From assembly GCA_951813075.1 (NCBI GenBank), contig OX638343.1, positions 1,234,149 to 1,298,148 on the forward strand: a DNA stretch of 64,000 nt. Reading direction: 5' to 3'. Origin of the DNA: Arenicellales bacterium (GTDB lineage Bacteria; Pseudomonadota; Gammaproteobacteria; Arenicellales; JAJDZL01). The notes beneath the pieces were generated by a model. It saw only the letters and a list, made by a program, of their open reading frames with translations, searched no databases and was not told the DNA's origin. Each line of letters starts with the position of its first letter. Position 1 is the stretch's first letter. Shown here one piece after another: positions 1 through 64,000 of the stretch. Made by a program: the position numbers and the translations under genes.

Positions 1-3000
1 AACAAGACGCATTGCAAGCGCATGGCAGGTGAGTATGGTCACACCGCTCGATTCTTCACCTATAAGCTCCCGAAGCCTGCGACGAATTTCGACAGCCGCA
101 TGCCGGTTGTATACCAAGGCCAGAATACCCCGAGGATTTTCTCTTCTCGCCCGAACCAGATACGCGATACGATGGACAAGAACGCGCGTTTTTCCGGACC
201 CGGGACCTGCGAGCACAAGTACGTTGGTCTGCTCTCGGGGGTCTGCTACGATCTTCTGCTGGGTGGGATTTTTCAGATTCTCGACAATAGAGCGCCATGA
301 TTCTGGTGTTGTTTCGCGACCGATCTCGTTGTCTCGATCTGAAAACCAGCGGGCGAAAAAATCGTCCGACTTCATTTCGAAGTATTCCCGCGCCAAGCGG
401 TTTGCATTGGCTAAATTCTTTAGCCCTTGTTTTGCAAATTCCACCATGACATGGATTTGAAATACTTTTCCTTTGTAATAATCAGCAAGCGGTCTATAGT
501 CTACATTGGAAAATCCACGTCTTTCCTTTTGTTCCAGGCGGATCAGCATGGCAGGCCGAAAAACCACCAGACCTTTATTTAGAATAATTACCTCTTGTTC
601 GTGAAGCCACAGTAACGCCCGATCTAGAAGTTTCTCCGGCCGCCTCACATTTTGCATCAAAGTAGTATCCGATTTGATTACTCGCAGTAAATCACCGATT
701 GTGGTCTCTGCAAGCAAACCAATGCCTCGGCTTCCTGACGGCAACTGCTCCAGCAAATGTGCTAGCAGGCATCCAGCCGCCTCCCGTCTCTTTTTTGCGA
801 TTTGATCTAGCTTTTCCCATTCGCGACGCAAAGTCACGTTCACAGTTTCCGCATCGCGGCTGCGTAGTGAAATGCTACCTGACGCACCATCGTCTTCGCC
901 CCGACTGTCGTCGGCGATGCTACGGAGGATTCGCAGTATTCTGGCTGGCAGCGGGTCGACCAAACCTCTATTTCTAAGCTCCTGGGACGCTGCTCGCAAA
1001 TGAAATATCGATGAATCACCGACCACCATATCGGGTGCTGTTTCGCGCATGTGGGCGATCAGTTCACTTTCCAATTCATTCGCTTCCTGCAAACGCTTTT
1101 TTGAAGAACGCACTACTCCGGCATGTACGTAAGCGGTCAGCACTGTATCGTTACTCGCAATCCCGACTTGCTCAAGCGTATACAGCGCGTTTCGGATACC
1201 TTCAGCACTTAGACCAGTCACCGCTATCAGTTCATCGGTAGTAATACCCTCGTCGGCATCCGCATTGATCAATTCCTCTGCAATCAGCAACAGTTGATCG
1301 CGATTGGTCTTGTTGAGATTGGCACGATCAAGTCGTTTCTTGGCCTCTTCAATCGTTTTTACTCGAAGGGATGAGGGGAATACATTGACGACATTTTCTT
1401 CCCGGGTCAGCAACTCAGACTCCTCAAGCCAAGTAATGGCAGTCCGTACTCGATTATCGTCTGTTGCCGAATCTCGCTCAAATGCCTGATCCTCATCTTC
1501 AACGAGTATTTCGCCTGCGGTCGCAATCACTTCACCCTTCAAACGTTTTTTCCGGTTCAAATTTCGCAACGCTCTCAGAACTGCGGCGATCTCGACACGA
1601 CTAAGCCGCGATCTCGCCGACATTCCGAACTGACGCTCAACGTCTTTTGAGTCATAGAGAAGTACACATCTTGCGATTTCCCCGTCACGTCCGGCGCGTC
1701 CTGCTTCTTGGAAGTAGTTTTCCAAAGATCCCGGAATGTCAGCATGGATCACCAACCGCACATCCGACTTGTCGATTCCCATACCGAAAGCATTCGTCGC
1801 TGCTATCGCCCGCAAATCGCCTTTGATGAATCTTCGCTGCACATCTTTTTTTATTTCCGGCTGCAAGCCGGCGTGAAAGTGATCCGCGGCGACATTTTTG
1901 TGCCGAAGATACTCAGCGACTTCCTCGGTTAGACGACGAGTCGCGCAGTACACGATTGCCCCTCCAGGCTGACCGCGTGGCAGATTGAATTCAAGCAATT
2001 CATGAATAAGGTTGAATTTTTCCGCTTCCGTAGTCTGAACAGTTTCGTAAACAAGATTTGTACGTTCGCTACCACCATTGAAAACTTTCAGTTTAATATT
2101 GAGCTTATCTTCAAAATGCCGGACGATTTCGTCAACTACATTCGGGTTGGCTGTCGCAGTAAGACACAAAACTGGCGGTACCTGTTCTGTACCTGCTTTC
2201 TCACCAATGTACCGCCCGATGTAGAGATAGTCCGGGCGAAAGTCGTGACCCCATCGAGAGAGGCAATGTGCTTCATCCAAAATCCATGCGCCAATCTCGC
2301 GTTGGTCGAGAACCCGTCGCACGGAATAGGAACGAAGTTGCTCCGGAGCTATCAGCAAAATACCTGTATCTCCCAACCGCACCTTGTCGAGTGCATCGCT
2401 TCGTTCAGGCATGGACAGCAGTCCGTTGATCGCTGCGCAACTGCTAATTCCGTGATTTTCCAGTCCCACGACCTGATCGGCCATAAGCGCTACGAGTGGC
2501 GAGATTACAACCGTTAGCGCTCCTGTCTTGCTGTACCGGGAAAGTGCGGGAATCTGATAGCAGAGAGATTTTCCAGTGCCAGTCGGCAGGATTCCGAGCA
2601 CATGATTTCCTGCCATTGCTTCTTCGACAATGGCTTGTTGCATTGGACGTCCGTCAATGTGGTGTGGCTCTGCGCGAAAATCCTCGAAATTAAACCAGCG
2701 TTTGAGTTCTTTTTTCGCGTCATGCCGCTCGCGACACCAGCTACAAACAGGATCTGAGCAAGCTTTATCTCTCAGACCTCGAACCAATTGTCCTGCTTCG
2801 GGAAAGTGATGACGTACCCACGGAGACATGACGGAATCGCCTCCGGCAACCGAAAGCCACGCCAACGCATAAGCAAGTGACCATCCAAATTCGCGTGAGC
2901 GCGATGTGATTTTTCTTGCTTCAGTCGCGCATGTTTCGCCTTCGAGACGATCTCGGATAGCAATAAGGGCATCTTCATTGGAAGGGCGCGGAGATTGACG

Positions 3001-3540
3001 CAAATCCGCAAAGAATTCATCAAGTGCGCTATCGATGCTCTCAAAATTGGGTGTCGTCAACCAGTGCCAGGCAGCTAATAAATTGGACGATTCGGTTTTG
3101 GTTTTTTTTATTTTCTTTCGCTGGGCTTGAAATACCTCCAGCGTCAATCTAGCGTCAAGTTCCGGGTTATTTAGCTGTGCTCGCAGAAGTCCAGCGTCTT
3201 TATAGTGTTTGATTAGACGATGGTAAGGATTTTGCGGGAACGCCAGCGGACTAAGGCGTAATGTGTCGATAACAGGCAGCTGTAGCAGCCGTAAATCAGG
3301 TTTTGCAGATTCAAGATGGGGAAGGTCAAATTCTATAACGTTGTGACCCAAGACAAAATCGGCACCATCCGCTAATCTGTCAAGGGCAGCTAATGTTCTT
3401 TTCGTTACCCGTCCGGTATGTAAGTATCGCCTGTCGGTATCTGCGCGAATTGCCCCTATAGCTTGTATACGACTGTCAGCTCTACCTACCTCGAGATCAA
3501 TCGAAATACATCTAGGGCAATATGAATTATCTCGCGTCAT
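1..3540 (-). CDS. Exonuclease-RecQ-UvrD fusion DNA helicase (3' end off the window)
   Basis: One uninterrupted frame of about 1180 codons runs off the left edge. Residues 12-17 (CISIDLE) and a later LGHNVIEFD segment are motifs I and II of a DnaQ/DEDD 3'-5' exonuclease. A CxxxxCxxC cluster followed by H, near residue 260, could bind zinc. A RecQ core follows, with Walker A LPTGTGKS near residue 320, DEAH near 423 and the Q-patch-like AGRAGRDGE segment. Near residue 1113 a second, UvrD-type Walker A appears (LAGPGSGKTRV), followed by TCHALAMRL, just before the edge. The whole protein is probably well over 1500 residues. An ATG at 3540 was chosen; an in-frame ATG at 3594 is possible, with a stop upstream near 3657. 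The likely role is DNA repair, recombination or defence; the domain calls are firm and the role is inferred. Confidence 0.9.
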   Translation of the reverse strand, partial: MTRDNSYCPRCISIDLEVGRADSRIQAIGAIRADTDRRYLHTGRVTKRTLAALDRLADGADFVLGHNVIEFDLPHLESAKPDLRLLQLPVIDTLRLSPLAFPQNPYHRLIKHYKDAGLLRAQLNNPELDARLTLEVFQAQRKKIKKTKTESSNLLAAWHWLTTPNFESIDSALDEFFADLRQSPRPSNEDALIAIRDRLEGETCATEARKITSRSREFGWSLAYALAWLSVAGGDSVMSPWVRHHFPEAGQLVRGLRDKACSDPVCSWCRERHDAKKELKRWFNFEDFRAEPHHIDGRPMQQAIVEEAMAGNHVLGILPTGTGKSLCYQIPALSRYSKTGALTVVISPLVALMADQVVGLENHGISSCAAINGLLSMPERSDALDKVRLGDTGILLIAPEQLRSYSVRRVLDQREIGAWILDEAHCLSRWGHDFRPDYLYIGRYIGEKAGTEQVPPVLCLTATANPNVVDEIVRHFEDKLNIKLKVFNGGSERTNLVYETVQTTEAEKFNLIHELLEFNLPRGQPGGAIVYCATRRLTEEVAEYLRHKNVAADHFHAGLQPEIKKDVQRRFIKGDLRAIAATNAFGMGIDKSDVRLVIHADIPGSLENYFQEAGRAGRDGEIARCVLLYDSKDVERQFGMSARSRLSRVEIAAVLRALRNLNRKKRLKGEVIATAGEILVEDEDQAFERDSATDDNRVRTAITWLEESELLTREENVVNVFPSSLRVKTIEEAKKRLDRANLNKTNRDQLLLIAEELINADADEGITTDELIAVTGLSAEGIRNALYTLEQVGIASNDTVLTAYVHAGVVRSSKKRLQEANELESELIAHMRETAPDMVVGDSSIFHLRAASQELRNRGLVDPLPARILRILRSIADDSRGEDDGASGSISLRSRDAETVNVTLRREWEKLDQIAKKRREAAGCLLAHLLEQLPSGSRGIGLLAETTIGDLLRVIKSDTTLMQNVRRPEKLLDRALLWLHEQEVIILNKGLVVFRPAMLIRLEQKERRGFSNVDYRPLADYYKGKVFQIHVMVEFAKQGLKNLANANRLAREYFEMKSDDFFARWFSDRDNEIGRETTPESWRSIVENLKNPTQQKIVADPREQTNVLVLAGPGSGKTRVLVHRIAYLVRARRENPRGILALVYNRHAAVEIRRRLRELIGEESSGVTILTCHALAMRLV

Positions 3541-4110
3541 TGCCGCACATCGTATTCGCTCTTGGTCTCGGAGCGACGCGAAGACAGCCGCCATGCCACC
3601 GCTTGCGTTTGCACTGCAATTCCTTTTCGCGCACTCAAGTTCTTTATCTAATTTTCACCAAAACCCAAAGCGTATGCTGCCTCCCAATTGGAGTGCGAGC
3701 AACCTTACCGCCGAGTTTGCAGCCATTTAATCTTATAAATCTATAGATTTCAAATCTATTTCGTTTTCAGATTGCAGTCAGGCGGTTTCTTAAAGTCTAA
3801 AACAATTATGTTGGTTGAAATTATTCACCCCAACTGATTCAGTCTTGACTAGCTGAGTATAGCCGCCGAAGATACAAACAGGCGCAGGTATTGTAATTTC
3901 AGGACTTTAATTAAAAGTGGATTTTGAACGGAAGTTCCACGAGTGTATGAAGGATTTGCCAGCGACGCGGGCTGTTGCTTCCAATTGCTTAAATAGGAAA
4001 CCACAAGTGACAACAGGAATTTGAAATGGTCGAAATTGGTTGGTAGGTGCTTGCAAAATTTTTATATATAGCGATAACGATAGCATCGAATGAGTAATGG
4101 GGTACTGAGT
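3541..4110. other. Spacer without recognised gene
   Basis: No convincing gene is seen on either strand. The stretch separates the divergent helicase gene from the toxin-antitoxin remnant and becomes AT-rich near 4060-4080. Promoters for both sides presumably lie here, but none could be assigned with confidence. Confidence 0.5.
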
Positions 4111-4362
4111 ATGGTCACACTAACCGTGCGCAACCTGCTAGATTACGTGCATCGCGCTATTCGGGTGCGAGCGGCCTTTCACGGTCGCAGTACCGAAGCA
4201 GAAGTGCGCGCTATTCTTGAGGAAACGACTCTACCGCAAGAACGGAATCCGTTGGGATTGTTGTTGATCGCCGTCGGCTGACGTGCGATGTTGACGAATT
4301 GGGAATTCGCCAGTTTAACACAACGCAAAATTGCACTACATCAACCCATTGATCTCGAATGA
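4111..4362 (+). pseudogene. FitA-type ribbon-helix-helix antitoxin with premature stop
   Basis: The N-terminal part is a clear FitA/VapB-like ribbon-helix-helix domain: VTLTVRNL, then RAAFHGRSTEAEVRAIL, the hallmark of FitA antitoxins. A TGA at 4279-4281 truncates it after about 57 residues. The same frame then stays open for 26 more codons, ending PIDLE with a TGA at 4360-4362 that overlaps the toxin start as ATGA, the arrangement expected of an intact operon. The premature stop is therefore probably a mutation. An upstream in-frame ATG at 4090 is also possible. The truncated product could still bind DNA, since the ribbon-helix-helix region is intact. Confidence 0.7.
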
Positions 4363-4690
4363 TCGTAATAGACATCAATGCGGTTTCGAATCCGTTGCGT
4401 ATAGTTCCAGAATCACCCGTCGTCGAATGTTATTCGTATTAGCGAGAAGGTTTATGCATTCCACCTGATTCTGTCGAAAGTTTCGCGGTCGGAGCCAGTG
4501 TCAGGTGATACATCAGCACATTTTCGAAACTGGTCTCATGAAGTGGCTTTCATACACACTTTAACGGCGAATATGCTTGTGCAATTGTGCAAATCTCAGC
4601 CATCGACGATCACGACGCCGAATGGCGAGACAAAGATGATAGTGTTCGCTGAAGTCAGCGGAACTAACCCTTCAGGAAGCTTACCAGCAA
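4359..4690 (+). pseudogene. Decayed FitB/VapC-type PIN-domain toxin
   Basis: Translation from the ATG overlapping the antitoxin frame begins MIVIDINAVSNPLR. This matches the start of FitB-like PIN toxins, in which an Asp in a MIVLDTNVxS-type motif is catalytic. A TAG at 4440-4442 ends the frame after 27 residues. About 120 bases on, another frame carries a CKSQPSTITTPN segment that resembles the PIN C-terminal region (ARSxGATxATRN). The middle of the gene is missing or scrambled. The N-terminal match is good; the C-terminal match is tentative. Confidence 0.55.
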
Positions 4691-4692
4691 TT

Positions 4693-5751
4693 TCAACGTA
4701 GGTATTTTTCACGAAGCTTGTTTGCTGCATCCAAATTACGAGTATCGCCTGTCTCTATCAGGTCGGCATAGGCAATGATGGGATGTACCAAACCCGCATG
4801 TTTTGTTTTCTCCTGATTATTCGCCTTTTTCCAAAATGGCTCAACCAAGTCAATTAGTGTATCTTGTCTCATATGAGGTTCCACTTTAATTAGTCGGGCA
4901 TTCTGAAGCAAATCCGCCATGTTGGTTTTGTCAATGTAGATCAAACCGCGTTTGGGGTTAAGGTAGTTGGTGTATTTGACCGCTGCAATCTCTCCTCCCC
5001 ACTCCGCATCAAATTTCTCAGGATAGATGGTTTTCCACCAATCAGAATTGCCGGTTGTGAACGTACCAATTTCGTATTTTCTCTTGAGCTTGTGGGGATA
5101 AGCTTCTACCCATTGGTCCAGCAAAAGATCAAACTTTGCCAGTTTTCGCTGGTTTTTATTGAACCCCTCGAGCAGAAAACCATGAGCGATCAGATCACCG
5201 ATCACCCAGCCTACTGCTCCCAAAGCCACCGCTGCCTGATCGGCTATTTCCCGATATGGCGCATTGACAAGCTCCTCCTCCCTGAGAAATGCGAAAACCA
5301 CTTTCATTCCAGTGGGCTGAAAGGCTCTGCCGGTTTTTACCCGTTGTTTCGCAGGAAAAGCCTGCTGGGGCTTGTTACCCTTTATATAGATGTAAACCGG
5401 TTGCTGATTAATGTACGCATTGCCCGCGGTGTCGAGAAACTGAATATCAGCCGCTTTCAATCGCTCACCCAACTTCGGGTTGATATAGTCCGCAACAAGC
5501 AGGCTCTGGTCCGGTTCAGCAAGATTTTTGATCTGGTTGATGATGACTCCAACATTTACTTGTGTTGCCCATTTTTTGATTTTTACCGTTAGTCTCGCAC
5601 CGTAATCGTGTATCTGGACAATTGCATCGATGATGCGCTTAGCATCCTTTTGAACGTCAATAGTTACAACATCTATGCTTAGACCCGCCTCGCGGTGGAT
5701 TGCTCCAATGGCAGCATCCAGTATGGTTTGTTCTGTCGCTGGATTGTTCAT
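4693..5751 (-). CDS. AbiEi-family antitoxin/transcriptional regulator (orphan)
   Basis: The 352-residue product resembles the long AbiEi-type regulators annotated as type IV toxin-antitoxin antitoxins. A winged-helix-like segment lies around residues 148-200 (GMKVVFAFLREEELVNAPYR, then EIADQAAVALGAVGWVIGDL). The C-terminal part is the family-specific region with WGGEIAAVKYTNYLNP. AbiEi proteins repress their own promoter and pair with an AbiEii nucleotidyltransferase toxin. No AbiEii gene is visible on either side: downstream lies only the FitAB wreck and upstream is a spacer. The gene may therefore be a solitary regulator or the survivor of a lost pair. A symmetric operator lies 39-91 bases upstream. 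Confidence 0.75.
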   Translation of the reverse strand: MNNPATEQTILDAAIGAIHREAGLSIDVVTIDVQKDAKRIIDAIVQIHDYGARLTVKIKKWATQVNVGVIINQIKNLAEPDQSLLVADYINPKLGERLKAADIQFLDTAGNAYINQQPVYIYIKGNKPQQAFPAKQRVKTGRAFQPTGMKVVFAFLREEELVNAPYREIADQAAVALGAVGWVIGDLIAHGFLLEGFNKNQRKLAKFDLLLDQWVEAYPHKLKRKYEIGTFTTGNSDWWKTIYPEKFDAEWGGEIAAVKYTNYLNPKRGLIYIDKTNMADLLQNARLIKVEPHMRQDTLIDLVEPFWKKANNQEKTKHAGLVHPIIAYADLIETGDTRNLDAANKLREKYLR

Positions 5752-5789
5752 GGGTTACGCTATTTACACATAGAACCTGAATTCAGTTA

Positions 5790-5842
5790 TGTTCATAATT
5801 ATACTATGTTCATTATTAATGAACATATAAATATATTGAACA
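5790..5842. promoter_or_regulatory. Symmetric four-half-site operator and -10 box of the abiEi-like gene
   Basis: Four TGTTCA/TGAACA half-sites occur at 5790, 5807, 5820 and 5837, spaced 17, 13 and 17 bases apart start to start. The array is symmetric about position 5816. The inner pair forms the palindrome TGTTCATTATTAATGAACA (5807-5825). A perfect TATAAT on the minus strand (5798-5803) sits between two half-sites, so a bound regulator would cover the promoter. Autoregulation by the neighbouring AbiEi-like protein is inferred. Confidence 0.6.
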
Positions 5843-6200
5843 TGTAATCTCAGCTCATAATCTGTCCCCCGGATTTCTTTGCTCTAGGAAAACTGAAGGC
5901 ATTCAGGAATGCTCTGATTTCCATTCTGAGAAATTATGACCGGACGATTGCACTCAGAAAACTAATACAGCGTTTCCCACTACTGAAATGGTTGTCAACT
6001 TGGATGGGAGACTGGAAAATAACTCGGGACCAGCAACATTATAGTGTCTCAAAATTCGTTGTCTTTCGTCACCTCAAAAAATGCCAAAAGATATACTTTC
6101 AAACAACCGAGTCATAACCACTGATTTGCGCGTAACCCGAAAAATCAGACCTGCTAACCCCGGTTTTTTTAAGCAATACGGAAAAACACTTTCATTTCGA
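5843..6200. other. Spacer without recognised gene
   Basis: No gene is recognised. A plus-strand frame is open from about 5870 to a TAA at 6115-6117 but lacks a convincing start codon and matches no family I know. It may be a decayed gene end. Confidence 0.4.
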
Positions 6201-7289
6201 TCATTCCGGGTCGAATACGATCACGGAACGAACGAGTTCACCCTGCTTCATATCTTTAAATGCTTCGTTGATGTTCTCTAGCGCAATACGTTTTGAAATC
6301 ATATCGTCCAATTTCAATTGTCCACGCAGGTAAAAATCTACGTATCGCGGCATGTCAACTCGAAAGCGATTCGATCCCATATTCGATCCCTGCAACCGCT
6401 TGTCGTTGGTCAACTCAGCAGCTTCGATCTCGATCATCTGTCCCTCTGGAACCATTCCGACAATTGTCGCAACTCCAGACTGACGCAACATTTCAAATGC
6501 CTGCTCGCTGGTTCTTTTCGTGCCCAATGCTTCAAACGAGTATTCCACCCCACCCGATGTCAACTCCCTCACCGTCTCGACCGGATCAAGAACAGTACTG
6601 TTTATGGTATCTGTCGCACCGAATTGCCGGGCGGTCTCAAGTTTCGAGTCTACGATATCAATAGCAATAATTCGCCCCGCACCGGCAATCGCAGCACCAT
6701 TGATTGCACTGAGTCCGACCCCACCGCAACCAATTACAGCAACAGTCGCGCCGATTTCGATGTCCGCTGTGTTGACTACTGCGCCAACTCCGGTGGTCAC
6801 CGCACACCCGATAAGCGCGGCTCGATCGAGTGGCATATCTTTTCGGACTTTTACCAAGGCATGTTCGTGTATCAGCATTTGCTCAGCAAACGAAGACAGA
6901 TCGTAAAACTGGTGAATTATTTCACCGTTTTGCGACAATCGAGGAGGCTCATTGTCTGGTCGAGCAGTTTTCGGGTTTACGCAACTGAACGGACGACCAG
7001 TTATACAAAACTCACAATAACCGCAGAAAACCGAGAGACAGGTAATTACGTGGTCACCGGGTTGGACATAGTCCACCTCTGATCCAACTTTTTCCACGAT
7101 GCCAGCCGCCTCATGTCCGAGTACAGTCGGTACAGGGGTGGCGTAGTAACCGTCAATGTAGTGCAAATCTGAATGACAAATTCCAACAGCCGCAGTGCGG
7201 ATCAACACTTCTCGAGACTTCGGATTGGAGATATCGACCTGTTCAATGGTAAGTGGCTGGTGCGGATTGCGAAACACTGCTGCTTTCAA
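6201..7289 (-). CDS. Zinc-dependent alcohol dehydrogenase (MDR family)
   Basis: This is a 362-residue medium-chain dehydrogenase. The catalytic zinc site is visible as GICHSDLH and GHEAAG near the N-terminus plus the later IGCAVTTG cysteine. The structural zinc is bound by a CGYCEFC cluster with a fourth cysteine eight residues on. The NAD-binding fold shows GCGGVGLSA. The pattern resembles class III-like and aryl/alkyl alcohol dehydrogenases that oxidise an alcohol or hemiacetal with NAD(H); the substrate cannot be read from sequence. It is the last gene of the leftward cluster that contains the fatty acid hydroxylase and PanB-like genes, 115 bases after the DUF6166 gene, so it may act on a product of that cluster. 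Confidence 0.85.
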   Translation of the reverse strand: MKAAVFRNPHQPLTIEQVDISNPKSREVLIRTAAVGICHSDLHYIDGYYATPVPTVLGHEAAGIVEKVGSEVDYVQPGDHVITCLSVFCGYCEFCITGRPFSCVNPKTARPDNEPPRLSQNGEIIHQFYDLSSFAEQMLIHEHALVKVRKDMPLDRAALIGCAVTTGVGAVVNTADIEIGATVAVIGCGGVGLSAINGAAIAGAGRIIAIDIVDSKLETARQFGATDTINSTVLDPVETVRELTSGGVEYSFEALGTKRTSEQAFEMLRQSGVATIVGMVPEGQMIEIEAAELTNDKRLQGSNMGSNRFRVDMPRYVDFYLRGQLKLDDMISKRIALENINEAFKDMKQGELVRSVIVFDPE

Positions 7290-7404
7290 TATAGGTATCT
7301 CCCGATCGGATATTTGGGTTCAAGAGCAGATTGAATTATTTACCCTCAATCTCCTCGATTATTACACCATGTAAACCTACGTTCGCAGTTTTGATTGGTG
7401 TTAT

Positions 7405-7737
7405 TCACATTGCGATCGATCCCAATGCGGCGTCGATGTCAGAGCTGGTCATTTCCCATTCATTATCTAAATTAGCAATAACCTCTCTCATGAACGACCC
7501 GGAAAGTTCCAACGCCTTTTGATCGTCTCCCAAGTGATGGGCAAGCATTGCCAGAGCCAATTGTTGTGGCGAATCACCCAGATAAGTCCACTCAAATCCA
7601 AGCGCAGTGAACTGGTGAATATCATAACGTTCATCCAGAGGTTCTCCATCGACCGTAACCATTATTCCATCAATCGTACGGTCGCCCCGATAAACCTGAT
7701 TTTTCCCGCTGGTGTCCATAAGTTTCGATTCGATCAC
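7405..7737 (-). CDS. DUF6166-like small protein
   Basis: The 110-residue soluble protein carries the features I associate with DUF6166: VYRGDRT near the N-terminus, FEWTYLGDSPQQLALAML in the middle, then a short helix with GDDQKAL and a tail with WEMTSSDI. No catalytic function is known to me for this family. The gene starts 24 bases after the PanB-like gene on the same strand and is probably cotranscribed with it. Assignment to the family is from memory of its conserved motifs. Confidence 0.6.
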   Translation of the reverse strand: MIESKLMDTSGKNQVYRGDRTIDGIMVTVDGEPLDERYDIHQFTALGFEWTYLGDSPQQLALAMLAHHLGDDQKALELSGSFMREVIANLDNEWEMTSSDIDAALGSIAM

Positions 7738-7761
7738 CCTAACTTATCAATTTACAACGAT

Positions 7762-8628
7762 CTACACCTGTTTGCGATTCTCTACCATTGAGAGAAATTT
7801 TTCGTATTCTTCCTGTGGGGTCGCATAGCTGTGGTCTTCATCCGGAAATGCCCCTTCCTTGACTTCTTTGACATACTGTCGGATACCCGTCACCGCAACC
7901 TCTGTCAACGCAGCAAATCGCTTTGTGAACTTTGGTTTGAAATCTGTAAATACCCCCAAAAGGTCATAGCACAGGAGAATCTGTCCATCTGTACCAGCAC
8001 CAGCACCAATGCCGATCGTTGGGATTTCAAGTTGATTTGATATGATCTCAGCAATTTTCGCGGGAACTGCCTCAAATTCCAGCATAAAACATCCTGCGTC
8101 CTGTATGGCAAATGCATCTTCAAGTATCTTCATGGCACTTTCCGCAGTTCTTCCCTGAATGCGAAATCCACCGAACATGGCAACCGTATGAGGGGTCAAA
8201 CCGATGTGTGAAGCGGTTGGAATTCCTGCATCAACGAGTGCTTTGAGAATATGTGCCTGGCTCTTGCCACCTTGTGGCTTGACAGCATCACAACCCGCTT
8301 CCTGCATAAACCGAGTGGCATTCAGTAACGCTCGGTCAAGCGTGTTGTAACTTTGGTATGGCATGCAACCCAAAACGAAAGTATTCGGTGCGCCTCTACG
8401 AACAGCCATGGAGTGCATGATCATCATATCCATGGTTGCTGGAATGGTATTGGGATGGCCATGTGCAATCATCGCCAGACTATCGCCTACCACAGCGACA
8501 TCCACACCTGCCATCTCAGCCCACTGCGCGGAAGTGTAATCCGGAACCGACATGTACACCATTTTCTCGCCGGTATGCTTGGAATCCCGAATCTCGCTGA
8601 TAGTTCGTTTTACTTGATCGTCGGGCAC
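7762..8628 (-). CDS. PanB-like ketopantoate hydroxymethyltransferase homologue with altered metal ligands
   Basis: The 288-residue sequence follows PanB from end to end: VVGDSLAM, GCDAVKPQGGKSQA, GIPTASHIGLTPH, FGGFRIQGR, IPTIGIGAGAGTDGQ. PanB makes ketopantoate from 2-oxoisovalerate and methylene-tetrahydrofolate for pantothenate synthesis. Two of the three known Mg2+ ligands differ. The Asp of the usual DMPF motif is Cys here (LGCMPYQSY), and the Glu of the usual VKLEGG is Gln (VKPQGG). The Asp of VGDS remains. The neighbours (fatty acid hydroxylase, DUF6166, alcohol dehydrogenase) are not pantothenate genes and no panC is near. It may be a paralogue with another C-C bond reaction rather than true PanB. 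Confidence 0.8.
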   Translation of the reverse strand: MPDDQVKRTISEIRDSKHTGEKMVYMSVPDYTSAQWAEMAGVDVAVVGDSLAMIAHGHPNTIPATMDMMIMHSMAVRRGAPNTFVLGCMPYQSYNTLDRALLNATRFMQEAGCDAVKPQGGKSQAHILKALVDAGIPTASHIGLTPHTVAMFGGFRIQGRTAESAMKILEDAFAIQDAGCFMLEFEAVPAKIAEIISNQLEIPTIGIGAGAGTDGQILLCYDLLGVFTDFKPKFTKRFAALTEVAVTGIRQYVKEVKEGAFPDEDHSYATPQEEYEKFLSMVENRKQV

Positions 8629-8658
8629 TTCGTGGCACCAAACTCAGATGTAGAGGAT

Positions 8659-8832
8659 TTATTTTTTGTTTCCGGTTTCGGGAAACACCCACATCGCGAC
8701 AACCATGAAAATAGACAACCCGCCGCCGACATATGCCAGCTGCGGGTCACCAATCGCTTTTTCGAAAAAGTAGTAGCCTATTCCTGCAGCCAAAGTCAGG
8801 CCGGATACCATAAGTTTAATGTGGACCGGCAC
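8659..8832 (-). CDS. Small two-helix membrane protein
   Basis: A 57-residue frame starts at GTG (8832) and ends at TAA. It encodes two hydrophobic stretches, KLMVSGLTLAAGIGYYFFEK and LAYVGGGLSIFMVVAMWVFP, separated by a short polar turn, with a positively charged end. It begins six bases after the hydroxylase stop on the same frame and ends 30 bases before the PanB-like start, so it is likely translated from the same message. An ATG at 8811 is an alternative start. No family is recognised; membrane location is predicted from hydrophobicity only. Confidence 0.6.
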   Translation of the reverse strand: MPVHIKLMVSGLTLAAGIGYYFFEKAIGDPQLAYVGGGLSIFMVVAMWVFPETGNKK

Positions 8833-8838
8833 AGTGAA

Positions 8839-9672
8839 TCAGGCTTCAGAGCCCAATGGTGTGGAGGCCGCTACATCCGGTCGTTTGGGCTGTCCCTTCA
8901 GGTTCTTTTTAAGGTACTTATCACTGTAGCCATTAAACAAGTGTCCAAGTAGTCCTCGGTCAAGATCAGAGGTTCCGAACATCCAATCTGCAATCGGGAA
9001 TGTTAGGTTCATATTTACTTCCATCATCAACCTGGCATTATGGTGCGCAGTGTGATGGCGTCTGATGGTATTGACCAATGGCATATTTCGCACGAACCAG
9101 TTCTCATCCACATGGCAACAGAAATGCATGAATTCGTACGTGATGTAGATGCCGGTGGTTGTACACATGAACAGCCACGCGATATTGGTGGTGGCGATCA
9201 TATTTAATACGAACGCTCCCGGAATGGAGATAAGAATGAAGATGACAAGTGCGTACGGAGGGAAGAACGTCACGCGCCAGTCTTTCTGATCTCTAAAACG
9301 CATCTCACTATCTGTGAAAAATTGATGATGCTGAAGCGTGTGGCGCTTATAGATCGCCTTCAAACCTGAAAACTTCTGTGGTCGATGCATGACCTTGAGA
9401 TGCAGATACCATTCAAAAATATTGCATGCTACAAGAAACACCGGGATTGTTGCCCACTCCCACCATTGCACGTTTTCAAGGTGTTGGACGTACAGCCAGA
9501 TTGCTGTCAGTCCGATCGTGTAAATAATGAAAACATGGACTGGACCGTTGTACCAACCAGCGATTCGACTTCTGTACAGGCGACGATAGTTGCCCTGTTT
9601 TTCGGTCATCATAATCGTATCCTCCAAACCGATTTTCTGGTGCGAATTCGTGTCTTGTTTCGTCGCACTCAA
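8839..9672 (-). CDS. Membrane fatty acid hydroxylase/sterol desaturase-family di-iron enzyme
   Basis: The 277-residue protein has several membrane segments and the histidine clusters of the fatty acid hydroxylase superfamily: HLKVMH, HTLQHHQFF, HFCCH and RRHHTAHH. These hold a non-haem di-iron centre that inserts oxygen into, or desaturates, lipid substrates at the membrane. It is the first gene of a leftward cluster and presumably feeds a hydroxylated product to later steps; the alcohol dehydrogenase at the end of the cluster is a candidate next enzyme. Internal ATGs (residues 21-22) could also serve as starts. The substrate is unknown. Confidence 0.8.
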   Translation of the reverse strand: MSATKQDTNSHQKIGLEDTIMMTEKQGNYRRLYRSRIAGWYNGPVHVFIIYTIGLTAIWLYVQHLENVQWWEWATIPVFLVACNIFEWYLHLKVMHRPQKFSGLKAIYKRHTLQHHQFFTDSEMRFRDQKDWRVTFFPPYALVIFILISIPGAFVLNMIATTNIAWLFMCTTTGIYITYEFMHFCCHVDENWFVRNMPLVNTIRRHHTAHHNARLMMEVNMNLTFPIADWMFGTSDLDRGLLGHLFNGYSDKYLKKNLKGQPKRPDVAASTPLGSEA

Positions 9673-9991
9673 AATATGCGATACCGATTTTTTCTTTCAT
9701 ATATGTTAATTGTCGGGCATTGAATAATCAAGTTCAAAGGTGTTCAGTCATTCCTCTTTGTAATATCGACTCACGTCAAATGTGCGTTTGGAATCGAGCT
9801 ATCTGCGGTAATCACTTGAAAGCATATTGCGGAGATATTTAGTCGATGCTCTCATGCAAGTAGGGGCAATTTACGTTCGGGTTTCTGCAGTGGGAATTGT
9901 GTAAAGACGATGGGCATTGTCCCGTTCACTCGCGAAACTCAATCGTTTCAGGTGAATCTTCATCCTTGTAATTGTTTACCTCTCTTAATTT
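9673..9991. other. Spacer without recognised gene
   Basis: Nothing is recognised here except the presumed upstream region of the leftward hydroxylase operon. The right end adjoins the remnant of the AlbA_2 regulator gene. Confidence 0.4.
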
Positions 9992-10777
9992 TTATAGTTC
10001 GCGTCCCTCTGATGTCAGACTATAGCGTTGGTTCCTGCTACGCGGTTTGTCTGGAAATGTCATTTCGGTCAAGCCTACCCGAATTGTGGGCGAGAAGTAA
10101 TTCTTCCGGCGTTTTGAAGTTACTGTCTGGTTTTTTGCCCGAAATCGCCAACAACATCGGAATTTCTTTGGTTACTCATGTTGGTTTTTGGAGCTTACAT
10201 CCGTGGTTTCTTCCGTGGTTTCTTCCATGGTTACTTCCATGGTTACTTCCATGGTTACTTCCGTGGCGACCTACTTCGCCGAATTTCAATCGGCGATTTC
10301 GCGTGTTTCGGAGCTGGGCCAGAACGTGGTAGTTAAAAAACTGTTTACTTCGAAATCCGGCTCAGTGCAACCTGATGCCTGAGTCTCGTTACGGATACGG
10401 AGAATACCCGTACCTGTCCTCTCAAAAAAGGAAATTCTGTGAAGCAAGTCAGCAATTAAAGTATTGCTTCAAACGCTCTTGCTGCCAAGGTCTGAGGGTG
10501 ACATACTGTGAGGTGGTTCGCCCGGACTGATCACCTCAACGCAGTCGCTGTAAATCTCGACCAAAACATTAGCCCCTTCAATAAACCAATCGCGATGCAT
10601 GACAGCATTCGTAATTGCCTCTCGCAACGCGTTGGAGGGATGCTCTGGAATTTTCCCCCGTCCGAGTCCCTCAATTCGGTAAGCGGCAGAGGTATTACGC
10701 TCAACAAATTGGAGCGTACCCTCTATGCCCGCTACCATTCCACCATTGAAATCCTTGCGGTCCGTCTCGTGTGTCAA
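9992..10777 (-). pseudogene. AlbA_2-type ATP-binding regulator, 5'-truncated and broken (copy 1)
   Basis: The first 102 codons match the middle of the gene at 12962-14412. DRKDFNGG here corresponds to DRKNFDGG there, and ALREAITNAVMHRDWFIEGAN and EVISPGEPP also correspond. A TGA follows SDLGSKSV, and homology continues past it: LIADLLHRISFFERTGTG, a hinge of E-V/E-T repeats, then VGLTEMTFPDKPRSRNQRY at the C-terminus. Further stops and frameshifts interrupt it. The N-terminal AlbA_2 domain is absent, cut off close to a perfect inverted repeat at 10784-10817. This copy is not functional as a full protein. Confidence 0.8.
10201..10266. repeat. 12-base tandem repeat in the hinge of regulator copy 1
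   Basis: Five complete 12-base units and half of a sixth are present: two of CCGTGGTTTCTT, three of CCATGGTTACTT, then CCGTGG. On the coding (minus) strand they give a Glu-Val/Thr-Thr-Met/Thr repeat. It corresponds to the Thr-Pro-Lys-Glu repeat in copy 2 but has different unit sequence and more units. Confidence 0.9.
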
Positions 10778-10783
10778 TGAGAT

Positions 10784-10817
10784 GAAGTTTGGTGAGAATT
10801 GCTTCTCACCAAACTTC
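10784..10817. repeat. Perfect 15-base inverted repeat
   Basis: GAAGTTTGGTGAGAA (10784-10798) and its exact complement (10803-10817) flank a 4-base loop. It lies 45 bases beyond the stop of the binding-protein gene and would form a strong hairpin at the end of that transcript. No T-run follows on either strand, so it is an atypical terminator, an RNA-stabilising hairpin, or a mark of the rearrangement that truncated regulator copy 1. Confidence 0.7.
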
Positions 10818-10862
10818 CTTCATACGCGCAATTCAAACTTATTGAATCGATAGAGGAAAGAC

Positions 10863-12464
10863 TTACGCTTGAGTGAAATAGCGAAGCAGCGGGAGACCGT
10901 CCGGTCGAAATGCCGGCGTTACGGAATTTCGATAGATTACGGGTGTCGCTTCGTGCGTGATGAAACGATACGCTCCGCTTTCCTCCATCAAATCTTGCAA
11001 TCTTTGATACATTTCACCTCGCTTCCCTGTATCAGTTTCCGCTTTAGCCATGGATTCAAGACTGTCAAACTCCTCGTTGCTGAATCGTTCCCAGTTCCAA
11101 ATTCCCTTCTGGCTCGTCACAAACCACGCGGTTGCATAAGATGGGTCTGGTCCCATTGAATACCGATTCAGAATCAACTGAATATTTTTATACTGTTCAC
11201 CGGCACTCTGATCACCAAGTGACCAAAAAGCACCAGATTCATGAAGATTGACATCAACATTAATGCCCGCTTCGGCGCAAGTAGCCTGAATGACCTGAGC
11301 CGTGGTGACATTAGCAGCTTTGTTCAGAATATCCAAAGTCACATTCGCACCCCCTTCCATACCAGCCATTGCAAGCAATTCCTTCGCCTTTCCAATGTTT
11401 GCCTGCGGAGGCACCATGGCTTGTGGACGATGTCCCAATAATCCCGGGGCAATGATGCCAGTTGCCGCATCGGCTGCACCGAAATACGAAGCTTCAAGAA
11501 TGGAGGGTACGTCGATACAATGCTGAACGGCTTTTCGCAGGTACTCGTTTGACATGGCTTCATTTTCGACATTCATACCAACCCACACGTAGTAGAGCGA
11601 AGGATACTCCTCTACTGTAGAGTTTTCCGGTGGAGATTCCTTCAGACTCGCAACTGAACTGAGTGCTATCCTGGTATAGTCGAGATCACCAGCTTCAAAA
11701 GCAATTTGAGCAGAGTTCTCATCGTCAATTGGAAGAATATGAATTTCGTCGAAAGGCGCACTGCCGCCATGCCATTGTGGATTGCGAACAAGTATCGTCT
11801 TCTGCTTGGGTTGCCATTCGTGATGACTATAAGGCCCTGATCCGCACGGGGTTGTCGTTTCCACTTTACCGCCTGCTTCCTCCCAGGCTTTCTTGCTAAC
11901 AATGTTTCCAACGATATACGGCATCGCAATCGTCCAAGCGGGAGGATAGGGTTCATCGAAAACGATCGTCCCTTCATACTTGCCTTCCACGGTCACTTCC
12001 TTCAATGTGCCCCAGTCTGGTGTGTTTGTAGACGCGACTTCCGGATCAAGAATACGCTCATATGAATACTTTACATCCTCCGCAGTCATCTCGCCGTAAC
12101 CGTTGGTGAACATAACGCCTGGCTTCAGCTTGAAAGCAATGCGTGTATCATCTAGCTGACTGATCGATTCGGCAGCGTCCAGTTGCCACCCCCATTCGCG
12201 TCCAGGCTTGTATTGGATCAGCTTGCTATAAATGCTGCTATGGATTTCTTCATCCACAACACCGACGGAATGAGCTGGATCCAGACTCCTCATGTCAGAG
12301 TAAGCACGAACTCTGAGAATTGTCTTATCCTGAGCGTAGACAATCTGACTCATGCTGCCAGTAGCCGCAGCAACGCTCAAAGCCCCCGTAGTTTTAAGAA
12401 AATCCCTCCTGCTAAGCGAGGTATGACAATGGTTTTTTTTCATTTTCAAGTCTCCAAATTTCAA
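10863..12464 (-). CDS. Peptide/nickel-type ABC transporter substrate-binding protein, Tat-exported
   Basis: The 533-residue product belongs to the SBP_bac_5 (DppA/OppA) family, as shown by LRVRAYSDMRSLDPAHS, LKPGVMFTNGYGEMTAEDV, KYSYERILDP and the C-terminal WNWERFSNEEFDSL region. The N-terminus carries a twin-arginine signal, SRRDFLKTTGALSVAAATG, ending near VYAQ, so the folded protein is probably exported to the periplasm. It should deliver a peptide-like ligand to the DppBCDF-type transporter encoded at 16743-20456. It is separated from those genes by a broken regulator and a CocE hydrolase. No other binding protein is seen near that transporter. Confidence 0.88.
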   Translation of the reverse strand: MKFGDLKMKKNHCHTSLSRRDFLKTTGALSVAAATGSMSQIVYAQDKTILRVRAYSDMRSLDPAHSVGVVDEEIHSSIYSKLIQYKPGREWGWQLDAAESISQLDDTRIAFKLKPGVMFTNGYGEMTAEDVKYSYERILDPEVASTNTPDWGTLKEVTVEGKYEGTIVFDEPYPPAWTIAMPYIVGNIVSKKAWEEAGGKVETTTPCGSGPYSHHEWQPKQKTILVRNPQWHGGSAPFDEIHILPIDDENSAQIAFEAGDLDYTRIALSSVASLKESPPENSTVEEYPSLYYVWVGMNVENEAMSNEYLRKAVQHCIDVPSILEASYFGAADAATGIIAPGLLGHRPQAMVPPQANIGKAKELLAMAGMEGGANVTLDILNKAANVTTAQVIQATCAEAGINVDVNLHESGAFWSLGDQSAGEQYKNIQLILNRYSMGPDPSYATAWFVTSQKGIWNWERFSNEEFDSLESMAKAETDTGKRGEMYQRLQDLMEESGAYRFITHEATPVIYRNSVTPAFRPDGLPLLRYFTQA

Positions 12465-12961
12465 GAATTTGATTATTTCGTTATGGAATGTATCACAAAT
12501 TAAACCACAAAAATGATTTGTTCCCTCAAAATACCGAACTCTCGAATGAATCGGCCGGATACTTCATCGATTCAATCTCTGGTCTGATTTTCGAGTTTTT
12601 CGATTTGTAGTATTCGGAGTCAAATTTCACTCTAGTTGCAAATGACCAAACTATTTTTGAGGCGAGTTATTGAAACTCTCAACCCTATATCAGTGAAATA
12701 TGGCAATGTAATCGACTTATTCGTAAACTTTGTCAATTAGTAGCCGGAATTGCCGTCAAAAACGACTACTATAATTAGGAATTTGCTACCTGCGCAATCT
12801 CTGGGACATCGATTTCGATTTAGTCGCGAGCGCATATGCATTGAAACAATCAAAATGGATGCTGATTGTTCAAGGACATTGACAGTTTATCCGGCAAAAT
12901 CCGGTAAATTTGTACCAGTTTGATTTCGTGGGATCAGATTGGTCCCCAACCGTTCTACCTG
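12465..12961. other. Spacer upstream of the binding-protein gene
   Basis: No gene is recognised. A possible minus-strand -35 (TTGACA, read from TGTCAA near 12735) has a 17-base spacer but a poor -10, so it is not called as a promoter. Confidence 0.4.
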
Positions 12962-14412
12962 TTAGATTTCGCGGTTATTCTTCAGGACTTCTTTGCCCTT
13001 TTTCGTCAGACGATAGCGCTGGTTCCTGTGACGTGGGTTGTCTGGGAATGTCATTTCAATCAGACCGGCTTGAATCGCGGGCAACAGATATGTCTTGCGA
13101 AAGTGATCGGTATTTTTTAACCCGAGCGCACTTTGAAGATCTTTTCTAGTCATTTCGCTTGAAATTGCTTGCAGCAGCTGGACTTCTTTGGTTACTCGCT
13201 TCGGTTTCTCAAGGAAATCTTTCGGGGTTTCTTTCGGGGTTTCTTTCGGGGTAACCTGCTCTCCTGAAAGTCTTTCTACCTCTTCCCGAACCATAGGGTT
13301 CGGCCGGAAAGTCACGGTGAAGAAGCCGTTGACATCAAATTCAGGTTCGGGGCAACCCTGTGCACGTACCTCGTTCCGAATACGCCGTATTCCGGTGCCA
13401 GCCTTCTCAATAAAGGAAATACGGTGAAGCAGGTCAGCAATTAAAGCGTTGCGGCGAACACTCTTGCTACCAAGGTCGCTGAGCGCCAAGCCCCGGGGCA
13501 AGCCGCCCGGGCTAACGACCTCGATGCGGTCGGTGTAAATCTCAACGAAGATATTCGCACCCTCCAAAACCAATCTCGATGCATGACGGAATTCGTAATC
13601 GCTTCTCGCAGGGCTCCCGTGGGGAATTCAGGTATGTTCTCGCGTATCAAACCTTTGATGCGGTAAGCTGTACGAGTATTTCGTTCAATGAAATGAAGGG
13701 CACTCTCAATATCAGCTACGACTCCACCATCAAAATTCTTGCGATCCAAGATGTCTGCTTTGTCGGTACCTTTTGCCAATAGACAGGTAATGTAAGCCTG
13801 TGGAAAGAAACGGCGAACATTCTTCGCAAAGAAGAGTACACCCGCGTTGCGGAAAAGCAATCCGCTCCCCACTCGTTCAGCAACATCGATGTTGACAAGC
13901 ACATCCTCAACCTGCGGTTGACCCGTTATCCCAGAATAACCAAACCAAGTATCAAACTTCTCCTGGTCAAAGTCCTGTGGGTATTTAAACCGGGAACAAG
14001 GGGTGAAATCAAATCGGATTGACCCTTCAAAACGAAAAAAATCACGGATCTCATCGCGACTTAGTTTCTGTGTCACAGCACCTTGACGCCAGAAAAAACC
14101 GTCGCTACATTGCACTGGCTTGGATTCGCTTTCTCTTACATGGATAACAAAAACTCTATCAACAACCTCCTCTCGTATCTTTACGGGGGGATCACAGTTG
14201 CGGGCTATATCTTGAATTTGTCCACGTAGAGTGTTGGAGTCTCGCACACCGAGCACTTTACCATCGTCACTCACACCCAAAAGAATCTTTCCACCAATTG
14301 TATTGGCGAGCGCGACGATTTCTCGTGCAATTGATCGTGAAAATTTCTCCTTGAACTCAAGAGTTGTCCCTGCAGCCAAATGGACAAGAATATTGAGGTC
14401 GTCAATTTTCAT
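12962..14412 (-). pseudogene. AlbA_2-type ATP-binding transcriptional regulator with single frameshift (copy 2)
   Basis: Two overlapping frames together encode one protein of roughly 480 residues. The N-terminal part has an AlbA_2 domain (TLEFKEKFSRSIAREIVALAN, GKILLGVSDDGKVLGV), then the family's ALREAITNSVMHRDWF. The second frame continues with LEGANIFVEIYTDRIEVVSP, a TPKE repeat hinge and a winged-helix-like C-terminus. The break is at a run of four A on the plus strand (13566-13569). Copy 1 reads HRDWFIEGAN without a break, so loss of one base from the homopolymer explains it. It could be a recent mutation or a sequencing error. Such proteins are commonly annotated as putative DNA-binding or ATP-binding regulators. 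Confidence 0.8.
13219..13254. repeat. 12-base tandem repeat in the hinge of regulator copy 2
   Basis: Three units based on CTTTCGGGGTTT occur in a row, the last diverging at its final bases. On the minus strand they encode the TPKETPKETPK hinge between the conserved core and the C-terminal DNA-binding region. Confidence 0.85.
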
Positions 14413-14682
14413 GCGATTTCTTCGAATCTTTTCTTATTCTTCATCGACACACTTATCAAATCGATTGAAAAACTTCGATAAACAAATATTCCTCATTATC
14501 TGGCACGCAACTAACCATAGGTAAGTAAATTGGATTCTCCCGCATTCTTTTTAATATCACATTCCAAAGACTCGTACGAAAGGCTATGTCCAGATGCATT
14601 TTTCGCGACTTGAGCCTTTCTTGTACATCTAAATTTGGTAGGTATGACAACTACTATGCCCTTACCAAACTCAACGCACTAA

Positions 14683-16695
14683 CTAGCCATACTTTCGGGG
14701 AATATCCGAATTCCATTTCCTAGAAAAGATCAGTGATTCGTTTTCCTTGACGTCAAGAGAACCGCTCAATCGAAAAAGCTCTTCATTTGAAGATAACTCG
14801 GCCGTACCTATGACCTCAACAATCCTGCTATCCTGAGAAAAATGCAAGCGATGAACGAATTTACTCCGCGCACTTGTGATACTGTCTAGTCTGATCGTAT
14901 GACACGCATCGGATTCAAAACCAAAATCCAGACCGATGTTCGGAAACCGCATGACTTTCTTCGGTTGTTTCCAGACGTCCGAACGAGTTTGACCTGTTGG
15001 ATCGATCTCAATTCGCCTTTCAAGTTCGGGGTCCGCCACGACAATGTGATTGTCGATCAAAGAGTCCAGTGACTCTGCTTCCGACATATTTCGATCTGTC
15101 GCGGGCACCGAAGGAAAAATTGGAATGAATAGCGAGCATCGGTCAGGATACAACTTCAATCGCGATAGTCCCGGTGACGGCCAGACCAGCGGCCAGTATG
15201 AACCAGATATCGAAATTCTCAAACGATGACCCACCTCAAATCGATAAGCTTTGTTCGGAAAATTGATCATGTACTTGGAAACATCGTTTTCGCTATATTC
15301 AAATGGAGTTTTCAAATCATCACCTAATGCAAGGTTCCGAATCGCAAGACTGACCTGAGCTACTTTGTTATCTGGCGCCACGTCACAAATTCTCACGGAA
15401 ATCTGGGCGTTTCGCTGATCTCTTGCAATTGATAGCTCAAGCTGCGCGGAACCCAACAAGACAATCGGTTCTGCAATCGTGTTTGTTTCAAAAACAAGTG
15501 ATCGTTCATCGTCAACCTGCTGATCCAGAGGAAGCCCTCCAGCTCGCCCAAAATAACCGGTATCCCCCGCAGCCATACCCACCGTCAGATCTACTGGAAT
15601 AATTTCCGCCAAATTGCTATCGGCAGGGTCAGATCGCAATGACCGATCGACAAAATAGTAAGATTGCGTCTTGCTCTCTGGACACGGCCAATCTTGCTGC
15701 ACCGTCCAGAAGCCGGAAGACTTCTCAACTCTGTCTTGAGGTTCATCATAGCTGCTGACCCAAACAGTCAGTTTCGGATCTTTTGGAACACCGTTCTCAA
15801 CCCCATTCAGCCAATGGTTCCACCACCTTGTAGCAACTTTCTGGAACGAAATTCCAGGACCGGGGCTGGCCTGGTCCGGATAGTGATGCCCCCAGGGTCC
15901 GATGATTCCCCAGCAGTTTGAGGGATCTTGATTGAGACAATTAATCACGGTATTGCTATAGCGATCTCGCCACCCGCCAACCAGTAATACAGGGCATTCA
16001 TACCGCTTGCCTGTCTGGCTCACTGAGCCATTTTGCCAATAGTCATCGAATATTTGATGGCTAAGCCAGTTTTCGCCCGGAAATTGGGCTTTTTCCAGGC
16101 GTTGCATCCATATTTCTCTCCACTTTTCGCCGAGATTTTCCGGATCAGGCGGGCTTGCCAGAATAGCGGGCAGAGTTGCCGCCCATTCCACAGTATCGGT
16201 CAGTACACACCCACCCATGTAATGAATATCGTCTTCAAACCGATTGTCAGTTGCACACACAGCAATGATGGCTTTCAACGCAGCCGGTTTTTCAATCGCA
16301 GTCTGCAGACTGCTGGTGCCGCCCCAAGAGGTGCCCATCATACCGACTTGCCCGTTACACCAATGCTGTGCCGCGATCCATTCAATCACTTCCTTGGCAT
16401 CAGATAGTTCGCGTATGCCATACATGTCCTCCATGTGACCTCCAGAGTCACCCGAACCGCGCATGTCGACACGAACCGATGCATACCCTTGCTGCGCGAA
16501 ATAGACATGGTTGCGCTCGTCTCGAACTCGAACCATGTCTCGTTTCCGATAAGGAATGTACTCAAGAATTGCTGCTACAGAATTAATTCCGACATGACTT
16601 GGAAGCCAGATACGCGCGGAAAGATGGACACCGTCCGACATCCTTATTGGATTGTGTTCAATATTCGTTACGTTGTATAAATGTTCCTTGTTCAC
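14683..16695 (-). CDS. CocE/NonD (peptidase S15-like) alpha/beta hydrolase
   Basis: This 670-residue protein has the X-Pro dipeptidyl-peptidase/CocE layout: an N-terminal hydrolase domain and a C-terminal jelly-roll domain (LELSIARDQRNAQISVRICDV). The catalytic serine is in MGTSWGGTSS, the acid in GGWRDRYSNT and the histidine in GPWGHHYPD. The family hydrolyses esters or amides, including cocaine esterase, cephalosporin acylases and amino acid esterases. The start used is GTG at 16695; an ATG at 16641 lies just before MSDGVHLS. It is divergent from the dppB-like gene, with only 47 bases between, and has a paralogue at the far end of the transporter operon. No signal peptide is seen, so it acts in the cytoplasm. 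Confidence 0.87.
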   Translation of the reverse strand: MNKEHLYNVTNIEHNPIRMSDGVHLSARIWLPSHVGINSVAAILEYIPYRKRDMVRVRDERNHVYFAQQGYASVRVDMRGSGDSGGHMEDMYGIRELSDAKEVIEWIAAQHWCNGQVGMMGTSWGGTSSLQTAIEKPAALKAIIAVCATDNRFEDDIHYMGGCVLTDTVEWAATLPAILASPPDPENLGEKWREIWMQRLEKAQFPGENWLSHQIFDDYWQNGSVSQTGKRYECPVLLVGGWRDRYSNTVINCLNQDPSNCWGIIGPWGHHYPDQASPGPGISFQKVATRWWNHWLNGVENGVPKDPKLTVWVSSYDEPQDRVEKSSGFWTVQQDWPCPESKTQSYYFVDRSLRSDPADSNLAEIIPVDLTVGMAAGDTGYFGRAGGLPLDQQVDDERSLVFETNTIAEPIVLLGSAQLELSIARDQRNAQISVRICDVAPDNKVAQVSLAIRNLALGDDLKTPFEYSENDVSKYMINFPNKAYRFEVGHRLRISISGSYWPLVWPSPGLSRLKLYPDRCSLFIPIFPSVPATDRNMSEAESLDSLIDNHIVVADPELERRIEIDPTGQTRSDVWKQPKKVMRFPNIGLDFGFESDACHTIRLDSITSARSKFVHRLHFSQDSRIVEVIGTAELSSNEELFRLSGSLDVKENESLIFSRKWNSDIPRKYG

Positions 16696-16742
16696 GTCAG
16701 TTTATCGAGCTGATCTACCACTGGAAACTCAGCGAGGTCTCT

Positions 16743-17687
16743 TTGCTACCCTACATTTTGAAGCGCGTTGGCTTGGGAATCATCATCGTCCTGCTGGCTG
16801 TGGCGTTGCTTTTCTGTATGATACATTTGATTCCTGGCGACCCCGCACGAATCGTTTTGGGGCCAAGAGCCACGCCCGAATTGATCGCAGCGATGTCAGC
16901 GCGGCTTGGATTGGATCTGCCGTTTCCGGTGCAAATCATGCGCTTTTTCACGAACCTGCTGCGTGGCGATTTGGGTATGGACGTAATCACCAATCGCCCC
17001 GTTGTTGAAATCGTCATCGGACAATTGCCGTACACCTTGTGGTTGATCTTTTGCGCAATCATTTTCGCCGGATTGATCGGTATTCCACTAGGTTGCTACT
17101 CTGCGCTGCATCGAAACACCTTATTCGATCGCATCAGCGGCGTAATTTCCGTTTCATTCATCACGACACCGGCTTTTGTTGTAGCACTCTATGCATTGTT
17201 GATTTTCGCCGTCGCACTCCAGTGGTTTCCTTCAGTTGGGGCTGGTGATCGAGGAGATTGGCTGGATCAGGCAATGCATCTCGTACTACCGGTGTTCTCG
17301 ATCGGATTGGCGTGGGTGGGTTATCTGGCGCGATTGGTGCGTGCATCAATGCTGGAAGTAATGGAAGAAAGTCATATTCGAACAGCCCGCGCTTTCGGCC
17401 TGTCAGAAAGAAGAGTCATCTACCACTACGCGTTGAAACTGGCAATTTTACCGACGGTTTCCGTTATCGGTGTCGGAATGGGGTATCTGTTGTCGGCTGC
17501 GCTGCTTACCGAGATTGTCTTCTCTCGTCCGGGAATCGGAAAATTGATCTACGATTCGGTAATCACCCGAAATTATCCAGTCGTGATGGGATCAGTGCTG
17601 GTCAGCACAATTCTGTTTGTCGCCAGCACCACCATGTCTGATCTGGTCAATGCCTGGCTGGACCCGCGAACCCGGTCAAATTTATGA
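16743..17687 (+). CDS. dppB: Peptide-type ABC transporter permease (DppB-like)
   Basis: The 314-residue membrane protein has HLIPGDPARIVLGPRAT after the first membrane helix and the EAA loop RTARAFGLSERRVIYHYALK, both typical of DppB/OppB. It forms the channel together with the DppC-like protein encoded next. The start chosen is TTG at 16743, five bases after a GAGG ribosome-binding sequence. The in-frame ATG at 16599 would begin inside the divergent hydrolase gene. The next gene overlaps its stop by four bases. Confidence 0.88.
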   Translation: MLPYILKRVGLGIIIVLLAVALLFCMIHLIPGDPARIVLGPRATPELIAAMSARLGLDLPFPVQIMRFFTNLLRGDLGMDVITNRPVVEIVIGQLPYTLWLIFCAIIFAGLIGIPLGCYSALHRNTLFDRISGVISVSFITTPAFVVALYALLIFAVALQWFPSVGAGDRGDWLDQAMHLVLPVFSIGLAWVGYLARLVRASMLEVMEESHIRTARAFGLSERRVIYHYALKLAILPTVSVIGVGMGYLLSAALLTEIVFSRPGIGKLIYDSVITRNYPVVMGSVLVSTILFVASTTMSDLVNAWLDPRTRSNL

Positions 17688-18520
17688 TTGACGCACTTCG
17701 CCGGGTAACCAAAGAGCCGACAGGCCTGTTCGGATTGGCACTGGTCACTATTATTGTCATTAGTGCCCTGCTGGCTGGAATTCTTGCTCCCTACGACCCA
17801 ATCGCTCTGAACATTCCGGATCGATTACAGCCACCGTCAGGAAGTCATCTGCTGGGTACCGACCAGTTGGGGCGCGATCTTTTTTCCCGAGTGCTGTACG
17901 GTGGGCAGATAGCACTGGGAGTGGCACTGGTCGCAATTGGTATAGCACTGTTTGGCGGCATCGTGTTAGGTATGTTGGCGGGATTTGGTCCGCGTTGGTT
18001 GGACAAGATTATTTTGCTGATTTTTGATACGGTCCGCTCGTTCCCAACCGTGATGTTCGCCTTGGCAACCGTGGCTCTTGTCGGCCCTTCACTTCAAACT
18101 GTCATTGCCGTCATCATCGTAACGACGATACCCGTCTACGGTCGCGTCGTACGAACCCAGACGCTTTCCATCAAATCCAACGAATTCATCAAAGCAGAAT
18201 TGGTGATGGGGGCGAAAACAACCCGAATTCTCGGGAGGCACGTACTACCAAACATCGTCGGACCGTTGATGATCCTGGCATCAATGGATATTCCCACCGT
18301 CATCGCACTGGAAGCGGGTTTGAGTTTCCTTGGAATGGGGGTAAAACCTCCGACCCCGTCTTGGGGGAGCATTCTAAACGATGGTTTTGGGCTGATACGC
18401 GTAACACCTTGGCCAATCATCGCCGGCAGCATTCCGTTGATTCTGATTACTCTCGGATTTACCTATCTTGGCGAATCGCTGAGAGACTACATCGATCCCA
18501 AATTGAGAAAGAACTTTTGA
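17684..18520 (+). CDS. dppC: Peptide-type ABC transporter permease (DppC-like)
   Basis: The 278-residue product carries the DppC/OppC hallmarks LLGTDQLGRDLFSRVLYGG and the EAA loop VMGAKTTRILGRHVLPN, followed by the AGLSFLGMGVKPPTPSWG segment. It is the second membrane subunit of the transporter. The ATG overlaps the dppB stop (ATGA), which indicates translational coupling. Confidence 0.9.
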   Translation: MIDALRRVTKEPTGLFGLALVTIIVISALLAGILAPYDPIALNIPDRLQPPSGSHLLGTDQLGRDLFSRVLYGGQIALGVALVAIGIALFGGIVLGMLAGFGPRWLDKIILLIFDTVRSFPTVMFALATVALVGPSLQTVIAVIIVTTIPVYGRVVRTQTLSIKSNEFIKAELVMGAKTTRILGRHVLPNIVGPLMILASMDIPTVIALEAGLSFLGMGVKPPTPSWGSILNDGFGLIRVTPWPIIAGSIPLILITLGFTYLGESLRDYIDPKLRKNF

Positions 18521-19485
18521 AAGACTCCGTTCTCACCATCCGAAACCTGTCAGTCGACTATCAAATCGAAGCCGGCCGGTTGCAAGCCCTGCGCCAAGTC
18601 AATATCGACGTAGAAAAAGGAGCGATTGTGGGGGTTGTTGGTGAAAGTGGTTGCGGAAAGTCGACATTGATCTCTTCGATCATCCGACTGCTCCCGCAAA
18701 ATGCAATCATCCGAGATGGAACGGTTGAATTTGAAGGCTCGAATCTACTTGATCTCAATGATGAAGAAATACGAGCAATGCGTGGAACCAAGATCAGCGT
18801 AGTGTTTCAGGATCCGATGACCAGTCTCAATCCCGTGTTATCCATTCAACAGCAGATGATGCATATACAGTATCGCGACCAAAATTCAAGAAGCGAAAAA
18901 CTCAATAAGTCGCTTGCCTTGCTGGAAAGCGTCGGGATTGCCGATCCGCGTACGCGAATTTCGCAGTTTCCACACGAGTATTCGGGCGGAATGCTACAGC
19001 GAATATCGATCGCTATGGCTTTGCAGGCGCAACCTTCACTACTGATCGCCGACGAACCTACTACGGCTCTCGACGCAACATTGGAAGTACAGATTATTCA
19101 TCTACTGAAGGATATTCAATCCAAAGTCGGCTGCTCGGTTCTGTTCATTTCACATCATCTGGGTGTGATTGCAGAGTTGTGCGACTCTGTTGTCGTCATG
19201 TATGCCGGAGAAGTCGTCGAGCACGGTACGGTTAGAGACGTATTCCATAACCCGGCTCACCCCTATACAAGAAAATTGCTTGAATGCGACCCCGCCGGCA
19301 TACAGACCAAAACCAGAATGTTGCCGGTTATTCCGGGTGAAATCCCGAACCTCGTCAATTTATCCGATGGCTGTATATTTCGAAGTCGCTGCCAATCCGC
19401 CTTGCCAATCTGCGAGATGCATGTACCGCGAAAACACGAAATAACTTCGACTCATTCGGCCAAATGCCATCAGTTGACAGCATGA
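18517..19485 (+). CDS. dppD: Peptide-type ABC transporter ATPase (DppD-like)
   Basis: The ATPase has Walker A GESGCGKST, the signature YSGGMLQR and Walker B LLIADEPTTALD, followed by the oligopeptide-transporter C-terminal extension with a cysteine pair (GCIFRSRC). Such extensions can hold an iron-sulfur cluster in this family. The start proposed is TTG at 18517, overlapping the dppC stop as TTGA; the longer frame from 18361 would lie inside dppC. It should energise import together with the DppF-like ATPase. Confidence 0.88.
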   Translation: MKDSVLTIRNLSVDYQIEAGRLQALRQVNIDVEKGAIVGVVGESGCGKSTLISSIIRLLPQNAIIRDGTVEFEGSNLLDLNDEEIRAMRGTKISVVFQDPMTSLNPVLSIQQQMMHIQYRDQNSRSEKLNKSLALLESVGIADPRTRISQFPHEYSGGMLQRISIAMALQAQPSLLIADEPTTALDATLEVQIIHLLKDIQSKVGCSVLFISHHLGVIAELCDSVVVMYAGEVVEHGTVRDVFHNPAHPYTRKLLECDPAGIQTKTRMLPVIPGEIPNLVNLSDGCIFRSRCQSALPICEMHVPRKHEITSTHSAKCHQLTA

Positions 19486-20456
19486 CGACTACACTGCGAG
19501 TCGAAAACGTGCGCGTTCAGTTTCGCGTCAAATCTGGCTTACGCTCTTGGTTGGACAAATCAACTGCCGCGAGTATCGATGCGGTTCGCGATGCCAGTTT
19601 TTCCCTGCAAAAAGGGGAAACATTGGCTTTGGTCGGAGAAAGTGGTGCTGGTAAATCGACTCTAGCACTGGCGATAACCGGACTCGAACGGATTGCAGAG
19701 GGTTCCATTCAGTTCGAAGGACGGGAAGTAGCGACGATGCAATCTCGCGAACTCAGGAAATATCGGCGCAATATCGGCTACATGTGGCAAAACGCGATCG
19801 GGTCGCTAAGTCCCAGAATGAATGTACGCTCGTTAATCACGGAACCCGTAAAGATACACAATGTGCCGAACATCGATCAACGTAGACTGAGCAACGAGCT
19901 TCTGAACCTCGTTGGCCTCTCAGAAGAGTTCGGGAACCGGTATCCGCATCAGTTAAGTGGCGGGCAAGCGCGCCGGGTCGGGGTCGCCCGCGCACTGGCA
20001 TTGAATCCGCAACTGATCGTGGCAGATGAGCCCACCGCAGGTTTGGACGTTTCTGTGCAGGGAGAGATTCTCAACTTGCTGAACCAATTACAGGACGAAC
20101 TGAAAATCAGCATGCTGGTCATTACACATAACCTCAATGTCGTACGGCATACGTCCGACAAAATCGCGATTATGTACCTGGGAAGAATCGTGGAACAAGG
20201 CGACACGGCAGAAATATTTTCCAAACCGCGCCATCCATACACTCTGGCCTTACTTTCAGCAAGCCCGAGTCCTGACCCAGACATGCAAGCCGAGAGAATT
20301 GAATTGAAAGGCGAAATCCCCAGCCCGCTCAATCGTCCACAAGGATGTGAGTTTCATACAAGATGTCCCTTCGTAAAAGATATCTGCACGAATACTCCGC
20401 CACCATTCAAGGTTTTAAGTAACAGCCAGGCGTTGAGTTGCCATTTTCCCAGGTGA
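19482..20456 (+). CDS. dppF: Peptide-type ABC transporter ATPase (DppF-like)
   Basis: The second ATPase subunit has Walker A GESGAGKST, signature LSGGQARR and Walker B LIVADEPTAGLD, plus the C-terminal GCEFHTRCPF extension of oligopeptide transporters. The ATG at 19482 overlaps the dppD stop as ATGA. An in-frame ATG six codons earlier is less likely. It completes a dppBCDF-like operon whose binding protein is at 10863-12464. Confidence 0.9.
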   Translation: MTTTLRVENVRVQFRVKSGLRSWLDKSTAASIDAVRDASFSLQKGETLALVGESGAGKSTLALAITGLERIAEGSIQFEGREVATMQSRELRKYRRNIGYMWQNAIGSLSPRMNVRSLITEPVKIHNVPNIDQRRLSNELLNLVGLSEEFGNRYPHQLSGGQARRVGVARALALNPQLIVADEPTAGLDVSVQGEILNLLNQLQDELKISMLVITHNLNVVRHTSDKIAIMYLGRIVEQGDTAEIFSKPRHPYTLALLSASPSPDPDMQAERIELKGEIPSPLNRPQGCEFHTRCPFVKDICTNTPPPFKVLSNSQALSCHFPR

Positions 20457-22495
20457 ACGATGATCCGAATTTTCCGATTGGGCAAAAATCAAGCATGAAT
20501 ATAAATGTTCAAGATACCTGGATTCCAATGTCAGACGGAGCCCGACTCGGCGCGCGAATCTGGAAGCCAGATCAAGATGAATTGAGAGCGCTGCCCGCAA
20601 TACTCGAATACATCCCCTATCGCAAGGATGACTTTACGGCACTCAGGGACTCCACAACAATCGCGTGGTTTGCCGAGCAAGGTTATGTAAGTGTGCGTGT
20701 TGATATGCGAGGAACTGGAAGTTCAGATGGAGTGTTGTATGACGAATATTCCGAGGTCGAGATCAATGATGGTCTGGAAGTTATTGATTGGCTTGCAAAA
20801 CAACCTTGGTGTGATGGAAACGTTGGTACGATCGGAATTTCTTGGGGCGGCGTGACAGGATTGCAGCTGGCCAGCCGCAATCCCGAAGCTTTGAAGACCG
20901 TTATCGCTGTCGGAGCAACCGAACATCGGTATTACGACGACGCTGGATACTATATGGGATGCATGATTGGTCAAACAATTGGTTGGGCTGCGATCATGTT
21001 CGGTTACAACACTCGACCACCGGATCCGGCATTGGTTGGTGATCAATGGCGGGACTTATGGCTCAAGCGCATCCGCACAGCACCGCACTATCTCATTCGT
21101 TGGCTGGAACACCAGCGTGAGGACAGTTACTGGTTGCGTGGTTCGGTGGGAATTGATTATTCAGCGGTAAAAGTTCCGATTTACGCTGTCAGCGGACACG
21201 CAGATTGCTGGCCGAACACTGTTAGCCGTCTTTTACAGAACTTGCAATGCGAGGTGCGCGGATTGCAAGGCGCGTGGTGTCATCGGTATCCACACTTAGG
21301 GATTCCAGGGCCACAAGTAGGATTTCTGCAAGACGCCAAGCGGTGGTTCGATCATTGGCTCAAAGGCGAGGACACTGGCATCACGCAAGAAGATCCGTAT
21401 CAGGTCTATTTGCAATACAGCGTTCGCCCGAAGAAGTTTTATGACTTTCGACCAGGAAGATGGGTAAGCGAGCCCGAATGGCCTTCCCCTTTCGTGAAGT
21501 GCGAGCGATTTTTTCTCGGAAATGGAAGAATTTCGACCACACCCTCAGAGGTAGCTGAATTTGAAATCAACTCGCCGCAAACGGTCGGATTGGAATCAGG
21601 CGAATATATGCCGTGGTTCGCCTTCGGAGTCGCTGATGAATTACCCGGCGACCAGCAAGTTGAAGATAAGGGCTCCCTCTGTTTTGATACTGACGAACTT
21701 GGGCAACCCTTAGAAATTCTGGGAAATCCAGAACTCGTCGTCGAATTGACTTGCGATAAACCCGGAGCATTGTTGGCGGTTCGTCTGTGTGACGTCTGGC
21801 CGGACGGCGCAAGTACACTCATCACTCGCGGATTGCTGAATCTTTGCTATAGAGACGCAAAGAACGAACCGCAAGACTTGATTCGCGGTGAGCGTTACAC
21901 CGTAAGAATAAATCTAAATCATACCGGTTATGTCGTTCCTGTCGGACACAAGCTACGTGTCGCTATTTCTACAAGTTATTGGCCTATGGCGTGGCCCACA
22001 CCACAACCAGCTACTGTCGTCATATTGGCAGGCAGCAGCCACTTGAATCTTCCGTTGCGGCAAATTGGTGCGCGTGAAAAGAGGTTGACCAGTTTTGAAG
22101 ATTCGGTTGTTCGTGACGAATTACCCACTACACAACTTCGAGAGTTTGAGCAAGAGCGCAAATTGGTGGAAAACCCTGAAACCCATGAGTCTCAACTCAA
22201 GATTTATGCCGATAACGGTAAAGTCAGATTTGGCGACAACGCGGTAGAAATGGGTTCGAGATGCTGGCAGACGTACACGATAAAATCCAATGATCCTCTA
22301 TCGGCACATGCAGAATACGAATGGGAGTGGGAATTCGGGCGGGGAGATGCCTGGCAGATAAAAACACTCACGCGTACCGAGCTTTACTCGGACGCGGAGA
22401 ACTTCTATCTTGAATCAGAGGTGACTGCCTGGGAACACGAGATTCAGATCTATAACAGAACCGAATCTCAGAGGTTCAAGAGGGACCATTTTTAG
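20453..22495 (+). CDS. CocE/NonD (peptidase S15-like) alpha/beta hydrolase, second copy
   Basis: This paralogue of the 14683-16695 product has the same architecture. The nucleophile is in IGISWGGVTG, the acid in SGHADCWPNT and the histidine in GAWCHRYPHLG, with a C-terminal jelly-roll domain containing KLRVAISTSYWPMAWPTP. It follows dppF with a GTGA overlap if the GTG at 20453 is the start. The ATG at 20495 gives a length before MSDGARL closer to that of typical homologues. Coupling to the transporter suggests that it hydrolyses the imported compound in the cytoplasm. The two copies are clearly diverged and may differ in specificity. Confidence 0.87.
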   Translation: MNDDPNFPIGQKSSMNINVQDTWIPMSDGARLGARIWKPDQDELRALPAILEYIPYRKDDFTALRDSTTIAWFAEQGYVSVRVDMRGTGSSDGVLYDEYSEVEINDGLEVIDWLAKQPWCDGNVGTIGISWGGVTGLQLASRNPEALKTVIAVGATEHRYYDDAGYYMGCMIGQTIGWAAIMFGYNTRPPDPALVGDQWRDLWLKRIRTAPHYLIRWLEHQREDSYWLRGSVGIDYSAVKVPIYAVSGHADCWPNTVSRLLQNLQCEVRGLQGAWCHRYPHLGIPGPQVGFLQDAKRWFDHWLKGEDTGITQEDPYQVYLQYSVRPKKFYDFRPGRWVSEPEWPSPFVKCERFFLGNGRISTTPSEVAEFEINSPQTVGLESGEYMPWFAFGVADELPGDQQVEDKGSLCFDTDELGQPLEILGNPELVVELTCDKPGALLAVRLCDVWPDGASTLITRGLLNLCYRDAKNEPQDLIRGERYTVRINLNHTGYVVPVGHKLRVAISTSYWPMAWPTPQPATVVILAGSSHLNLPLRQIGAREKRLTSFEDSVVRDELPTTQLREFEQERKLVENPETHESQLKIYADNGKVRFGDNAVEMGSRCWQTYTIKSNDPLSAHAEYEWEWEFGRGDAWQIKTLTRTELYSDAENFYLESEVTAWEHEIQIYNRTESQRFKRDHF

Positions 22496-22632
22496 CGAAC
22501 CAAGCCAACTTGCTACTTTAGACATAACAGCACGTCAATTCCCGCACAATGCTTTTCATGCATAAATTTGATATGCTTTCTGGGTACGCTAATTTCAATT
22601 GATAGAGCCAGACCTGCCAGGTAGTAACCGAC

Positions 22633-23715
22633 GTGGACGATCAACTTATTGCATTCGGCGAAAAATTAGGTGCAAAACCGAATTCAAAGAGAAAGGACAA
22701 ATTCGGTTTCACCCATCTGCACTGGGCAGTAATTGATAAAAATATCGTAGCTGTCGAACATCTACTGGGCAATGGAGCGGAAGCTCAAGTCGTCGCTTCA
22801 AACGTTTTTGGAAGATTTGAAAAACCTACGAGAACTTTCCGAGAGCGAATGAAGAGATTCGGAATCGGGTTCGACGACGCTAATTTTTGGGGTGTACGAG
22901 AACTGACCTCGCTACATATAGCCGCCAGTCTCGATTCGGTCGAAATCATGAAGCTTCTGTTTGAGCACGGTGCAATATTTGATTCAGCGGCGTACCCCGA
23001 TCTTAACCCGGTACACTGTGCACTATGCGCAGGTTCTGAGAGAGCCCTGCACGCACTGTTGCGTAATGGCTTTGATGTCGACGGAAAGGATAGGGAATCC
23101 CGGACAATGCTCCACTGGCTTGCTATGTATGAAGCCGACAGCCGGGTTGCCATATTCCTTGGCGGGCAGTTTTCGCGGTTCGGCATGAAATTGCAGAATC
23201 CAGTCAGAGCTGCACGCTCAATACTTGAACGAGGCGCCACGATCGGGATACAGGACGATGCTGGAAATACACCACTTCATCTAGCAGCTTCAACAGATAT
23301 GAATGAACTCGCAGAAGTTTTTCTTGACTACGGTGCTCGAGTCAATGCGCGTAATTTTTCCGGCGCGACACCGTTACATTTGGCGGCGTGGTTTAATTCT
23401 CTGGAAACCGCGGACCTCCTGCTGAAACGCGGAGCCCAAGTCGATTCCAAAGATTCAGCGAGCAATACGCCGCTGCATCTTGCGACGGCGGACGATGCCC
23501 AAGATACGCATGGTTCAATGATCCCCTACGGATCGTGCTGCGGCAGACGCGGGAAGAATGTTGTTATCAACCTCCTCGTCCAACGCGGTGCCGAAGTGGG
23601 CGTTGAAAATATTGAAGGTCACACACCACTTAGCATCGCGGAATCGAAGCGGATATCAAACGACACCTTTGAATTGTTGAACCAGTGGAGGGAATTGCGG
23701 GAACTGCCAAGTTGA
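22633..23715 (+). CDS. Ankyrin-repeat protein
   Basis: The 360-residue protein starts at GTG and contains about seven ankyrin-type repeats. The clearest are GFTHLHWAVIDKNIVAVEHLL, LTSLHIAASLDSVEIMKLLFEHGA, GNTPLHLAASTDMNELAEVFL and ATPLHLAAWFNSLETADLLLKRGA. Two insertions interrupt the array, around residues 55-85 and 170-195. No signal peptide, membrane helix or enzymatic domain is seen, so it is probably a protein-binding scaffold. It lies alone after the transporter operon and its partner is unknown. Confidence 0.85.
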   Translation: MDDQLIAFGEKLGAKPNSKRKDKFGFTHLHWAVIDKNIVAVEHLLGNGAEAQVVASNVFGRFEKPTRTFRERMKRFGIGFDDANFWGVRELTSLHIAASLDSVEIMKLLFEHGAIFDSAAYPDLNPVHCALCAGSERALHALLRNGFDVDGKDRESRTMLHWLAMYEADSRVAIFLGGQFSRFGMKLQNPVRAARSILERGATIGIQDDAGNTPLHLAASTDMNELAEVFLDYGARVNARNFSGATPLHLAAWFNSLETADLLLKRGAQVDSKDSASNTPLHLATADDAQDTHGSMIPYGSCCGRRGKNVVINLLVQRGAEVGVENIEGHTPLSIAESKRISNDTFELLNQWRELRELPS

Positions 23716-24181
23716 TACCTACGATATGCATTAGGTTCGCGAGTCACGACCTATTCATCAGCTAGCGACATTTGAGGTTCAAATAGCAATAAACCTGATA
23801 TAGCCTGATTTTCGATAAAGTCACGAAATAGTGGTACATATCGAATTCAATGGACTTTTCGAAACTTGCTGTCTCGGTCGACTCCCGCACTATTCAGGGT
23901 GCGTGGGCATGGCGTTTTCGAAATATGACCTACCTGAAAGAGAGCTGGTAATTCAGTAGCTTGTTCGGCTGCCAAATCAAGAAATCGAAGTGATTTAACG
24001 AACAATAAAACTAAAAGTGCCCTGAAACGGGAAATTCACCGACGCTTATTTTATTGATAATATTAATTAAATTTATTCGCTTGATCCGTCCGAACTCGAT
24101 TGTTCAAATGAGGAATTCTGGCTGATGTTACTATCAACCTGCGGCAATATCTGACTATCACTTTTAAACGCTGACTCCACT
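23716..24181. other. Spacer without recognised gene
   Basis: No gene or structured element is recognised. The sequence becomes AT-rich around 24045-24085, upstream of the hydratase-like gene, where its promoter probably lies. Confidence 0.4.
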
Positions 24182-24949
24182 ATGACGATCGAGTATTTTC
24201 GACTTGGGGAAACCAAGTTCAACAAATTCAAGCAAGCACTATCGCATCGTCAATTGCAAAACACTGACCTGCTCGTTGAAGGTGCTTACGACATTCAAGA
24301 TATAGTCAATTCGATTCGCAAGCAACGTGGCGACAAGCAGATCGGATACAAGGTAGGCTGTATTTCAGAAACCATCCAAAACAGTCTGGGAATCTATCAG
24401 CCGATTTTTGGAAGGTTGTATGCGTCTGAACGCTTCGACTCAGGCGTAACTCTCCCAATGAGTCGCTTTGATGGGTTGGCAATAGAAGGCGAATTAGCTG
24501 TGAAGCTTCGTTATTCCATTGCCGAACTAAAAGATCGAAAGTTTTATCTATGTGATTTCATCGAATCGGTTTTTCCGGTAATCGAACTCCATCACTATCC
24601 GGACGAAAAACCTCTGACTGCAGCAAGTATGATTTCACAAAACGCAATTCATGCAGGTTTCGTACAAAGCGATAAATTGGAAATACCTGAACAGTTACCT
24701 AATGAAGTGGCAATCAAGATAAATGATGTTGACGTCGCCCGCGTCAATGGAGCAATAATTCGGCGAACCATCTCTGACTCGCTGATTTGGTTGTCAAATA
24801 AACTTGAAACAGAGGAATTGTCAACCTGCTCGAACTTGACTATTTTGTGCGGCTCAGTGGCACCTCTTTTTCCGATTCGCAGCGCTTCGCACATTCAAGT
24901 CAATTCCGATTCCGGAGCATTTGTAGAGATAACTATTCGACTGAAATGA
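24182..24949 (+). CDS. 2-keto-4-pentenoate hydratase-like protein (FAH fold)
   Basis: The 255-residue product resembles MhpD/TesE-type hydratases: IGYKVGCIS near residue 55, the metal-binding pair in AIEGELAVKL, a further Glu in FPVIELHHY and the C-terminal LTILCGSVAPLFPI. These enzymes add water to 2-hydroxy-dienoates in aromatic-ring degradation, or decarboxylate related 2-oxo acids, using Mg2+. No other meta-cleavage pathway gene is nearby, so the substrate is open. It stands alone between two spacers. Confidence 0.75.
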   Translation: MTIEYFRLGETKFNKFKQALSHRQLQNTDLLVEGAYDIQDIVNSIRKQRGDKQIGYKVGCISETIQNSLGIYQPIFGRLYASERFDSGVTLPMSRFDGLAIEGELAVKLRYSIAELKDRKFYLCDFIESVFPVIELHHYPDEKPLTAASMISQNAIHAGFVQSDKLEIPEQLPNEVAIKINDVDVARVNGAIIRRTISDSLIWLSNKLETEELSTCSNLTILCGSVAPLFPIRSASHIQVNSDSGAFVEITIRLK

Positions 24950-25456
24950 TTGCAAATCAAACTTGATGTCAACGAGTTGTGTACGCGTAGTGCATTTCTC
25001 ACATTCAAAATTCTTGCGTTGGGATTACAGAGGATCCTGCTGGATCGTTTGATCCAATCTCGACCGAATTCACAACTTCTATTCAAGAACACACCTTACT
25101 TGGGATCATCTCAGGCATTGACAAGAGTGTGTATTACTTGCAGAGATTAATCAGTACTACGAAATAGCTGCCGTCAAATACTTAACCAGAGAATTGAAAC
25201 CATTGCTCGAGAAACTAATATCACGATCGATTCAGTAAAGCGACCGGAATCGCGAGCCCATTCATACTGTAGTTTGGCACATTGGTCGGCTCAGCGAAGT
25301 GGTCGTAGTTGGGATGACTGATCACAATTCAGTCGATAGAGTGTCATCAAATGCGATATGGGTTTTGATGTATGCGACGCATTCCGCGCTTGCCCATTTC
25401 CCCCGAGCTATCGTGAATCCACAGTCAGACTAATTTGGTGCAGTTGAATCTTGTCA
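24950..25456. other. Spacer without recognised gene
   Basis: Short open stretches exist, for example a plus-strand frame of about 60 codons ending in TAA near 25434, but none has a recognisable match or start. It may contain decayed sequence. Nothing can be named. Confidence 0.4.
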
Positions 25457-27745
25457 TCACTTTCTTCGATCGATCGCCAACAATAGCACTGGCAGTAACA
25501 GAAAGTCAGCAATTAAAGCGAATACTAACGTAAATGCGATCAAAAGCCCAAGTACCCAACTGCCCACATATCCAGACACTACAAATACCAAGAACCCCAA
25601 AGTCAGCACGACCGTTGTTGTGAACAACGCTTTACCAACGGAGCTGAATACATACTGCATTGATTCTTCCGGGGATTTGGATTCCTGACGTGCCCTTAGG
25701 TACCGACTGATAATGTGAATGGTATCGTCCACTATTATTCCGAATGCAACAATCGTCGCAACAGATGATGAAATTCCGATCACCCCTGATACATGTCCCC
25801 AAAGCCCAAACGCCATGGCTGGTGGCAGAAAATTCGGAATCAGGCTGATTAAACCGAATTTAATGCTCTTGAAGACAATAATCAATAAAAGTGAGATTAC
25901 AGCCATTGCGATAATCGTTCCGCTCAGCATGCTTTCGATGTTTCGCTTAGACAAATGGGCGAAAATCATAGTGATGCCCGAAACGGTGACATCCACATTT
26001 GGAATATTTGCTGAAGCCCAATCTTCAGCCTTATCGGCGAGTTCTCGATGAACTTTTGACGATGGATTGCCAATAATGACCGTCATTCGTGTCGAGGCTT
26101 TTGCGACATCCACTCGATGATTTAGATCGCGACCGAACGGCAAAGATAATTCGTATAGAAGCAGATATTGCGATGCTAAATCACGTTCTTCTGGAATTCG
26201 ATAGTATCCGGGATCATTCCCGTGAAGATTTTTATTCAGACGTTTCATGATGTCTGAAAATACTTCCACATGTTCAACTTCCGGCTGCTTTCGTAACCAT
26301 TCAGCATAAGACTCGATGTTCCGTAAATATTCCGGTTCGGTTACTCCATTTTCGATACCGGAGTCTAGTGTAATTTCCAGCATATCGATACCGGTAAGAT
26401 TCTGCGTGATGAAATCTGTATCTCGTCTGAACTCGTAACGTTCGTCAAAGAAATGAGCCCAGGCATCGGAAAGAATATTAAGTGGAATTCCAAACATGAG
26501 TACGATAATGATTGGTGCAATTACCAAGGCTAGTCGATTGCGATATGCGATGATAAAGGCTCCAATTTGATCAAATGTCAAACCTCTCTTAATACGTAAT
26601 TTCGATGCACGAATCGGAAGTACACACAGTAGTGCTGGCAATAGAGTTGTTGCAAAAATAAAGCCAAAAATTACTCCGAGCGCAGCGAAGTTACCGAGTG
26701 TGTGAAAAGGAGGTGAATCCGACGCATTCAAACTCAAAAATCCAATAACCGTTGTAATTGTCGTAAACGACATTGGATAGCAATTGTTTCTGAGTGATGT
26801 TTGAATTGCTTCAAGTTTGGGCAATTCTCGGCGCATGTTATTTAAGGATGTAGAAACGATATGGACCGAGTGCGCAACCGACATCGCCATCACGATGATA
26901 GGTACGACGGAATTGAGTGGATCGAAAACTGTTCTAATCCAGCCCGCAAAGCCCATGGTGGCCGCGGATGTGGCAAAAATTATGACAATAATCGCAAGCG
27001 TTCCGAGTATGGAGCGCAGAATCAACAGCGACGCAATGACAACCACGGCGAACGCAAAAGGAGCGAGCACTAAGAAATCATCTTCGGTTGCGACCGACAA
27101 TGTGTGGTTGAGGATGATATCTCCGGACTTGTAGAAGGCGATATTTGGATGGTCGGAACGCGCTTGGTCCAAAATCTCACTCAGCGACTCGGTGATTTCA
27201 ATGATGGCTTGATCTCGAACCTCTGGAAGAGTGAATGTAATAGCTATTCCTGCTACACTTCCATCACTAGAGATCAGACGATCGACGATCTCCGGCTCAT
27301 TGAGAGCGATTTCTTTAACTCTCGCTAATTCTTTTTCATCAAAATCGACAGCATCTTCGACCAGTGGCTCGACTATCAGATCATCATCAATGCCTTCGCT
27401 ATAGGAATAGTTAGTAACTGAGTCAACTCGATTCGAGTACGGTAGTTGCCAAGCCGCTAGAGTAAGCTCTTCAATCGCTGATAAGTTTTCACTCGTGAAA
27501 ATTTGTTGGTCATCCGGTGCTGCCGCAATCAAAACCGAACTAAAAGAGGAGAAGGTTTGTTCAAGCTTATCAAAATCAGCTACCTGCGGATTGTTCTCAC
27601 CAAACATCACGCGGTAGTCATCGGTAACGGTAATAAATTGTGCACCAGCACCCATTACCAATGCGAAAAGTACAGTAAAGACAATTACACGCCATGGATT
27701 GTACGTGACAAGCTCAGCGTAGCGAGCCAATACTTTTTGATTCAT
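25457..27745 (-). CDS. RND/MMPL-family exporter
   Basis: The 762-residue membrane protein has two repeats, each a membrane helix, a large extracytoplasmic loop and a bundle of helices. The N-terminal loop begins TVTDDYRVMFGENNPQVADF, typical of the RND superfamily MMPL branch. SVAHSVHIV in the first half and VDDTIHIISRYLRAR in the second occupy the positions of proton-relay segments. Such proteins export lipids, hopanoids or other hydrophobic compounds. It lies 107 bases after the MpaB/Lcp-like oxygenase gene on the same strand, suggesting joint expression. No membrane-fusion protein or outer-membrane factor is adjacent. Confidence 0.85.
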   Translation of the reverse strand: MNQKVLARYAELVTYNPWRVIVFTVLFALVMGAGAQFITVTDDYRVMFGENNPQVADFDKLEQTFSSFSSVLIAAAPDDQQIFTSENLSAIEELTLAAWQLPYSNRVDSVTNYSYSEGIDDDLIVEPLVEDAVDFDEKELARVKEIALNEPEIVDRLISSDGSVAGIAITFTLPEVRDQAIIEITESLSEILDQARSDHPNIAFYKSGDIILNHTLSVATEDDFLVLAPFAFAVVVIASLLILRSILGTLAIIVIIFATSAATMGFAGWIRTVFDPLNSVVPIIVMAMSVAHSVHIVSTSLNNMRRELPKLEAIQTSLRNNCYPMSFTTITTVIGFLSLNASDSPPFHTLGNFAALGVIFGFIFATTLLPALLCVLPIRASKLRIKRGLTFDQIGAFIIAYRNRLALVIAPIIIVLMFGIPLNILSDAWAHFFDERYEFRRDTDFITQNLTGIDMLEITLDSGIENGVTEPEYLRNIESYAEWLRKQPEVEHVEVFSDIMKRLNKNLHGNDPGYYRIPEERDLASQYLLLYELSLPFGRDLNHRVDVAKASTRMTVIIGNPSSKVHRELADKAEDWASANIPNVDVTVSGITMIFAHLSKRNIESMLSGTIIAMAVISLLLIIVFKSIKFGLISLIPNFLPPAMAFGLWGHVSGVIGISSSVATIVAFGIIVDDTIHIISRYLRARQESKSPEESMQYVFSSVGKALFTTTVVLTLGFLVFVVSGYVGSWVLGLLIAFTLVFALIADFLLLPVLLLAIDRRK

Positions 27746-27852
27746 AGTGCTCTTATCCGAACTCTACAGGATTTGACAAATTCCTTGGTATTCCCCTTCG
27801 GAATAAAGGGGTTGCAATCGATGATATTTCCGCTGAATGGTGCTGTGAGCAC

Positions 27853-29064
27853 TTACCAATTGGAAGTTTCCTCGGAATAGAGATGGTCAGGCATTTTATA
27901 GAGAATGCCTTCGTCATAAACCGATAGAATTGGCAAAATATCCAAGAATTCAACAAATTTAGATTTTGGATCATAGTTTGGATTGAAATTTTGAATTAGA
28001 CGAACAAGGCCGTTTTGAAACCTTGCACGCAATAACAATCCTCTTGTCGAATACTTCGGATAACGCAACAAGTCGGCAACTTCATCGCCAAGTAACGCTC
28101 TGGAAATTCGGTATATGAATTCTACGTGTTCCAATCTCGCTTTCCTATCCGTTATTCCAAAAATCATTGGTGTTGAGTGGATCACTGCATTAGCGGAAGC
28201 GATTGATTCCCAGTCGGGAGGCGGTTCCAAGATTGCCGCCAAATTAAAGAAATGTTTTGCCTCGCTCGAGTTTTTAAATAGAACAGTTTCAGGAATGCCA
28301 AGCAAGTATCCAGCGTAACGCCACAACTGAATATAACTTTCTTCTTCTTCTTGTGTGTATACAGCACCAATTTTCTTAGCGTGCTGATATGTTCTCAATG
28401 AAAATGCGATGGTTGCGATCGTCAGGTGTGTCGCGTGAATTGGGGCACCCCAAGCGTCATAATCCCATTCGTCCGAGTTATCAATTAGATGTCTGATTTT
28501 CGAGTGAATTAATCTTGTTCGAAGTGCGAGTTGCCAGCCTTCCGCATACGGTTGCAAACTACCAGGCAGGAACAATGAAATAGTAAAGCGAATATTCTGA
28601 TTTAACCTACGTACTCCTTGATCACGCCAACGTCCAGTTAAGAAAAAGACCTTACTCATATTGGTTGAGAATCCTTCTATCAGAGAAGCTGTGAGCGTAG
28701 CAGCCAACAGGAATTGTGAGTTCCTATGGAACATTCTGTAGCCCGGCAATAGATCAGGATATGAAACCCAGTCAGGTTCGACTTTCACGGATTCGATAAA
28801 TTCTCTAAGATTTGGAGGTACATTGTGTTCAACATCCTCTTTGTGATCTGAATCTGAATCGAGAACATGGGAAAAGATTCTTGCAGATTTTCTTCCGAGG
28901 CCACGTTCTTCGAGTTCTTCGACTATTGCGTCGCAAACCGGATCGGTAATATGCGAATGCTTAATGAAATTAACCGTTGTATCTCGGTCAATTTCACACG
29001 CTTCGTCGAAACGTGGTTGATAAGCAGTTGGAACAACTAATTCTGAATTATCCAATTCGGTCAT
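27853..29064 (-). CDS. MpaB/Lcp-like haem oxygenase family protein (DUF2236)
   Basis: The 403-residue protein matches the rubber oxygenase/MpaB catalytic domain. GYRMFHRNSQFLLAATL is followed by a GRWRDQGVRRLNQNIRF segment, then LRTRLIHSKIRHLI and an AWGAPIHATHLTIATIAFS segment that carries the histidine expected to ligate haem b. Family members include latex-clearing protein and MpaB-type oxygenases that cut polyprenyl chains. No signal peptide is present, unlike secreted Lcp enzymes, so the substrate is probably intracellular or membrane-bound. The adjacent RND exporter hints at processing and export of a hydrophobic isoprenoid or lipid; this is inference. Confidence 0.75.
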   Translation of the reverse strand: MTELDNSELVVPTAYQPRFDEACEIDRDTTVNFIKHSHITDPVCDAIVEELEERGLGRKSARIFSHVLDSDSDHKEDVEHNVPPNLREFIESVKVEPDWVSYPDLLPGYRMFHRNSQFLLAATLTASLIEGFSTNMSKVFFLTGRWRDQGVRRLNQNIRFTISLFLPGSLQPYAEGWQLALRTRLIHSKIRHLIDNSDEWDYDAWGAPIHATHLTIATIAFSLRTYQHAKKIGAVYTQEEEESYIQLWRYAGYLLGIPETVLFKNSSEAKHFFNLAAILEPPPDWESIASANAVIHSTPMIFGITDRKARLEHVEFIYRISRALLGDEVADLLRYPKYSTRGLLLRARFQNGLVRLIQNFNPNYDPKSKFVEFLDILPILSVYDEGILYKMPDHLYSEETSNW

Positions 29065-29308
29065 GCATTGTTACCGTTAATGTTCATATAGAAAATTGCT
29101 ATGGTCAAGCGATTTTTCTGCTAGCTAAGTTTTTCACAAACATCGAAAGAATAGACTTAAATATATATCGGAAAGGGCTGTGGACGTATGTTTTAATTTG
29201 AGATTATGAGCTCCACGAGATGAAGTCCCGCACCCAGATTCAGCGAAATTAACTGCGTTAATGCGACTATATCTATTGCTGAGCTTGATTTGTCGGCAAG
29301 TTATCACG

Positions 29309-29845
29309 TTAAGATATAGGCACGCTAAACCGGACATTTTCAGCAATACCTTCCATAGTAGTGACCTCAACTTCAGTCAATTCCTTTATTCATTCAATCA
29401 ACTCCTGCACCAGTTATTCAGGCGCAGAGGCGCCTGCTGGAATCCCAACTATTTTGAAGTTGCGAAGTGAAGCCGGATTAAATTGCGCTGAAACGTGGAC
29501 AAGAATACTTGGAGTACCGGTATCAGCGCCAACCTCCCAGAGAAAATTGGAATTAGAACTATTGATAATTCCCCAGCCAGAATGATGTCAGCCTGCGAGA
29601 CAAGCAACCTGACTGCAGTTTGACGATTTTGCGTCGCATAACAGATGTCTCTCAATTCGGCTCCAGCAATATTGGCGAAGCGTGCTGTTAATGCTTGATT
29701 ATATTATGTGAATCGTCATCCGACAAGGTTGTCTGTGTAATTAACGCCAGTTTATCCGGATTCGAAACTTCCAATTGAGTTACATCTTCCACTTTGCATG
29801 TTCGCTGGTCCGTGCAAGACGAACCATCACCTCGTGCGCCTCAAT
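29309..29845 (-). pseudogene. ispH: ispH (lytB) pseudogene fragment
   Basis: Minus-strand frames spell the C-terminal half of 4-hydroxy-3-methylbut-2-enyl diphosphate reductase. In order they show [35 protein letters not shown] with its cluster-ligand cysteine, [22 protein letters not shown] and EVTTMEGIAENVRFSVP. Frameshifts occur after the ALITQTTLS region and after QADIILAG, and there are TAA and TGA stops after GASAPE and ELIE. The N-terminal half is not recognisable. A working ispH must exist elsewhere if the cell uses the MEP pathway. Confidence 0.85.
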
Positions 29846-30108
29846 CGCATGACTGAAATTTCGCGGGTCACCGCTCATAACCCAGAATTTACTGGATCGG
29901 AATGTAAAAATTCAGTCCTGGCGGTAAATTAATGAGGCAGTTACATATTTTTATTGTGAATAAGTTGGCGTGGTGATGTCTTAGTTGAAAGGCACAACAT
30001 CTGTTTATGTGAAATATTCAAGTTCCAAACATTTTCAATTGACTCTTCTGGACTTCACAAATTATTGCTAAGGTATACGAAACACGGACAATGGATTTCA
30101 CTCTGGTT

Positions 30109-30184
30109 TGGTGGGCCGTGCAGGTCTCGAACCTGCGACACCCTGATTAAAAGTCAGGTGCTCTACCAACTGAGCTAACGGCCC
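30109..30184 (-). tRNA. tRNA-Lys (anticodon TTT)
   Basis: The minus strand folds as a cloverleaf starting GGGCCGTTAGCTCAGTTGG. The anticodon arm is CTGAC-TTTTAAT-CAG-like with anticodon TTT, the T-arm contains GGTTCGAG, and the acceptor end is ACGGCCC-A-CCA. The CCA is encoded and the length is 76 bases. A TATATA sequence about 17 bases upstream of the 5' end (30201-30206) may be the -10 box. Confidence 0.97.
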
Positions 30185-30407
30185 GCACTTCAAGCATTCG
30201 TATATACAACACAAACGGCGGAATTCACTCGTACCGCCGCTGATTTTTCTGGTCTGTGAATAGGTCTGCTGATTGATCTGCAAGACGAAGATATGCAGAC
30301 ATGGCACACTAACTGATTAGTGATAAATAATTATATCAGACGACTACCGCTTTGAACTCCGATAGTTTGCGCCGGGTTACTATTGCCAATCACAAGAGAT
30401 TCAACTA

Positions 30408-30821
30408 TCAGCAAACCGTCTTGATCAGGTGTCTTGATATAGGGTCTACCTTAACCAAATCGCCGGTAGCGATTTGAGATGGAATATCCACTTCAAATTC
30501 ATGCATCAGAGGAAGCGACGCGAACGCAGCACCCTGTACCATGATCGGATTTGCGCTGTTTAAAATTAATGCCGCAGGTGCCAAGCCACGAGAAACCATG
30601 TCTAAAAGCATCCAAGCGGTCGCAACTCCGCCTTTTGCAGTGTTCAGCACCAGAATCTTTCCGACGTAGCTTTGTCCGTAAAGCTTGTGCGCAGGACGTG
30701 AGAAAACACCTCGAATTCGATCCAAATCGTATCTAGCACTGAAATCGTCATCTGCAGACAATGCCACTCCTGTTACAGGCTCACCCATTCCCGCCGCGCA
30801 TTTAAAAATTGGCTCACCCAT
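30408..30821 (-). CDS. Aconitase X small (swivel) subunit
   Basis: The 137-residue product is the DUF126/AcnX swivel domain: YVGKILVLNTAKGGVATAW, LILNSANPIMVQGAAFASLP and a C-terminal GDLVKVD. The start is placed at the ATG at 30821, two bases beyond the large-subunit stop; the longer frame would overlap that gene. Together with the large subunit it forms type II aconitase X, which in bacteria dehydrates cis-3-hydroxy-L-proline to delta1-pyrroline-2-carboxylate. Confidence 0.85.
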   Translation of the reverse strand: MGEPIFKCAAGMGEPVTGVALSADDDFSARYDLDRIRGVFSRPAHKLYGQSYVGKILVLNTAKGGVATAWMLLDMVSRGLAPAALILNSANPIMVQGAAFASLPLMHEFEVDIPSQIATGDLVKVDPISRHLIKTVC

Positions 30822-30823
30822 TG

Positions 30824-32074
30824 TTACAGCACACCGTCGACTGCCGCGTCGATACACTGCTGCATCGTTGCCAGCTTGGGCTCGTAGCCATAACCCGCAA
30901 TAATGTTTACCAACTTCGCAGAATTACTGACAAGCGTCTTCCAATCATTCAACTGCCCAAGTTCCCTTGCATACATTTGATAAAAACACACACCACTCAG
31001 CACAGTTGCACCGCATTGCTCCAGTTGTGCAGTCAGACCAAATCGGTCACAAGCGGTCTTGATCTCCGGCGAGGTCGCGATGAGGAGTTCAGTCGAGCCA
31101 TTCACCAGACGACCGTTGAGTATTTTGACTATATCCTGCACTTCGAACAATGAAACCTGCGGTGCTGCAAACACGACAACATCAACTTTTACTGATCGGT
31201 CAACTTTCGCGTACATCTGCTCAATGTCTGAGCGAGTAATGTTGACCGGCGATTCTTTGATTTGGTTTGCGAGCTTATCGGAATTCAAAGCTTCCGGCGT
31301 GACACCTTCAATGTGAAATAGTGGAACCGACCCATAGCTCGCCATTGCAGCTCCGAAATGCTTCAGTTCATCGGAAGTTGGGCTGCCATCTATTCCTGAA
31401 ATCCACGGCGTATTCCAGTAAGACCCGACCTTCTGTCCGATCACAGCACCCAAAGCGCCCCAATCGGAAAGCGTTCTGGGGCGGACATCTATCCTGTAGT
31501 GATGTGTAGCTTGTCGGTATTGTTCCAGATGGTATCCATAACGCGGAACACATCCTGTCAATGCAGCAGATAGTGCTGCTGGTCCGCCTTCAAAATTGCT
31601 GCGTGCTCCGAACACGCTGTTCGCATAGATAACCGACCCGGTATCACCGAATGCAAGGTGCTCTCCAAAAACCGGTGGGGCTACAGTCTGGTAGTTGATG
31701 CAGGTGTCGGTCATTAGTACACCCATTGTCTGTAACGCATCAATGACGCGTTGCTCACGTGTCGCAAACTCTTCAGACTGACCAAATCTCCTGTAGTGAT
31801 TGAACTCGATTCCCCTAGGGTCCGTGATAGCAGGAATCACCACGTTTCGGTGTTCCTCCCTGCTTCCCGCGAGTTTCTCGACATGCAATATTCCGGCTTC
31901 ACCCAGCGATTCAGTATCGCACATGATGTGTGCCTGAGTTACCCGTACAAAATCCTCAGCACCAAAAAATTGCGCTACCTTTAACTGCTGCTCCATCGCC
32001 CATTGACGAGGGTATCCATGCCGGCCATCCAGCATTTCCTTTTCAAAACTCGTCAATTTGACGTCGGAAGTCAT
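30824..32074 (-). CDS. Aconitase X large catalytic subunit (probable cis-3-hydroxy-L-proline dehydratase)
   Basis: The 416-residue protein is the AcnX/DUF521 catalytic domain: LTSFEKEMLDGRHGYPRQWA, MTDTCINYQTVAPPVFGEHL, ANSVFGARSNFEGGPAAL, GCVPRYGYH and SGVCFYQMY. These contain the cysteines expected to hold an iron-sulfur cluster. Archaeal relatives dehydrate mevalonate 5-phosphate. Bacterial ones act on cis-3-hydroxyproline, and the ornithine cyclodeaminase-family gene upstream fits that pathway because delta1-pyrroline-2-carboxylate reductases belong to that family. Oligoribonuclease lies between the two metabolic genes. Confidence 0.85.
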   Translation of the reverse strand: MTSDVKLTSFEKEMLDGRHGYPRQWAMEQQLKVAQFFGAEDFVRVTQAHIMCDTESLGEAGILHVEKLAGSREEHRNVVIPAITDPRGIEFNHYRRFGQSEEFATREQRVIDALQTMGVLMTDTCINYQTVAPPVFGEHLAFGDTGSVIYANSVFGARSNFEGGPAALSAALTGCVPRYGYHLEQYRQATHHYRIDVRPRTLSDWGALGAVIGQKVGSYWNTPWISGIDGSPTSDELKHFGAAMASYGSVPLFHIEGVTPEALNSDKLANQIKESPVNITRSDIEQMYAKVDRSVKVDVVVFAAPQVSLFEVQDIVKILNGRLVNGSTELLIATSPEIKTACDRFGLTAQLEQCGATVLSGVCFYQMYARELGQLNDWKTLVSNSAKLVNIIAGYGYEPKLATMQQCIDAAVDGVL

Positions 32075-32139
32075 AGCCCAAAACTACATTACATTGGCAA
32101 GTTCCACGATCTACCAAATCGCTCCTGTAGAGCAACCAG

Positions 32140-32718
32140 TTAGTCGGACTCAATGGGATTCGTCAGAAAGAATTGATCCCGGTACCTACGCAGTTCTTCA
32201 ATAGATTCCTTAATATCGTCCATTGCGCGATGTCTATTTCGCTTGGTCTGTATTTGCACTAATTCTGGGCGCCATCGCCTGGCAAGCTCCTTGATCGTAC
32301 TGACGTCCAAGTGGCGGTAGTGGAGATATGCCGAAACCAGTGGCATGTAGCGGTCGAGAAATCGCCGATCCTGGCAAATTGCGTTCCCGCACAAAGGCGA
32401 ACGATTTTTGGTCGCATATCGTCGCAGAAATACGAGGGTTTGCCGTTCCGCTTCCTGCTCGTCTATCGTCGACTCTCGAACAAGATCGATCAGACCACTT
32501 TCGCCATGTGTTTTCCTATTCCAATCATCCATGCCGTTCAGTCGCTCATCACTCTGGTGAATAACCAGCTGCGGACCTTCCGCAACGACGTCGAGATGAA
32601 TGTCAGTGACGATAGACGCAATTTCGATAATTCTGTCATTCTGCGGGGAAAGCCCCGTCATCTCAAGATCAATCCAAACCAGATTGGATTTCTTTCGAAC
32701 TACGGAATCGGCAGTCAT
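32140..32718 (-). CDS. orn: Oligoribonuclease
   Basis: The 192-residue DEDDh exonuclease shows [40 protein letters not shown] and the C-terminal [18 protein letters not shown]. Orn removes the last di-nucleotides of degraded RNA and is often essential in gammaproteobacteria. The ATG at 32718 was chosen because it gives the usual Orn N-terminus; the longer frame overlaps the upstream gene. It starts 14 bases after the ornithine cyclodeaminase-family stop and precedes the AcnX genes by 65 bases. Confidence 0.95.
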
Positions 32719-32731
32719 CGGTCCAGCTATT

Positions 32732-33748
32732 CTACATGTCGCGGGGACGGGAGAAATATGTGAGCTTTGTGCCAATACCACGTTCCCTGGCCTTCTCCAC
32801 GGCCAGCATACCTAGCATGATATCGCTGACCGCAAACCCCTTATGCCAGAATAGACTGCGTTCAGTATCAGATTCTCGACCTGACTTCTGACCGGCCGCA
32901 ATCTCTCCAACATCTGCATACACATGCTCATCGCGCAACTCCCCTTTTTGAACAAGATCAGCAAACTGACCATAGGGAGAAATCTTGCACTGACTCCAAT
33001 CATCGACCACAAATTTATCTACTGAAAACGGCAGCGTTCTCTCGACCGATAACACAGCGCCGTAGGCCTGCAGATGCGCACCCGGCTTCACATCCTTGTC
33101 AGCCACCAGAATCTGATGTTCAAGCAACCGTGATGCGTCGATGATGATATCCGCATCATTAACTGTATCCTCTGTGTTATCCATCACCCTGATTTTTTTG
33201 CCTAGTTCTGAAGACAGCACATCCGCAAATCGCTCTCTCGATTCAGGTCTTCGGCTAGTGACGCGGATTTCCTCGAAATCGAAAATCTGATCGAGCATAC
33301 GCACGTTGTACCACGACGTACCACGGGCACCGATATGTCCAAGCACTCGTGAATTCTTATCAGCAAGATACTTCGCACCCAGCGCAGTTACCGCTCCTGT
33401 CCGCATCCAAGTGTTCAAGGTTCCGTCAACGATTGCGAATGGTATACCAGTTTCAGGGTCGTAAAGGGTTACCAGAGCGAACTCTGACGGCAGGTTACGC
33501 TGATAGTTGTCATGAAAGTCTCCGATGACCTTCACACCAGCGGCGTTGACCGGTTCCACATATCCCTTCAGTACGTTAAACAGTTTATTTGGGAAGTCCA
33601 GAACAAGATGGCTCTTCGAAGGCATGATCACCTTGTGTTGCCCATGCGCGATCAACCCGGTCTCAATGGCATCCATCACCTCGGTCAAGCTAATTCCCAG
33701 CGATTCGACGTCATCGTTTGACAGAAATAGTAGTTCCAGTTCACTCAT
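32732..33748 (-). CDS. Ornithine cyclodeaminase/mu-crystallin family protein, probable delta1-pyrroline-2-carboxylate reductase
   Basis: From the ATG at 33748 the 338-residue product begins [20 protein letters not shown] and shows [44 protein letters not shown] and the dinucleotide fold [15 protein letters not shown]. Family members are ornithine cyclodeaminases, alanine dehydrogenases, or reductases of delta1-pyrroline-2-carboxylate. The AcnX genes downstream make the last role the best guess, giving L-proline from cis-3-hydroxyproline. The family match is firm; the exact reaction is inferred. The longer frame from 33838 is probably not used. Confidence 0.8.
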
Positions 33749-34221
33749 TTGATTTTTTTTGACTCTTGCACAATTTACAGAGTTACTGATCCACAAAAAA
33801 GTGCGGTATGTTTTCAGAACCAGTTGGAGTAACTTCAAGGGAGAATTTATACACTAATCGAAACAACCTGATGCAAGTGTTGTCAGTTCGAAGTTACTGG
33901 GCGGATTGCTGTGAGTCGGACAAACTGTCGGACCCGACAAGAACCAATCTTATGCCGCATTCCATATGCTTTGATAATGCCTGAATTGTTGACAAATTCG
34001 ACCAATTACAGCGCGCAAATGTTTAAAATATTCCCAGTGGCCAATGTTTCATTTGGATTAAGAATCTGAACGTAACCAACACGCCTTGGTTGACTTTTTC
34101 GGACGGAACGAATTCTCGATCCACGCCGTCCTATCGCTGTATCCAAATTCAAATTCCCCATTCTTGCTTGACGTGCTAGTTCAAGTGATTGATTTCAATA
34201 CATTTCCATGTGGAGTATGAC
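33749..34221. other. Divergent spacer
   Basis: This region separates the leftward hydroxyproline-type genes from the rightward aminotransferase gene and should hold both promoters. No gene, strong palindrome or convincing promoter pair was found. Confidence 0.4.
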
Positions 34222-35571
34222 GTGTCTAATGCAATTCACAGAAATTTTTCCAATTCCTTGCCAACTGTGTCGCATGGAGAGGGAGTATTAGTTTTCGATG
34301 ACCAGAATAAATCCTATCTGGATGCTTCAGGTGGGGCAGCGGTCTGTTGCCTGGGACACAGTCACCCTGCTCCCATTGAAGCAATTCATAACCAGATCAA
34401 TAAAATCCCCTATATTCACTCGGGATTCTTTACATCTGACGTGATGGAAGAACTGGCCGAAAAACTGGCGTCACTGGCACCTGGCAACGTCAATCACGCC
34501 ATGTTCCTGTCTGGTGGGTCGGAATCCGTCGAGTCAGCCTTGAAACTGGCGCGTCAGTATTTCGTCGAAAAAGGACAAACGAAGCGCAAACACTTCATAT
34601 CTCGCCGTCAGAGTTTCCATGGAAATACATTGGGTGTTCTGTCCGTTGGCCACAATGAAGCGAGAAAGAAACCCTATCAACCGTTACTGATGCGTTCGTA
34701 TGCCGTATCACCATGCTATCCCTATCGCGATAAGAGCACCAATGAATCAGAGCACGACTACGGGATAAGAATCGCCAATGAATTGGAAGAGAAAATCCTT
34801 GAACTTGGACCGGATTCAGTCATCGGCTTCATTGCCGAAACCGTAGGCGGTGCAACTGCTGGAGTACAACCACCGGTCGAAGGTTATCTGAATCGTATTC
34901 GCCACATCTGTGACAGATATGGCGTTCTGCTGATTCTGGACGAAGTGATGTGTGGAGCAGGACGAACCGGAACATTTTTCAGTTGTGAGCAGGACGACGT
35001 AGTGCCCGATATTGTCACACTGGCAAAAGGACTGGGTGCAGGCTATCAACCGATTGCTGCCACCCTGTGTAGCACTGAAGTGTTTGATGCGATTCAACAA
35101 GGTTCAGGAGCGCTGGCTAACGGTTTCACCTATATGGGTCATGCGACAGCCTGTGCGGCAGCACTCGCCGTAGTCAAAACAATCGAACGTGAAAATCTGC
35201 TCGAAAATGTCAGAACTCAAGGGAAACTATTAGTCGAGCTGTTGCATGAGCGTCTCGGCTATCACCCTAATGTGGGAGACATTCGAGGTCGCGGCCTGTT
35301 TGTCGGGGTAGAGTTTGTCGCCAACCTTCGAACCAAGGAACCCCTAAATCCGAACCTGTTATTCCATTCAATATTGAAAAATACATGCCTGGAAAATGGA
35401 TTGCTCTGCTACCCGGGAGGCGGCACAATCGACGGTACAAGCGGAGATCATGTGCTACTCGCACCACCGTATATTGTTGACGAAGTACACATTGAAATGA
35501 CCGTTGACAGATTACACCAGTCGATCGAAGATGGACTGAAAACCGTCAGAGCGTCGAGAGTTGCAGCTTAG
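34222..35571 (+). CDS. Class III PLP-dependent aminotransferase
   Basis: The 449-residue product has the fold-type I, class III pattern: LDASGGAAVCCLGHSHP near the N-terminus, FLSGGSESVESALKLARQY, LLILDEVMCGAGRTG and VTLAKGLGAGYQPIAA, which contains the PLP-binding lysine. The GTG at 34222 lies six bases after TGGAG and was preferred to an ATG 33 bases upstream. Members transfer amino groups from omega- or alpha-amino acids to 2-oxo acids. The substrate is not evident; proximity to the hydroxyproline genes is suggestive only. Its stop codon directly abuts the stop of the convergent gene. Confidence 0.88.
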   Translation: MSNAIHRNFSNSLPTVSHGEGVLVFDDQNKSYLDASGGAAVCCLGHSHPAPIEAIHNQINKIPYIHSGFFTSDVMEELAEKLASLAPGNVNHAMFLSGGSESVESALKLARQYFVEKGQTKRKHFISRRQSFHGNTLGVLSVGHNEARKKPYQPLLMRSYAVSPCYPYRDKSTNESEHDYGIRIANELEEKILELGPDSVIGFIAETVGGATAGVQPPVEGYLNRIRHICDRYGVLLILDEVMCGAGRTGTFFSCEQDDVVPDIVTLAKGLGAGYQPIAATLCSTEVFDAIQQGSGALANGFTYMGHATACAAALAVVKTIERENLLENVRTQGKLLVELLHERLGYHPNVGDIRGRGLFVGVEFVANLRTKEPLNPNLLFHSILKNTCLENGLLCYPGGGTIDGTSGDHVLLAPPYIVDEVHIEMTVDRLHQSIEDGLKTVRASRVAA

Positions 35572-36372
35572 CTACTGTTCAGGCTGCGGTTTTCGAAACG
35601 GTTGACTGATCAATCGATCAAGTCGGAGTTCCTGGTCGCTACGGAAAATTGACAGACCTATTGACATGCCGAGATGACCCTCCTGTGGCTGATCGCGATA
35701 GGTCCCGAATATTCGATCCCACCATGGTAAATTGAAACCGAAATTACTGTCGGTTTCGTTTCGGATCTCAGAGTGATGGACACGATGCATGTCGGGCGTC
35801 ACCAAAAATAATCTCAAAATACGATCAACCGGAACGGGAATTCTGACATTTCCATGGTTGAACATGGATGTGGCATTGAGCAGGATCTCAAAAACTATCA
35901 CTGCAATCGCGGGTGGGCCAAGTAACGATATGACCGCAAATTTAATCAGCATGGAGATTACGATTTCTATGGGATGAAAACGGACTCCAGTCGTGACATC
36001 GAAATCAAGGTCAGTGTGATGCATGCGGTGGAATCTCCAGAAAAATTCCAACTTGTGAAACCATACATGCTGCACATAGATTGCGAGATCAAGTATTAGA
36101 ACTGCGACAACGATCGAGATCCAAACTGGCAACCCCAACCAGTTCAACAGCCCGATTCCTTCAAGTTCCAGAGTCAGTGCATAGGCCGCTGCAGTCAGCG
36201 GAATAATGATTCGTACAACCATCGTATTGAACGCCGACAACAGAATGTGGTTGGTCCATCTTGTCATCCGCGACAGGCGCCATGGGCGTCTAGGCTGAAA
36301 GGTCTCCCATAACGCGATAACCGCCAGTATCGTGATGAACACGCCCAACCGCCAATACAATTCCTGTTCCAT
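35572..36372 (-). CDS. Sterol desaturase/fatty acid hydroxylase-family membrane protein
   Basis: This 266-residue membrane protein has four to five hydrophobic segments and the histidine boxes of the sterol desaturase family: QHVWFH, HRMHHTD and MHRVHHSE, with NHG between them. These coordinate a di-iron centre for lipid hydroxylation or desaturation. It is distinct from the 8839-9672 protein. It lies six bases after the MoeA-MocA fusion gene on the same strand, so it may be read from the end of the cox operon, although a functional link is not obvious. Confidence 0.82.
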   Translation of the reverse strand: MEQELYWRLGVFITILAVIALWETFQPRRPWRLSRMTRWTNHILLSAFNTMVVRIIIPLTAAAYALTLELEGIGLLNWLGLPVWISIVVAVLILDLAIYVQHVWFHKLEFFWRFHRMHHTDLDFDVTTGVRFHPIEIVISMLIKFAVISLLGPPAIAVIVFEILLNATSMFNHGNVRIPVPVDRILRLFLVTPDMHRVHHSEIRNETDSNFGFNLPWWDRIFGTYRDQPQEGHLGMSIGLSIFRSDQELRLDRLISQPFRKPQPEQ

Positions 36373-36378
36373 ATCTGC

Positions 36379-38055
36379 CTACTTGGGTTCCTTCTCAAGC
36401 ACTGGTGCGATCGCAGAATCAGTTGGATGTTCGTGATCGTTGGCAACGAATTTCGAATAAGCTTCTGGCGTATCGATGTCTGTCACTACACCGGGATCGT
36501 CAAGCTCAATCTCAGTCACAAATTCTTCGTAATCACCAATGATGTGTTTCGCCCCGACATCGCCTCGAACTTCCATCATTTCCTGAATATAACGACGATC
36601 CCATAGAACCGGATTACCGCGTTTTCCATCAAATGTTGGTACGCAAATCTGGCGCTCAGCGACCAAGTTGAATGATTCAACCAGCGCGTCAATATGTTGA
36701 CTGCGGACAAACGGCATGTCTCCAAGACACACTAATACACCGGTAATTTCTTTCGGCAACACCGCAAGGGCTGTCCTGAGCGACGTACTAAGCCCCTTCG
36801 AATATTCAGGATTGTTGACGAAAGTGACTGAGGCTTGATCCAACTCTTTGCGAACCATTTCCTGTTCGTGTCCGGTTACAACAATTATTTGGGAGACTCT
36901 GGAACCTTCCAGATTGGCGACTACCTGTTGAATTACTGACCGATCCTCTAACGGAAGAAACAATTTGTTCTCCCTTCCCATTCGTCGTGATTGACCTGCT
37001 GCGAGAACAATTGCGGCAATTTTCTGTTCGGTGTCCTTGCTCTTTGTCGTTATAGCGGTGCGTCGCTCGGGGCGACGTGAAGGTTCGGTGAGAATACCAC
37101 CAACCCCCATCTGCTTGATTTCCTCAGCATCCACGTCGAGACCGGCAGCCAGTCTTTCAAATACAAAATCAAATCCATTTCGCTTCGGTGATCGCACACA
37201 TCCGGGTAGACCGAGGATACGCGTTCGGCCTGACTTTGCCAACAACAGGAGATTTCCGGGATCTACCGGCATACCGAAGTGCTCTATCTTTCCCCCCGAG
37301 TTTACAATCGCAGTCGGAATAACATCCCCACGGTCCTGAATTGCCGTCGCGCCCAATACGAGTATCAAATCCAGATTATTGGTCAGCAACTCCTGAATCA
37401 TGTCAGCAAGCCGATCCTCGTGATGATCGCAAATCTTCTCGATTTCAATACTCGAGCCTACGATTTCGGCTCTTTCACGAAGCATTTGGGCGCCTTTTTG
37501 AAGAAGTTTCTGATTGAACCAATCTGTACGGGTCTGGATTAATCCTAAAGATAATGGCTGAAATGGACTGACTCCGACAGCTGGCATGCCACTCGCTAGT
37601 ACAGATACGCATTGGTCAACCAAATTGCGACTGACGGCGAATGGCATGACTTTGACAGACGCCAGCAACTGACCAGAATAAACCTTGCTATAAGCGTCAA
37701 GTGTCGCTACCGTAACCGCCTCATCGACCGCATTGAGCGCGTCAACTCGTTCAGTACGTAGTCTCAATAGTCCCCGGTCTTTGGCATAAAGATTACAGCG
37801 ACCGGTAATTGCTTTTCTGATTTCCACTGCATAACCGGCCAGCACGCGTGCGACCGCTTCGGCAGCCGCGTCCTCTCCGACATCATTGTCCTCAAGTTTC
37901 GCCGCATAGACGCTCTCATACCCTTCATGAACCAGCACACTGACATCGTGTGAAGACAACTGCCGTCCCTTCTTCCACTTTTGGTTCAACACCATGATCG
38001 AATGAGCGAGAATTGCACCGTCGCACTCTTTTACAGGAATTCGACCAAATATCAT
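36379..38055 (-). CDS. MoeA-like molybdopterin-binding domain fused to MocA-type cytidylyltransferase
   Basis: The 558-residue protein joins two molybdenum cofactor domains. Residues about 1-330 contain the MoeA/MogA-type binding fold, with the NNLDLILVLGATAIQDRGDVIP segment. From about 345 onward a nucleotidyltransferase begins (IAAIVLAAGQSRRMGRENKL), with VLVCLGDMPFVRSQHI and KRGNPVLW, as in MocA, which makes molybdopterin cytosine dinucleotide. This is the cofactor form used by CoxL-type enzymes, and the gene ends the cox operon, overlapping the XdhC-like gene by four bases. The fusion is known in other bacteria. Confidence 0.87.
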   Translation of the reverse strand: MIFGRIPVKECDGAILAHSIMVLNQKWKKGRQLSSHDVSVLVHEGYESVYAAKLEDNDVGEDAAAEAVARVLAGYAVEIRKAITGRCNLYAKDRGLLRLRTERVDALNAVDEAVTVATLDAYSKVYSGQLLASVKVMPFAVSRNLVDQCVSVLASGMPAVGVSPFQPLSLGLIQTRTDWFNQKLLQKGAQMLRERAEIVGSSIEIEKICDHHEDRLADMIQELLTNNLDLILVLGATAIQDRGDVIPTAIVNSGGKIEHFGMPVDPGNLLLLAKSGRTRILGLPGCVRSPKRNGFDFVFERLAAGLDVDAEEIKQMGVGGILTEPSRRPERRTAITTKSKDTEQKIAAIVLAAGQSRRMGRENKLFLPLEDRSVIQQVVANLEGSRVSQIIVVTGHEQEMVRKELDQASVTFVNNPEYSKGLSTSLRTALAVLPKEITGVLVCLGDMPFVRSQHIDALVESFNLVAERQICVPTFDGKRGNPVLWDRRYIQEMMEVRGDVGAKHIIGDYEEFVTEIELDDPGVVTDIDTPEAYSKFVANDHEHPTDSAIAPVLEKEPK

Positions 38056-38741
38056 TGCAGGCTTCCCTGTCGCAACGTCTGTGTCAATTCGGCAATAACT
38101 GAGACCGCAATTTCTGCTGGCGACTGCGCGCCTATATCCAAGCCTATCGGCGCGTGAATCCGATTGATCTGATCAACTGTGATTCCCGCCTCGACTAGTC
38201 TGTCACATCGTTCACGATGGGTTCTTCTGCTGCCAAGCGCGCCGATATAGAATACGTCTGATTCGAGCGCTGCAATTAATGCCGGCTCATCGAGTTTCGG
38301 ATCGTGTGTCAGCGTCACAACCGCGGTTCTTGCGTCAAGCCCAAGATTCTTCAGTGCCTTATCCGGCCACTCATTACACAGATTCACCGCGGGAAATCTT
38401 GTTGTCGAGGCGAATGCCTGTCGCGGATCGATTAATGTGACGTCGTAACCACAAGACTGACCCATTTCGATCAGTGGTCTGGCGATGTGAACTGCGCCCA
38501 CGATCATCAATCTCAATGGGGAGTTGTAGACCTGAATGAATTGACGGCGGCCGTCAATTTCGACAACCTGACTGCGATCTCGCCGAAACGCATCGGTCAC
38601 TGCCAACTCCAACTGATTTCGATCAGTCAGAGCTTGGCGATAAATAAGAACCTGAGTGTTGTCATCAAGATTCGTAACCAATGCAACAGCCCGCTTGTCT
38701 GCATTGGCATCAATCAACTTGTGAAGAACCGACGTTTTCAC
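38052..38741 (-). CDS. XdhC/CoxF-family cofactor insertion protein (Rossmann part)
   Basis: The 229-residue product contains the C-terminal Rossmann domain of the XdhC family: LMIVGAVHIARPLIEMG, VTLIDPRQAFA, AVVTLTHDPKLDEPAL and YIGALGSRRTHRERCDRL. XdhC proteins sulfurate and deliver the molybdenum cofactor to hydroxylases. The conserved N-terminal XdhC_CoxI region is encoded separately 12 bases upstream, so the family's two parts are split into two genes here. Confidence 0.85.
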   Translation of the reverse strand: MKTSVLHKLIDANADKRAVALVTNLDDNTQVLIYRQALTDRNQLELAVTDAFRRDRSQVVEIDGRRQFIQVYNSPLRLMIVGAVHIARPLIEMGQSCGYDVTLIDPRQAFASTTRFPAVNLCNEWPDKALKNLGLDARTAVVTLTHDPKLDEPALIAALESDVFYIGALGSRRTHRERCDRLVEAGITVDQINRIHAPIGLDIGAQSPAEIAVSVIAELTQTLRQGSLQ

Positions 38742-38753
38742 AACAGCAAACGA

Positions 38754-39089
38754 TCATCCCACTGTCAACGGTTCGACGTACACCTGAATCTGACCACCAC
38801 AAGCGAGACCCACCTCCCATGCCTGATCATTACTGACACCGTACTCCAGAATTCTTGGTTCGCCTGAATTCATGACATCCATCGCCTCTTCAATCACCGC
38901 GGTCTCGACACAGCCTCCTGATACCGAACCTTCAAATAAGCGCTGATCGTTGACAACAAGTTGACTCCCTACCGGGCGCGGCGATGACCCCCAAGTTGAG
39001 ATCACAGTAGCGATCGCCACATTGTGATTATCCTTCAACCACTGTGCGGCAATTGAAAGTTCGTTTGAAATCTTCTGATCTTCATTCAT
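38754..39089 (-). CDS. XdhC_CoxI-domain protein (N-terminal half only)
   Basis: This 111-residue protein is the small XdhC_CoxI domain: VAIATVISTWGSSPRPVGSQ, then EGSVSGGCVETAVIEEA and a WEVGLACGGQIQVYVEP ending. It overlaps coxE by four bases and precedes the Rossmann half. The pair should act together in cofactor maturation of the CoxL-type enzyme. Confidence 0.87.
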   Translation of the reverse strand: MNEDQKISNELSIAAQWLKDNHNVAIATVISTWGSSPRPVGSQLVVNDQRLFEGSVSGGCVETAVIEEAMDVMNSGEPRILEYGVSNDQAWEVGLACGGQIQVYVEPLTVG

Positions 39090-40366
39090 GCGATTGCCTC
39101 AGCGGAATGTAGAGTATCCTTCTCAAACAACTTTTGGCGCCAATATGACCGATTCTGCTTCAGTTGGTTATTGGCGCTCCTGGATTCAGATCCCAAAACC
39201 TCGGCCAGGTCACTGAGACTGTCAAGGTTATGTACGGGTAGGAAAGCGTCGACATGCGGTAGCATCTTTCGGATTCCGCTAACTTTCGGCTCAAACTCAT
39301 CGTAGCGCAATAAAGGGTTCAGCCAGATCAGTTTTCTGCACGAGCGATGAAGCAGGCCAATTTGTGATTCAAGATCACCGCTCTCCGAACGATCCAACCC
39401 ATCGGTTACGAGCAGTACCACAGCGGAGTGAAGGGGCAACCGCCGAATCCAGTTGCAGTTGAAATCTTTGAGGCACTCACCGATTTTTGTTCCACCGTAC
39501 CAGTCGACAACGGAATCGGCAATTTCGTCCATCGCACAGTCAATATCCCGAATTCGCAATTGACGCGTGACGTTGGTCAGGCGCGTACCAAATACGAAAC
39601 AGGCGACTTCTCTGCGACTCAGTGTCAACACATGTGCGAAGTGCAGAATCATTCTCGAATATTCACTCATTGAGCCCGAAATGTCACATAACAGTACTAC
39701 CGGAATCTGCCTTTGTTTGCGTTTGCTCTTGATCAATGTGATCGTATCTGCGGCACCTCGCATACTGCTCTTGAGAGTTCTGCGCATATCCAGTTTCTTT
39801 CCGGATGCATCAACAAAGTAGCGCCTGGTAGGAATCCGGTCAAATGCCACGCGCATCTTGGCAATGGCTTTTTTTGCCTCAACCATCTCACTTCTCGACA
39901 TCGAATCAAAATCGGCAGCCTGCAATCTTTCCCGATCCGAGAATGTCAGTGATGCCCGAAATTCAAAATCTTCCTCGCTTTCTGAAATCATATCCTCGGA
40001 CACTGTACCCGGATACAGACTCTCCGTCAGTCTCCGGGCGAGTTCTTTTGACGATTTATCATTTTGCGGAACCCGGACTTCAGGAAGCAATGAGGAGATA
40101 GAGCGTTCGAATACCCGCGGGTTCTTCCAGAATACATGGAACGCCTGATCGAATATATGTCGCTGACGCGGATGGTTCACAAAAACTGCATGGAGTGCCC
40201 AATAGAAATCTTCTCGATTCGCGACTCCGACAAGTCGAACTGCCCGAACTGCATCCAGAATTCTTCCGGTACCAACCGGCAGACCGGATGAGCGCAGTAT
40301 TCGCCCGAAATGCACCAGATTGGCGACAAATTGTCCGTTGCCGACATCCGTCCGGGTGTCTTTCAT
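39086..40366 (-). CDS. coxE: CoxE-like VWA-domain protein
   Basis: The 426-residue protein carries a von Willebrand A domain with the MIDAS motif DISGSMS, a later threonine in YGGTKIGE and VLLVTDGLD. The N-terminal half is the CoxE-specific region. With the CoxD ATPase it forms a MoxR-VWA chaperone that helps assemble the [CuSMoO2]-type or related active site of CODH-like enzymes. The gene begins nine bases after coxD. Confidence 0.9.
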   Translation of the reverse strand: MKDTRTDVGNGQFVANLVHFGRILRSSGLPVGTGRILDAVRAVRLVGVANREDFYWALHAVFVNHPRQRHIFDQAFHVFWKNPRVFERSISSLLPEVRVPQNDKSSKELARRLTESLYPGTVSEDMISESEEDFEFRASLTFSDRERLQAADFDSMSRSEMVEAKKAIAKMRVAFDRIPTRRYFVDASGKKLDMRRTLKSSMRGAADTITLIKSKRKQRQIPVVLLCDISGSMSEYSRMILHFAHVLTLSRREVACFVFGTRLTNVTRQLRIRDIDCAMDEIADSVVDWYGGTKIGECLKDFNCNWIRRLPLHSAVVLLVTDGLDRSESGDLESQIGLLHRSCRKLIWLNPLLRYDEFEPKVSGIRKMLPHVDAFLPVHNLDSLSDLAEVLGSESRSANNQLKQNRSYWRQKLFEKDTLHSAEAIA

Positions 40367-40375
40367 GGTTCCACC

Positions 40376-41281
40376 CTAAGCGCCAGCCGCGAAATGAACC
40401 GTCTCCAATAAGCGAGTCGCCTGGTGTCCGCGAATCTTCTCGACATCTTCCTGATACTTCAACAGCACCCCAAGCGTATCGTCGACTACGGCAGGTTTCA
40501 AGTCAATCACATCAATCTGAACCAAAGCGTGTGCCCAGTCGATTGTTTCAGCAACACCCGGAACTTTGTACAAATCCTCATCGCGCAATTTTTGCACAAA
40601 CCCCACGATCTGATGAGCAAGTTCGGAACCTGCCTGCGGCGCTTTGACGGCCAGAATTGCCAGTTCCCGCTCGGAATCGGGATAGTCAACCCAATGATAG
40701 AAGCATCGCCTCTTAAGCGCATCATGGATTTCGCGGGTGCGGTTCGACGTGATGATAACGACTGGCGGTTCATCTGCTTTAACAGTTCCAATTTCCGGTA
40801 TAGTCACCTGAAACTCTGAAAGCAGTTCAAGAAGATACGCCTCGAATGGTTCATCGGCTCGATCAATCTCGTCAATCAGCAGTACCGGAGCTATGCCATC
40901 GCGGCTGTTGAGCGCTTGAAGGAGCGGACGCTCAATTAAAAATTTTTCCGAAAAGATATCCCTTGCAATTTCGTCACGGTCGTGAACACCCTGAGCTTCT
41001 GCCAGCCGAATTTCGATCATCTGTCTCGAATAATCCCATTCGTATACAGCAGACGATACATCCAATCCTTCGTAGCACTGCAATCGGATCAAAGGGCGGT
41101 TCATTGCATCGGCAAGCACCTTGGCAACCTCGGTTTTACCCACACCTGCCTCTCCCTCAAGTAACAGCGGGCGCTTCAGGTTGAGCGAAAGGAATACAGA
41201 CGTCGCCAAACTCCGTTCAGCAATGTAGCTGCTGGTTGAGAGCAGTTCGACGGTAGAGGGGATATCAGCAGGAATTTTCAT
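40376..41281 (-). CDS. coxD: CoxD-like MoxR AAA+ ATPase
   Basis: The 301-residue MoxR ATPase shows Walker A LLLEGEAGVGKTEVAK, then LQCYEGLDVSSAVYEWDYSR, Walker B PVLLIDEIDRADEPFEA and sensor ITSNRTREIHDALKRRC. In cox clusters CoxD acts with CoxE during active-site maturation. It is separated from coxM by 90 bases that contain a strong hairpin, so its expression may be set below that of the structural genes. Confidence 0.92.
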   Translation of the reverse strand: MKIPADIPSTVELLSTSSYIAERSLATSVFLSLNLKRPLLLEGEAGVGKTEVAKVLADAMNRPLIRLQCYEGLDVSSAVYEWDYSRQMIEIRLAEAQGVHDRDEIARDIFSEKFLIERPLLQALNSRDGIAPVLLIDEIDRADEPFEAYLLELLSEFQVTIPEIGTVKADEPPVVIITSNRTREIHDALKRRCFYHWVDYPDSERELAILAVKAPQAGSELAHQIVGFVQKLRDEDLYKVPGVAETIDWAHALVQIDVIDLKPAVVDDTLGVLLKYQEDVEKIRGHQATRLLETVHFAAGA

Positions 41282-41321
41282 TGTGGAATGAAAGTGATAG
41301 ACGGCAAACGTTTATGCAATT

Positions 41322-41354
41322 CGGGCGCTTGATCTGAAGATGACCAAGCGCCCG
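41322..41354 (-). promoter_or_regulatory. Intra-operon hairpin between coxM and coxD
   Basis: CGGGCGCTTG (41322-41331) and its exact complement (41345-41354) form a 10-bp GC-rich stem with a 13-base loop, 18 bases beyond the coxM stop. On the coding (minus) strand no T-run follows, so a partial attenuator or mRNA-processing/stability element is more likely than a full terminator. Confidence 0.65.
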
Positions 41355-41371
41355 TTTTCTGATAGTTCAAA

Positions 41372-42175
41372 TCAGCCGTTCGCCTTGTCCACCGCGCGTT
41401 TTGTCATCACCGTGATCAAATGGGCACGATACTCCGCACTGGCATGAATATCCTCGTTCAAACCCTCGTCCGAAACCTGAATATCCGCCACACTTGAAGC
41501 AGAGAAACCCTGATTCAGTACCGCCTCTATTTCACGGGCTCTGAAAACACTTGCACCAGCCCCCGTTACAGCCACTCTGACACCGTCCGATCCCCGTGCG
41601 ACAAACACACCGACGATCGCATAGCGCGACGCTGGGTTCGGAAACTTGCAATATGCAGCTGAGTGGGGAACCGGAAACGATACCGAAGTAACAATCTCAC
41701 CATCACCCAGCGCAGTCTCAAACATTCCAGTAAAGAAGTTATCGGCTGAGATGGAGCGACTTGTCGTGTTCACGGTCGCATTCAACCCGACCAACGCTGC
41801 CGGATAGTCAGCAGCTGGATCGTTGTTGGAGATAGACCCGCCGATAGTTCCCTTGTTGCGAACCTGTGGATCACCGATCCCGCCAGCCAGATCAGCCAGC
41901 GCTGGAATCGCATTTTGCACTTCCGATGAAGCGGCGACCTCCGAGTGGGTTGTCATCGCACCAATTGTCACGACACCATCTGCCGACGAAATTCCCTTGA
42001 GCTCCTCGATCCCGGCAAGATCGACAAGATCGCTGGCAGACGCAAGACGTTGTTTCAGCGTCGGCAATAGTGTATGACCGCCGGCGAGCACATGCCCGTC
42101 GTCGGAATTTCTCAGCATTTGCGTCGCTTCATCTAGACTCGACGGACGCTTGTAATCAAATGAATACATGATCAA
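41372..42175 (-). CDS. coxM: CoxM-like FAD-binding subunit of a molybdenum hydroxylase
   Basis: The 267-residue flavoprotein shows the FAD motifs VLAGGHTLLPTLKQRL near residue 30 and TIGGSISNNDPAADYPAAL near residue 110, typical of CoxM/CutM subunits. It passes electrons from the iron-sulfur subunit to the quinone or another acceptor. It follows coxL by eight bases and is the last gene before the hairpin. Confidence 0.92.
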   Translation of the reverse strand: MIMYSFDYKRPSSLDEATQMLRNSDDGHVLAGGHTLLPTLKQRLASASDLVDLAGIEELKGISSADGVVTIGAMTTHSEVAASSEVQNAIPALADLAGGIGDPQVRNKGTIGGSISNNDPAADYPAALVGLNATVNTTSRSISADNFFTGMFETALGDGEIVTSVSFPVPHSAAYCKFPNPASRYAIVGVFVARGSDGVRVAVTGAGASVFRAREIEAVLNQGFSASSVADIQVSDEGLNEDIHASAEYRAHLITVMTKRAVDKANG

Positions 42176-42183
42176 ACCTCCTT

Positions 42184-44547
42184 TTAGGATGCCTGCGCAT
42201 CGCGAATCGCCTGCCAGACCCTATGCGGGGTTGCAGGCATGTCAAGATTGGTTACACCGACTTCCGACAGTGCGTTCAAAACGGCGTTGATGACCGCTGG
42301 CGGCGCACCGATTGCACCAGCTTCACCACAGCCTTTCACGCCCAATGGATTGTGCGTGCACTCGGTTACTGTCGTGTCCACACTAAAAGATGGCACATCC
42401 GTCGCACGCGGCATGGTGTAGTCCATGTATGAACCTGACAGCAATTGACCGGTATCGTCATAGTTGCAGCCTTCCAGCAATGCCTGACCGATACCCTGTA
42501 CCAGTCCTCCATGCACTTGTCCCTCGACGATCATCGGATTGATCACCACGCCGAAGTCATCGGTTGCGTGGAAACTTGCAATTTCCACCGTTCCGGTATC
42601 CGGGTCAACTTCAACCTCGCAAACATAAGTACCCGCCGGAAACGTGAAGTTCTTCGGATCATAGAATGCTGTTTCCTCCAATCCAGGTTCAAGTTCCTCA
42701 AGCGGATAGTGATGGGGAACATACGCTGCCAAGGCAATTTCGCCGAATGCCTTGGCCTTGTCGGTTCCAGGTACAACGAACTGACCGTTCTCAAACTCGA
42801 TGTCCGATTCGGAAGTCTCCAGCAGATGTGCAGCAATTTTCTTGCCTTTCGCAACAACTTTGTCGATTGCGTTGACTATGGCAGTTCCCCCGACAGCGAT
42901 TGATCGCGAACCATAAGTTCCCATGCCAAATGGAACCCTGTCAGTATCTCCGTGGACGATGTCGATACTATCGAAATCTATCCCGAGTTTCTCCGATACA
43001 ACCTGTGCAAAAGTTGTCTCATGGCCCTGCCCGTGTGAGTGAGAACCCGTCATCACACTGACCGAACCTGTCGGGTTGACTCGAACTGTTGCGGCTTCAT
43101 AGAGCCCGGCCCGGGCACCCAGCGAACCTACAACATTGGACGGCGCAATTCCACAAGCCTCGATATAGGACGAAATTCCAATACCGCGCAATTTACCGGC
43201 TTCCTTTGACGCCGCCTTACGGTTGCCAAATCCGGCATAGTCAGAGTTCTCAAGTGCTTTGTCCAGACTGGCTTCATAGTTGCCTGTGTCATAGATGAGC
43301 GCCACCGGCGTCTGATACGGAAACTCACTTGGTTGAATAAAGTTACGCCGCCTGATATCCGTAGCGTCCATACCCATATCATCAGCAGCAACCTGAACAA
43401 TTCGCTCCAGCAGATAAGTCGCTTCCGGACGCCCGGCACCGCGATAGGCGTCAACCGGTACCGTATTGGTAAAAACCGCTTTCACCTCGCAGTAGATGAC
43501 TGGAGTCGAATACTGACCAGCAAGCAATGTGCCGTGGAGATATGTCGGTACGCAAGGTGCAAACGTAGATAGATAGGCACCCATATTTGCAAGCGTACTT
43601 GCACGCAGTGCAAGAAATTTTCCATCTGCGTCCATCGCCAACTCTACTGTCGTGACATGATCCCGTCCATGCGCATCGGATTGAAACGATTCGCTTCGAT
43701 CTGCTGTCCACTTAACCGGGCGGTTTATCTGACCAGCCGCCCAAGTAACAATAATTTCCTCCGCGTAATGGAAAATCTTCGATCCAAATCCACCACCGAC
43801 ATCAGGAGCATGAATCCGCAACTTGTGTTCCGGGAGCCCCAGTACGAAAGCACCCATCAGCAAACGGATCACATGTGGGTTCTGACTCGTGGTATGCAAG
43901 GTGAACTGACCAGTCGCCTGATCATAATCACCGATTGCACATCTTGGTTCGATCGCATTCGGGATCAAGCGATTGTTTACCAGATCCAGTCTAGACACAT
44001 GGTGAGCATTGGAAAATGCTTCGTCAACTGCATCCTTGTCACCCAATCCCCAGTCATAACAGACATTTGTTCCGACATCATCGTGAACGCTCGTCGCTCC
44101 ATCGGTTACCGCAGCCTGCATGTCAACCACTGCATCAAGCACATCATAATCGACAAAGATGCTCTCAGCCGCATCTCTCGCCTGAGTGCGAGACTCTGCC
44201 AGCACGACAGCAACCGGATCACCTACATGACGAACCTTGCCCTCCGCCAGCACTGGATGTTTCGGTTCCGCCATTGCAGAACCATCCTTGCTGTGGACCT
44301 GCCATCCGCAGGGAATGCCTCCAACTTCGGCCATATCCTCCGATGTGAAAACAGCAACCACACCCTCGCCTGCTCTTGCCGCGGATGTATCGATTGACCG
44401 AACCGCCGCGTGCGCATGAGGAGAGCGCAGGATGTATGCGTGAACCTGATCAACCAGGTTCATGTCGTCTGTATACTTGCCTGCCCCCTGAACGAAACGC
44501 AGGTCTTCTTTTCGGCGTACAGAGGCGCCAATTCCAGTGTCACTCAT
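42184..44547 (-). CDS. coxL: CoxL-like molybdopterin large subunit, form II
   Basis: The 787-residue protein is a xanthine oxidase-family catalytic subunit: VGGGFGSK near residue 250, [28 protein letters not shown] and the C-terminal [20 protein letters not shown] with the catalytic Glu. The active-site loop reads AYRGAGR (residues 367-373; 43429-43449), which defines form II (OMP) enzymes. True CO dehydrogenases of form I have AYxCSFR. CO oxidation by form II is doubtful, and other aldehydes or N-heterocycles are possible substrates. The complete coxDEG set nevertheless accompanies it. Confidence 0.92.
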
Positions 44548-44549
44548 CT

Positions 44550-45023
44550 CTACACCTCGCTCATGGCCTCAGCACCGGCCTGAATGGATTTGACAATGTT
44601 GTGATAACCGGTGCAACGACAAAGATTGCCCTCCAGCCATTCCCGAATCTCCCGTTCTGAGGGGTTCGAGTTCACATTCACCAGATCAAGTGCGCTCATA
44701 ATCATGCCTGGTGTGCAGAATCCACACTGCAGACCGTGATTTTGGCGAAACGCCTCCTGCATCGGATGAAGTTGTCCGTCAATTGCCAGACTCTCGATGG
44801 TCGCGACTTCCGCACCGTCAGCCTGCGCTGCCAGCATGGTACAGCTTTTGACAGATTTGCCATTGACATGTACAACACAGGCGCCACACTGACTGGTGTC
44901 GCAACCGACATGCGTCCCGGTCAATCGTTGATCAACCCGCAGAAAGTCTACCAGCAATGTCCGCGGATCAACCTCAGCTGATACGCTCTTGCCATTGACA
45001 ATCATTGATACAGTTACACTCAT
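44550..45023 (-). CDS. coxS: CoxS-like [2Fe-2S] subunit
   Basis: The 157-residue protein has the plant-type ferredoxin cluster in [19 protein letters not shown], a fourth cysteine in SCTML, and the C-terminal cluster in [13 protein letters not shown] and CRCTGY. The ATG at 45023 was chosen because GAGGAG stands eight bases before it; the longer frame to 45146 lacks homology. It transfers electrons between the molybdenum site and the flavin subunit. A promoter-like sequence lies about 190 bases upstream. Confidence 0.95.
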
Positions 45024-45208
45024 AGAATTTCTCCTCTCGCTTATTGGCTGATCATCGAATATCGAATGTATTATTGTTGTGATATATCCAGATTTTGTCT
45101 GATCGGCACTTCGTAAATATTTCACATGTCCGGATTCGGTCGACAACCCACTTCGGAAATTTGCAGGCTGACCAACGATGCGAATCAGGATACTTTCCGC
45201 TGAATTTC

Positions 45209-45237
45209 AATATACTCGTTTGATGCGTGATTGTCGA
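45209..45237 (-). promoter_or_regulatory. Sigma70-like promoter of coxSLM
   Basis: On the minus strand TCGACA (45232-45237) and TATATT (45209-45214) are separated by exactly 17 bases; each differs from consensus by one base. It lies between the coxG stop and coxS and would give an untranslated leader of about 180 bases. This is a sequence prediction only. Confidence 0.55.
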
Positions 45238-45278
45238 GTACCGCAGATGTACGGGATACCGCGATTCCGAGCTTGATT

Positions 45279-45719
45279 TCACTCACTCATACCGGCAACA
45301 AATGCGTCAAAAAACTCGTCGACTAGTTTACTCGACATACTACCCATCAATCTGGATCCGATCTGGGCAAATTTCCCGCCTGTCTTGACTTGGGCATCAT
45401 AGAAAATCTCACACCCCTGCTCGACGTCCTCAAGCCTGATGTCGGCCTGCGAACTGGCAAATCCAAGAATACCCGCTTTGGCCGAACCCTCAATCCGATA
45501 GCCTTCTTGCTCGACTGCGTCGGAAATCGTCATCCGGGTATTAAATTTGGCTTTGATCGCACCAAATTTGAGATTGATGACACCCTCAAGCTCATTGTCG
45601 GAGACCCACTGAAGTGATTCACATCCGGGTAGTGACTCTCGAATCAGGTCTACGTCGTATAAAGACTGCCACACCTTGGCGCGTTCTACGGGCAACACCC
45701 GGCTTCCTGAAATGTCCAT
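45279..45719 (-). CDS. coxG: CoxG-like SRPBCC membrane-recruitment protein
   Basis: The 146-residue protein is a CoxG/SRPBCC domain: LPVERAKVWQSLYDVDLIRESLPGCESL-type start, then GVINLKFGAIKAKFNTRM and the typical C-terminal KLVDEFFDAFVAG. CoxG is known to anchor CODH or deliver quinone-related electron transfer at the membrane. It is the first gene of the cluster, with 255 bases before coxS. It lacks the C-terminal membrane extension found in longer CoxG proteins. Confidence 0.88.
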   Translation of the reverse strand: MDISGSRVLPVERAKVWQSLYDVDLIRESLPGCESLQWVSDNELEGVINLKFGAIKAKFNTRMTISDAVEQEGYRIEGSAKAGILGFASSQADIRLEDVEQGCEIFYDAQVKTGGKFAQIGSRLMGSMSSKLVDEFFDAFVAGMSE

Positions 45720-45838
45720 ATCCTATTCCAAAATTCAGACTCTTGATTGACGCGATCAAGCGCCAGACTTGTCATCAAGCCGATACAATCGGCAACTCGA
45801 ATATAAAATATCCATGGTACTAGCGAATCTTCGATGTC

Positions 45839-46465
45839 ATGACCAAGCAAACCGACCCGCCAAATAGTTCCGTCTCGTTATTCGGAGACTACAGGCAGAT
45901 CAGGAGTAGCGATACACCTGACACGCTTGCACCTGGAAAACTGCGAATGGTTATAACTTATTTGGAGATGAAAAAACCACCGATCTACCCCCATACTTCT
46001 CCACGCGCTGAGAACATATCGATCATTCGCGCATACGAACCAAATGCAGATTTTTATCGGTATCTATATAACGCGGTCGGGAAAGACTGGCTTTGGTATG
46101 AACGAAATCAGATCAGCGACAAGGAACTGGAGAAAATTATCCGCCACCCGAAGGTCCGACTTTATGTGCTCTACCTTAAAGGAACACCCGCCGGATATTG
46201 TGAGCTGGATTTCAGAGTCGATAAACAAGTGGAAATCGCTTACTTTGGACTGATTTCGGAATACACGGGGCGGGGACTTGGAACCTACTTTCTTAAATCG
46301 GCCGTGCAGACGGCGTGGTCGGAAAGTCCTGACCGTGTGTGGGTCCATACCTGCAATTTTGATTCGCCTTATGCCATCGTCACCTACCAGAAAGTGGGAT
46401 TTACGGTTTACAGGCAGAAAGAGGAGATCATCGACGATCCGAGGGTGGATCAGACGACCCTTTAG
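45839..46465 (+). CDS. GNAT-family N-acetyltransferase
   Basis: The 208-residue protein has an acetyl-CoA binding loop LISEYTGRGLGTYFLKSAV and the following VWVHTCNFDSPYAIVTYQKVGF, characteristic of GNAT enzymes. The first 40 residues are low in conservation, so translation may start later, for example near the ATG at 45947. It is divergent from coxG; the 119-base gap holds two short inverted repeats (CTTGAT-ATCAAG near 45742 and GCCGAT-ATCGGC at 45779-45793). The substrate is unknown. Confidence 0.85.
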   Translation: MTKQTDPPNSSVSLFGDYRQIRSSDTPDTLAPGKLRMVITYLEMKKPPIYPHTSPRAENISIIRAYEPNADFYRYLYNAVGKDWLWYERNQISDKELEKIIRHPKVRLYVLYLKGTPAGYCELDFRVDKQVEIAYFGLISEYTGRGLGTYFLKSAVQTAWSESPDRVWVHTCNFDSPYAIVTYQKVGFTVYRQKEEIIDDPRVDQTTL

Positions 46466-46485
46466 ATACTAAAGCTTCCTGTCCG

Positions 46486-47784
46486 CTATCGGTATTCCAG
46501 CTTTACCGGTAGCCCGTCGCGCGGTTGCAGGACAATTCGGCCGACGGGCTGAGCTACATAATCATCCGGCGCTCGAAGTCGCCAGCGCTGGGCGACGGAA
46601 ACCAGAATCAAATGGGCCTCCTGCAAAGAAAATTTCGCCCCGATGCAAATTCTCGGCCCGCCACCAAATGGCAGATAGGCAAATCTGTGTCGACCCGTGT
46701 TGTTATCCGGCGCAAAGCGTTGCGGAAGAAAGGCTTCAGGTTGATCCCATAAATCCGGAGCGCGGTGAATTTGCTGAATATCGATTTCCACCACTGAGTT
46801 TTCAGGAATCTTTGTCCCATTAATCTCATCTCGCGAAATCGCTTGACGGGAGATGATGGGAACGACTGGATAAAATCGCATGGTTTCCTGGACCACCTGC
46901 AAGCAGTACGGTAGATTTTCCAAGTCTGACAGTTCAGGCATCCGACCATTCAACACTGTGTCAATTTCCCGGTGCAATTTGGCTTCAACTTCCGGATGAA
47001 CGTGCAGCGCATAAAACACCCAGGTCAGCGCGGTAGCGGTCGTTTCAAAGCCAGCGATGAAATACGACCGAACCTCATCCTTCAATTGGGAGACTGTCAG
47101 AGTGCTGCAAGTCGTTTCGTCGACCGCTGACATCAGCAACCCAAGCAAGTCTCGTTTTTGCTCACCGCTTTGACGTCGCTCGAAAATTATTTCCCCGGCC
47201 GCATCATCAAGTAGTTTTCTGGACGAACGCAAACGAAGGTTTGAAATTCGGGGAACCCAGGTCGGCATGCCAAGAATATCCATCATCCTAATTCGTACCC
47301 GGGCAAACTTGCGAACCACATCCGCGATTTCGGTGTGGAATCTTTCATCATTTTCTCTGGAAAACATCGCTCTCATGATGATTCTCAGTGTCACATCGGA
47401 CATTTCGGACAGGACATTGATCGTTCGGTTCTTTTGCGAAATTCGATCCCACTTTTTCAATAAACGATCCGCTTCGGCAATCATCAGCGGGGCAAACCCC
47501 TCGACATTCTTTACAGAAAACGCCGGCGCAGCAAGACGGCGCTGAAGACGCCACCTTTCGCCTTCACTGGTGAACAGAGCATGTTTGCCAAGTGGCGGTT
47601 CAAGCAACAATCGTGTCATGAGCGACTTTCGATAATTCTGAGAGTTGTCCAGCAAGATGTGTTGAACGACTTGCGGGTCGGAAGTCATTGCCCAAACACG
47701 CAACCAGCTGCGGTTGAATTGAAGTCTGTCCCGATTGATATCTTGCGTTTCTATAGAATATTTTTTGGATGAGATTTGATTCAC
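46486..47784 (-). CDS. Cytochrome P450, N-terminally short
   Basis: The 432-residue protein has the I-helix AGFETTATALTW, the ExxR motif QETMRFYP and the haem-binding loop FGGGPRICIGAKF, so it should be a working monooxygenase core of the CYP4/CYP102-like bacterial type. Translation starts at GTG (47784) and an in-frame TAG directly precedes it. The first recognisable family residues (RLQFNRSWLRVWAMTSDPQVV) come about 20 residues in. Usual relatives have some 30-50 more residues before this, covering the entry region. It may be naturally short or truncated. No ferredoxin gene is adjacent. It is convergent with the acetyltransferase gene. Confidence 0.9.
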   Translation of the reverse strand: MNQISSKKYSIETQDINRDRLQFNRSWLRVWAMTSDPQVVQHILLDNSQNYRKSLMTRLLLEPPLGKHALFTSEGERWRLQRRLAAPAFSVKNVEGFAPLMIAEADRLLKKWDRISQKNRTINVLSEMSDVTLRIIMRAMFSRENDERFHTEIADVVRKFARVRIRMMDILGMPTWVPRISNLRLRSSRKLLDDAAGEIIFERRQSGEQKRDLLGLLMSAVDETTCSTLTVSQLKDEVRSYFIAGFETTATALTWVFYALHVHPEVEAKLHREIDTVLNGRMPELSDLENLPYCLQVVQETMRFYPVVPIISRQAISRDEINGTKIPENSVVEIDIQQIHRAPDLWDQPEAFLPQRFAPDNNTGRHRFAYLPFGGGPRICIGAKFSLQEAHLILVSVAQRWRLRAPDDYVAQPVGRIVLQPRDGLPVKLEYR

Positions 47785-48296
47785 CTACGAGAACAACATT
47801 TTTGGCTTGATCTGTGCCGGACGATTACCGCACCCTACCCGACTCCGAATATAGACGATGGAATTTTCGAGATCGTGGTCACGTCAGCCGACTTTACAAA
47901 AAGAATTCGTAGTTACTTGGTTAAAGTCCCATCAAGACCCATGACATCGGAATTCATCCGCACCACCTGAACTTTGACATCGGGCTCGCAATTCGGACTC
48001 CTGCAACTTTGCTGGACGTCTGAATCTCGCTTCCCAACTGATTGTCGACACGAGTTAAATTTTACCACCGCGGCATTTCTTCACTTTCAGTCAATCCAAG
48101 CGCTCATGCCACTTTCGGCTAATGCTGGTCGCTCAAATTATCTTCGTGGGGCGATTTGATACAATCAAACAGAATGTAGTGGATTTCGCTGAATATCAAA
48201 ATGCTGAATTTCTGTCGCCCTTCGAATTGAATTGCTTTATTTGCGGTATTGATTCGTAGTTGAGGTCAGAACCTGCGCTTTAAGAAAGGAGTTATT
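47785..48296. other. Spacer upstream of the ion-channel operon
   Basis: No gene is recognised, including no missing 5' part of the P450 in any minus-strand frame. The right end carries the AAGGAG ribosome-binding site (48286-48291) of the MscS-like gene. Confidence 0.45.
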
Positions 48297-49136
48297 ATGG
48301 ATAAGCTTTACGATTGGACTACGCCTCTTCTGACTGCCGCTATCGACTGGTTCGAAAGATTCATTGATTACCTGCCCAATCTGGTCGGCGCCATTTTCCT
48401 GCTTCTTCTGGGATGGTTAGTCTCCCGAATAGTAAGAACTATTGTGGTCAGACTGGTTAAAGGTTTAGATCGATTTTCGGGGAAGGTCAAATTTCTTGGA
48501 GCCGACTCCAGTTCAACACTTAGCGTATCGTCTGCAAATTTCATTGGAAGCATTCTTTACTGGTTTACATTTCTGATTTTCGTAACGTCGGCAGCCAGTC
48601 TGTTGGGAATGAATATGTTTGCTGGCTGGCTCAATAAATTAGTTGACTATCTGCCAAACATCCTTTCAGGTGTGTTGATCGTCGGCGCTGGCGTCATTTT
48701 CAGCAACTTGATCTATCAGGCTGTTCTCACGGCAAGTGTCGGCATAAGCGACTCGCAACGCACGATAATTGCCCGGGGGGCACAAATTCTGGTTCTTCTG
48801 ATGCTGGTTCTAATCGGTGTCAACCAGATCGGGATCGATATCACCGTCATTGTTATTGTGATGTCGGTTGGAATCGGTGCCCTGGTCGGCGGGCTGTCAA
48901 TCGCATTCAGTCTTGGTGCCAGAACTTTAGTCAGCAATCTGATCGGTATACGCTATCTGAATCCCGACTATCGGGTTGGTGAACTGATCCGAGTTGGTGA
49001 ATATGAGGGAACGGTTTTGGAAATCACTTCTGTCTCAATCGTACTGGACGGTGAGCAAGGCCGTGTGACAATTCCAGCTCGCATTCTGTCCGAGCAGCCA
49101 AGCATCTTGGTCAAGCGGGAGAGCAACAATGTCTGA
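48297..49136 (+). CDS. MscS-like mechanosensitive channel with conserved TM-helix repeats
   Basis: The 279-residue membrane protein contains two conserved TM-helix repeats (YLPNLVGAIFLLLLGWLVSRIV and YLPNILSGVLIVGAGVIFSNLI), another membrane pair and an MscS-type pore helix region (IGALVGGLSIAFSLGARTLVSNLIGI). A short beta domain (GELIRVGEYEGTVLEITSVS) follows, and the large C-terminal cage domain of MscS is missing. AAGGAG stands five bases before the ATG. It overlaps the next gene by eight bases, forming a three-gene operon with two MgtE-related genes. Confidence 0.88.
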   Translation: MDKLYDWTTPLLTAAIDWFERFIDYLPNLVGAIFLLLLGWLVSRIVRTIVVRLVKGLDRFSGKVKFLGADSSSTLSVSSANFIGSILYWFTFLIFVTSAASLLGMNMFAGWLNKLVDYLPNILSGVLIVGAGVIFSNLIYQAVLTASVGISDSQRTIIARGAQILVLLMLVLIGVNQIGIDITVIVIVMSVGIGALVGGLSIAFSLGARTLVSNLIGIRYLNPDYRVGELIRVGEYEGTVLEITSVSIVLDGEQGRVTIPARILSEQPSILVKRESNNV

Positions 49137-49986
49137 ACGCATGCAGTTTGTAAAGTATTTCATTGAGTCCCAGAGTCAGGATGCAGCGAGAGCAATCGAA
49201 GAACTGCCCGCTGACATCATGGGGAGTCTCCTTGAGGAATTACCGGATGCTACCGCACTCACCGCATTGACCGCAATGCTGCCCTACCGCGCATCGGTCG
49301 GAATTCGCGCCCTCGACCCATCAACAGCAATCAGTTATCTTTCCAGACTGCCCCCCAATAGTGCGGCTTCAATGCTGAGATGTATCGACAAGGAGCGACG
49401 CGATGAGTTGATTCGCCAACTACCGAAACCCAAGTCTCTGCTCATTGCAATGACGATGAATTACTCGCAACAACTTGTCGGCGCATGGATGGACCCGGAT
49501 ATTAAACCGCTACCGGTGAATACCACGGTAGCTGATGCGCGCAATCGAATTGAGTCGCAGAGCCAAAAATACAACATTGCATTTACAGTCAACAGCGATC
49601 AGACCATCCAAGGTGCTGTTTCCGTGGTAGACCTTCTGCAGTATCCCGACGAATACACTTTGATCACGACGCTGATCCAAGAAGGTGTTGGTGCAATATC
49701 CGCATCATCCAGACTGAAACGGGCGATCCACGATAGCCGATGGGGCAGCAGTGAGGTGCTGCCAGTTGTCGATCGACAAAACAAGCTGATCGGCGCTATT
49801 CGTTTCATCGATCTGATAACAGCACTCAACAGCCAAGAGGAAAGCGAACGTAAGAATGTTGGTAATGTCGAATTTCTTGGATTCACCGAGTCCTACTATG
49901 TTGGTCTGGCAAATCTTGTTTCCATGACATTAGCCAGCAATTACCAAAACAAGGAGTCAATCTCATCGGAGGACTTACTGAAATGA
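49129..49986 (+). CDS. Soluble MgtE_N-CBS domain protein
   Basis: The 285-residue protein has the superhelical MgtE N-domain (AARAIEELPADIMGSLLEELP, then ALDPSTAISYLSRLPPNSAA) followed by CBS-type segments (VNSDQTIQGAVSVVDLL and VLPVVDRQNKLIGAIRFIDLI). The MgtE membrane domain is absent. In MgtE these domains sense Mg2+ and ATP and close the pore. As a free protein between an MscS-like channel and a full MgtE it is probably a regulatory partner. This is inference from domain content and overlapping genes. Confidence 0.85.
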   Translation: MSERMQFVKYFIESQSQDAARAIEELPADIMGSLLEELPDATALTALTAMLPYRASVGIRALDPSTAISYLSRLPPNSAASMLRCIDKERRDELIRQLPKPKSLLIAMTMNYSQQLVGAWMDPDIKPLPVNTTVADARNRIESQSQKYNIAFTVNSDQTIQGAVSVVDLLQYPDEYTLITTLIQEGVGAISASSRLKRAIHDSRWGSSEVLPVVDRQNKLIGAIRFIDLITALNSQEESERKNVGNVEFLGFTESYYVGLANLVSMTLASNYQNKESISSEDLLK

Positions 49987-51302
49987 ACGCGAATCAAAAT
50001 GTGGAAACAGCGCTGGCAGCTCTGACGGAGAAATTTTTCAAGGAAGCGCCCAGCAGCGCAGCGTACAGACTAGAGACCATCACTGACGAAGCGGCTGCGG
50101 AAATCTTGCAGCGAATTCCGGTTGCAACAGCATCAGCAGTTTGGGAGATGCTCAATCCTCATAATGGTGCACAAATTCTTCATCACCTCCCAGTTGAAAT
50201 CGCCAGTGAGGTTCTTTCTGGCATCGACCCAGGACGAGCATCGTCCATTCTCGCGTTGGCAGACCCGCGGACAAAAGAATCTGTTCTTTCCAAGGTTGAT
50301 GAACCAACAGCAAACAGAATAAGCGAATTGATCGACTATCCACACGACAGTGCCGGCGGTCTTATGGATTCACGCGTGCTGACATTTCGCGGTGAAACGA
50401 CAGTGCAAGAGGCAAAACATATTCTCCGCAATGCAGGACTGCGAACTCCGGTGAACGAACTGCGGATTGTCGATGATCATCGCATGTTCAGATCGCTTGT
50501 TGATATCAAGGATTTCGCTCTGGCCGAACCGTTAACCAGATTGGACAGTATTGCGAAAGGCATTGAAGCAGTTGTGAAGCCAATGACCACTCGGGAAGAG
50601 ATCATCGAAAAAATGGAAGAGTTTCGACTGGAAGAACTTACTGTGATCGACGATGACGGACGTATTGTAGGCGTCATCCGATATGCCACACTGATGGATA
50701 CCCTCAAGGAAAGTGTGTCACTTGACATTCAGACCATGGTCGGTGCAAGTAAAGACGAAACTGCCAATTCCAGTATCGGGTTCGCGGTTCGGAAGCGAAT
50801 GCCTTGGCTTCAGATCAATTTGCTGACCGCTTTTCTGGCTGCGTCTGTGGTGGGATTATTTGAAGGGACAATTGCAAAATTCACCGCGCTGGCTGTACTG
50901 CTACCGGTTGTCGCCGGACAGTCGGGTAATGCCGGTGCACAAGCACTGGCTGTCACTATGCGCGGCCTTTCTTTACGCGAAGTGAATCTGCGAGACTGGC
51001 TTAAATTGGCCATCAAGGAAGGTAACGTCGGATTCTGGAATGGAATTTGCATTGCAATCGTGTGCGGAATCGGTGTCTATCTCTGGAGTGGAACCTTCGG
51101 ACTGGTTTTGGTGATCGTATCGTCGATGATCATCAGCATGGTACTGGCTGGACTTGCCGGTGCCTTGATTCCCATGGGACTGATGCGAATAGGACAGGAT
51201 CCGGCGGTCGCATCCTCAATAGTTCTGACGACTGTCACGGATATCGCAGGATTTTTCTCGTTTCTGGGTATTGCGACTCTTTTGGCAGCAATGCTGGTCT
51301 GA
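49983..51302 (+). CDS. mgtE: Magnesium transporter MgtE
   Basis: The 439-residue protein has the full MgtE order: N-domain (ILQRIPVATASAVWEMLNP), CBS pair (DSAGGLMDSRVLTFRGETT, VIDDDGRIVGVIRYATLMD), then a membrane domain with about five helices beginning RKRMPWLQINLL, including VLLPVVAGQSGNAGAQALAVT, which lines the Mg2+ pore. Its ATG overlaps the preceding stop as ATGA. It imports Mg2+ across the inner membrane. Confidence 0.93.
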   Translation: MNANQNVETALAALTEKFFKEAPSSAAYRLETITDEAAAEILQRIPVATASAVWEMLNPHNGAQILHHLPVEIASEVLSGIDPGRASSILALADPRTKESVLSKVDEPTANRISELIDYPHDSAGGLMDSRVLTFRGETTVQEAKHILRNAGLRTPVNELRIVDDHRMFRSLVDIKDFALAEPLTRLDSIAKGIEAVVKPMTTREEIIEKMEEFRLEELTVIDDDGRIVGVIRYATLMDTLKESVSLDIQTMVGASKDETANSSIGFAVRKRMPWLQINLLTAFLAASVVGLFEGTIAKFTALAVLLPVVAGQSGNAGAQALAVTMRGLSLREVNLRDWLKLAIKEGNVGFWNGICIAIVCGIGVYLWSGTFGLVLVIVSSMIISMVLAGLAGALIPMGLMRIGQDPAVASSIVLTTVTDIAGFFSFLGIATLLAAMLV

Positions 51303-51369
51303 CATCGTTGTCGAAACCCGCCAACTGACTCAGCAGTCGAACCTGAAAGCAACCCGGTTCTCTGCGATT

Positions 51370-52299
51370 TCAGGTATTGGGATGAAATATTTGGCCGATG
51401 CAGGCTGGGGCGTTCAACTTGACGCGAGTCGAATGGCGGGAAATGAGCACCAAAACCAATATGGTCACCAGATACGGTAGCATTGATAGGATCTGGGCGG
51501 GAATCTGAACTCCAATACCCTGCAGATGCAATTGCAGAATGGTCACCGAACCGAAAAGGTAGGCACCAATGATGACACGGCCCGGTTTCCACGTCGCAAA
51601 TACGACAATAGCAAGAGCAATCCAACCGCGCCCGGCTGTCATATGCTCAACCCACATGGGCGTGTAAGACAATGAAAGAAACGCTCCGCCGAGCCCTGCC
51701 ATTGCTCCACCAAACATGACAGCCAGAAAGCGGATCTTGACGACCGCATATCCGATTGAATGCGCTGCGTCGTGCGATTCACCCACGGCACGAAGCACCA
51801 GACCCGGTTTCGTATGATTCAGAAACCAGTGCACGGCAAATGCCATTATCACAGATAGATAAATCAGCACATCCTGTGAGAACAACAAGGGTCCCAAAAG
51901 GGGTATATCACTTAGAAACGGCAGACTGAGAGTCGGTAACTTCTCAATCGGCAGGCCGATGAAGGGAATTCCAATCAGTGAACTCAAGCCGATTCCAAAC
52001 AATGTAAGAGCCAGGCCCGATGCAACCTGATTGGCCAGAAATATCAGGGTAAGCAACCCGAACAACATTGACATCAGGACACCTCCGACAGCACCAGCGA
52101 TTATTCCAAGCATCCAGCTGCCTGATGTCAGGGCACCGACAAAAGCACAGACCGCACCGATCAGCATCATACCTTCGACACCGAGATTGAGTACGCCGGA
52201 CTTCTCCGCCACCAGTTCCCCAGTTGCCGCAAGCAATAGCGGTGTCGCCGCACTGACAACAGTCAGCATGATCAGTTCAACGGTAGTGATCGCTTCCAT
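51370..52299 (-). CDS. Nucleoside/purine-type ABC transporter permease 2
   Basis: The 309-residue membrane protein belongs to the BPD_transp_2 family used by nucleoside and purine importers (NupQ/YufQ type): ELVAEKSGVLNLGVEGMMLIGA near residue 30 and AVGESHDAAHSIGYAVVKIRFLAV. It is the last gene of the leftward purine operon; the initiating ATG touches the stop of the other permease gene. It should import a purine or nucleoside for the xanthine pathway encoded upstream. Confidence 0.85.
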   Translation of the reverse strand: MEAITTVELIMLTVVSAATPLLLAATGELVAEKSGVLNLGVEGMMLIGAVCAFVGALTSGSWMLGIIAGAVGGVLMSMLFGLLTLIFLANQVASGLALTLFGIGLSSLIGIPFIGLPIEKLPTLSLPFLSDIPLLGPLLFSQDVLIYLSVIMAFAVHWFLNHTKPGLVLRAVGESHDAAHSIGYAVVKIRFLAVMFGGAMAGLGGAFLSLSYTPMWVEHMTAGRGWIALAIVVFATWKPGRVIIGAYLFGSVTILQLHLQGIGVQIPAQILSMLPYLVTILVLVLISRHSTRVKLNAPACIGQIFHPNT

Positions 52300-53387
52300 C
52301 AGTCAGTCCTCGCCCGATCAAATTTGCGCGAAGTGCGCCATTCGACCCGGTAGTTGATAAGCAAATCACTCGCCAGCAAGAAGAAAAGCAGCATTCCCTG
52401 AAACACTCCGGCAATTCCAAGTGGCAACCCCATCTTGATCTGAACAAATTCCCCACCAAGGTAAGAAAGCGCCAATACCAGACTGGCGAACAGAATTCCT
52501 ATTGGATGCAGCCGACCGAGAAAGGCGACGATTATGGCGGAAAAACCATAACCCGGTGAAATGATCGGTTGCAGCTGACCGATCGGCCCAGCCACTTCGA
52601 TTATTCCAGCCAAACCAGCCAGACCACCGGCACCGAGCAAGACATACCAAATCACCCGGTTGAAATGAATTCCTGTGTAGCGCGCAGCATTGGGCGCGAG
52701 ACCCGCAACCCTGACCTGAAATCCAGCGACCGTTCTCGAAAACAGTAGCCACACCGATAGCACTACCAATAGCGCGATGATTGTTCCACCATGCAATCGT
52801 GTTCCACTAAGTATGCCGGGAATCACGGCCGCATCCTGAAAAACTACAGATTCTGGGAAATTGTAACCGCCCGGGTCACGCCACGGTCCGTGCACCAGTG
52901 TGCTCAAAACCAGTACAGCAACGTAGACCAATAACAGGCTCGTCAGAATTTCATTTGTATTCATTTTTGTTTTCAGGAAAGCAGGTATGGATGCCCAAGC
53001 CATGCCTCCCAGAACACCAAGAACAAGCATCGCCGGCAGCATCAGCGCATTGTCTGATTCCGGAAAATAGACAGGTAATGCACTTCCCACGATTGCTCCG
53101 ATGGTCAGCTGTCCTTCTGCACCGATATTCCAGACATTGGCTCTGAATCCCATCGATAATCCGACCGCGATCATTGCCAGCGGAGCCGCTTTTATAAACA
53201 GTTCGCTGACACCGTACAAATCACTGATTGGTGCCAGAAAGAAAGTGTAAAGACTCTTCAATGGCGGGTAACCAAGAAGTGAAAAGACGACACAACCGGC
53301 AATCAGGCTCAAAACCAAAGCTATGATCGGTGTCAGCCATGTCATCAACCGAGAATGTGTCTGTCTGGCTACCAGTCTAATTGGCAT
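52299..53387 (-). CDS. Nucleoside/purine-type ABC transporter permease 1
   Basis: The 362-residue membrane protein (NupP/YufP type) shows GFRANVWNIGAEGQLTIGAI, ILTSLLLVYVAVLVL and YGFSAIIVAFLGRLHPIGILF. The ATG at 53387 was chosen; it overlaps the ATPase gene by 11 bases, while the longer frame to 53492 would extend further into it. Together with the other permease it forms the channel. Confidence 0.85.
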   Translation of the reverse strand: MPIRLVARQTHSRLMTWLTPIIALVLSLIAGCVVFSLLGYPPLKSLYTFFLAPISDLYGVSELFIKAAPLAMIAVGLSMGFRANVWNIGAEGQLTIGAIVGSALPVYFPESDNALMLPAMLVLGVLGGMAWASIPAFLKTKMNTNEILTSLLLVYVAVLVLSTLVHGPWRDPGGYNFPESVVFQDAAVIPGILSGTRLHGGTIIALLVVLSVWLLFSRTVAGFQVRVAGLAPNAARYTGIHFNRVIWYVLLGAGGLAGLAGIIEVAGPIGQLQPIISPGYGFSAIIVAFLGRLHPIGILFASLVLALSYLGGEFVQIKMGLPLGIAGVFQGMLLFFLLASDLLINYRVEWRTSRKFDRARTD

Positions 53388-54915
53388 TCCCCACATCCTG
53401 ATTGAGTTCGACCTGAGCCCCACCCATAAGTAAACCAATTGACTGTGCTGTAAGGCTGGAAACCGAATAGGATTCGGACAATTGACCTGCAAACATCACC
53501 GAAATTCGATCACACAATGCCATCAGTTCATCCAAGTCTTGTGAAATCACAATAACCGCGGCACCATTTTCAGCGAGATCAAGTAGGGATTGATGAATGG
53601 CAGCCTGTGAACCTGCATCGATCCCCCAGGTGGGTTGTGACGCAATCATGACCGCAGGATACTGAAGGATTTCGCGGCCCATCAGGAATTTTTGTAGATT
53701 ACCACCTGACAGACTGCTTGCGTCAACGTGAATACCCGAATGTCTGACGTCGAACTCATCGCAGATTTTTTGTGAATAGCTGCGTGCGTTGGAGAAATGC
53801 ATCAACAGATTTTTACTCAATCCATACTTTTCGTGGCCGCTTAAAAATACATTCTCGGTCAGCGACATGTTGCCAACGACACCATGTCCCAGCCGTTCCT
53901 CTGGAACGCTCGCCAGACCCAAGTCCCGTCTTGCCTGCACGCCCGCTCGGCCGCAATCCACATTGTCAATACTCACTGCTGAATCCTGATCAGCCAACAC
54001 CTCACCGGACAGCATTCCCAAAAGTTCTGTCTGTCCATTGCCCGCGACGCCCGCGATACCGAAAACCTCACCTGTGCGAACGTCAAAACTGATGTCTTTC
54101 AGCGAAATATTGCGCTCACTTTCTGCCGCACGGCAAAGGTTTCGCACTGAAAACACAACTTGACCGGTTTTTTTCGCTTTCGCGGTAGGCGGCTTCAACG
54201 ATCTACCGATCATCAATTCAGCGAGTTCCTTGGTGTCAACCTGCGTTGGATCGCATTGCGTGACGACCTTGCCCTGACGAAGAATGGTGGCGTGGTGACA
54301 GAGTACGCGGATTTCTTCAAGCTTATGGCTGATATACAGAACTGCACAACCCTGGTCGGCCAGTCTTCTCAGAACCGTAAACAATTTGTCTGCTTCCTGC
54401 GGAGTCAGAACCGATGTCGGCTCATCCATAATCAGAAGTTTGGGAGACTGAAGCAGGCAACGCACAATCTCAACGCGTTGACGTTCACCGACCGACAATG
54501 AGAACACATCGCGATCGGGGTCTAATTCCAGACCGTAAGCATCGGAAACGGAACGGATCTCATCGGAAAGTTCCACCCCTTTTTTTCTTGACGTGACAGC
54601 CAGTTCAATATTCTCGCGAACTGTCATCGCCTCAAAGAGTGAAAAATGCTGAAAAACCATGCCAATCCCCATCTGTCGCGCGTGTGCCGGACTCGAGATT
54701 TTCGCCGGTTCACCTTGCCAATAGATAGTACCTGCGTCAGCTGAGTAGTATCCGTAGATAATCTTAACCAAGGTGCTCTTGCCGGCACCATTCTCACCGA
54801 GCAATGCGTGAATGTTGCCCTCGGCGATTTCAAAATCAATCGAGTCGTTTGCGACCACACCAGGGAAAGCTTTGGTTATGCCGCGCATTGACAACAGTGA
54901 ATTGCTCGCGGGCAT
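53377..54915 (-). CDS. Nucleoside/purine-type ABC transporter ATPase (tandem)
   Basis: The 512-residue protein has two fused ATPase domains, as in NupO/YufO. The first has Walker A LLGENGAGKST, signature LSVGERQR and Walker B LIMDEPTSVLTPQEADKLF. The second has a degenerate Walker A (GVAGNGQTELLGMLSGE) and LSGGNLQKFLMGREI. The ATG at 54915 gives the family's usual start. No BmpA-type binding protein occurs in the window, so it must be encoded elsewhere or beyond the operon. Confidence 0.88.
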   Translation of the reverse strand: MPASNSLLSMRGITKAFPGVVANDSIDFEIAEGNIHALLGENGAGKSTLVKIIYGYYSADAGTIYWQGEPAKISSPAHARQMGIGMVFQHFSLFEAMTVRENIELAVTSRKKGVELSDEIRSVSDAYGLELDPDRDVFSLSVGERQRVEIVRCLLQSPKLLIMDEPTSVLTPQEADKLFTVLRRLADQGCAVLYISHKLEEIRVLCHHATILRQGKVVTQCDPTQVDTKELAELMIGRSLKPPTAKAKKTGQVVFSVRNLCRAAESERNISLKDISFDVRTGEVFGIAGVAGNGQTELLGMLSGEVLADQDSAVSIDNVDCGRAGVQARRDLGLASVPEERLGHGVVGNMSLTENVFLSGHEKYGLSKNLLMHFSNARSYSQKICDEFDVRHSGIHVDASSLSGGNLQKFLMGREILQYPAVMIASQPTWGIDAGSQAAIHQSLLDLAENGAAVIVISQDLDELMALCDRISVMFAGQLSESYSVSSLTAQSIGLLMGGAQVELNQDVGNAN

Positions 54916-54958
54916 GGCTATAAACTCATTTGGATCTCGCGTGCGTACGGGAACGGAT

Positions 54959-56023
54959 TCAGGATCCGGTTGAATCCAATTTTCGAGGGATGCCAGTCCG
55001 GTCAGACAACTCCACATCCAGAACGCGCTGACGCACCTCAAGCAATTTTGCCGCAGTCGACATCGCGATGACAGCCGGATGCTTGCCCTTTATGGTTCCA
55101 ATGCCGATGGGACATTCCAGTCTCTTGAGCGTAAATGGATCGATGCCATCGGCGACAAATCGCTTCTCAAATCTTCTTCGTTTGGTTTCTGATCCGATCA
55201 GGCCCAGCCATCCAAAATCTCGCTGTTTGAGAATTCCAAGGCAGATTTCGTAATCAAGTCCGTGACTGTGAGTCATAACGGCGTAGAAAGTTCCAGGCTC
55301 CTGGCTCATCAATATTTCCTTCAGGCTAACCTGCTCAATCACGGCGACATTGTCCGGGACATTTTCCGGAAAGATGTCGGCACGTTGATCCACCCAGTCG
55401 ATCCGAAACGGCAGATCGCCGAGCAAGCTGACCAGTGCTTTGCCGACATGCCCGGCGCCAAAGAGCACAACTTTGGTCGGCAACTCATCCAATCGGGTGA
55501 TAAACCACTCAGAAACACTATCGCTCACCAGACACGCGTTCGGTACCGCAGTACGAAGGAGATTATTTGTCGCGCGGCGAAACAATTCGGGCACTTTTCC
55601 CCAGTCCGACTTGTTATTCAGAACGATAGGCGAATGTTCACCTTCGAGCGGACTCAGAAGAAATTTGGTCGTCCGATTGTTTTGGCCTCTGAACTCATGA
55701 GCACAGTTCGTCAAATCTTCCGCTGAAAGAATTTCAAATAGCAGACGTACTGCACCGCCGCAACACTGACGCATCTCAATTCCCAAGCCGAACAATTCAG
55801 TTTCTCGATGGGAATCGGTATTAATTTGTAGAATTTTCCGCGCTCGACGGATCGCAGTGTACTCAAGATTGCCGCCACCAATGCTCTCATACTCATCCGA
55901 TTCGGTCACCAACATTCGTGCGCCGACTTCGCGCGGGGCAGATCCGATCACTTCGATCACGGTGATCGTCACAAATTGTTCACCACTCTGAGCGAGCGAG
56001 GTGAATTGGCGCGTCCAACTCAC
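54959..56023 (-). CDS. xdhC: Xanthine dehydrogenase accessory protein XdhC
   Basis: The 354-residue protein is a full-length XdhC. The N-terminal domain shows VIEVIGSAPREVGARMLV, GGGNLEYTAIRRARKIL and RQCCGGAVRLLFE, with the double Cys that transfers sulfur. The C-terminal Rossmann domain shows VVLFGAGHVGKALVSLLG and LGLIGSETKRRRFEKRF. It inserts the sulfurated cofactor into XdhB. It overlaps xdhB by four bases, in contrast to the split XdhC of the cox cluster. Confidence 0.92.
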   Translation of the reverse strand: MSWTRQFTSLAQSGEQFVTITVIEVIGSAPREVGARMLVTESDEYESIGGGNLEYTAIRRARKILQINTDSHRETELFGLGIEMRQCCGGAVRLLFEILSAEDLTNCAHEFRGQNNRTTKFLLSPLEGEHSPIVLNNKSDWGKVPELFRRATNNLLRTAVPNACLVSDSVSEWFITRLDELPTKVVLFGAGHVGKALVSLLGDLPFRIDWVDQRADIFPENVPDNVAVIEQVSLKEILMSQEPGTFYAVMTHSHGLDYEICLGILKQRDFGWLGLIGSETKRRRFEKRFVADGIDPFTLKRLECPIGIGTIKGKHPAVIAMSTAAKLLEVRQRVLDVELSDRTGIPRKLDSTGS

Positions 56024-58350
56024 TTTGAATTCCCACCTTTATAGATATTATTCATTGCCATCAGCACTCGTTCCGGTGTCGCAGGTGCGTCCAGTTTCGG
56101 CCAATCCTGATAATCTGACAGACTTGAAATCGCATCGCAGATCGCGCTGTAAACTGAAATCGCAAGCATTAGCGGAGGTTCACCCACAGCTTTCGAGCGA
56201 TAGATTGTATTCTCTTGGTTTCGCCCGCGCTCCCAGATTTGAACATTAAACTCCTCAGGAACATCCCCAATCGTCGGAATTTTGTAGGTCGATGGTGCAT
56301 GAGTTCGAAGACTACCCTTGTCATCCCACCATAACTCCTCACTGGTCAGCCAGCCGGCACCTTGCACAAATCCACCTTCAATCTGCCCCAGATCCACAGC
56401 CGGATTCAATGACTTTCCCACATCGTGCAGTATGTCGACCCGACTCAGTCGATATTCACCTGTCAGTCGGTCAACTGCAACTTCACTGACCGCCGCACCC
56501 GTTCCGAAATAAAAGAATGGACGTCCCTGCATTTTCGAACGGTCCCAGCTGATTTTTGGTGTCCGGTAATGTCCGGTCGCCGAAAGCGGCACCCGAGACA
56601 CTTGTGCCAATTGAACAATTTCCGCAAATGATGCCGAGTTGCGTCCCGCCACCACCAGACCGCGCATGAACTTTACTGCATCAGCTCTGGTATTCCACTT
56701 CTTCGCGGCAACTTCGCAAAGGCGTTTCTTGATTTTCCGAGCCGCGTCCTGTGCAGCCTTGCCATTGATATCCGAACCGGATGAAGCCGCTGTCGCTGAA
56801 GTATTCGGTACCCTTGAAGTATTGGTCTCGGTGATTTTCACTGTATTGAGTGGAACACTGAATTCCTCGGCGACGACCTGAGCAACTTTGATGAACAGCC
56901 CCTGCCCCATTTCGGTCCCGCCGTGGTTCAGATGGATGCTTCCATCGGTATACACGTGAACCAGGGCAAATGCCTGATTGAAATGCGTCGTGGTAAAGGA
57001 AATTCCAAATTTGACTGGTGACAGCGCAATTCCACGACGAAATCTCGGGCTATCCCTATTTGTCTCGCGTATGGCGCTTCGGCGCGCACGATAATCAGAA
57101 CTTTCAACCAGCTCGGTTGTCAACGATCGAATATCGAATCCGGTCATCCGCATTCCGTACGGTGTGATATTGCGGGTTTGCTTTCCGTAATAATTCAATC
57201 GGCGTATCTGTAACGGGTCCTTCTTCAGATGGCAGGCAATCTCGTCAATGATCCGTTCGATGCATAGCATTCCCTGCGGCGCGCCAAAACCCCTGAATGC
57301 CGTGTTCGAAACCGTATTGGTACGGCAAAGACGCGTTGTCGCGGTAACATGGTCCAGGTAATAGGCGTTGTCCAGATGCAACAGTGTTCGGTCGTTGATA
57401 GGCCTCGAAAGATCAGCTGAATAACCGCACCTTGATGCCATATCAACTTTGAGACCCTGAATGCGTCCCGAATCATCAAATCCCACGTCATATTCAAATG
57501 TGAAATCGTGGCGCTTGCCGGTTGCCAGCATATCGATATCACGGTCGAGTCTGAGTTTCGCCGGTCGGCCGGTCGAATTGGCTACAATCGCCGCAATACA
57601 AGCCCATTGCGCAGCTTGGGTTTCCTTGCCACCGAACCCGCCGCCCATTCGACGAACCTCGACTTGAACAGCGTTCAACGGTTTGTCCAGGACTTTTGCC
57701 ACCAATTCCTGGACTTCAGAAGGATGTTGTGTCGATGAATGAATTAGAAAATCGCCTCCCTCTCGAGGAATCGCCATTGCTGCCTGACCCTCTAGATAGA
57801 AATGATCCTGACCTCCACATTCGAATTGTCCTGTGATTCGATTGGCAGCATTTTCAATCACTTTTTCCGGATCGCCTTTTCGGATTGTGGAGGAAGGAAG
57901 CACATAGCTTTCCCGGTTGAGCGCATCGTCGATGGTCAATATAGGTTGTTCGAGTTCGTATTCGATGTGCGCCTGCCGGCATGCATCTCGCGCCTGTTGT
58001 TCGGACTCGGCTGCAACTGCAAACAGAACTTGGCCTGCAAAATCTACCCGCAATTGCGCAAAGACAGGGTCATCTCCGATCGTCGGACTGCAGTCGTTAA
58101 CTCCCGGAATCGATTTCGCATCAAATACCCCTACTACACCGGGCGATTGTGAAACAGCTCGAAGGTCGGTGGAAATAATGCGCGCACAGGCATGTGGGCT
58201 CAACGCTGGCCAAACGTGAAGCAGATCCCGCGGCTCCGGAATATCATCAACATAGTAGGCTTCGCCTGTTACATGGCGAACCGCACTATCGTGCGGTAGC
58301 GGATGCCGGACAGTTCTCGTCAATTCCTTGTCGGGAACGAAATCAAGCAT
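56020..58350 (-). CDS. xdhB: Xanthine dehydrogenase molybdopterin subunit
   Basis: The 776-residue XdhB starts VRHPLPHDSAVRHVTGEAYYVDDIPEP a few residues in. It shows RRMGGGFGGKETQ, AFRGFGAPQGM (FRGFG at the active site), HLNHGGTEMGQGLFIKVAQV and RSKAVGEPPLMLAISV with the catalytic Glu. It hydroxylates hypoxanthine and xanthine to urate. The ATG at 58350 overlaps the end of xdhA. The urate-processing genes upstream confirm the substrate by context. Confidence 0.94.
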   Translation of the reverse strand: MLDFVPDKELTRTVRHPLPHDSAVRHVTGEAYYVDDIPEPRDLLHVWPALSPHACARIISTDLRAVSQSPGVVGVFDAKSIPGVNDCSPTIGDDPVFAQLRVDFAGQVLFAVAAESEQQARDACRQAHIEYELEQPILTIDDALNRESYVLPSSTIRKGDPEKVIENAANRITGQFECGGQDHFYLEGQAAMAIPREGGDFLIHSSTQHPSEVQELVAKVLDKPLNAVQVEVRRMGGGFGGKETQAAQWACIAAIVANSTGRPAKLRLDRDIDMLATGKRHDFTFEYDVGFDDSGRIQGLKVDMASRCGYSADLSRPINDRTLLHLDNAYYLDHVTATTRLCRTNTVSNTAFRGFGAPQGMLCIERIIDEIACHLKKDPLQIRRLNYYGKQTRNITPYGMRMTGFDIRSLTTELVESSDYRARRSAIRETNRDSPRFRRGIALSPVKFGISFTTTHFNQAFALVHVYTDGSIHLNHGGTEMGQGLFIKVAQVVAEEFSVPLNTVKITETNTSRVPNTSATAASSGSDINGKAAQDAARKIKKRLCEVAAKKWNTRADAVKFMRGLVVAGRNSASFAEIVQLAQVSRVPLSATGHYRTPKISWDRSKMQGRPFFYFGTGAAVSEVAVDRLTGEYRLSRVDILHDVGKSLNPAVDLGQIEGGFVQGAGWLTSEELWWDDKGSLRTHAPSTYKIPTIGDVPEEFNVQIWERGRNQENTIYRSKAVGEPPLMLAISVYSAICDAISSLSDYQDWPKLDAPATPERVLMAMNNIYKGGNSK

Positions 58351-59803
58351 GCTGTACCTGCCGTACACCAATCTTTTCGCCGCTTCGCAGCTCGTCAGCA
58401 AATCGCTCCAGCAATCCTGCTGCTACAGCCGATCGATAACTGGAACTTCCTCTGAAATCGGTAATTGGCGTAAAATCCATATCAAGTGCCTCTCGGGCTT
58501 GTTTGACATCCTCCGCAGTCAAACTATTTCCAATCAACGCTTTCTCGCAGTTCCTGGCTCTCAGCGGTGTCGTTGCCATACCCCCGTAACAGACCCTGGC
58601 TGTCTGCACTCTGTTTCCATGTATCGTCACCGAAAATGCACCACAGACTGCAGAAATATCCTGATGGAAGCGTTTTGAAATTTTGAAAATTCGAAACTCC
58701 TGTCTTTCCTGTGGTAACGGTACGTCAATCCGTTCAAGAAATTCACCAGGTGCAAGATCCTGCTTACCATAATCAATGAAAAAATCTTCTGCAGCAACAG
58801 TTCGGGTTTGTTGTGCTGAGTTGATGAGCAATCTCGCATCCAACGCCACCAAAGCCGGCAAACTGTCGCCTATAGGTGAACCGTTGGCGACGTTGCCACC
58901 CAAAGTAGCCAGATTACGAATCTGATCTGACCCATAGCGAATGAACAGTTCATCAAGACTGTCATAGTGTTCGGCAAGTACTGCCATCGCGTCAGATATC
59001 GTGACCGCTGCACCGATTCGTATGTACCCGTCGTCAATGTCGATTGCAGTTAGAGACTCAACTGCGCCGGTATAGATAACAGTCTCGAGGTAATGTCTCT
59101 GCTTAGTTACCCACAGGCCCACATCTGTTGCACCAGCCACAATTCGACTTTCGGGATGAGATTCAAGAATTCGCGCGAGATCACTGGTAGTTCTGGGTGC
59201 GTAGTATTTCTGCCCGTTTGAGTTTATTTCGACAGTCGTGCGTGCATCAAGCGCCGAAATACTGCGGACAGTCTTATTCTCTTTACGATCAAATTGATCC
59301 TTGGTCGTCGACTTCAAGGCCTTGCGACAAGCCCGGACGATTGGTGCGTACCCGGTGCACCGGCATAGATTACCCGCAAGCGCGTTGTCAATTGATTGTC
59401 TGTCAGTCGGACATTGATTGTGATACATCGCAAACATCGACATGATGAAACCAGGTGTGCAGAAACCACACTGTGACCCATGCTCTTCGACCATTGCCTG
59501 CTGCACTGCGTGCAACTCTCCATCGGGATTTTTCAGATGTTCGACGGTGATCAACTGCTGTCCATGCAGGAAAGGTACAAACATGATGCATGAATTGACC
59601 GCCCGGTATCGCATTTTGCCGTTTTCTGCGTTACCCAGTACAACGGTACAGGCACCACAGTCGCCTTCTGCGCAACCTTCCTTGGTACCGGTCATATGTT
59701 CAGTCTTACGAAGGTATTCGAGTACCGTCATTGTCGGTGGTGGGTTCGACAGCGTCTGGGGTTGATCCCCAAGTAAAAATCGAATGGCGTTACCAGACTG
59801 CAT
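58343..59803 (-). CDS. xdhA: Xanthine dehydrogenase iron-sulfur/FAD subunit
   Basis: The 486-residue XdhA holds two [2Fe-2S] domains ([52 protein letters not shown]). An FAD-binding domain follows (IVAGATDVGLWVTKQ and LATLGGNVANGSPIGDSLPA). It carries electrons from XdhB to NAD. The ATG at 59803 shares its first base with the stop of the hydroxyisourate hydrolase gene (TGATG). Confidence 0.94.
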   Translation of the reverse strand: MQSGNAIRFLLGDQPQTLSNPPPTMTVLEYLRKTEHMTGTKEGCAEGDCGACTVVLGNAENGKMRYRAVNSCIMFVPFLHGQQLITVEHLKNPDGELHAVQQAMVEEHGSQCGFCTPGFIMSMFAMYHNQCPTDRQSIDNALAGNLCRCTGYAPIVRACRKALKSTTKDQFDRKENKTVRSISALDARTTVEINSNGQKYYAPRTTSDLARILESHPESRIVAGATDVGLWVTKQRHYLETVIYTGAVESLTAIDIDDGYIRIGAAVTISDAMAVLAEHYDSLDELFIRYGSDQIRNLATLGGNVANGSPIGDSLPALVALDARLLINSAQQTRTVAAEDFFIDYGKQDLAPGEFLERIDVPLPQERQEFRIFKISKRFHQDISAVCGAFSVTIHGNRVQTARVCYGGMATTPLRARNCEKALIGNSLTAEDVKQAREALDMDFTPITDFRGSSSYRSAVAAGLLERFADELRSGEKIGVRQVQHA

Positions 59804-60156
59804 CAACTGCCCCGATAGGTTGAATATCCGTAGTTGGACAGCAGCAACGGGACGTGATAGTGCTGATTCGCATCCGCAACACAGAAACGGATCACAACCT
59901 CATCCAAAAATTCCCGATCCTGATAGTCGGGTTCTTTCAAGCGCAGATACTCCCCCGCCTGAAATACACTTTCATAAGTTCCCACAGTCAGCGCGTCATC
60001 TTCCAGCAATGGTGAGTCCACCCGTCCGTCGTCGTTTGTAACACGGGATGCCAGATGTTCCCTTTTGTCACCGTCCAGGCGATAAAGATCAATGCGAATT
60101 CCCTTTCCAGGCTTTCCGCGCACGAGATCCAATACGTGTGTCGTCAATTTTCCCAT
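59803..60156 (-). CDS. uraH: 5-hydroxyisourate hydrolase
   Basis: The 117-residue transthyretin-like protein begins GKLTTHVLDLVRGKPGKGI and ends with the family signature YRGS, with HYHVPLLLSNYGYSTYRGS at the C-terminus. It hydrolyses 5-hydroxyisourate to OHCU, the step after urate oxidation. It lies between puuD and xdhA. OHCU decarboxylase (uraD) and allantoinase are not seen in the window. Confidence 0.96.
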   Translation of the reverse strand: MGKLTTHVLDLVRGKPGKGIRIDLYRLDGDKREHLASRVTNDDGRVDSPLLEDDALTVGTYESVFQAGEYLRLKEPDYQDREFLDEVVIRFCVADANQHYHVPLLLSNYGYSTYRGS

Positions 60157-60172
60157 TTGGCTTAAATCCTAA

Positions 60173-61381
60173 CTACTGACTTGGTTGTCCCTGCCCTGTT
60201 TGGCTTAGCTGCGCGTACCACGCCGCAATTATCTGACGCTCCTCCTCGGATATTTTTGAAACGTTGCCGATCGGCATGGAGCGGGATGCGACAGCTGTAG
60301 AAAAAATACGTGCCGCCATTGTTTCTATCTGACTGTCCGAATCCAGTACGACACCTCCCGGCGCGACGGTAAATCCGGGTTGCACCGGTGTGGCAGAGTG
60401 ACAGACTGTGCAACGCTCATGAATGATTCCGCGTACGCTTTCCATGGTCACAGATTTTAAATCATACAGGTTCAGCATTGATTTTGGAATCGTAAGAACC
60501 ACAATCACGACGAACAACGCTGATGCGACAGCAGGCAACCACCATTTCGAACCGGCAAGATGCCGAATATTGAAGAAGTGTCGAATTAAAATTCCGACGA
60601 CTCCCAGAGCGATGAGTATAAGCCAATTCCAGGGACTGCCGAAGGTGGACGGATAGTGGCTCGCAATCATGATGAACAGTACAGGCAGCGTGAGGTAGTT
60701 GTTGTGTCTCGATCGTGTCAGCGCCGCTCGCCCAAGTTCCGCGTCGCGTTCCGCGTCGGATTTCATGGCATCAACCAATGATTTTTGAGACGGTATGATC
60801 ACAGCCATGACATTCAGTACCATGATGGTTCCAATGGCTGCTCCTACATGAATGTACGCGCCTCGTCCACTGAACAAATGACAAAGAACAAACGCGAGAA
60901 CTGCAAACCACGCGAAAATCAATGTGGCAAGCAGTTGCTGACGATCTCGAAGAAATGATCGACACATGCCGTCGTAGACAATCCATGATCCCACCAAGGT
61001 CAGCACCCCGATCACTGCTCCTTGCAGCGGTGACAGATCATTCAACGATGCATCCAGAAGGAATACTCTAGCGTCCAGATAAAAGATCAACACGAGCAAC
61101 GCGAGGCCGGTAAACAAAGTGAAGTATGCTTCCCACTTGAACCAATGCAACTGGGGCGGCAGTTGCTGAGGTGCTACCGCATATTTCTGGAGGTGATAAA
61201 AACCACCACCATGAATCGCCCATAAATCGCCTTCGATTCCAGCCGCTTCGTCACGACCGCGCTCAAGACGATTCTCAAGCCAGTTGAAATAAAATGACGC
61301 GCCAATCCAGGCAATTCCAACCGTCAGATGTGCCCAACGAAGCGCCAGCTCAATCCATTCTGCAATATAACTTCCTATCAT
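60173..61381 (-). CDS. puuD: Membrane urate oxidase PuuD with cytochrome c domain
   Basis: The 402-residue protein has an N-terminal urate hydroxylase membrane region of about eight helices, beginning YIAEWIELALRWAHLTVGIAWIGASFYF. It ends in a cytochrome c domain with the haem site CTVCH. PuuD oxidises urate to 5-hydroxyisourate and passes electrons to the respiratory chain, avoiding the H2O2 made by uricase. It is the first gene of the leftward purine operon; its promoter should lie in 61382-61586, shared with the divergent ligase gene. Confidence 0.94.
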   Translation of the reverse strand: MIGSYIAEWIELALRWAHLTVGIAWIGASFYFNWLENRLERGRDEAAGIEGDLWAIHGGGFYHLQKYAVAPQQLPPQLHWFKWEAYFTLFTGLALLVLIFYLDARVFLLDASLNDLSPLQGAVIGVLTLVGSWIVYDGMCRSFLRDRQQLLATLIFAWFAVLAFVLCHLFSGRGAYIHVGAAIGTIMVLNVMAVIIPSQKSLVDAMKSDAERDAELGRAALTRSRHNNYLTLPVLFIMIASHYPSTFGSPWNWLILIALGVVGILIRHFFNIRHLAGSKWWLPAVASALFVVIVVLTIPKSMLNLYDLKSVTMESVRGIIHERCTVCHSATPVQPGFTVAPGGVVLDSDSQIETMAARIFSTAVASRSMPIGNVSKISEEERQIIAAWYAQLSQTGQGQPSQ

Positions 61382-61586
61382 CAGTCCTGTTACCTGTTCA
61401 AAACAAGAACAGCAATCCGCCAGAATTTTAAATTATGAATATCCACTGTGCTTTCATTACCGGTTGAAAGTCAAGATTTTTTCAATACAATGAAATCCTT
61501 CATTATGCCACCGCAATGTTATCCTACATTGATTGACCGGTTGGCATGTCAACAAATTCACCAACAATCAATATCTTAACACCATT

Positions 61587-63110
61587 ATGGGCAACTTTTT
61601 CTCCCTGCTCCACGAACAGATTCAAACATCTGCCAATCGCGTCTTTCTTGAGTTTGGAGATCGAACATCAATCACCTACGGCGAAGCAGATCGGATGTCC
61701 GCTCAAGTTGCCAACCGACTGGCAACATTTGGCCTGAAACCCGGTGATCGTGTAACAGTACAAGTCGAGAAGTCGCCACAAGTCGTTATTTTATATCTCG
61801 CTTGCCTGAGATCCGGACTGGTATTTCACCCTCTGAATACGGCTTACACGCTCCATGAACTCGAACACTTCTTTGAGGATGCACAACCATCTCTCGTTGT
61901 GTGCCGCCCCAGTATGGCCTATGAAGTTCGACAACTCGCCAGTCGATTCGATATAGAACATGTTGAAACACTTGATGAGAACGGCAACGGATCTTTTTGG
62001 GATCAAGTATCGAGCCAGCATGATGAGTTTGCGGTCGCAGAACGCTCACCTGACGATACAGCCTTGTTGATTTACACTTCCGGCACAACCGGTAAGCCGA
62101 AAGGTGCGATGATCACGCACCATAATCTGTCCTCCAACATCCTGGCTATCATGGAGTTCTGGGAGTGGGAAGCAAATGACGTACTTTTGCACGTGCTGCC
62201 TCTCTTTCATGTCCATGGACTATGTCCAGCACTTCACTGTCCGATTATGGGAGGATCAAAGATATTGTTTCAAAACAGGTTTTCTGTCAGCGAAACTATA
62301 AATCTGCTTCCCCACACCTCGGTTTTGATGGCGGTGCCGACCGTTTATACGCGCCTGCTATCAGATAACAGACTGACAACGGAAGTGTGCCAAGACATTC
62401 GTATCTTTCTTTCCGGGTCAGCGCCGCTACTGCCGGAGACAGCCTACGAATTTGAACGGCGTACCGGTCACCGCATCATGGAACGATACGGGATGTCTGA
62501 AGGTCAGATGATCACATCCAATCCGTTTCGGGGAGACCGATTGATCGGGACGGTAGGTCTGGCGTTTCCTGATATCAAGTTGCGAATTTGCGACGAATCA
62601 GGCGAGCGACTTGATCACGGTGAGATTGGTATGCTGGAAATTAAAGGTCCTAATGTATTCAGCGGTTATTGGCGTAATCCGACCGCGACTGAAAAAGCTT
62701 TTCGGAGTGATGGATATTTCATCACCGGTGATCTCGGTACGATTGACGAAAATGGATATCTATCGATTGTCGGCAGGGAAAGTGATCTGATTATTTCTGC
62801 GGGTCTAAATATCTATCCCAAGGAGGTGGAAGATCTACTGAACCAGATTACAGGCGTCGCGGACTCAGCGGTTTTCGCGGTGCCCCATCCCGATTTGGGT
62901 GAGGCAGTATTTGCGACCGTGGTCAAAGAGAAGAACGCTACCGTCACATCCGACGACATTATCTCGACGATAAAGGAAAAACTCTCATCTTTCAAGATTC
63001 CGAAAAAAATTGAATTTGTCGACGATCTACCGAGAAACGCAATGGGTAAGGTTGAAAAGAAACAGCTTCGGATTCGGCATCAGACAGAGTTCAATTCCCA
63101 GGCGCGCTAG
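61587..63110 (+). CDS. matB: Malonyl-CoA synthetase (MatB-like)
   Basis: The 507-residue acyl-CoA ligase has the AMP-binding motif LIYTSGTTGKPKGAM, ERYGMSEGQM, ITGDLGTIDENGYL and the C-terminal lysine region PRNAMGKVEKKQLR. Its closest pattern in my judgement is malonyl-CoA synthetase, which activates malonate with ATP and CoA. The ATG at 61587 gives the typical MGNFFSLLHEQ start; the longer frame from 61533 is less likely. It is divergent from puuD and convergent with the SDR gene. A related dicarboxylate or fatty acid could also be the substrate. Confidence 0.8.
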   Translation: MGNFFSLLHEQIQTSANRVFLEFGDRTSITYGEADRMSAQVANRLATFGLKPGDRVTVQVEKSPQVVILYLACLRSGLVFHPLNTAYTLHELEHFFEDAQPSLVVCRPSMAYEVRQLASRFDIEHVETLDENGNGSFWDQVSSQHDEFAVAERSPDDTALLIYTSGTTGKPKGAMITHHNLSSNILAIMEFWEWEANDVLLHVLPLFHVHGLCPALHCPIMGGSKILFQNRFSVSETINLLPHTSVLMAVPTVYTRLLSDNRLTTEVCQDIRIFLSGSAPLLPETAYEFERRTGHRIMERYGMSEGQMITSNPFRGDRLIGTVGLAFPDIKLRICDESGERLDHGEIGMLEIKGPNVFSGYWRNPTATEKAFRSDGYFITGDLGTIDENGYLSIVGRESDLIISAGLNIYPKEVEDLLNQITGVADSAVFAVPHPDLGEAVFATVVKEKNATVTSDDIISTIKEKLSSFKIPKKIEFVDDLPRNAMGKVEKKQLRIRHQTEFNSQAR

Positions 63111-63174
63111 ACACGACAACCAGCCATTGCAACCTATTACGAGTTCGGATGGTGAACCGAATTTCTCAATGCGA

Positions 63175-63972
63175 TCAGCTGTCCAACTTCTCCATCAGTC
63201 CTGTTACACCGGACAGTGACCAGCCACCATCAACCGGTATGACAGCGCCTGTGATGTAGTCGGCCATTGGCGATGACAGAAACATGGCAGCCTTGCCGAT
63301 ATCGTCAGTGTTTCCGAGTCGCTTGAGCGGAACAGACTCGGTTACTTCATCGATATGCTGTGGTGTAGGAGCCAGTCTTTTCATGCCTTCCGTATCCTGG
63401 ATTGGACCTGGAACAATGGAATTGACGCGAATACCTTCACTACCCCATTCCATTGCCAAGGTTCTAGTCAGCATGTCGACACCGGCTTTAGCAGCGCAAA
63501 CATGAGACTGGAGAATCATCGGAATAAATGACTGAGGGGCGGATATGTTGATCACTGATCCACCCGGTTTTCTAAGGTAGGGATAAGCGGCGCGGAGTAC
63601 ATGGTAACTCCCGAGAAGATCAATATTCATCACCGCGGCAAATCCATTTGAAGACATGTCCATTGCGCGAGCTGGAAAATTTCCGGCAGCACCGGATACT
63701 AGAACATCGAATTCCCCAAATTTCGCATTGAACATCTCGAAAGCTTCCGTCACTTTGGCATAATCTCTGACATCAGCGCTGAATCCATGCGCAGAAACAC
63801 CCGCTTCCTTCAGAAATCTGACCGCACTATCGATTTTTTCATGTGATCGCCCGATCACACCGACGTTCGCGCCAGCGTCAGCGAAATTTCTCGCAACGCC
63901 AAGATTGATACCACTTGTTCCTCCAGCAACAATTACTGTTCTTTCAGAAAAGTCAATATCGCTGGTTGTCAT
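63175..63972 (-). CDS. SDR-family oxidoreductase without the usual catalytic Tyr
   Basis: The 265-residue protein has an SDR fold: cofactor site VAGGTSGINLGVARNFA, SGAAGNFPARAMDM (SGAAG in place of NNAG), then SHVCAAKAGVDMLTRTLAMEW and IVPGPIQDTEGM. The YxxxK motif reads VxxxK, with Lys kept but Tyr replaced. The same absence is known in 2,4-dienoyl-CoA reductase-like SDRs, which this resembles. A role in unsaturated acyl-CoA reduction is therefore plausible, and the neighbouring CoA ligase gene fits loosely. Confidence 0.82.
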   Translation of the reverse strand: MTTSDIDFSERTVIVAGGTSGINLGVARNFADAGANVGVIGRSHEKIDSAVRFLKEAGVSAHGFSADVRDYAKVTEAFEMFNAKFGEFDVLVSGAAGNFPARAMDMSSNGFAAVMNIDLLGSYHVLRAAYPYLRKPGGSVINISAPQSFIPMILQSHVCAAKAGVDMLTRTLAMEWGSEGIRVNSIVPGPIQDTEGMKRLAPTPQHIDEVTESVPLKRLGNTDDIGKAAMFLSSPMADYITGAVIPVDGGWSLSGVTGLMEKLDS

Positions 63973-64000
63973 TGGAATTCAAGTTCTCACAGGAATGATT

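Follow-up and report, generated by a model that had tools for sequence, protein, structure and literature searches.

Within the window, by which we mean the whole stretch of 64,000 nucleotides that was analysed, three overlapping open reading frames on the forward strand encode the proteins that we call MSC, SENS and MGTE, and together they form what we refer to as the triplet (Table 1). When we re-checked the reading frames, the coordinates, the strand and the overlaps of 8 and 4 bases reported by a first-pass annotation proved exact, and the fixed stoichiometry which that annotation had drawn from the overlaps does not follow from them. No Rfam family, the Mg2+ riboswitch included, matched positions 47000-52000 of the window at E 1, and an upstream Mg2+ riboswitch was also rejected in 13 carrier loci, where the sole Rfam match above the gathering score was a tRNA. 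A scan of positions 47780-51500 for Sigma-70-like promoters found none, an outcome from which we draw no conclusion.

Table 1. Features of the triplet locus, in positions of the window.
Feature	Positions	Strand	Basis
AAAGGAG, likely ribosome-binding site of MSC	48285..48291	+	read from the sequence
MSC: CmpX-type, cage-less MscS-like membrane protein, 279 aa	48297..49136	+	ORF; PF05552 x2, PF00924
MSC best conserved-TM-helix stretch (residues 17-56)	48345..48464	+	PF05552; family members matching 30/30
MSC beta domain (residues 220-266)	48954..49094	+	PF00924, weak
MSC/SENS overlap, 8 bases	49129..49136	+	ORF coordinates
SENS: soluble paralogue of the MgtE cytosolic domain, 285 aa	49129..49986	+	MgtE_N + CBS
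SENS MgtE_N domain (residues 16-113)	49174..49467	+	Pfam
SENS CBS pair (about residues 117-240)	49477..49848	+	Pfam; profile against TtMgtE
SENS C-terminal helix (residues 254-271)	49888..49941	+	AF2, low confidence there
SENS/MGTE overlap, 4 bases (ATGA)	49983..49986	+	ORF coordinates
MGTE: divergent MgtE subfamily, 439 aa	49983..51302	+	PF01769, MgtE_N, CBS
MGTE MgtE_N domain (residues 23-122), without the D91/D92 pair	50049..50348	+	Pfam; site comparison
MGTE CBS pair (about residues 131-241), without D247 of the CBS2 Mg2+ motif	50373..50705	+	Pfam; site comparison
MGTE D420, equivalent of TtMgtE pore residue D432, invariant	51240..51242	+	alignment

In Pfam, MSC shows two PF05552 stretches and a weak beta domain, and the protein ends 13 residues past the latter. 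When the E. coli MscS model was aligned with MSC, its positions 23-164 of 286 were covered, after which MSC stops, and because the match ends there we consider the C-terminal cage to be absent. Both Pfam and the MscS model thus agree with the initial description of a protein that has the TM-helix repeat and lacks the MscS cage. At E 0.001 the beta domain was found in 14 of the 30 MSC family members, all of which carry PF05552, and no domain past the beta domain (including the cytosolic alpha/beta cage) was found in the 30 members scanned. Comparison with solved structures, by single sequence and by profile, led to MscS-type channels, with the pore helix and the beta domain recognisable; 9sdb and its variants stand alone among these structures in being equally short at the C-terminal end. 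The single-sequence AF2 model consists of five long helices and short strands at a pLDDT of 64, and a fold search with this low-confidence model gave no match below E 0.001, MscS standing at ranks 36 and 43, so that we do not rely on it.

The PF05552 repeats, the length within about 275-280 aa and its kinship make MSC a CmpX-type protein, the kinship being judged via the protein of locus L165. When MSC was searched against genomes of the class, the 26 best matches (at least 199 bits) all came from triplet carriers, and matches of 197 bits or less lay outside triplets, except for the broken copy of genome G345. Since the scores grade into those of CmpX-type proteins (199 against 197 bits), MSC does not form a sharply separate subfamily.

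The middle protein, SENS, had been described as MgtE_N plus CBS with no membrane part, and Pfam agrees: at E 0.001, MgtE_N was found in 32/33 SENS members, CBS in 30/33 and the MgtE membrane domain in 0/33. A SENS profile built from 33 sequences matches the cytosolic domain of TtMgtE at 3e-41. The AF2 model of SENS is confident only in the helical MgtE_N (block pLDDT of about 70-92), with low values in the CBS pair. Its C-terminal helix is moderately hydrophobic in most relatives, and hydropathy gives no clear membrane helix.

MGTE itself has the PF01769 membrane domain (9e-32) together with MgtE_N and CBS. Among solved structures, TtMgtE was found by single sequence and by profile both for SENS (cytosolic part) and for MGTE, whose profile aligns with it from end to end (269 bits). 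The subfamily profile gives MGTE 645 bits, where ordinary MgtEs reach at most 364, and with the NCBIfam mgtE equivalog it scores 224.9 bits, just under the cut-off of 232.75. The membrane part of triplet MGTE has changed relative to TtMgtE at positions such as G327S, T336A and E311A, and the equivalents of the pore residues D432 and D418 are kept in 31/31 triplet MGTEs.

Ordinary MgtE is a channel that is shut by its own cytosolic Mg2+ sensor, and we compared the three groups of proteins at what we take to be the Mg2+ sites of TtMgtE (D91, D247, D250 and others). In a set of 34 ordinary MgtEs, which includes near-duplicates and is drawn mainly from the best-scoring ordinary matches, an acidic residue occurs at position 91 in 34/34, at 247 in 34/34 and at 250 in 33/34, as against 0/31, 2/31 and 8/31 in triplet MGTE. 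Judged by these three acids, triplet MGTE is probably not a canonical Mg2+-gated MgtE. SENS, which the first-pass annotation had taken for a Mg2+ sensor, mostly lacks the same acids (7/33 at D91, 9/33 at D247 and 7/33 at D250), and this speaks against such a role. E216, E217, E255 and D259 are mostly lost in SENS and mostly kept in triplet MGTE, so that some Mg2+ dependence of MGTE may remain.

An unbiased scan gave 31 cytosolic positions that are at least 85% conserved in the 34 ordinary MgtEs, 11 of which fall below 35% in triplet MGTE (91, 92, 131, 186, 190, 219, 244, 247, 248, 250 and 251), and D91, D92, D247 and D250 were thereby recovered too. At three of these positions, SENS and triplet MGTE have the same commonest replacement, namely R at 244, L at 248 and A at 251. 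The ATP contacts Y170, D188, N203 and F227 are not kept in SENS, and ordinary MgtEs keep them poorly too (F227 in 1/34); as none of the three groups keeps the contacts well, we draw no conclusion about nucleotides. Throughout, TtMgtE positions were obtained by subtracting 23 from the chain index of 2yvx, and all six ATP contacts named in the accessible part of PMC5529423 land on the right letters.

At 1e-15, SENS was found in 9 of 100 genomes of relatives, that is, in the window's own genome, in four of five genus mates and in four genomes of one other family of the order; in the loci of the other relatives, the order MSC-SENS-MGTE on one strand recurred in 8/8. Across the class, the SENS profile at 1e-25 had matches in 36/369 genomes, some of them MgtEs, and the regions that we examined comprised 23 with a free SENS, six other matches and an extra 3-kb piece of G345. 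Twenty of the 23 free-SENS regions are clean consecutive triplets. The exceptions are G398, where MSC lies 1.96 kb upstream with a 578-aa gene inserted between, G252, where the contig ends after SENS, and G345, where the MSC and MGTE frames are broken. Two of the six other matches, those in G223 and G444, are triplets whose SENS is weaker; the remaining four are MgtEs without a triplet.

The MGTE profile matched 27/369 genomes of the class, from 24 families, at 533-677 bits, all other matches listed reaching at most 354, and 6/398 genomes of the phylum (the window's included) at 537 bits or more, the rest reaching at most 364. Class and phylum together gave 32 distinct carrier genomes, found without using gene order. 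SENS lies directly upstream of MGTE in 31/32 of them (it is contig-cut in G234, and the SENS of G252 ends another contig), and MSC lies directly before SENS in 30/32, the exceptions being G398 with its inserted gene and G234 with its contig break. Because the order recurs in 8/8 loci of relatives and in nearly all 32 genomes, the arrangement is not due to chance, and the co-occurrence in other genomes, which had been proposed as a check on the first reading, turned out to be strong. The triplet is a conserved module, co-inherited in many families of proteobacteria.

One named carrier is Pseudoalteromonas sp. NC201, where the triplet lies on a 1.24-Mb replicon; the class searched is for this reason probably Gammaproteobacteria. 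A plasmid search found SENS at 1e-10 in 2 of 72,556 records, both from Pseudoalteromonas, the second (P. piscicida) being known from adjacent matches only, and a search of further genome contigs for related loci yielded just two ordinary Bacteroidota MgtEs. An additional MgtE (1e-85) occurs in 22 of the 27 class carriers, and an ordinary MgtE is present in all four triplet-bearing genus mates, the triplet-free mate G003 having it alone. As carriers mostly keep another MgtE, the triplet mostly adds to the ordinary protein rather than replacing it.

The spacing between MSC and SENS is from -23 to +8 in 31/31 measured loci, most commonly -8 (G398 and G345 left out), and SENS and MGTE overlap in 23/31 loci, the remainder being 16-48 apart (G252 and G345 left out). 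Both counts exclude the window itself and some other loci, and individual values may be inexact because start codons were picked by profile position. The flanking genes differ between loci in strand, size and distance, which rules out a wider conserved operon, and no common family was found among the 10 neighbour genes scanned, apart from a CNNM/CorC-type gene directly upstream of the triplet in two loci (by 49 bases in L144 and 15 in L147).

Purifying selection acts on each of the three genes, with dN/dS of 0.03-0.28 in 20 computable comparisons (7 locus pairs and three genes, one MGTE pair being saturated). The distances of the three proteins correlate over 29 loci (r 0.65-0.70, 0/2000 permutations), in a comparison that ignores the species tree. 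A 99-row tree of the N and CBS region, built by a quick method, puts SENS (33 rows, SH-aLRT 93) and triplet MGTE (31 rows, 97) each in a clade of its own, so that each has a single origin, and the support for the ordinary MgtE side is 92. Given an assumed root among the ordinary MgtEs, SENS and triplet MGTE would be sisters, as from one duplication.

Our preferred reading, to which we give a probability of about 45%, is that the triplet encodes a regulatory complex made of a brake-less MGTE, a detached gating subunit (SENS) and a membrane input (MSC). MGTE would be a Mg2+ channel of the MgtE type that kept its pore and no longer has the acids of the N-domain and of CBS2 which close ordinary MgtE at high cytosolic Mg2+. 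SENS, presumably derived from the same stock by duplication followed by loss of the membrane part, would dock on the cytosolic domain of MGTE as its detached gating subunit, while MSC, as a putative tension-responsive protein of the CmpX type without a cage, would provide a second input through SENS. Mg2+ flow could then follow the state of the envelope or the osmotic state, and not free Mg2+ alone; what we infer here is that MGTE conducts Mg2+, that the proteins assemble physically and in which direction control runs. It counts against such a complex that conserved operons can stem from shared regulation only and that MGTE may retain a residual Mg2+ dependence through its remaining acids. A more specific form of the proposal, in which SENS shuts or opens the brake-less Mg2+ channel and stands in for the missing MSC cage as well, giving a tension-controlled Mg2+ complex that parallels the CorA pairing in Pseudomonas, we regard as unlikely.

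A serious alternative, if a rather unlikely one, is that SENS regulates MGTE alone and that MSC is an independent osmotic valve, kept in the same operon since osmotic shock and Mg2+ loss coincide. The cytosolic domain of canonical MgtE acts as a dimer, and the paralogy of SENS with that domain of MGTE, along with the replacements shared at 244, 248 and 251, would fit a homologous interface. However, it is the MSC-SENS junction that is the tighter of the two, not exceeding +8 in any of the 31 loci measured, where the SENS-MGTE spacing extends to +48, and no wholly visible triplet lacks MSC.

Quite unlikely, in our view, is the possibility that MSC is not a channel at all and acts as a tension-sensing scaffold, passing the state of the envelope to SENS and MGTE. 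Of the nearest relatives of MSC outside triplets, those at L165, L166 and L167 adjoin an ECF sigma gene (at L168 a sigma domain belongs to an ORF with a match to a second family as well). According to the accessible part of PMC10965496, CmpX regulates the activity of the hybrid kinase PA1611, and a signalling role for the membrane family of MSC is conceivable for that reason. Against the scaffold stand the MscS pore helix and beta domain, which can still be recognised in MSC.

The first-pass annotation had proposed that SENS is a free sensor of Mg2+ or nucleotides that gates MSC and so joins osmotic and Mg2+ control, and its domain make-up, the tight coupling of MSC with SENS and the docking room left by the missing MscS cage would all suit this model. 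We nevertheless find it improbable, since the Mg2+ acids are mostly absent from SENS as described above, and since SENS is the fastest evolving of the three proteins (mean distance 2.14, compared with 1.45 for MSC and 0.84 for MGTE), unlike a conserved ligand sensor. Shared transcription of three otherwise separate proteins, with SENS as the decayed leftover of a duplicated mgtE, would agree with SENS having the lowest mean column identity (36%, compared with 45% and 59% for the other two). We regard this as highly improbable, because SENS has an open frame in all triplets that are visible in full, as well as in the damaged locus of G345, its dN/dS is 0.06-0.28 and it keeps one position throughout 24 families of the class. 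Given this selection and this constancy of place, we reject a remnant or pseudogene.

The triplet as we describe it joins a widespread MgtE subfamily without the built-in Mg2+ sensor to a soluble gating paralogue and a CmpX-type protein, and with it one can test whether Mg2+ flow in bacteria is tied to membrane tension. Cage-less MscS-like proteins may also gain partners through it, and hence a role. Our findings suggest an undescribed kind of coupling between Mg2+ flow and membrane state. We found no description of the triplet in the literature covered, from which subscription journals are mostly missing, and this is weak evidence of novelty; the accessible parts of PMC7641640, PMC5529423, PMC8104411, PMC3435302 and PMC10965496 contain no account of it.

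When the triplet is compared with TtMgtE (PDB 2yvx, 2zy9 and 5x9h), MGTE corresponds to it over the full length and shares the pore residues D432 and D418, and SENS resembles its cytosolic domain, but triplet MGTE is without D91/D92 and D247/D250 and has constant upstream partners. MSC shares TM and beta-domain homology with the MscS family (E. coli MscS, the 171-aa 9sdb and MSL1), from which it differs by its N-side conserved-TM-helix repeats and by having no cytosolic cage. CorC/CNNM proteins are likewise CBS-bearing Mg2+ transporters, one of which is encoded immediately ahead of the triplet in L144 and L147; their membrane domain is unrelated, however, and they stand beside the triplet in those two loci only. 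In the KtrA/TrkA systems, a cytosolic regulatory subunit is encoded apart from the channel (KtrB/TrkH), which is comparable to the separate SENS, but there RCK domains act on K+ channels, whereas SENS consists of MgtE_N and CBS. The nearest precedent is the Pseudomonas operon cmaX(CorA)-cfrX-cmpX of the sigX region, in which, as far as the accessible part of PMC7641640 describes it, one operon likewise unites the gene of a Mg2+ channel with the small cfrX (84 aa, function unknown) and an MscS-like gene of the CmpX type. The L165 locus, whose MSC relative (197 bits) adjoins both a CorA gene and an ECF sigma gene, has the layout of this cmaX-cfrX-cmpX-sigX region, as judged by these two neighbours. 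In Pseudomonas, the channel gene is of the CorA type and comes first, with an ECF sigma gene after the operon, whereas the triplet has MgtE.

Directly 5′ of the triplet (MSC, the MscS-like gene; SENS, the soluble MgtE_N and CBS paralogue; and MGTE), loci L144 and L147, which belong to two different families, each carry a gene of a Mg2+ transporter type. The neighbours in the window, judged from their sequences, apparently have no tie to the triplet.

Features in and around the triplet
Feature	Position	Strand	Location	Basis
CNNM + CBS + CorC_HlyC gene	L144:2482-3900	same as triplet	49 bases 5′ of triplet	
CNNM + CBS + CorC_HlyC gene	L147:4540-5895	same as triplet	15 bases 5′ of triplet	
578-aa ORF	L064:3136-4872 (G398)		between MSC and SENS	
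Cytochrome P450-like gene	window 46486-47784	-	upstream of triplet	reading only
Nucleoside-type ABC importer	window 51370-55041	-	downstream of triplet	reading only
Molybdenum hydroxylase-like genes	window 42184-45146			reading only

The sole insertion seen within the module, that of genome G398, reads as a putative acetyltransferase-like and histone-deacetylase-like protein. At L071 (genome G345), an intact SENS is flanked by MSC and MGTE with broken frames, which may reflect locus damage or an assembly error.

Outside the triplet subfamily, the ordinary MgtE matches of G208, G241, G324 and G448, small genomes of the class set from two families, each contain one internal TAG, possibly a sign of recoding or decay. 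Two ordinary MgtE genes adjoin each other in the triplet-free loci L076 and L079.

Of the 33 SENS proteins, 6 have a match to the FliG middle domain of Pfam, and the string MgtE_N occurs in two flagellar-motor papers (PMC11870540, PMC13023049).
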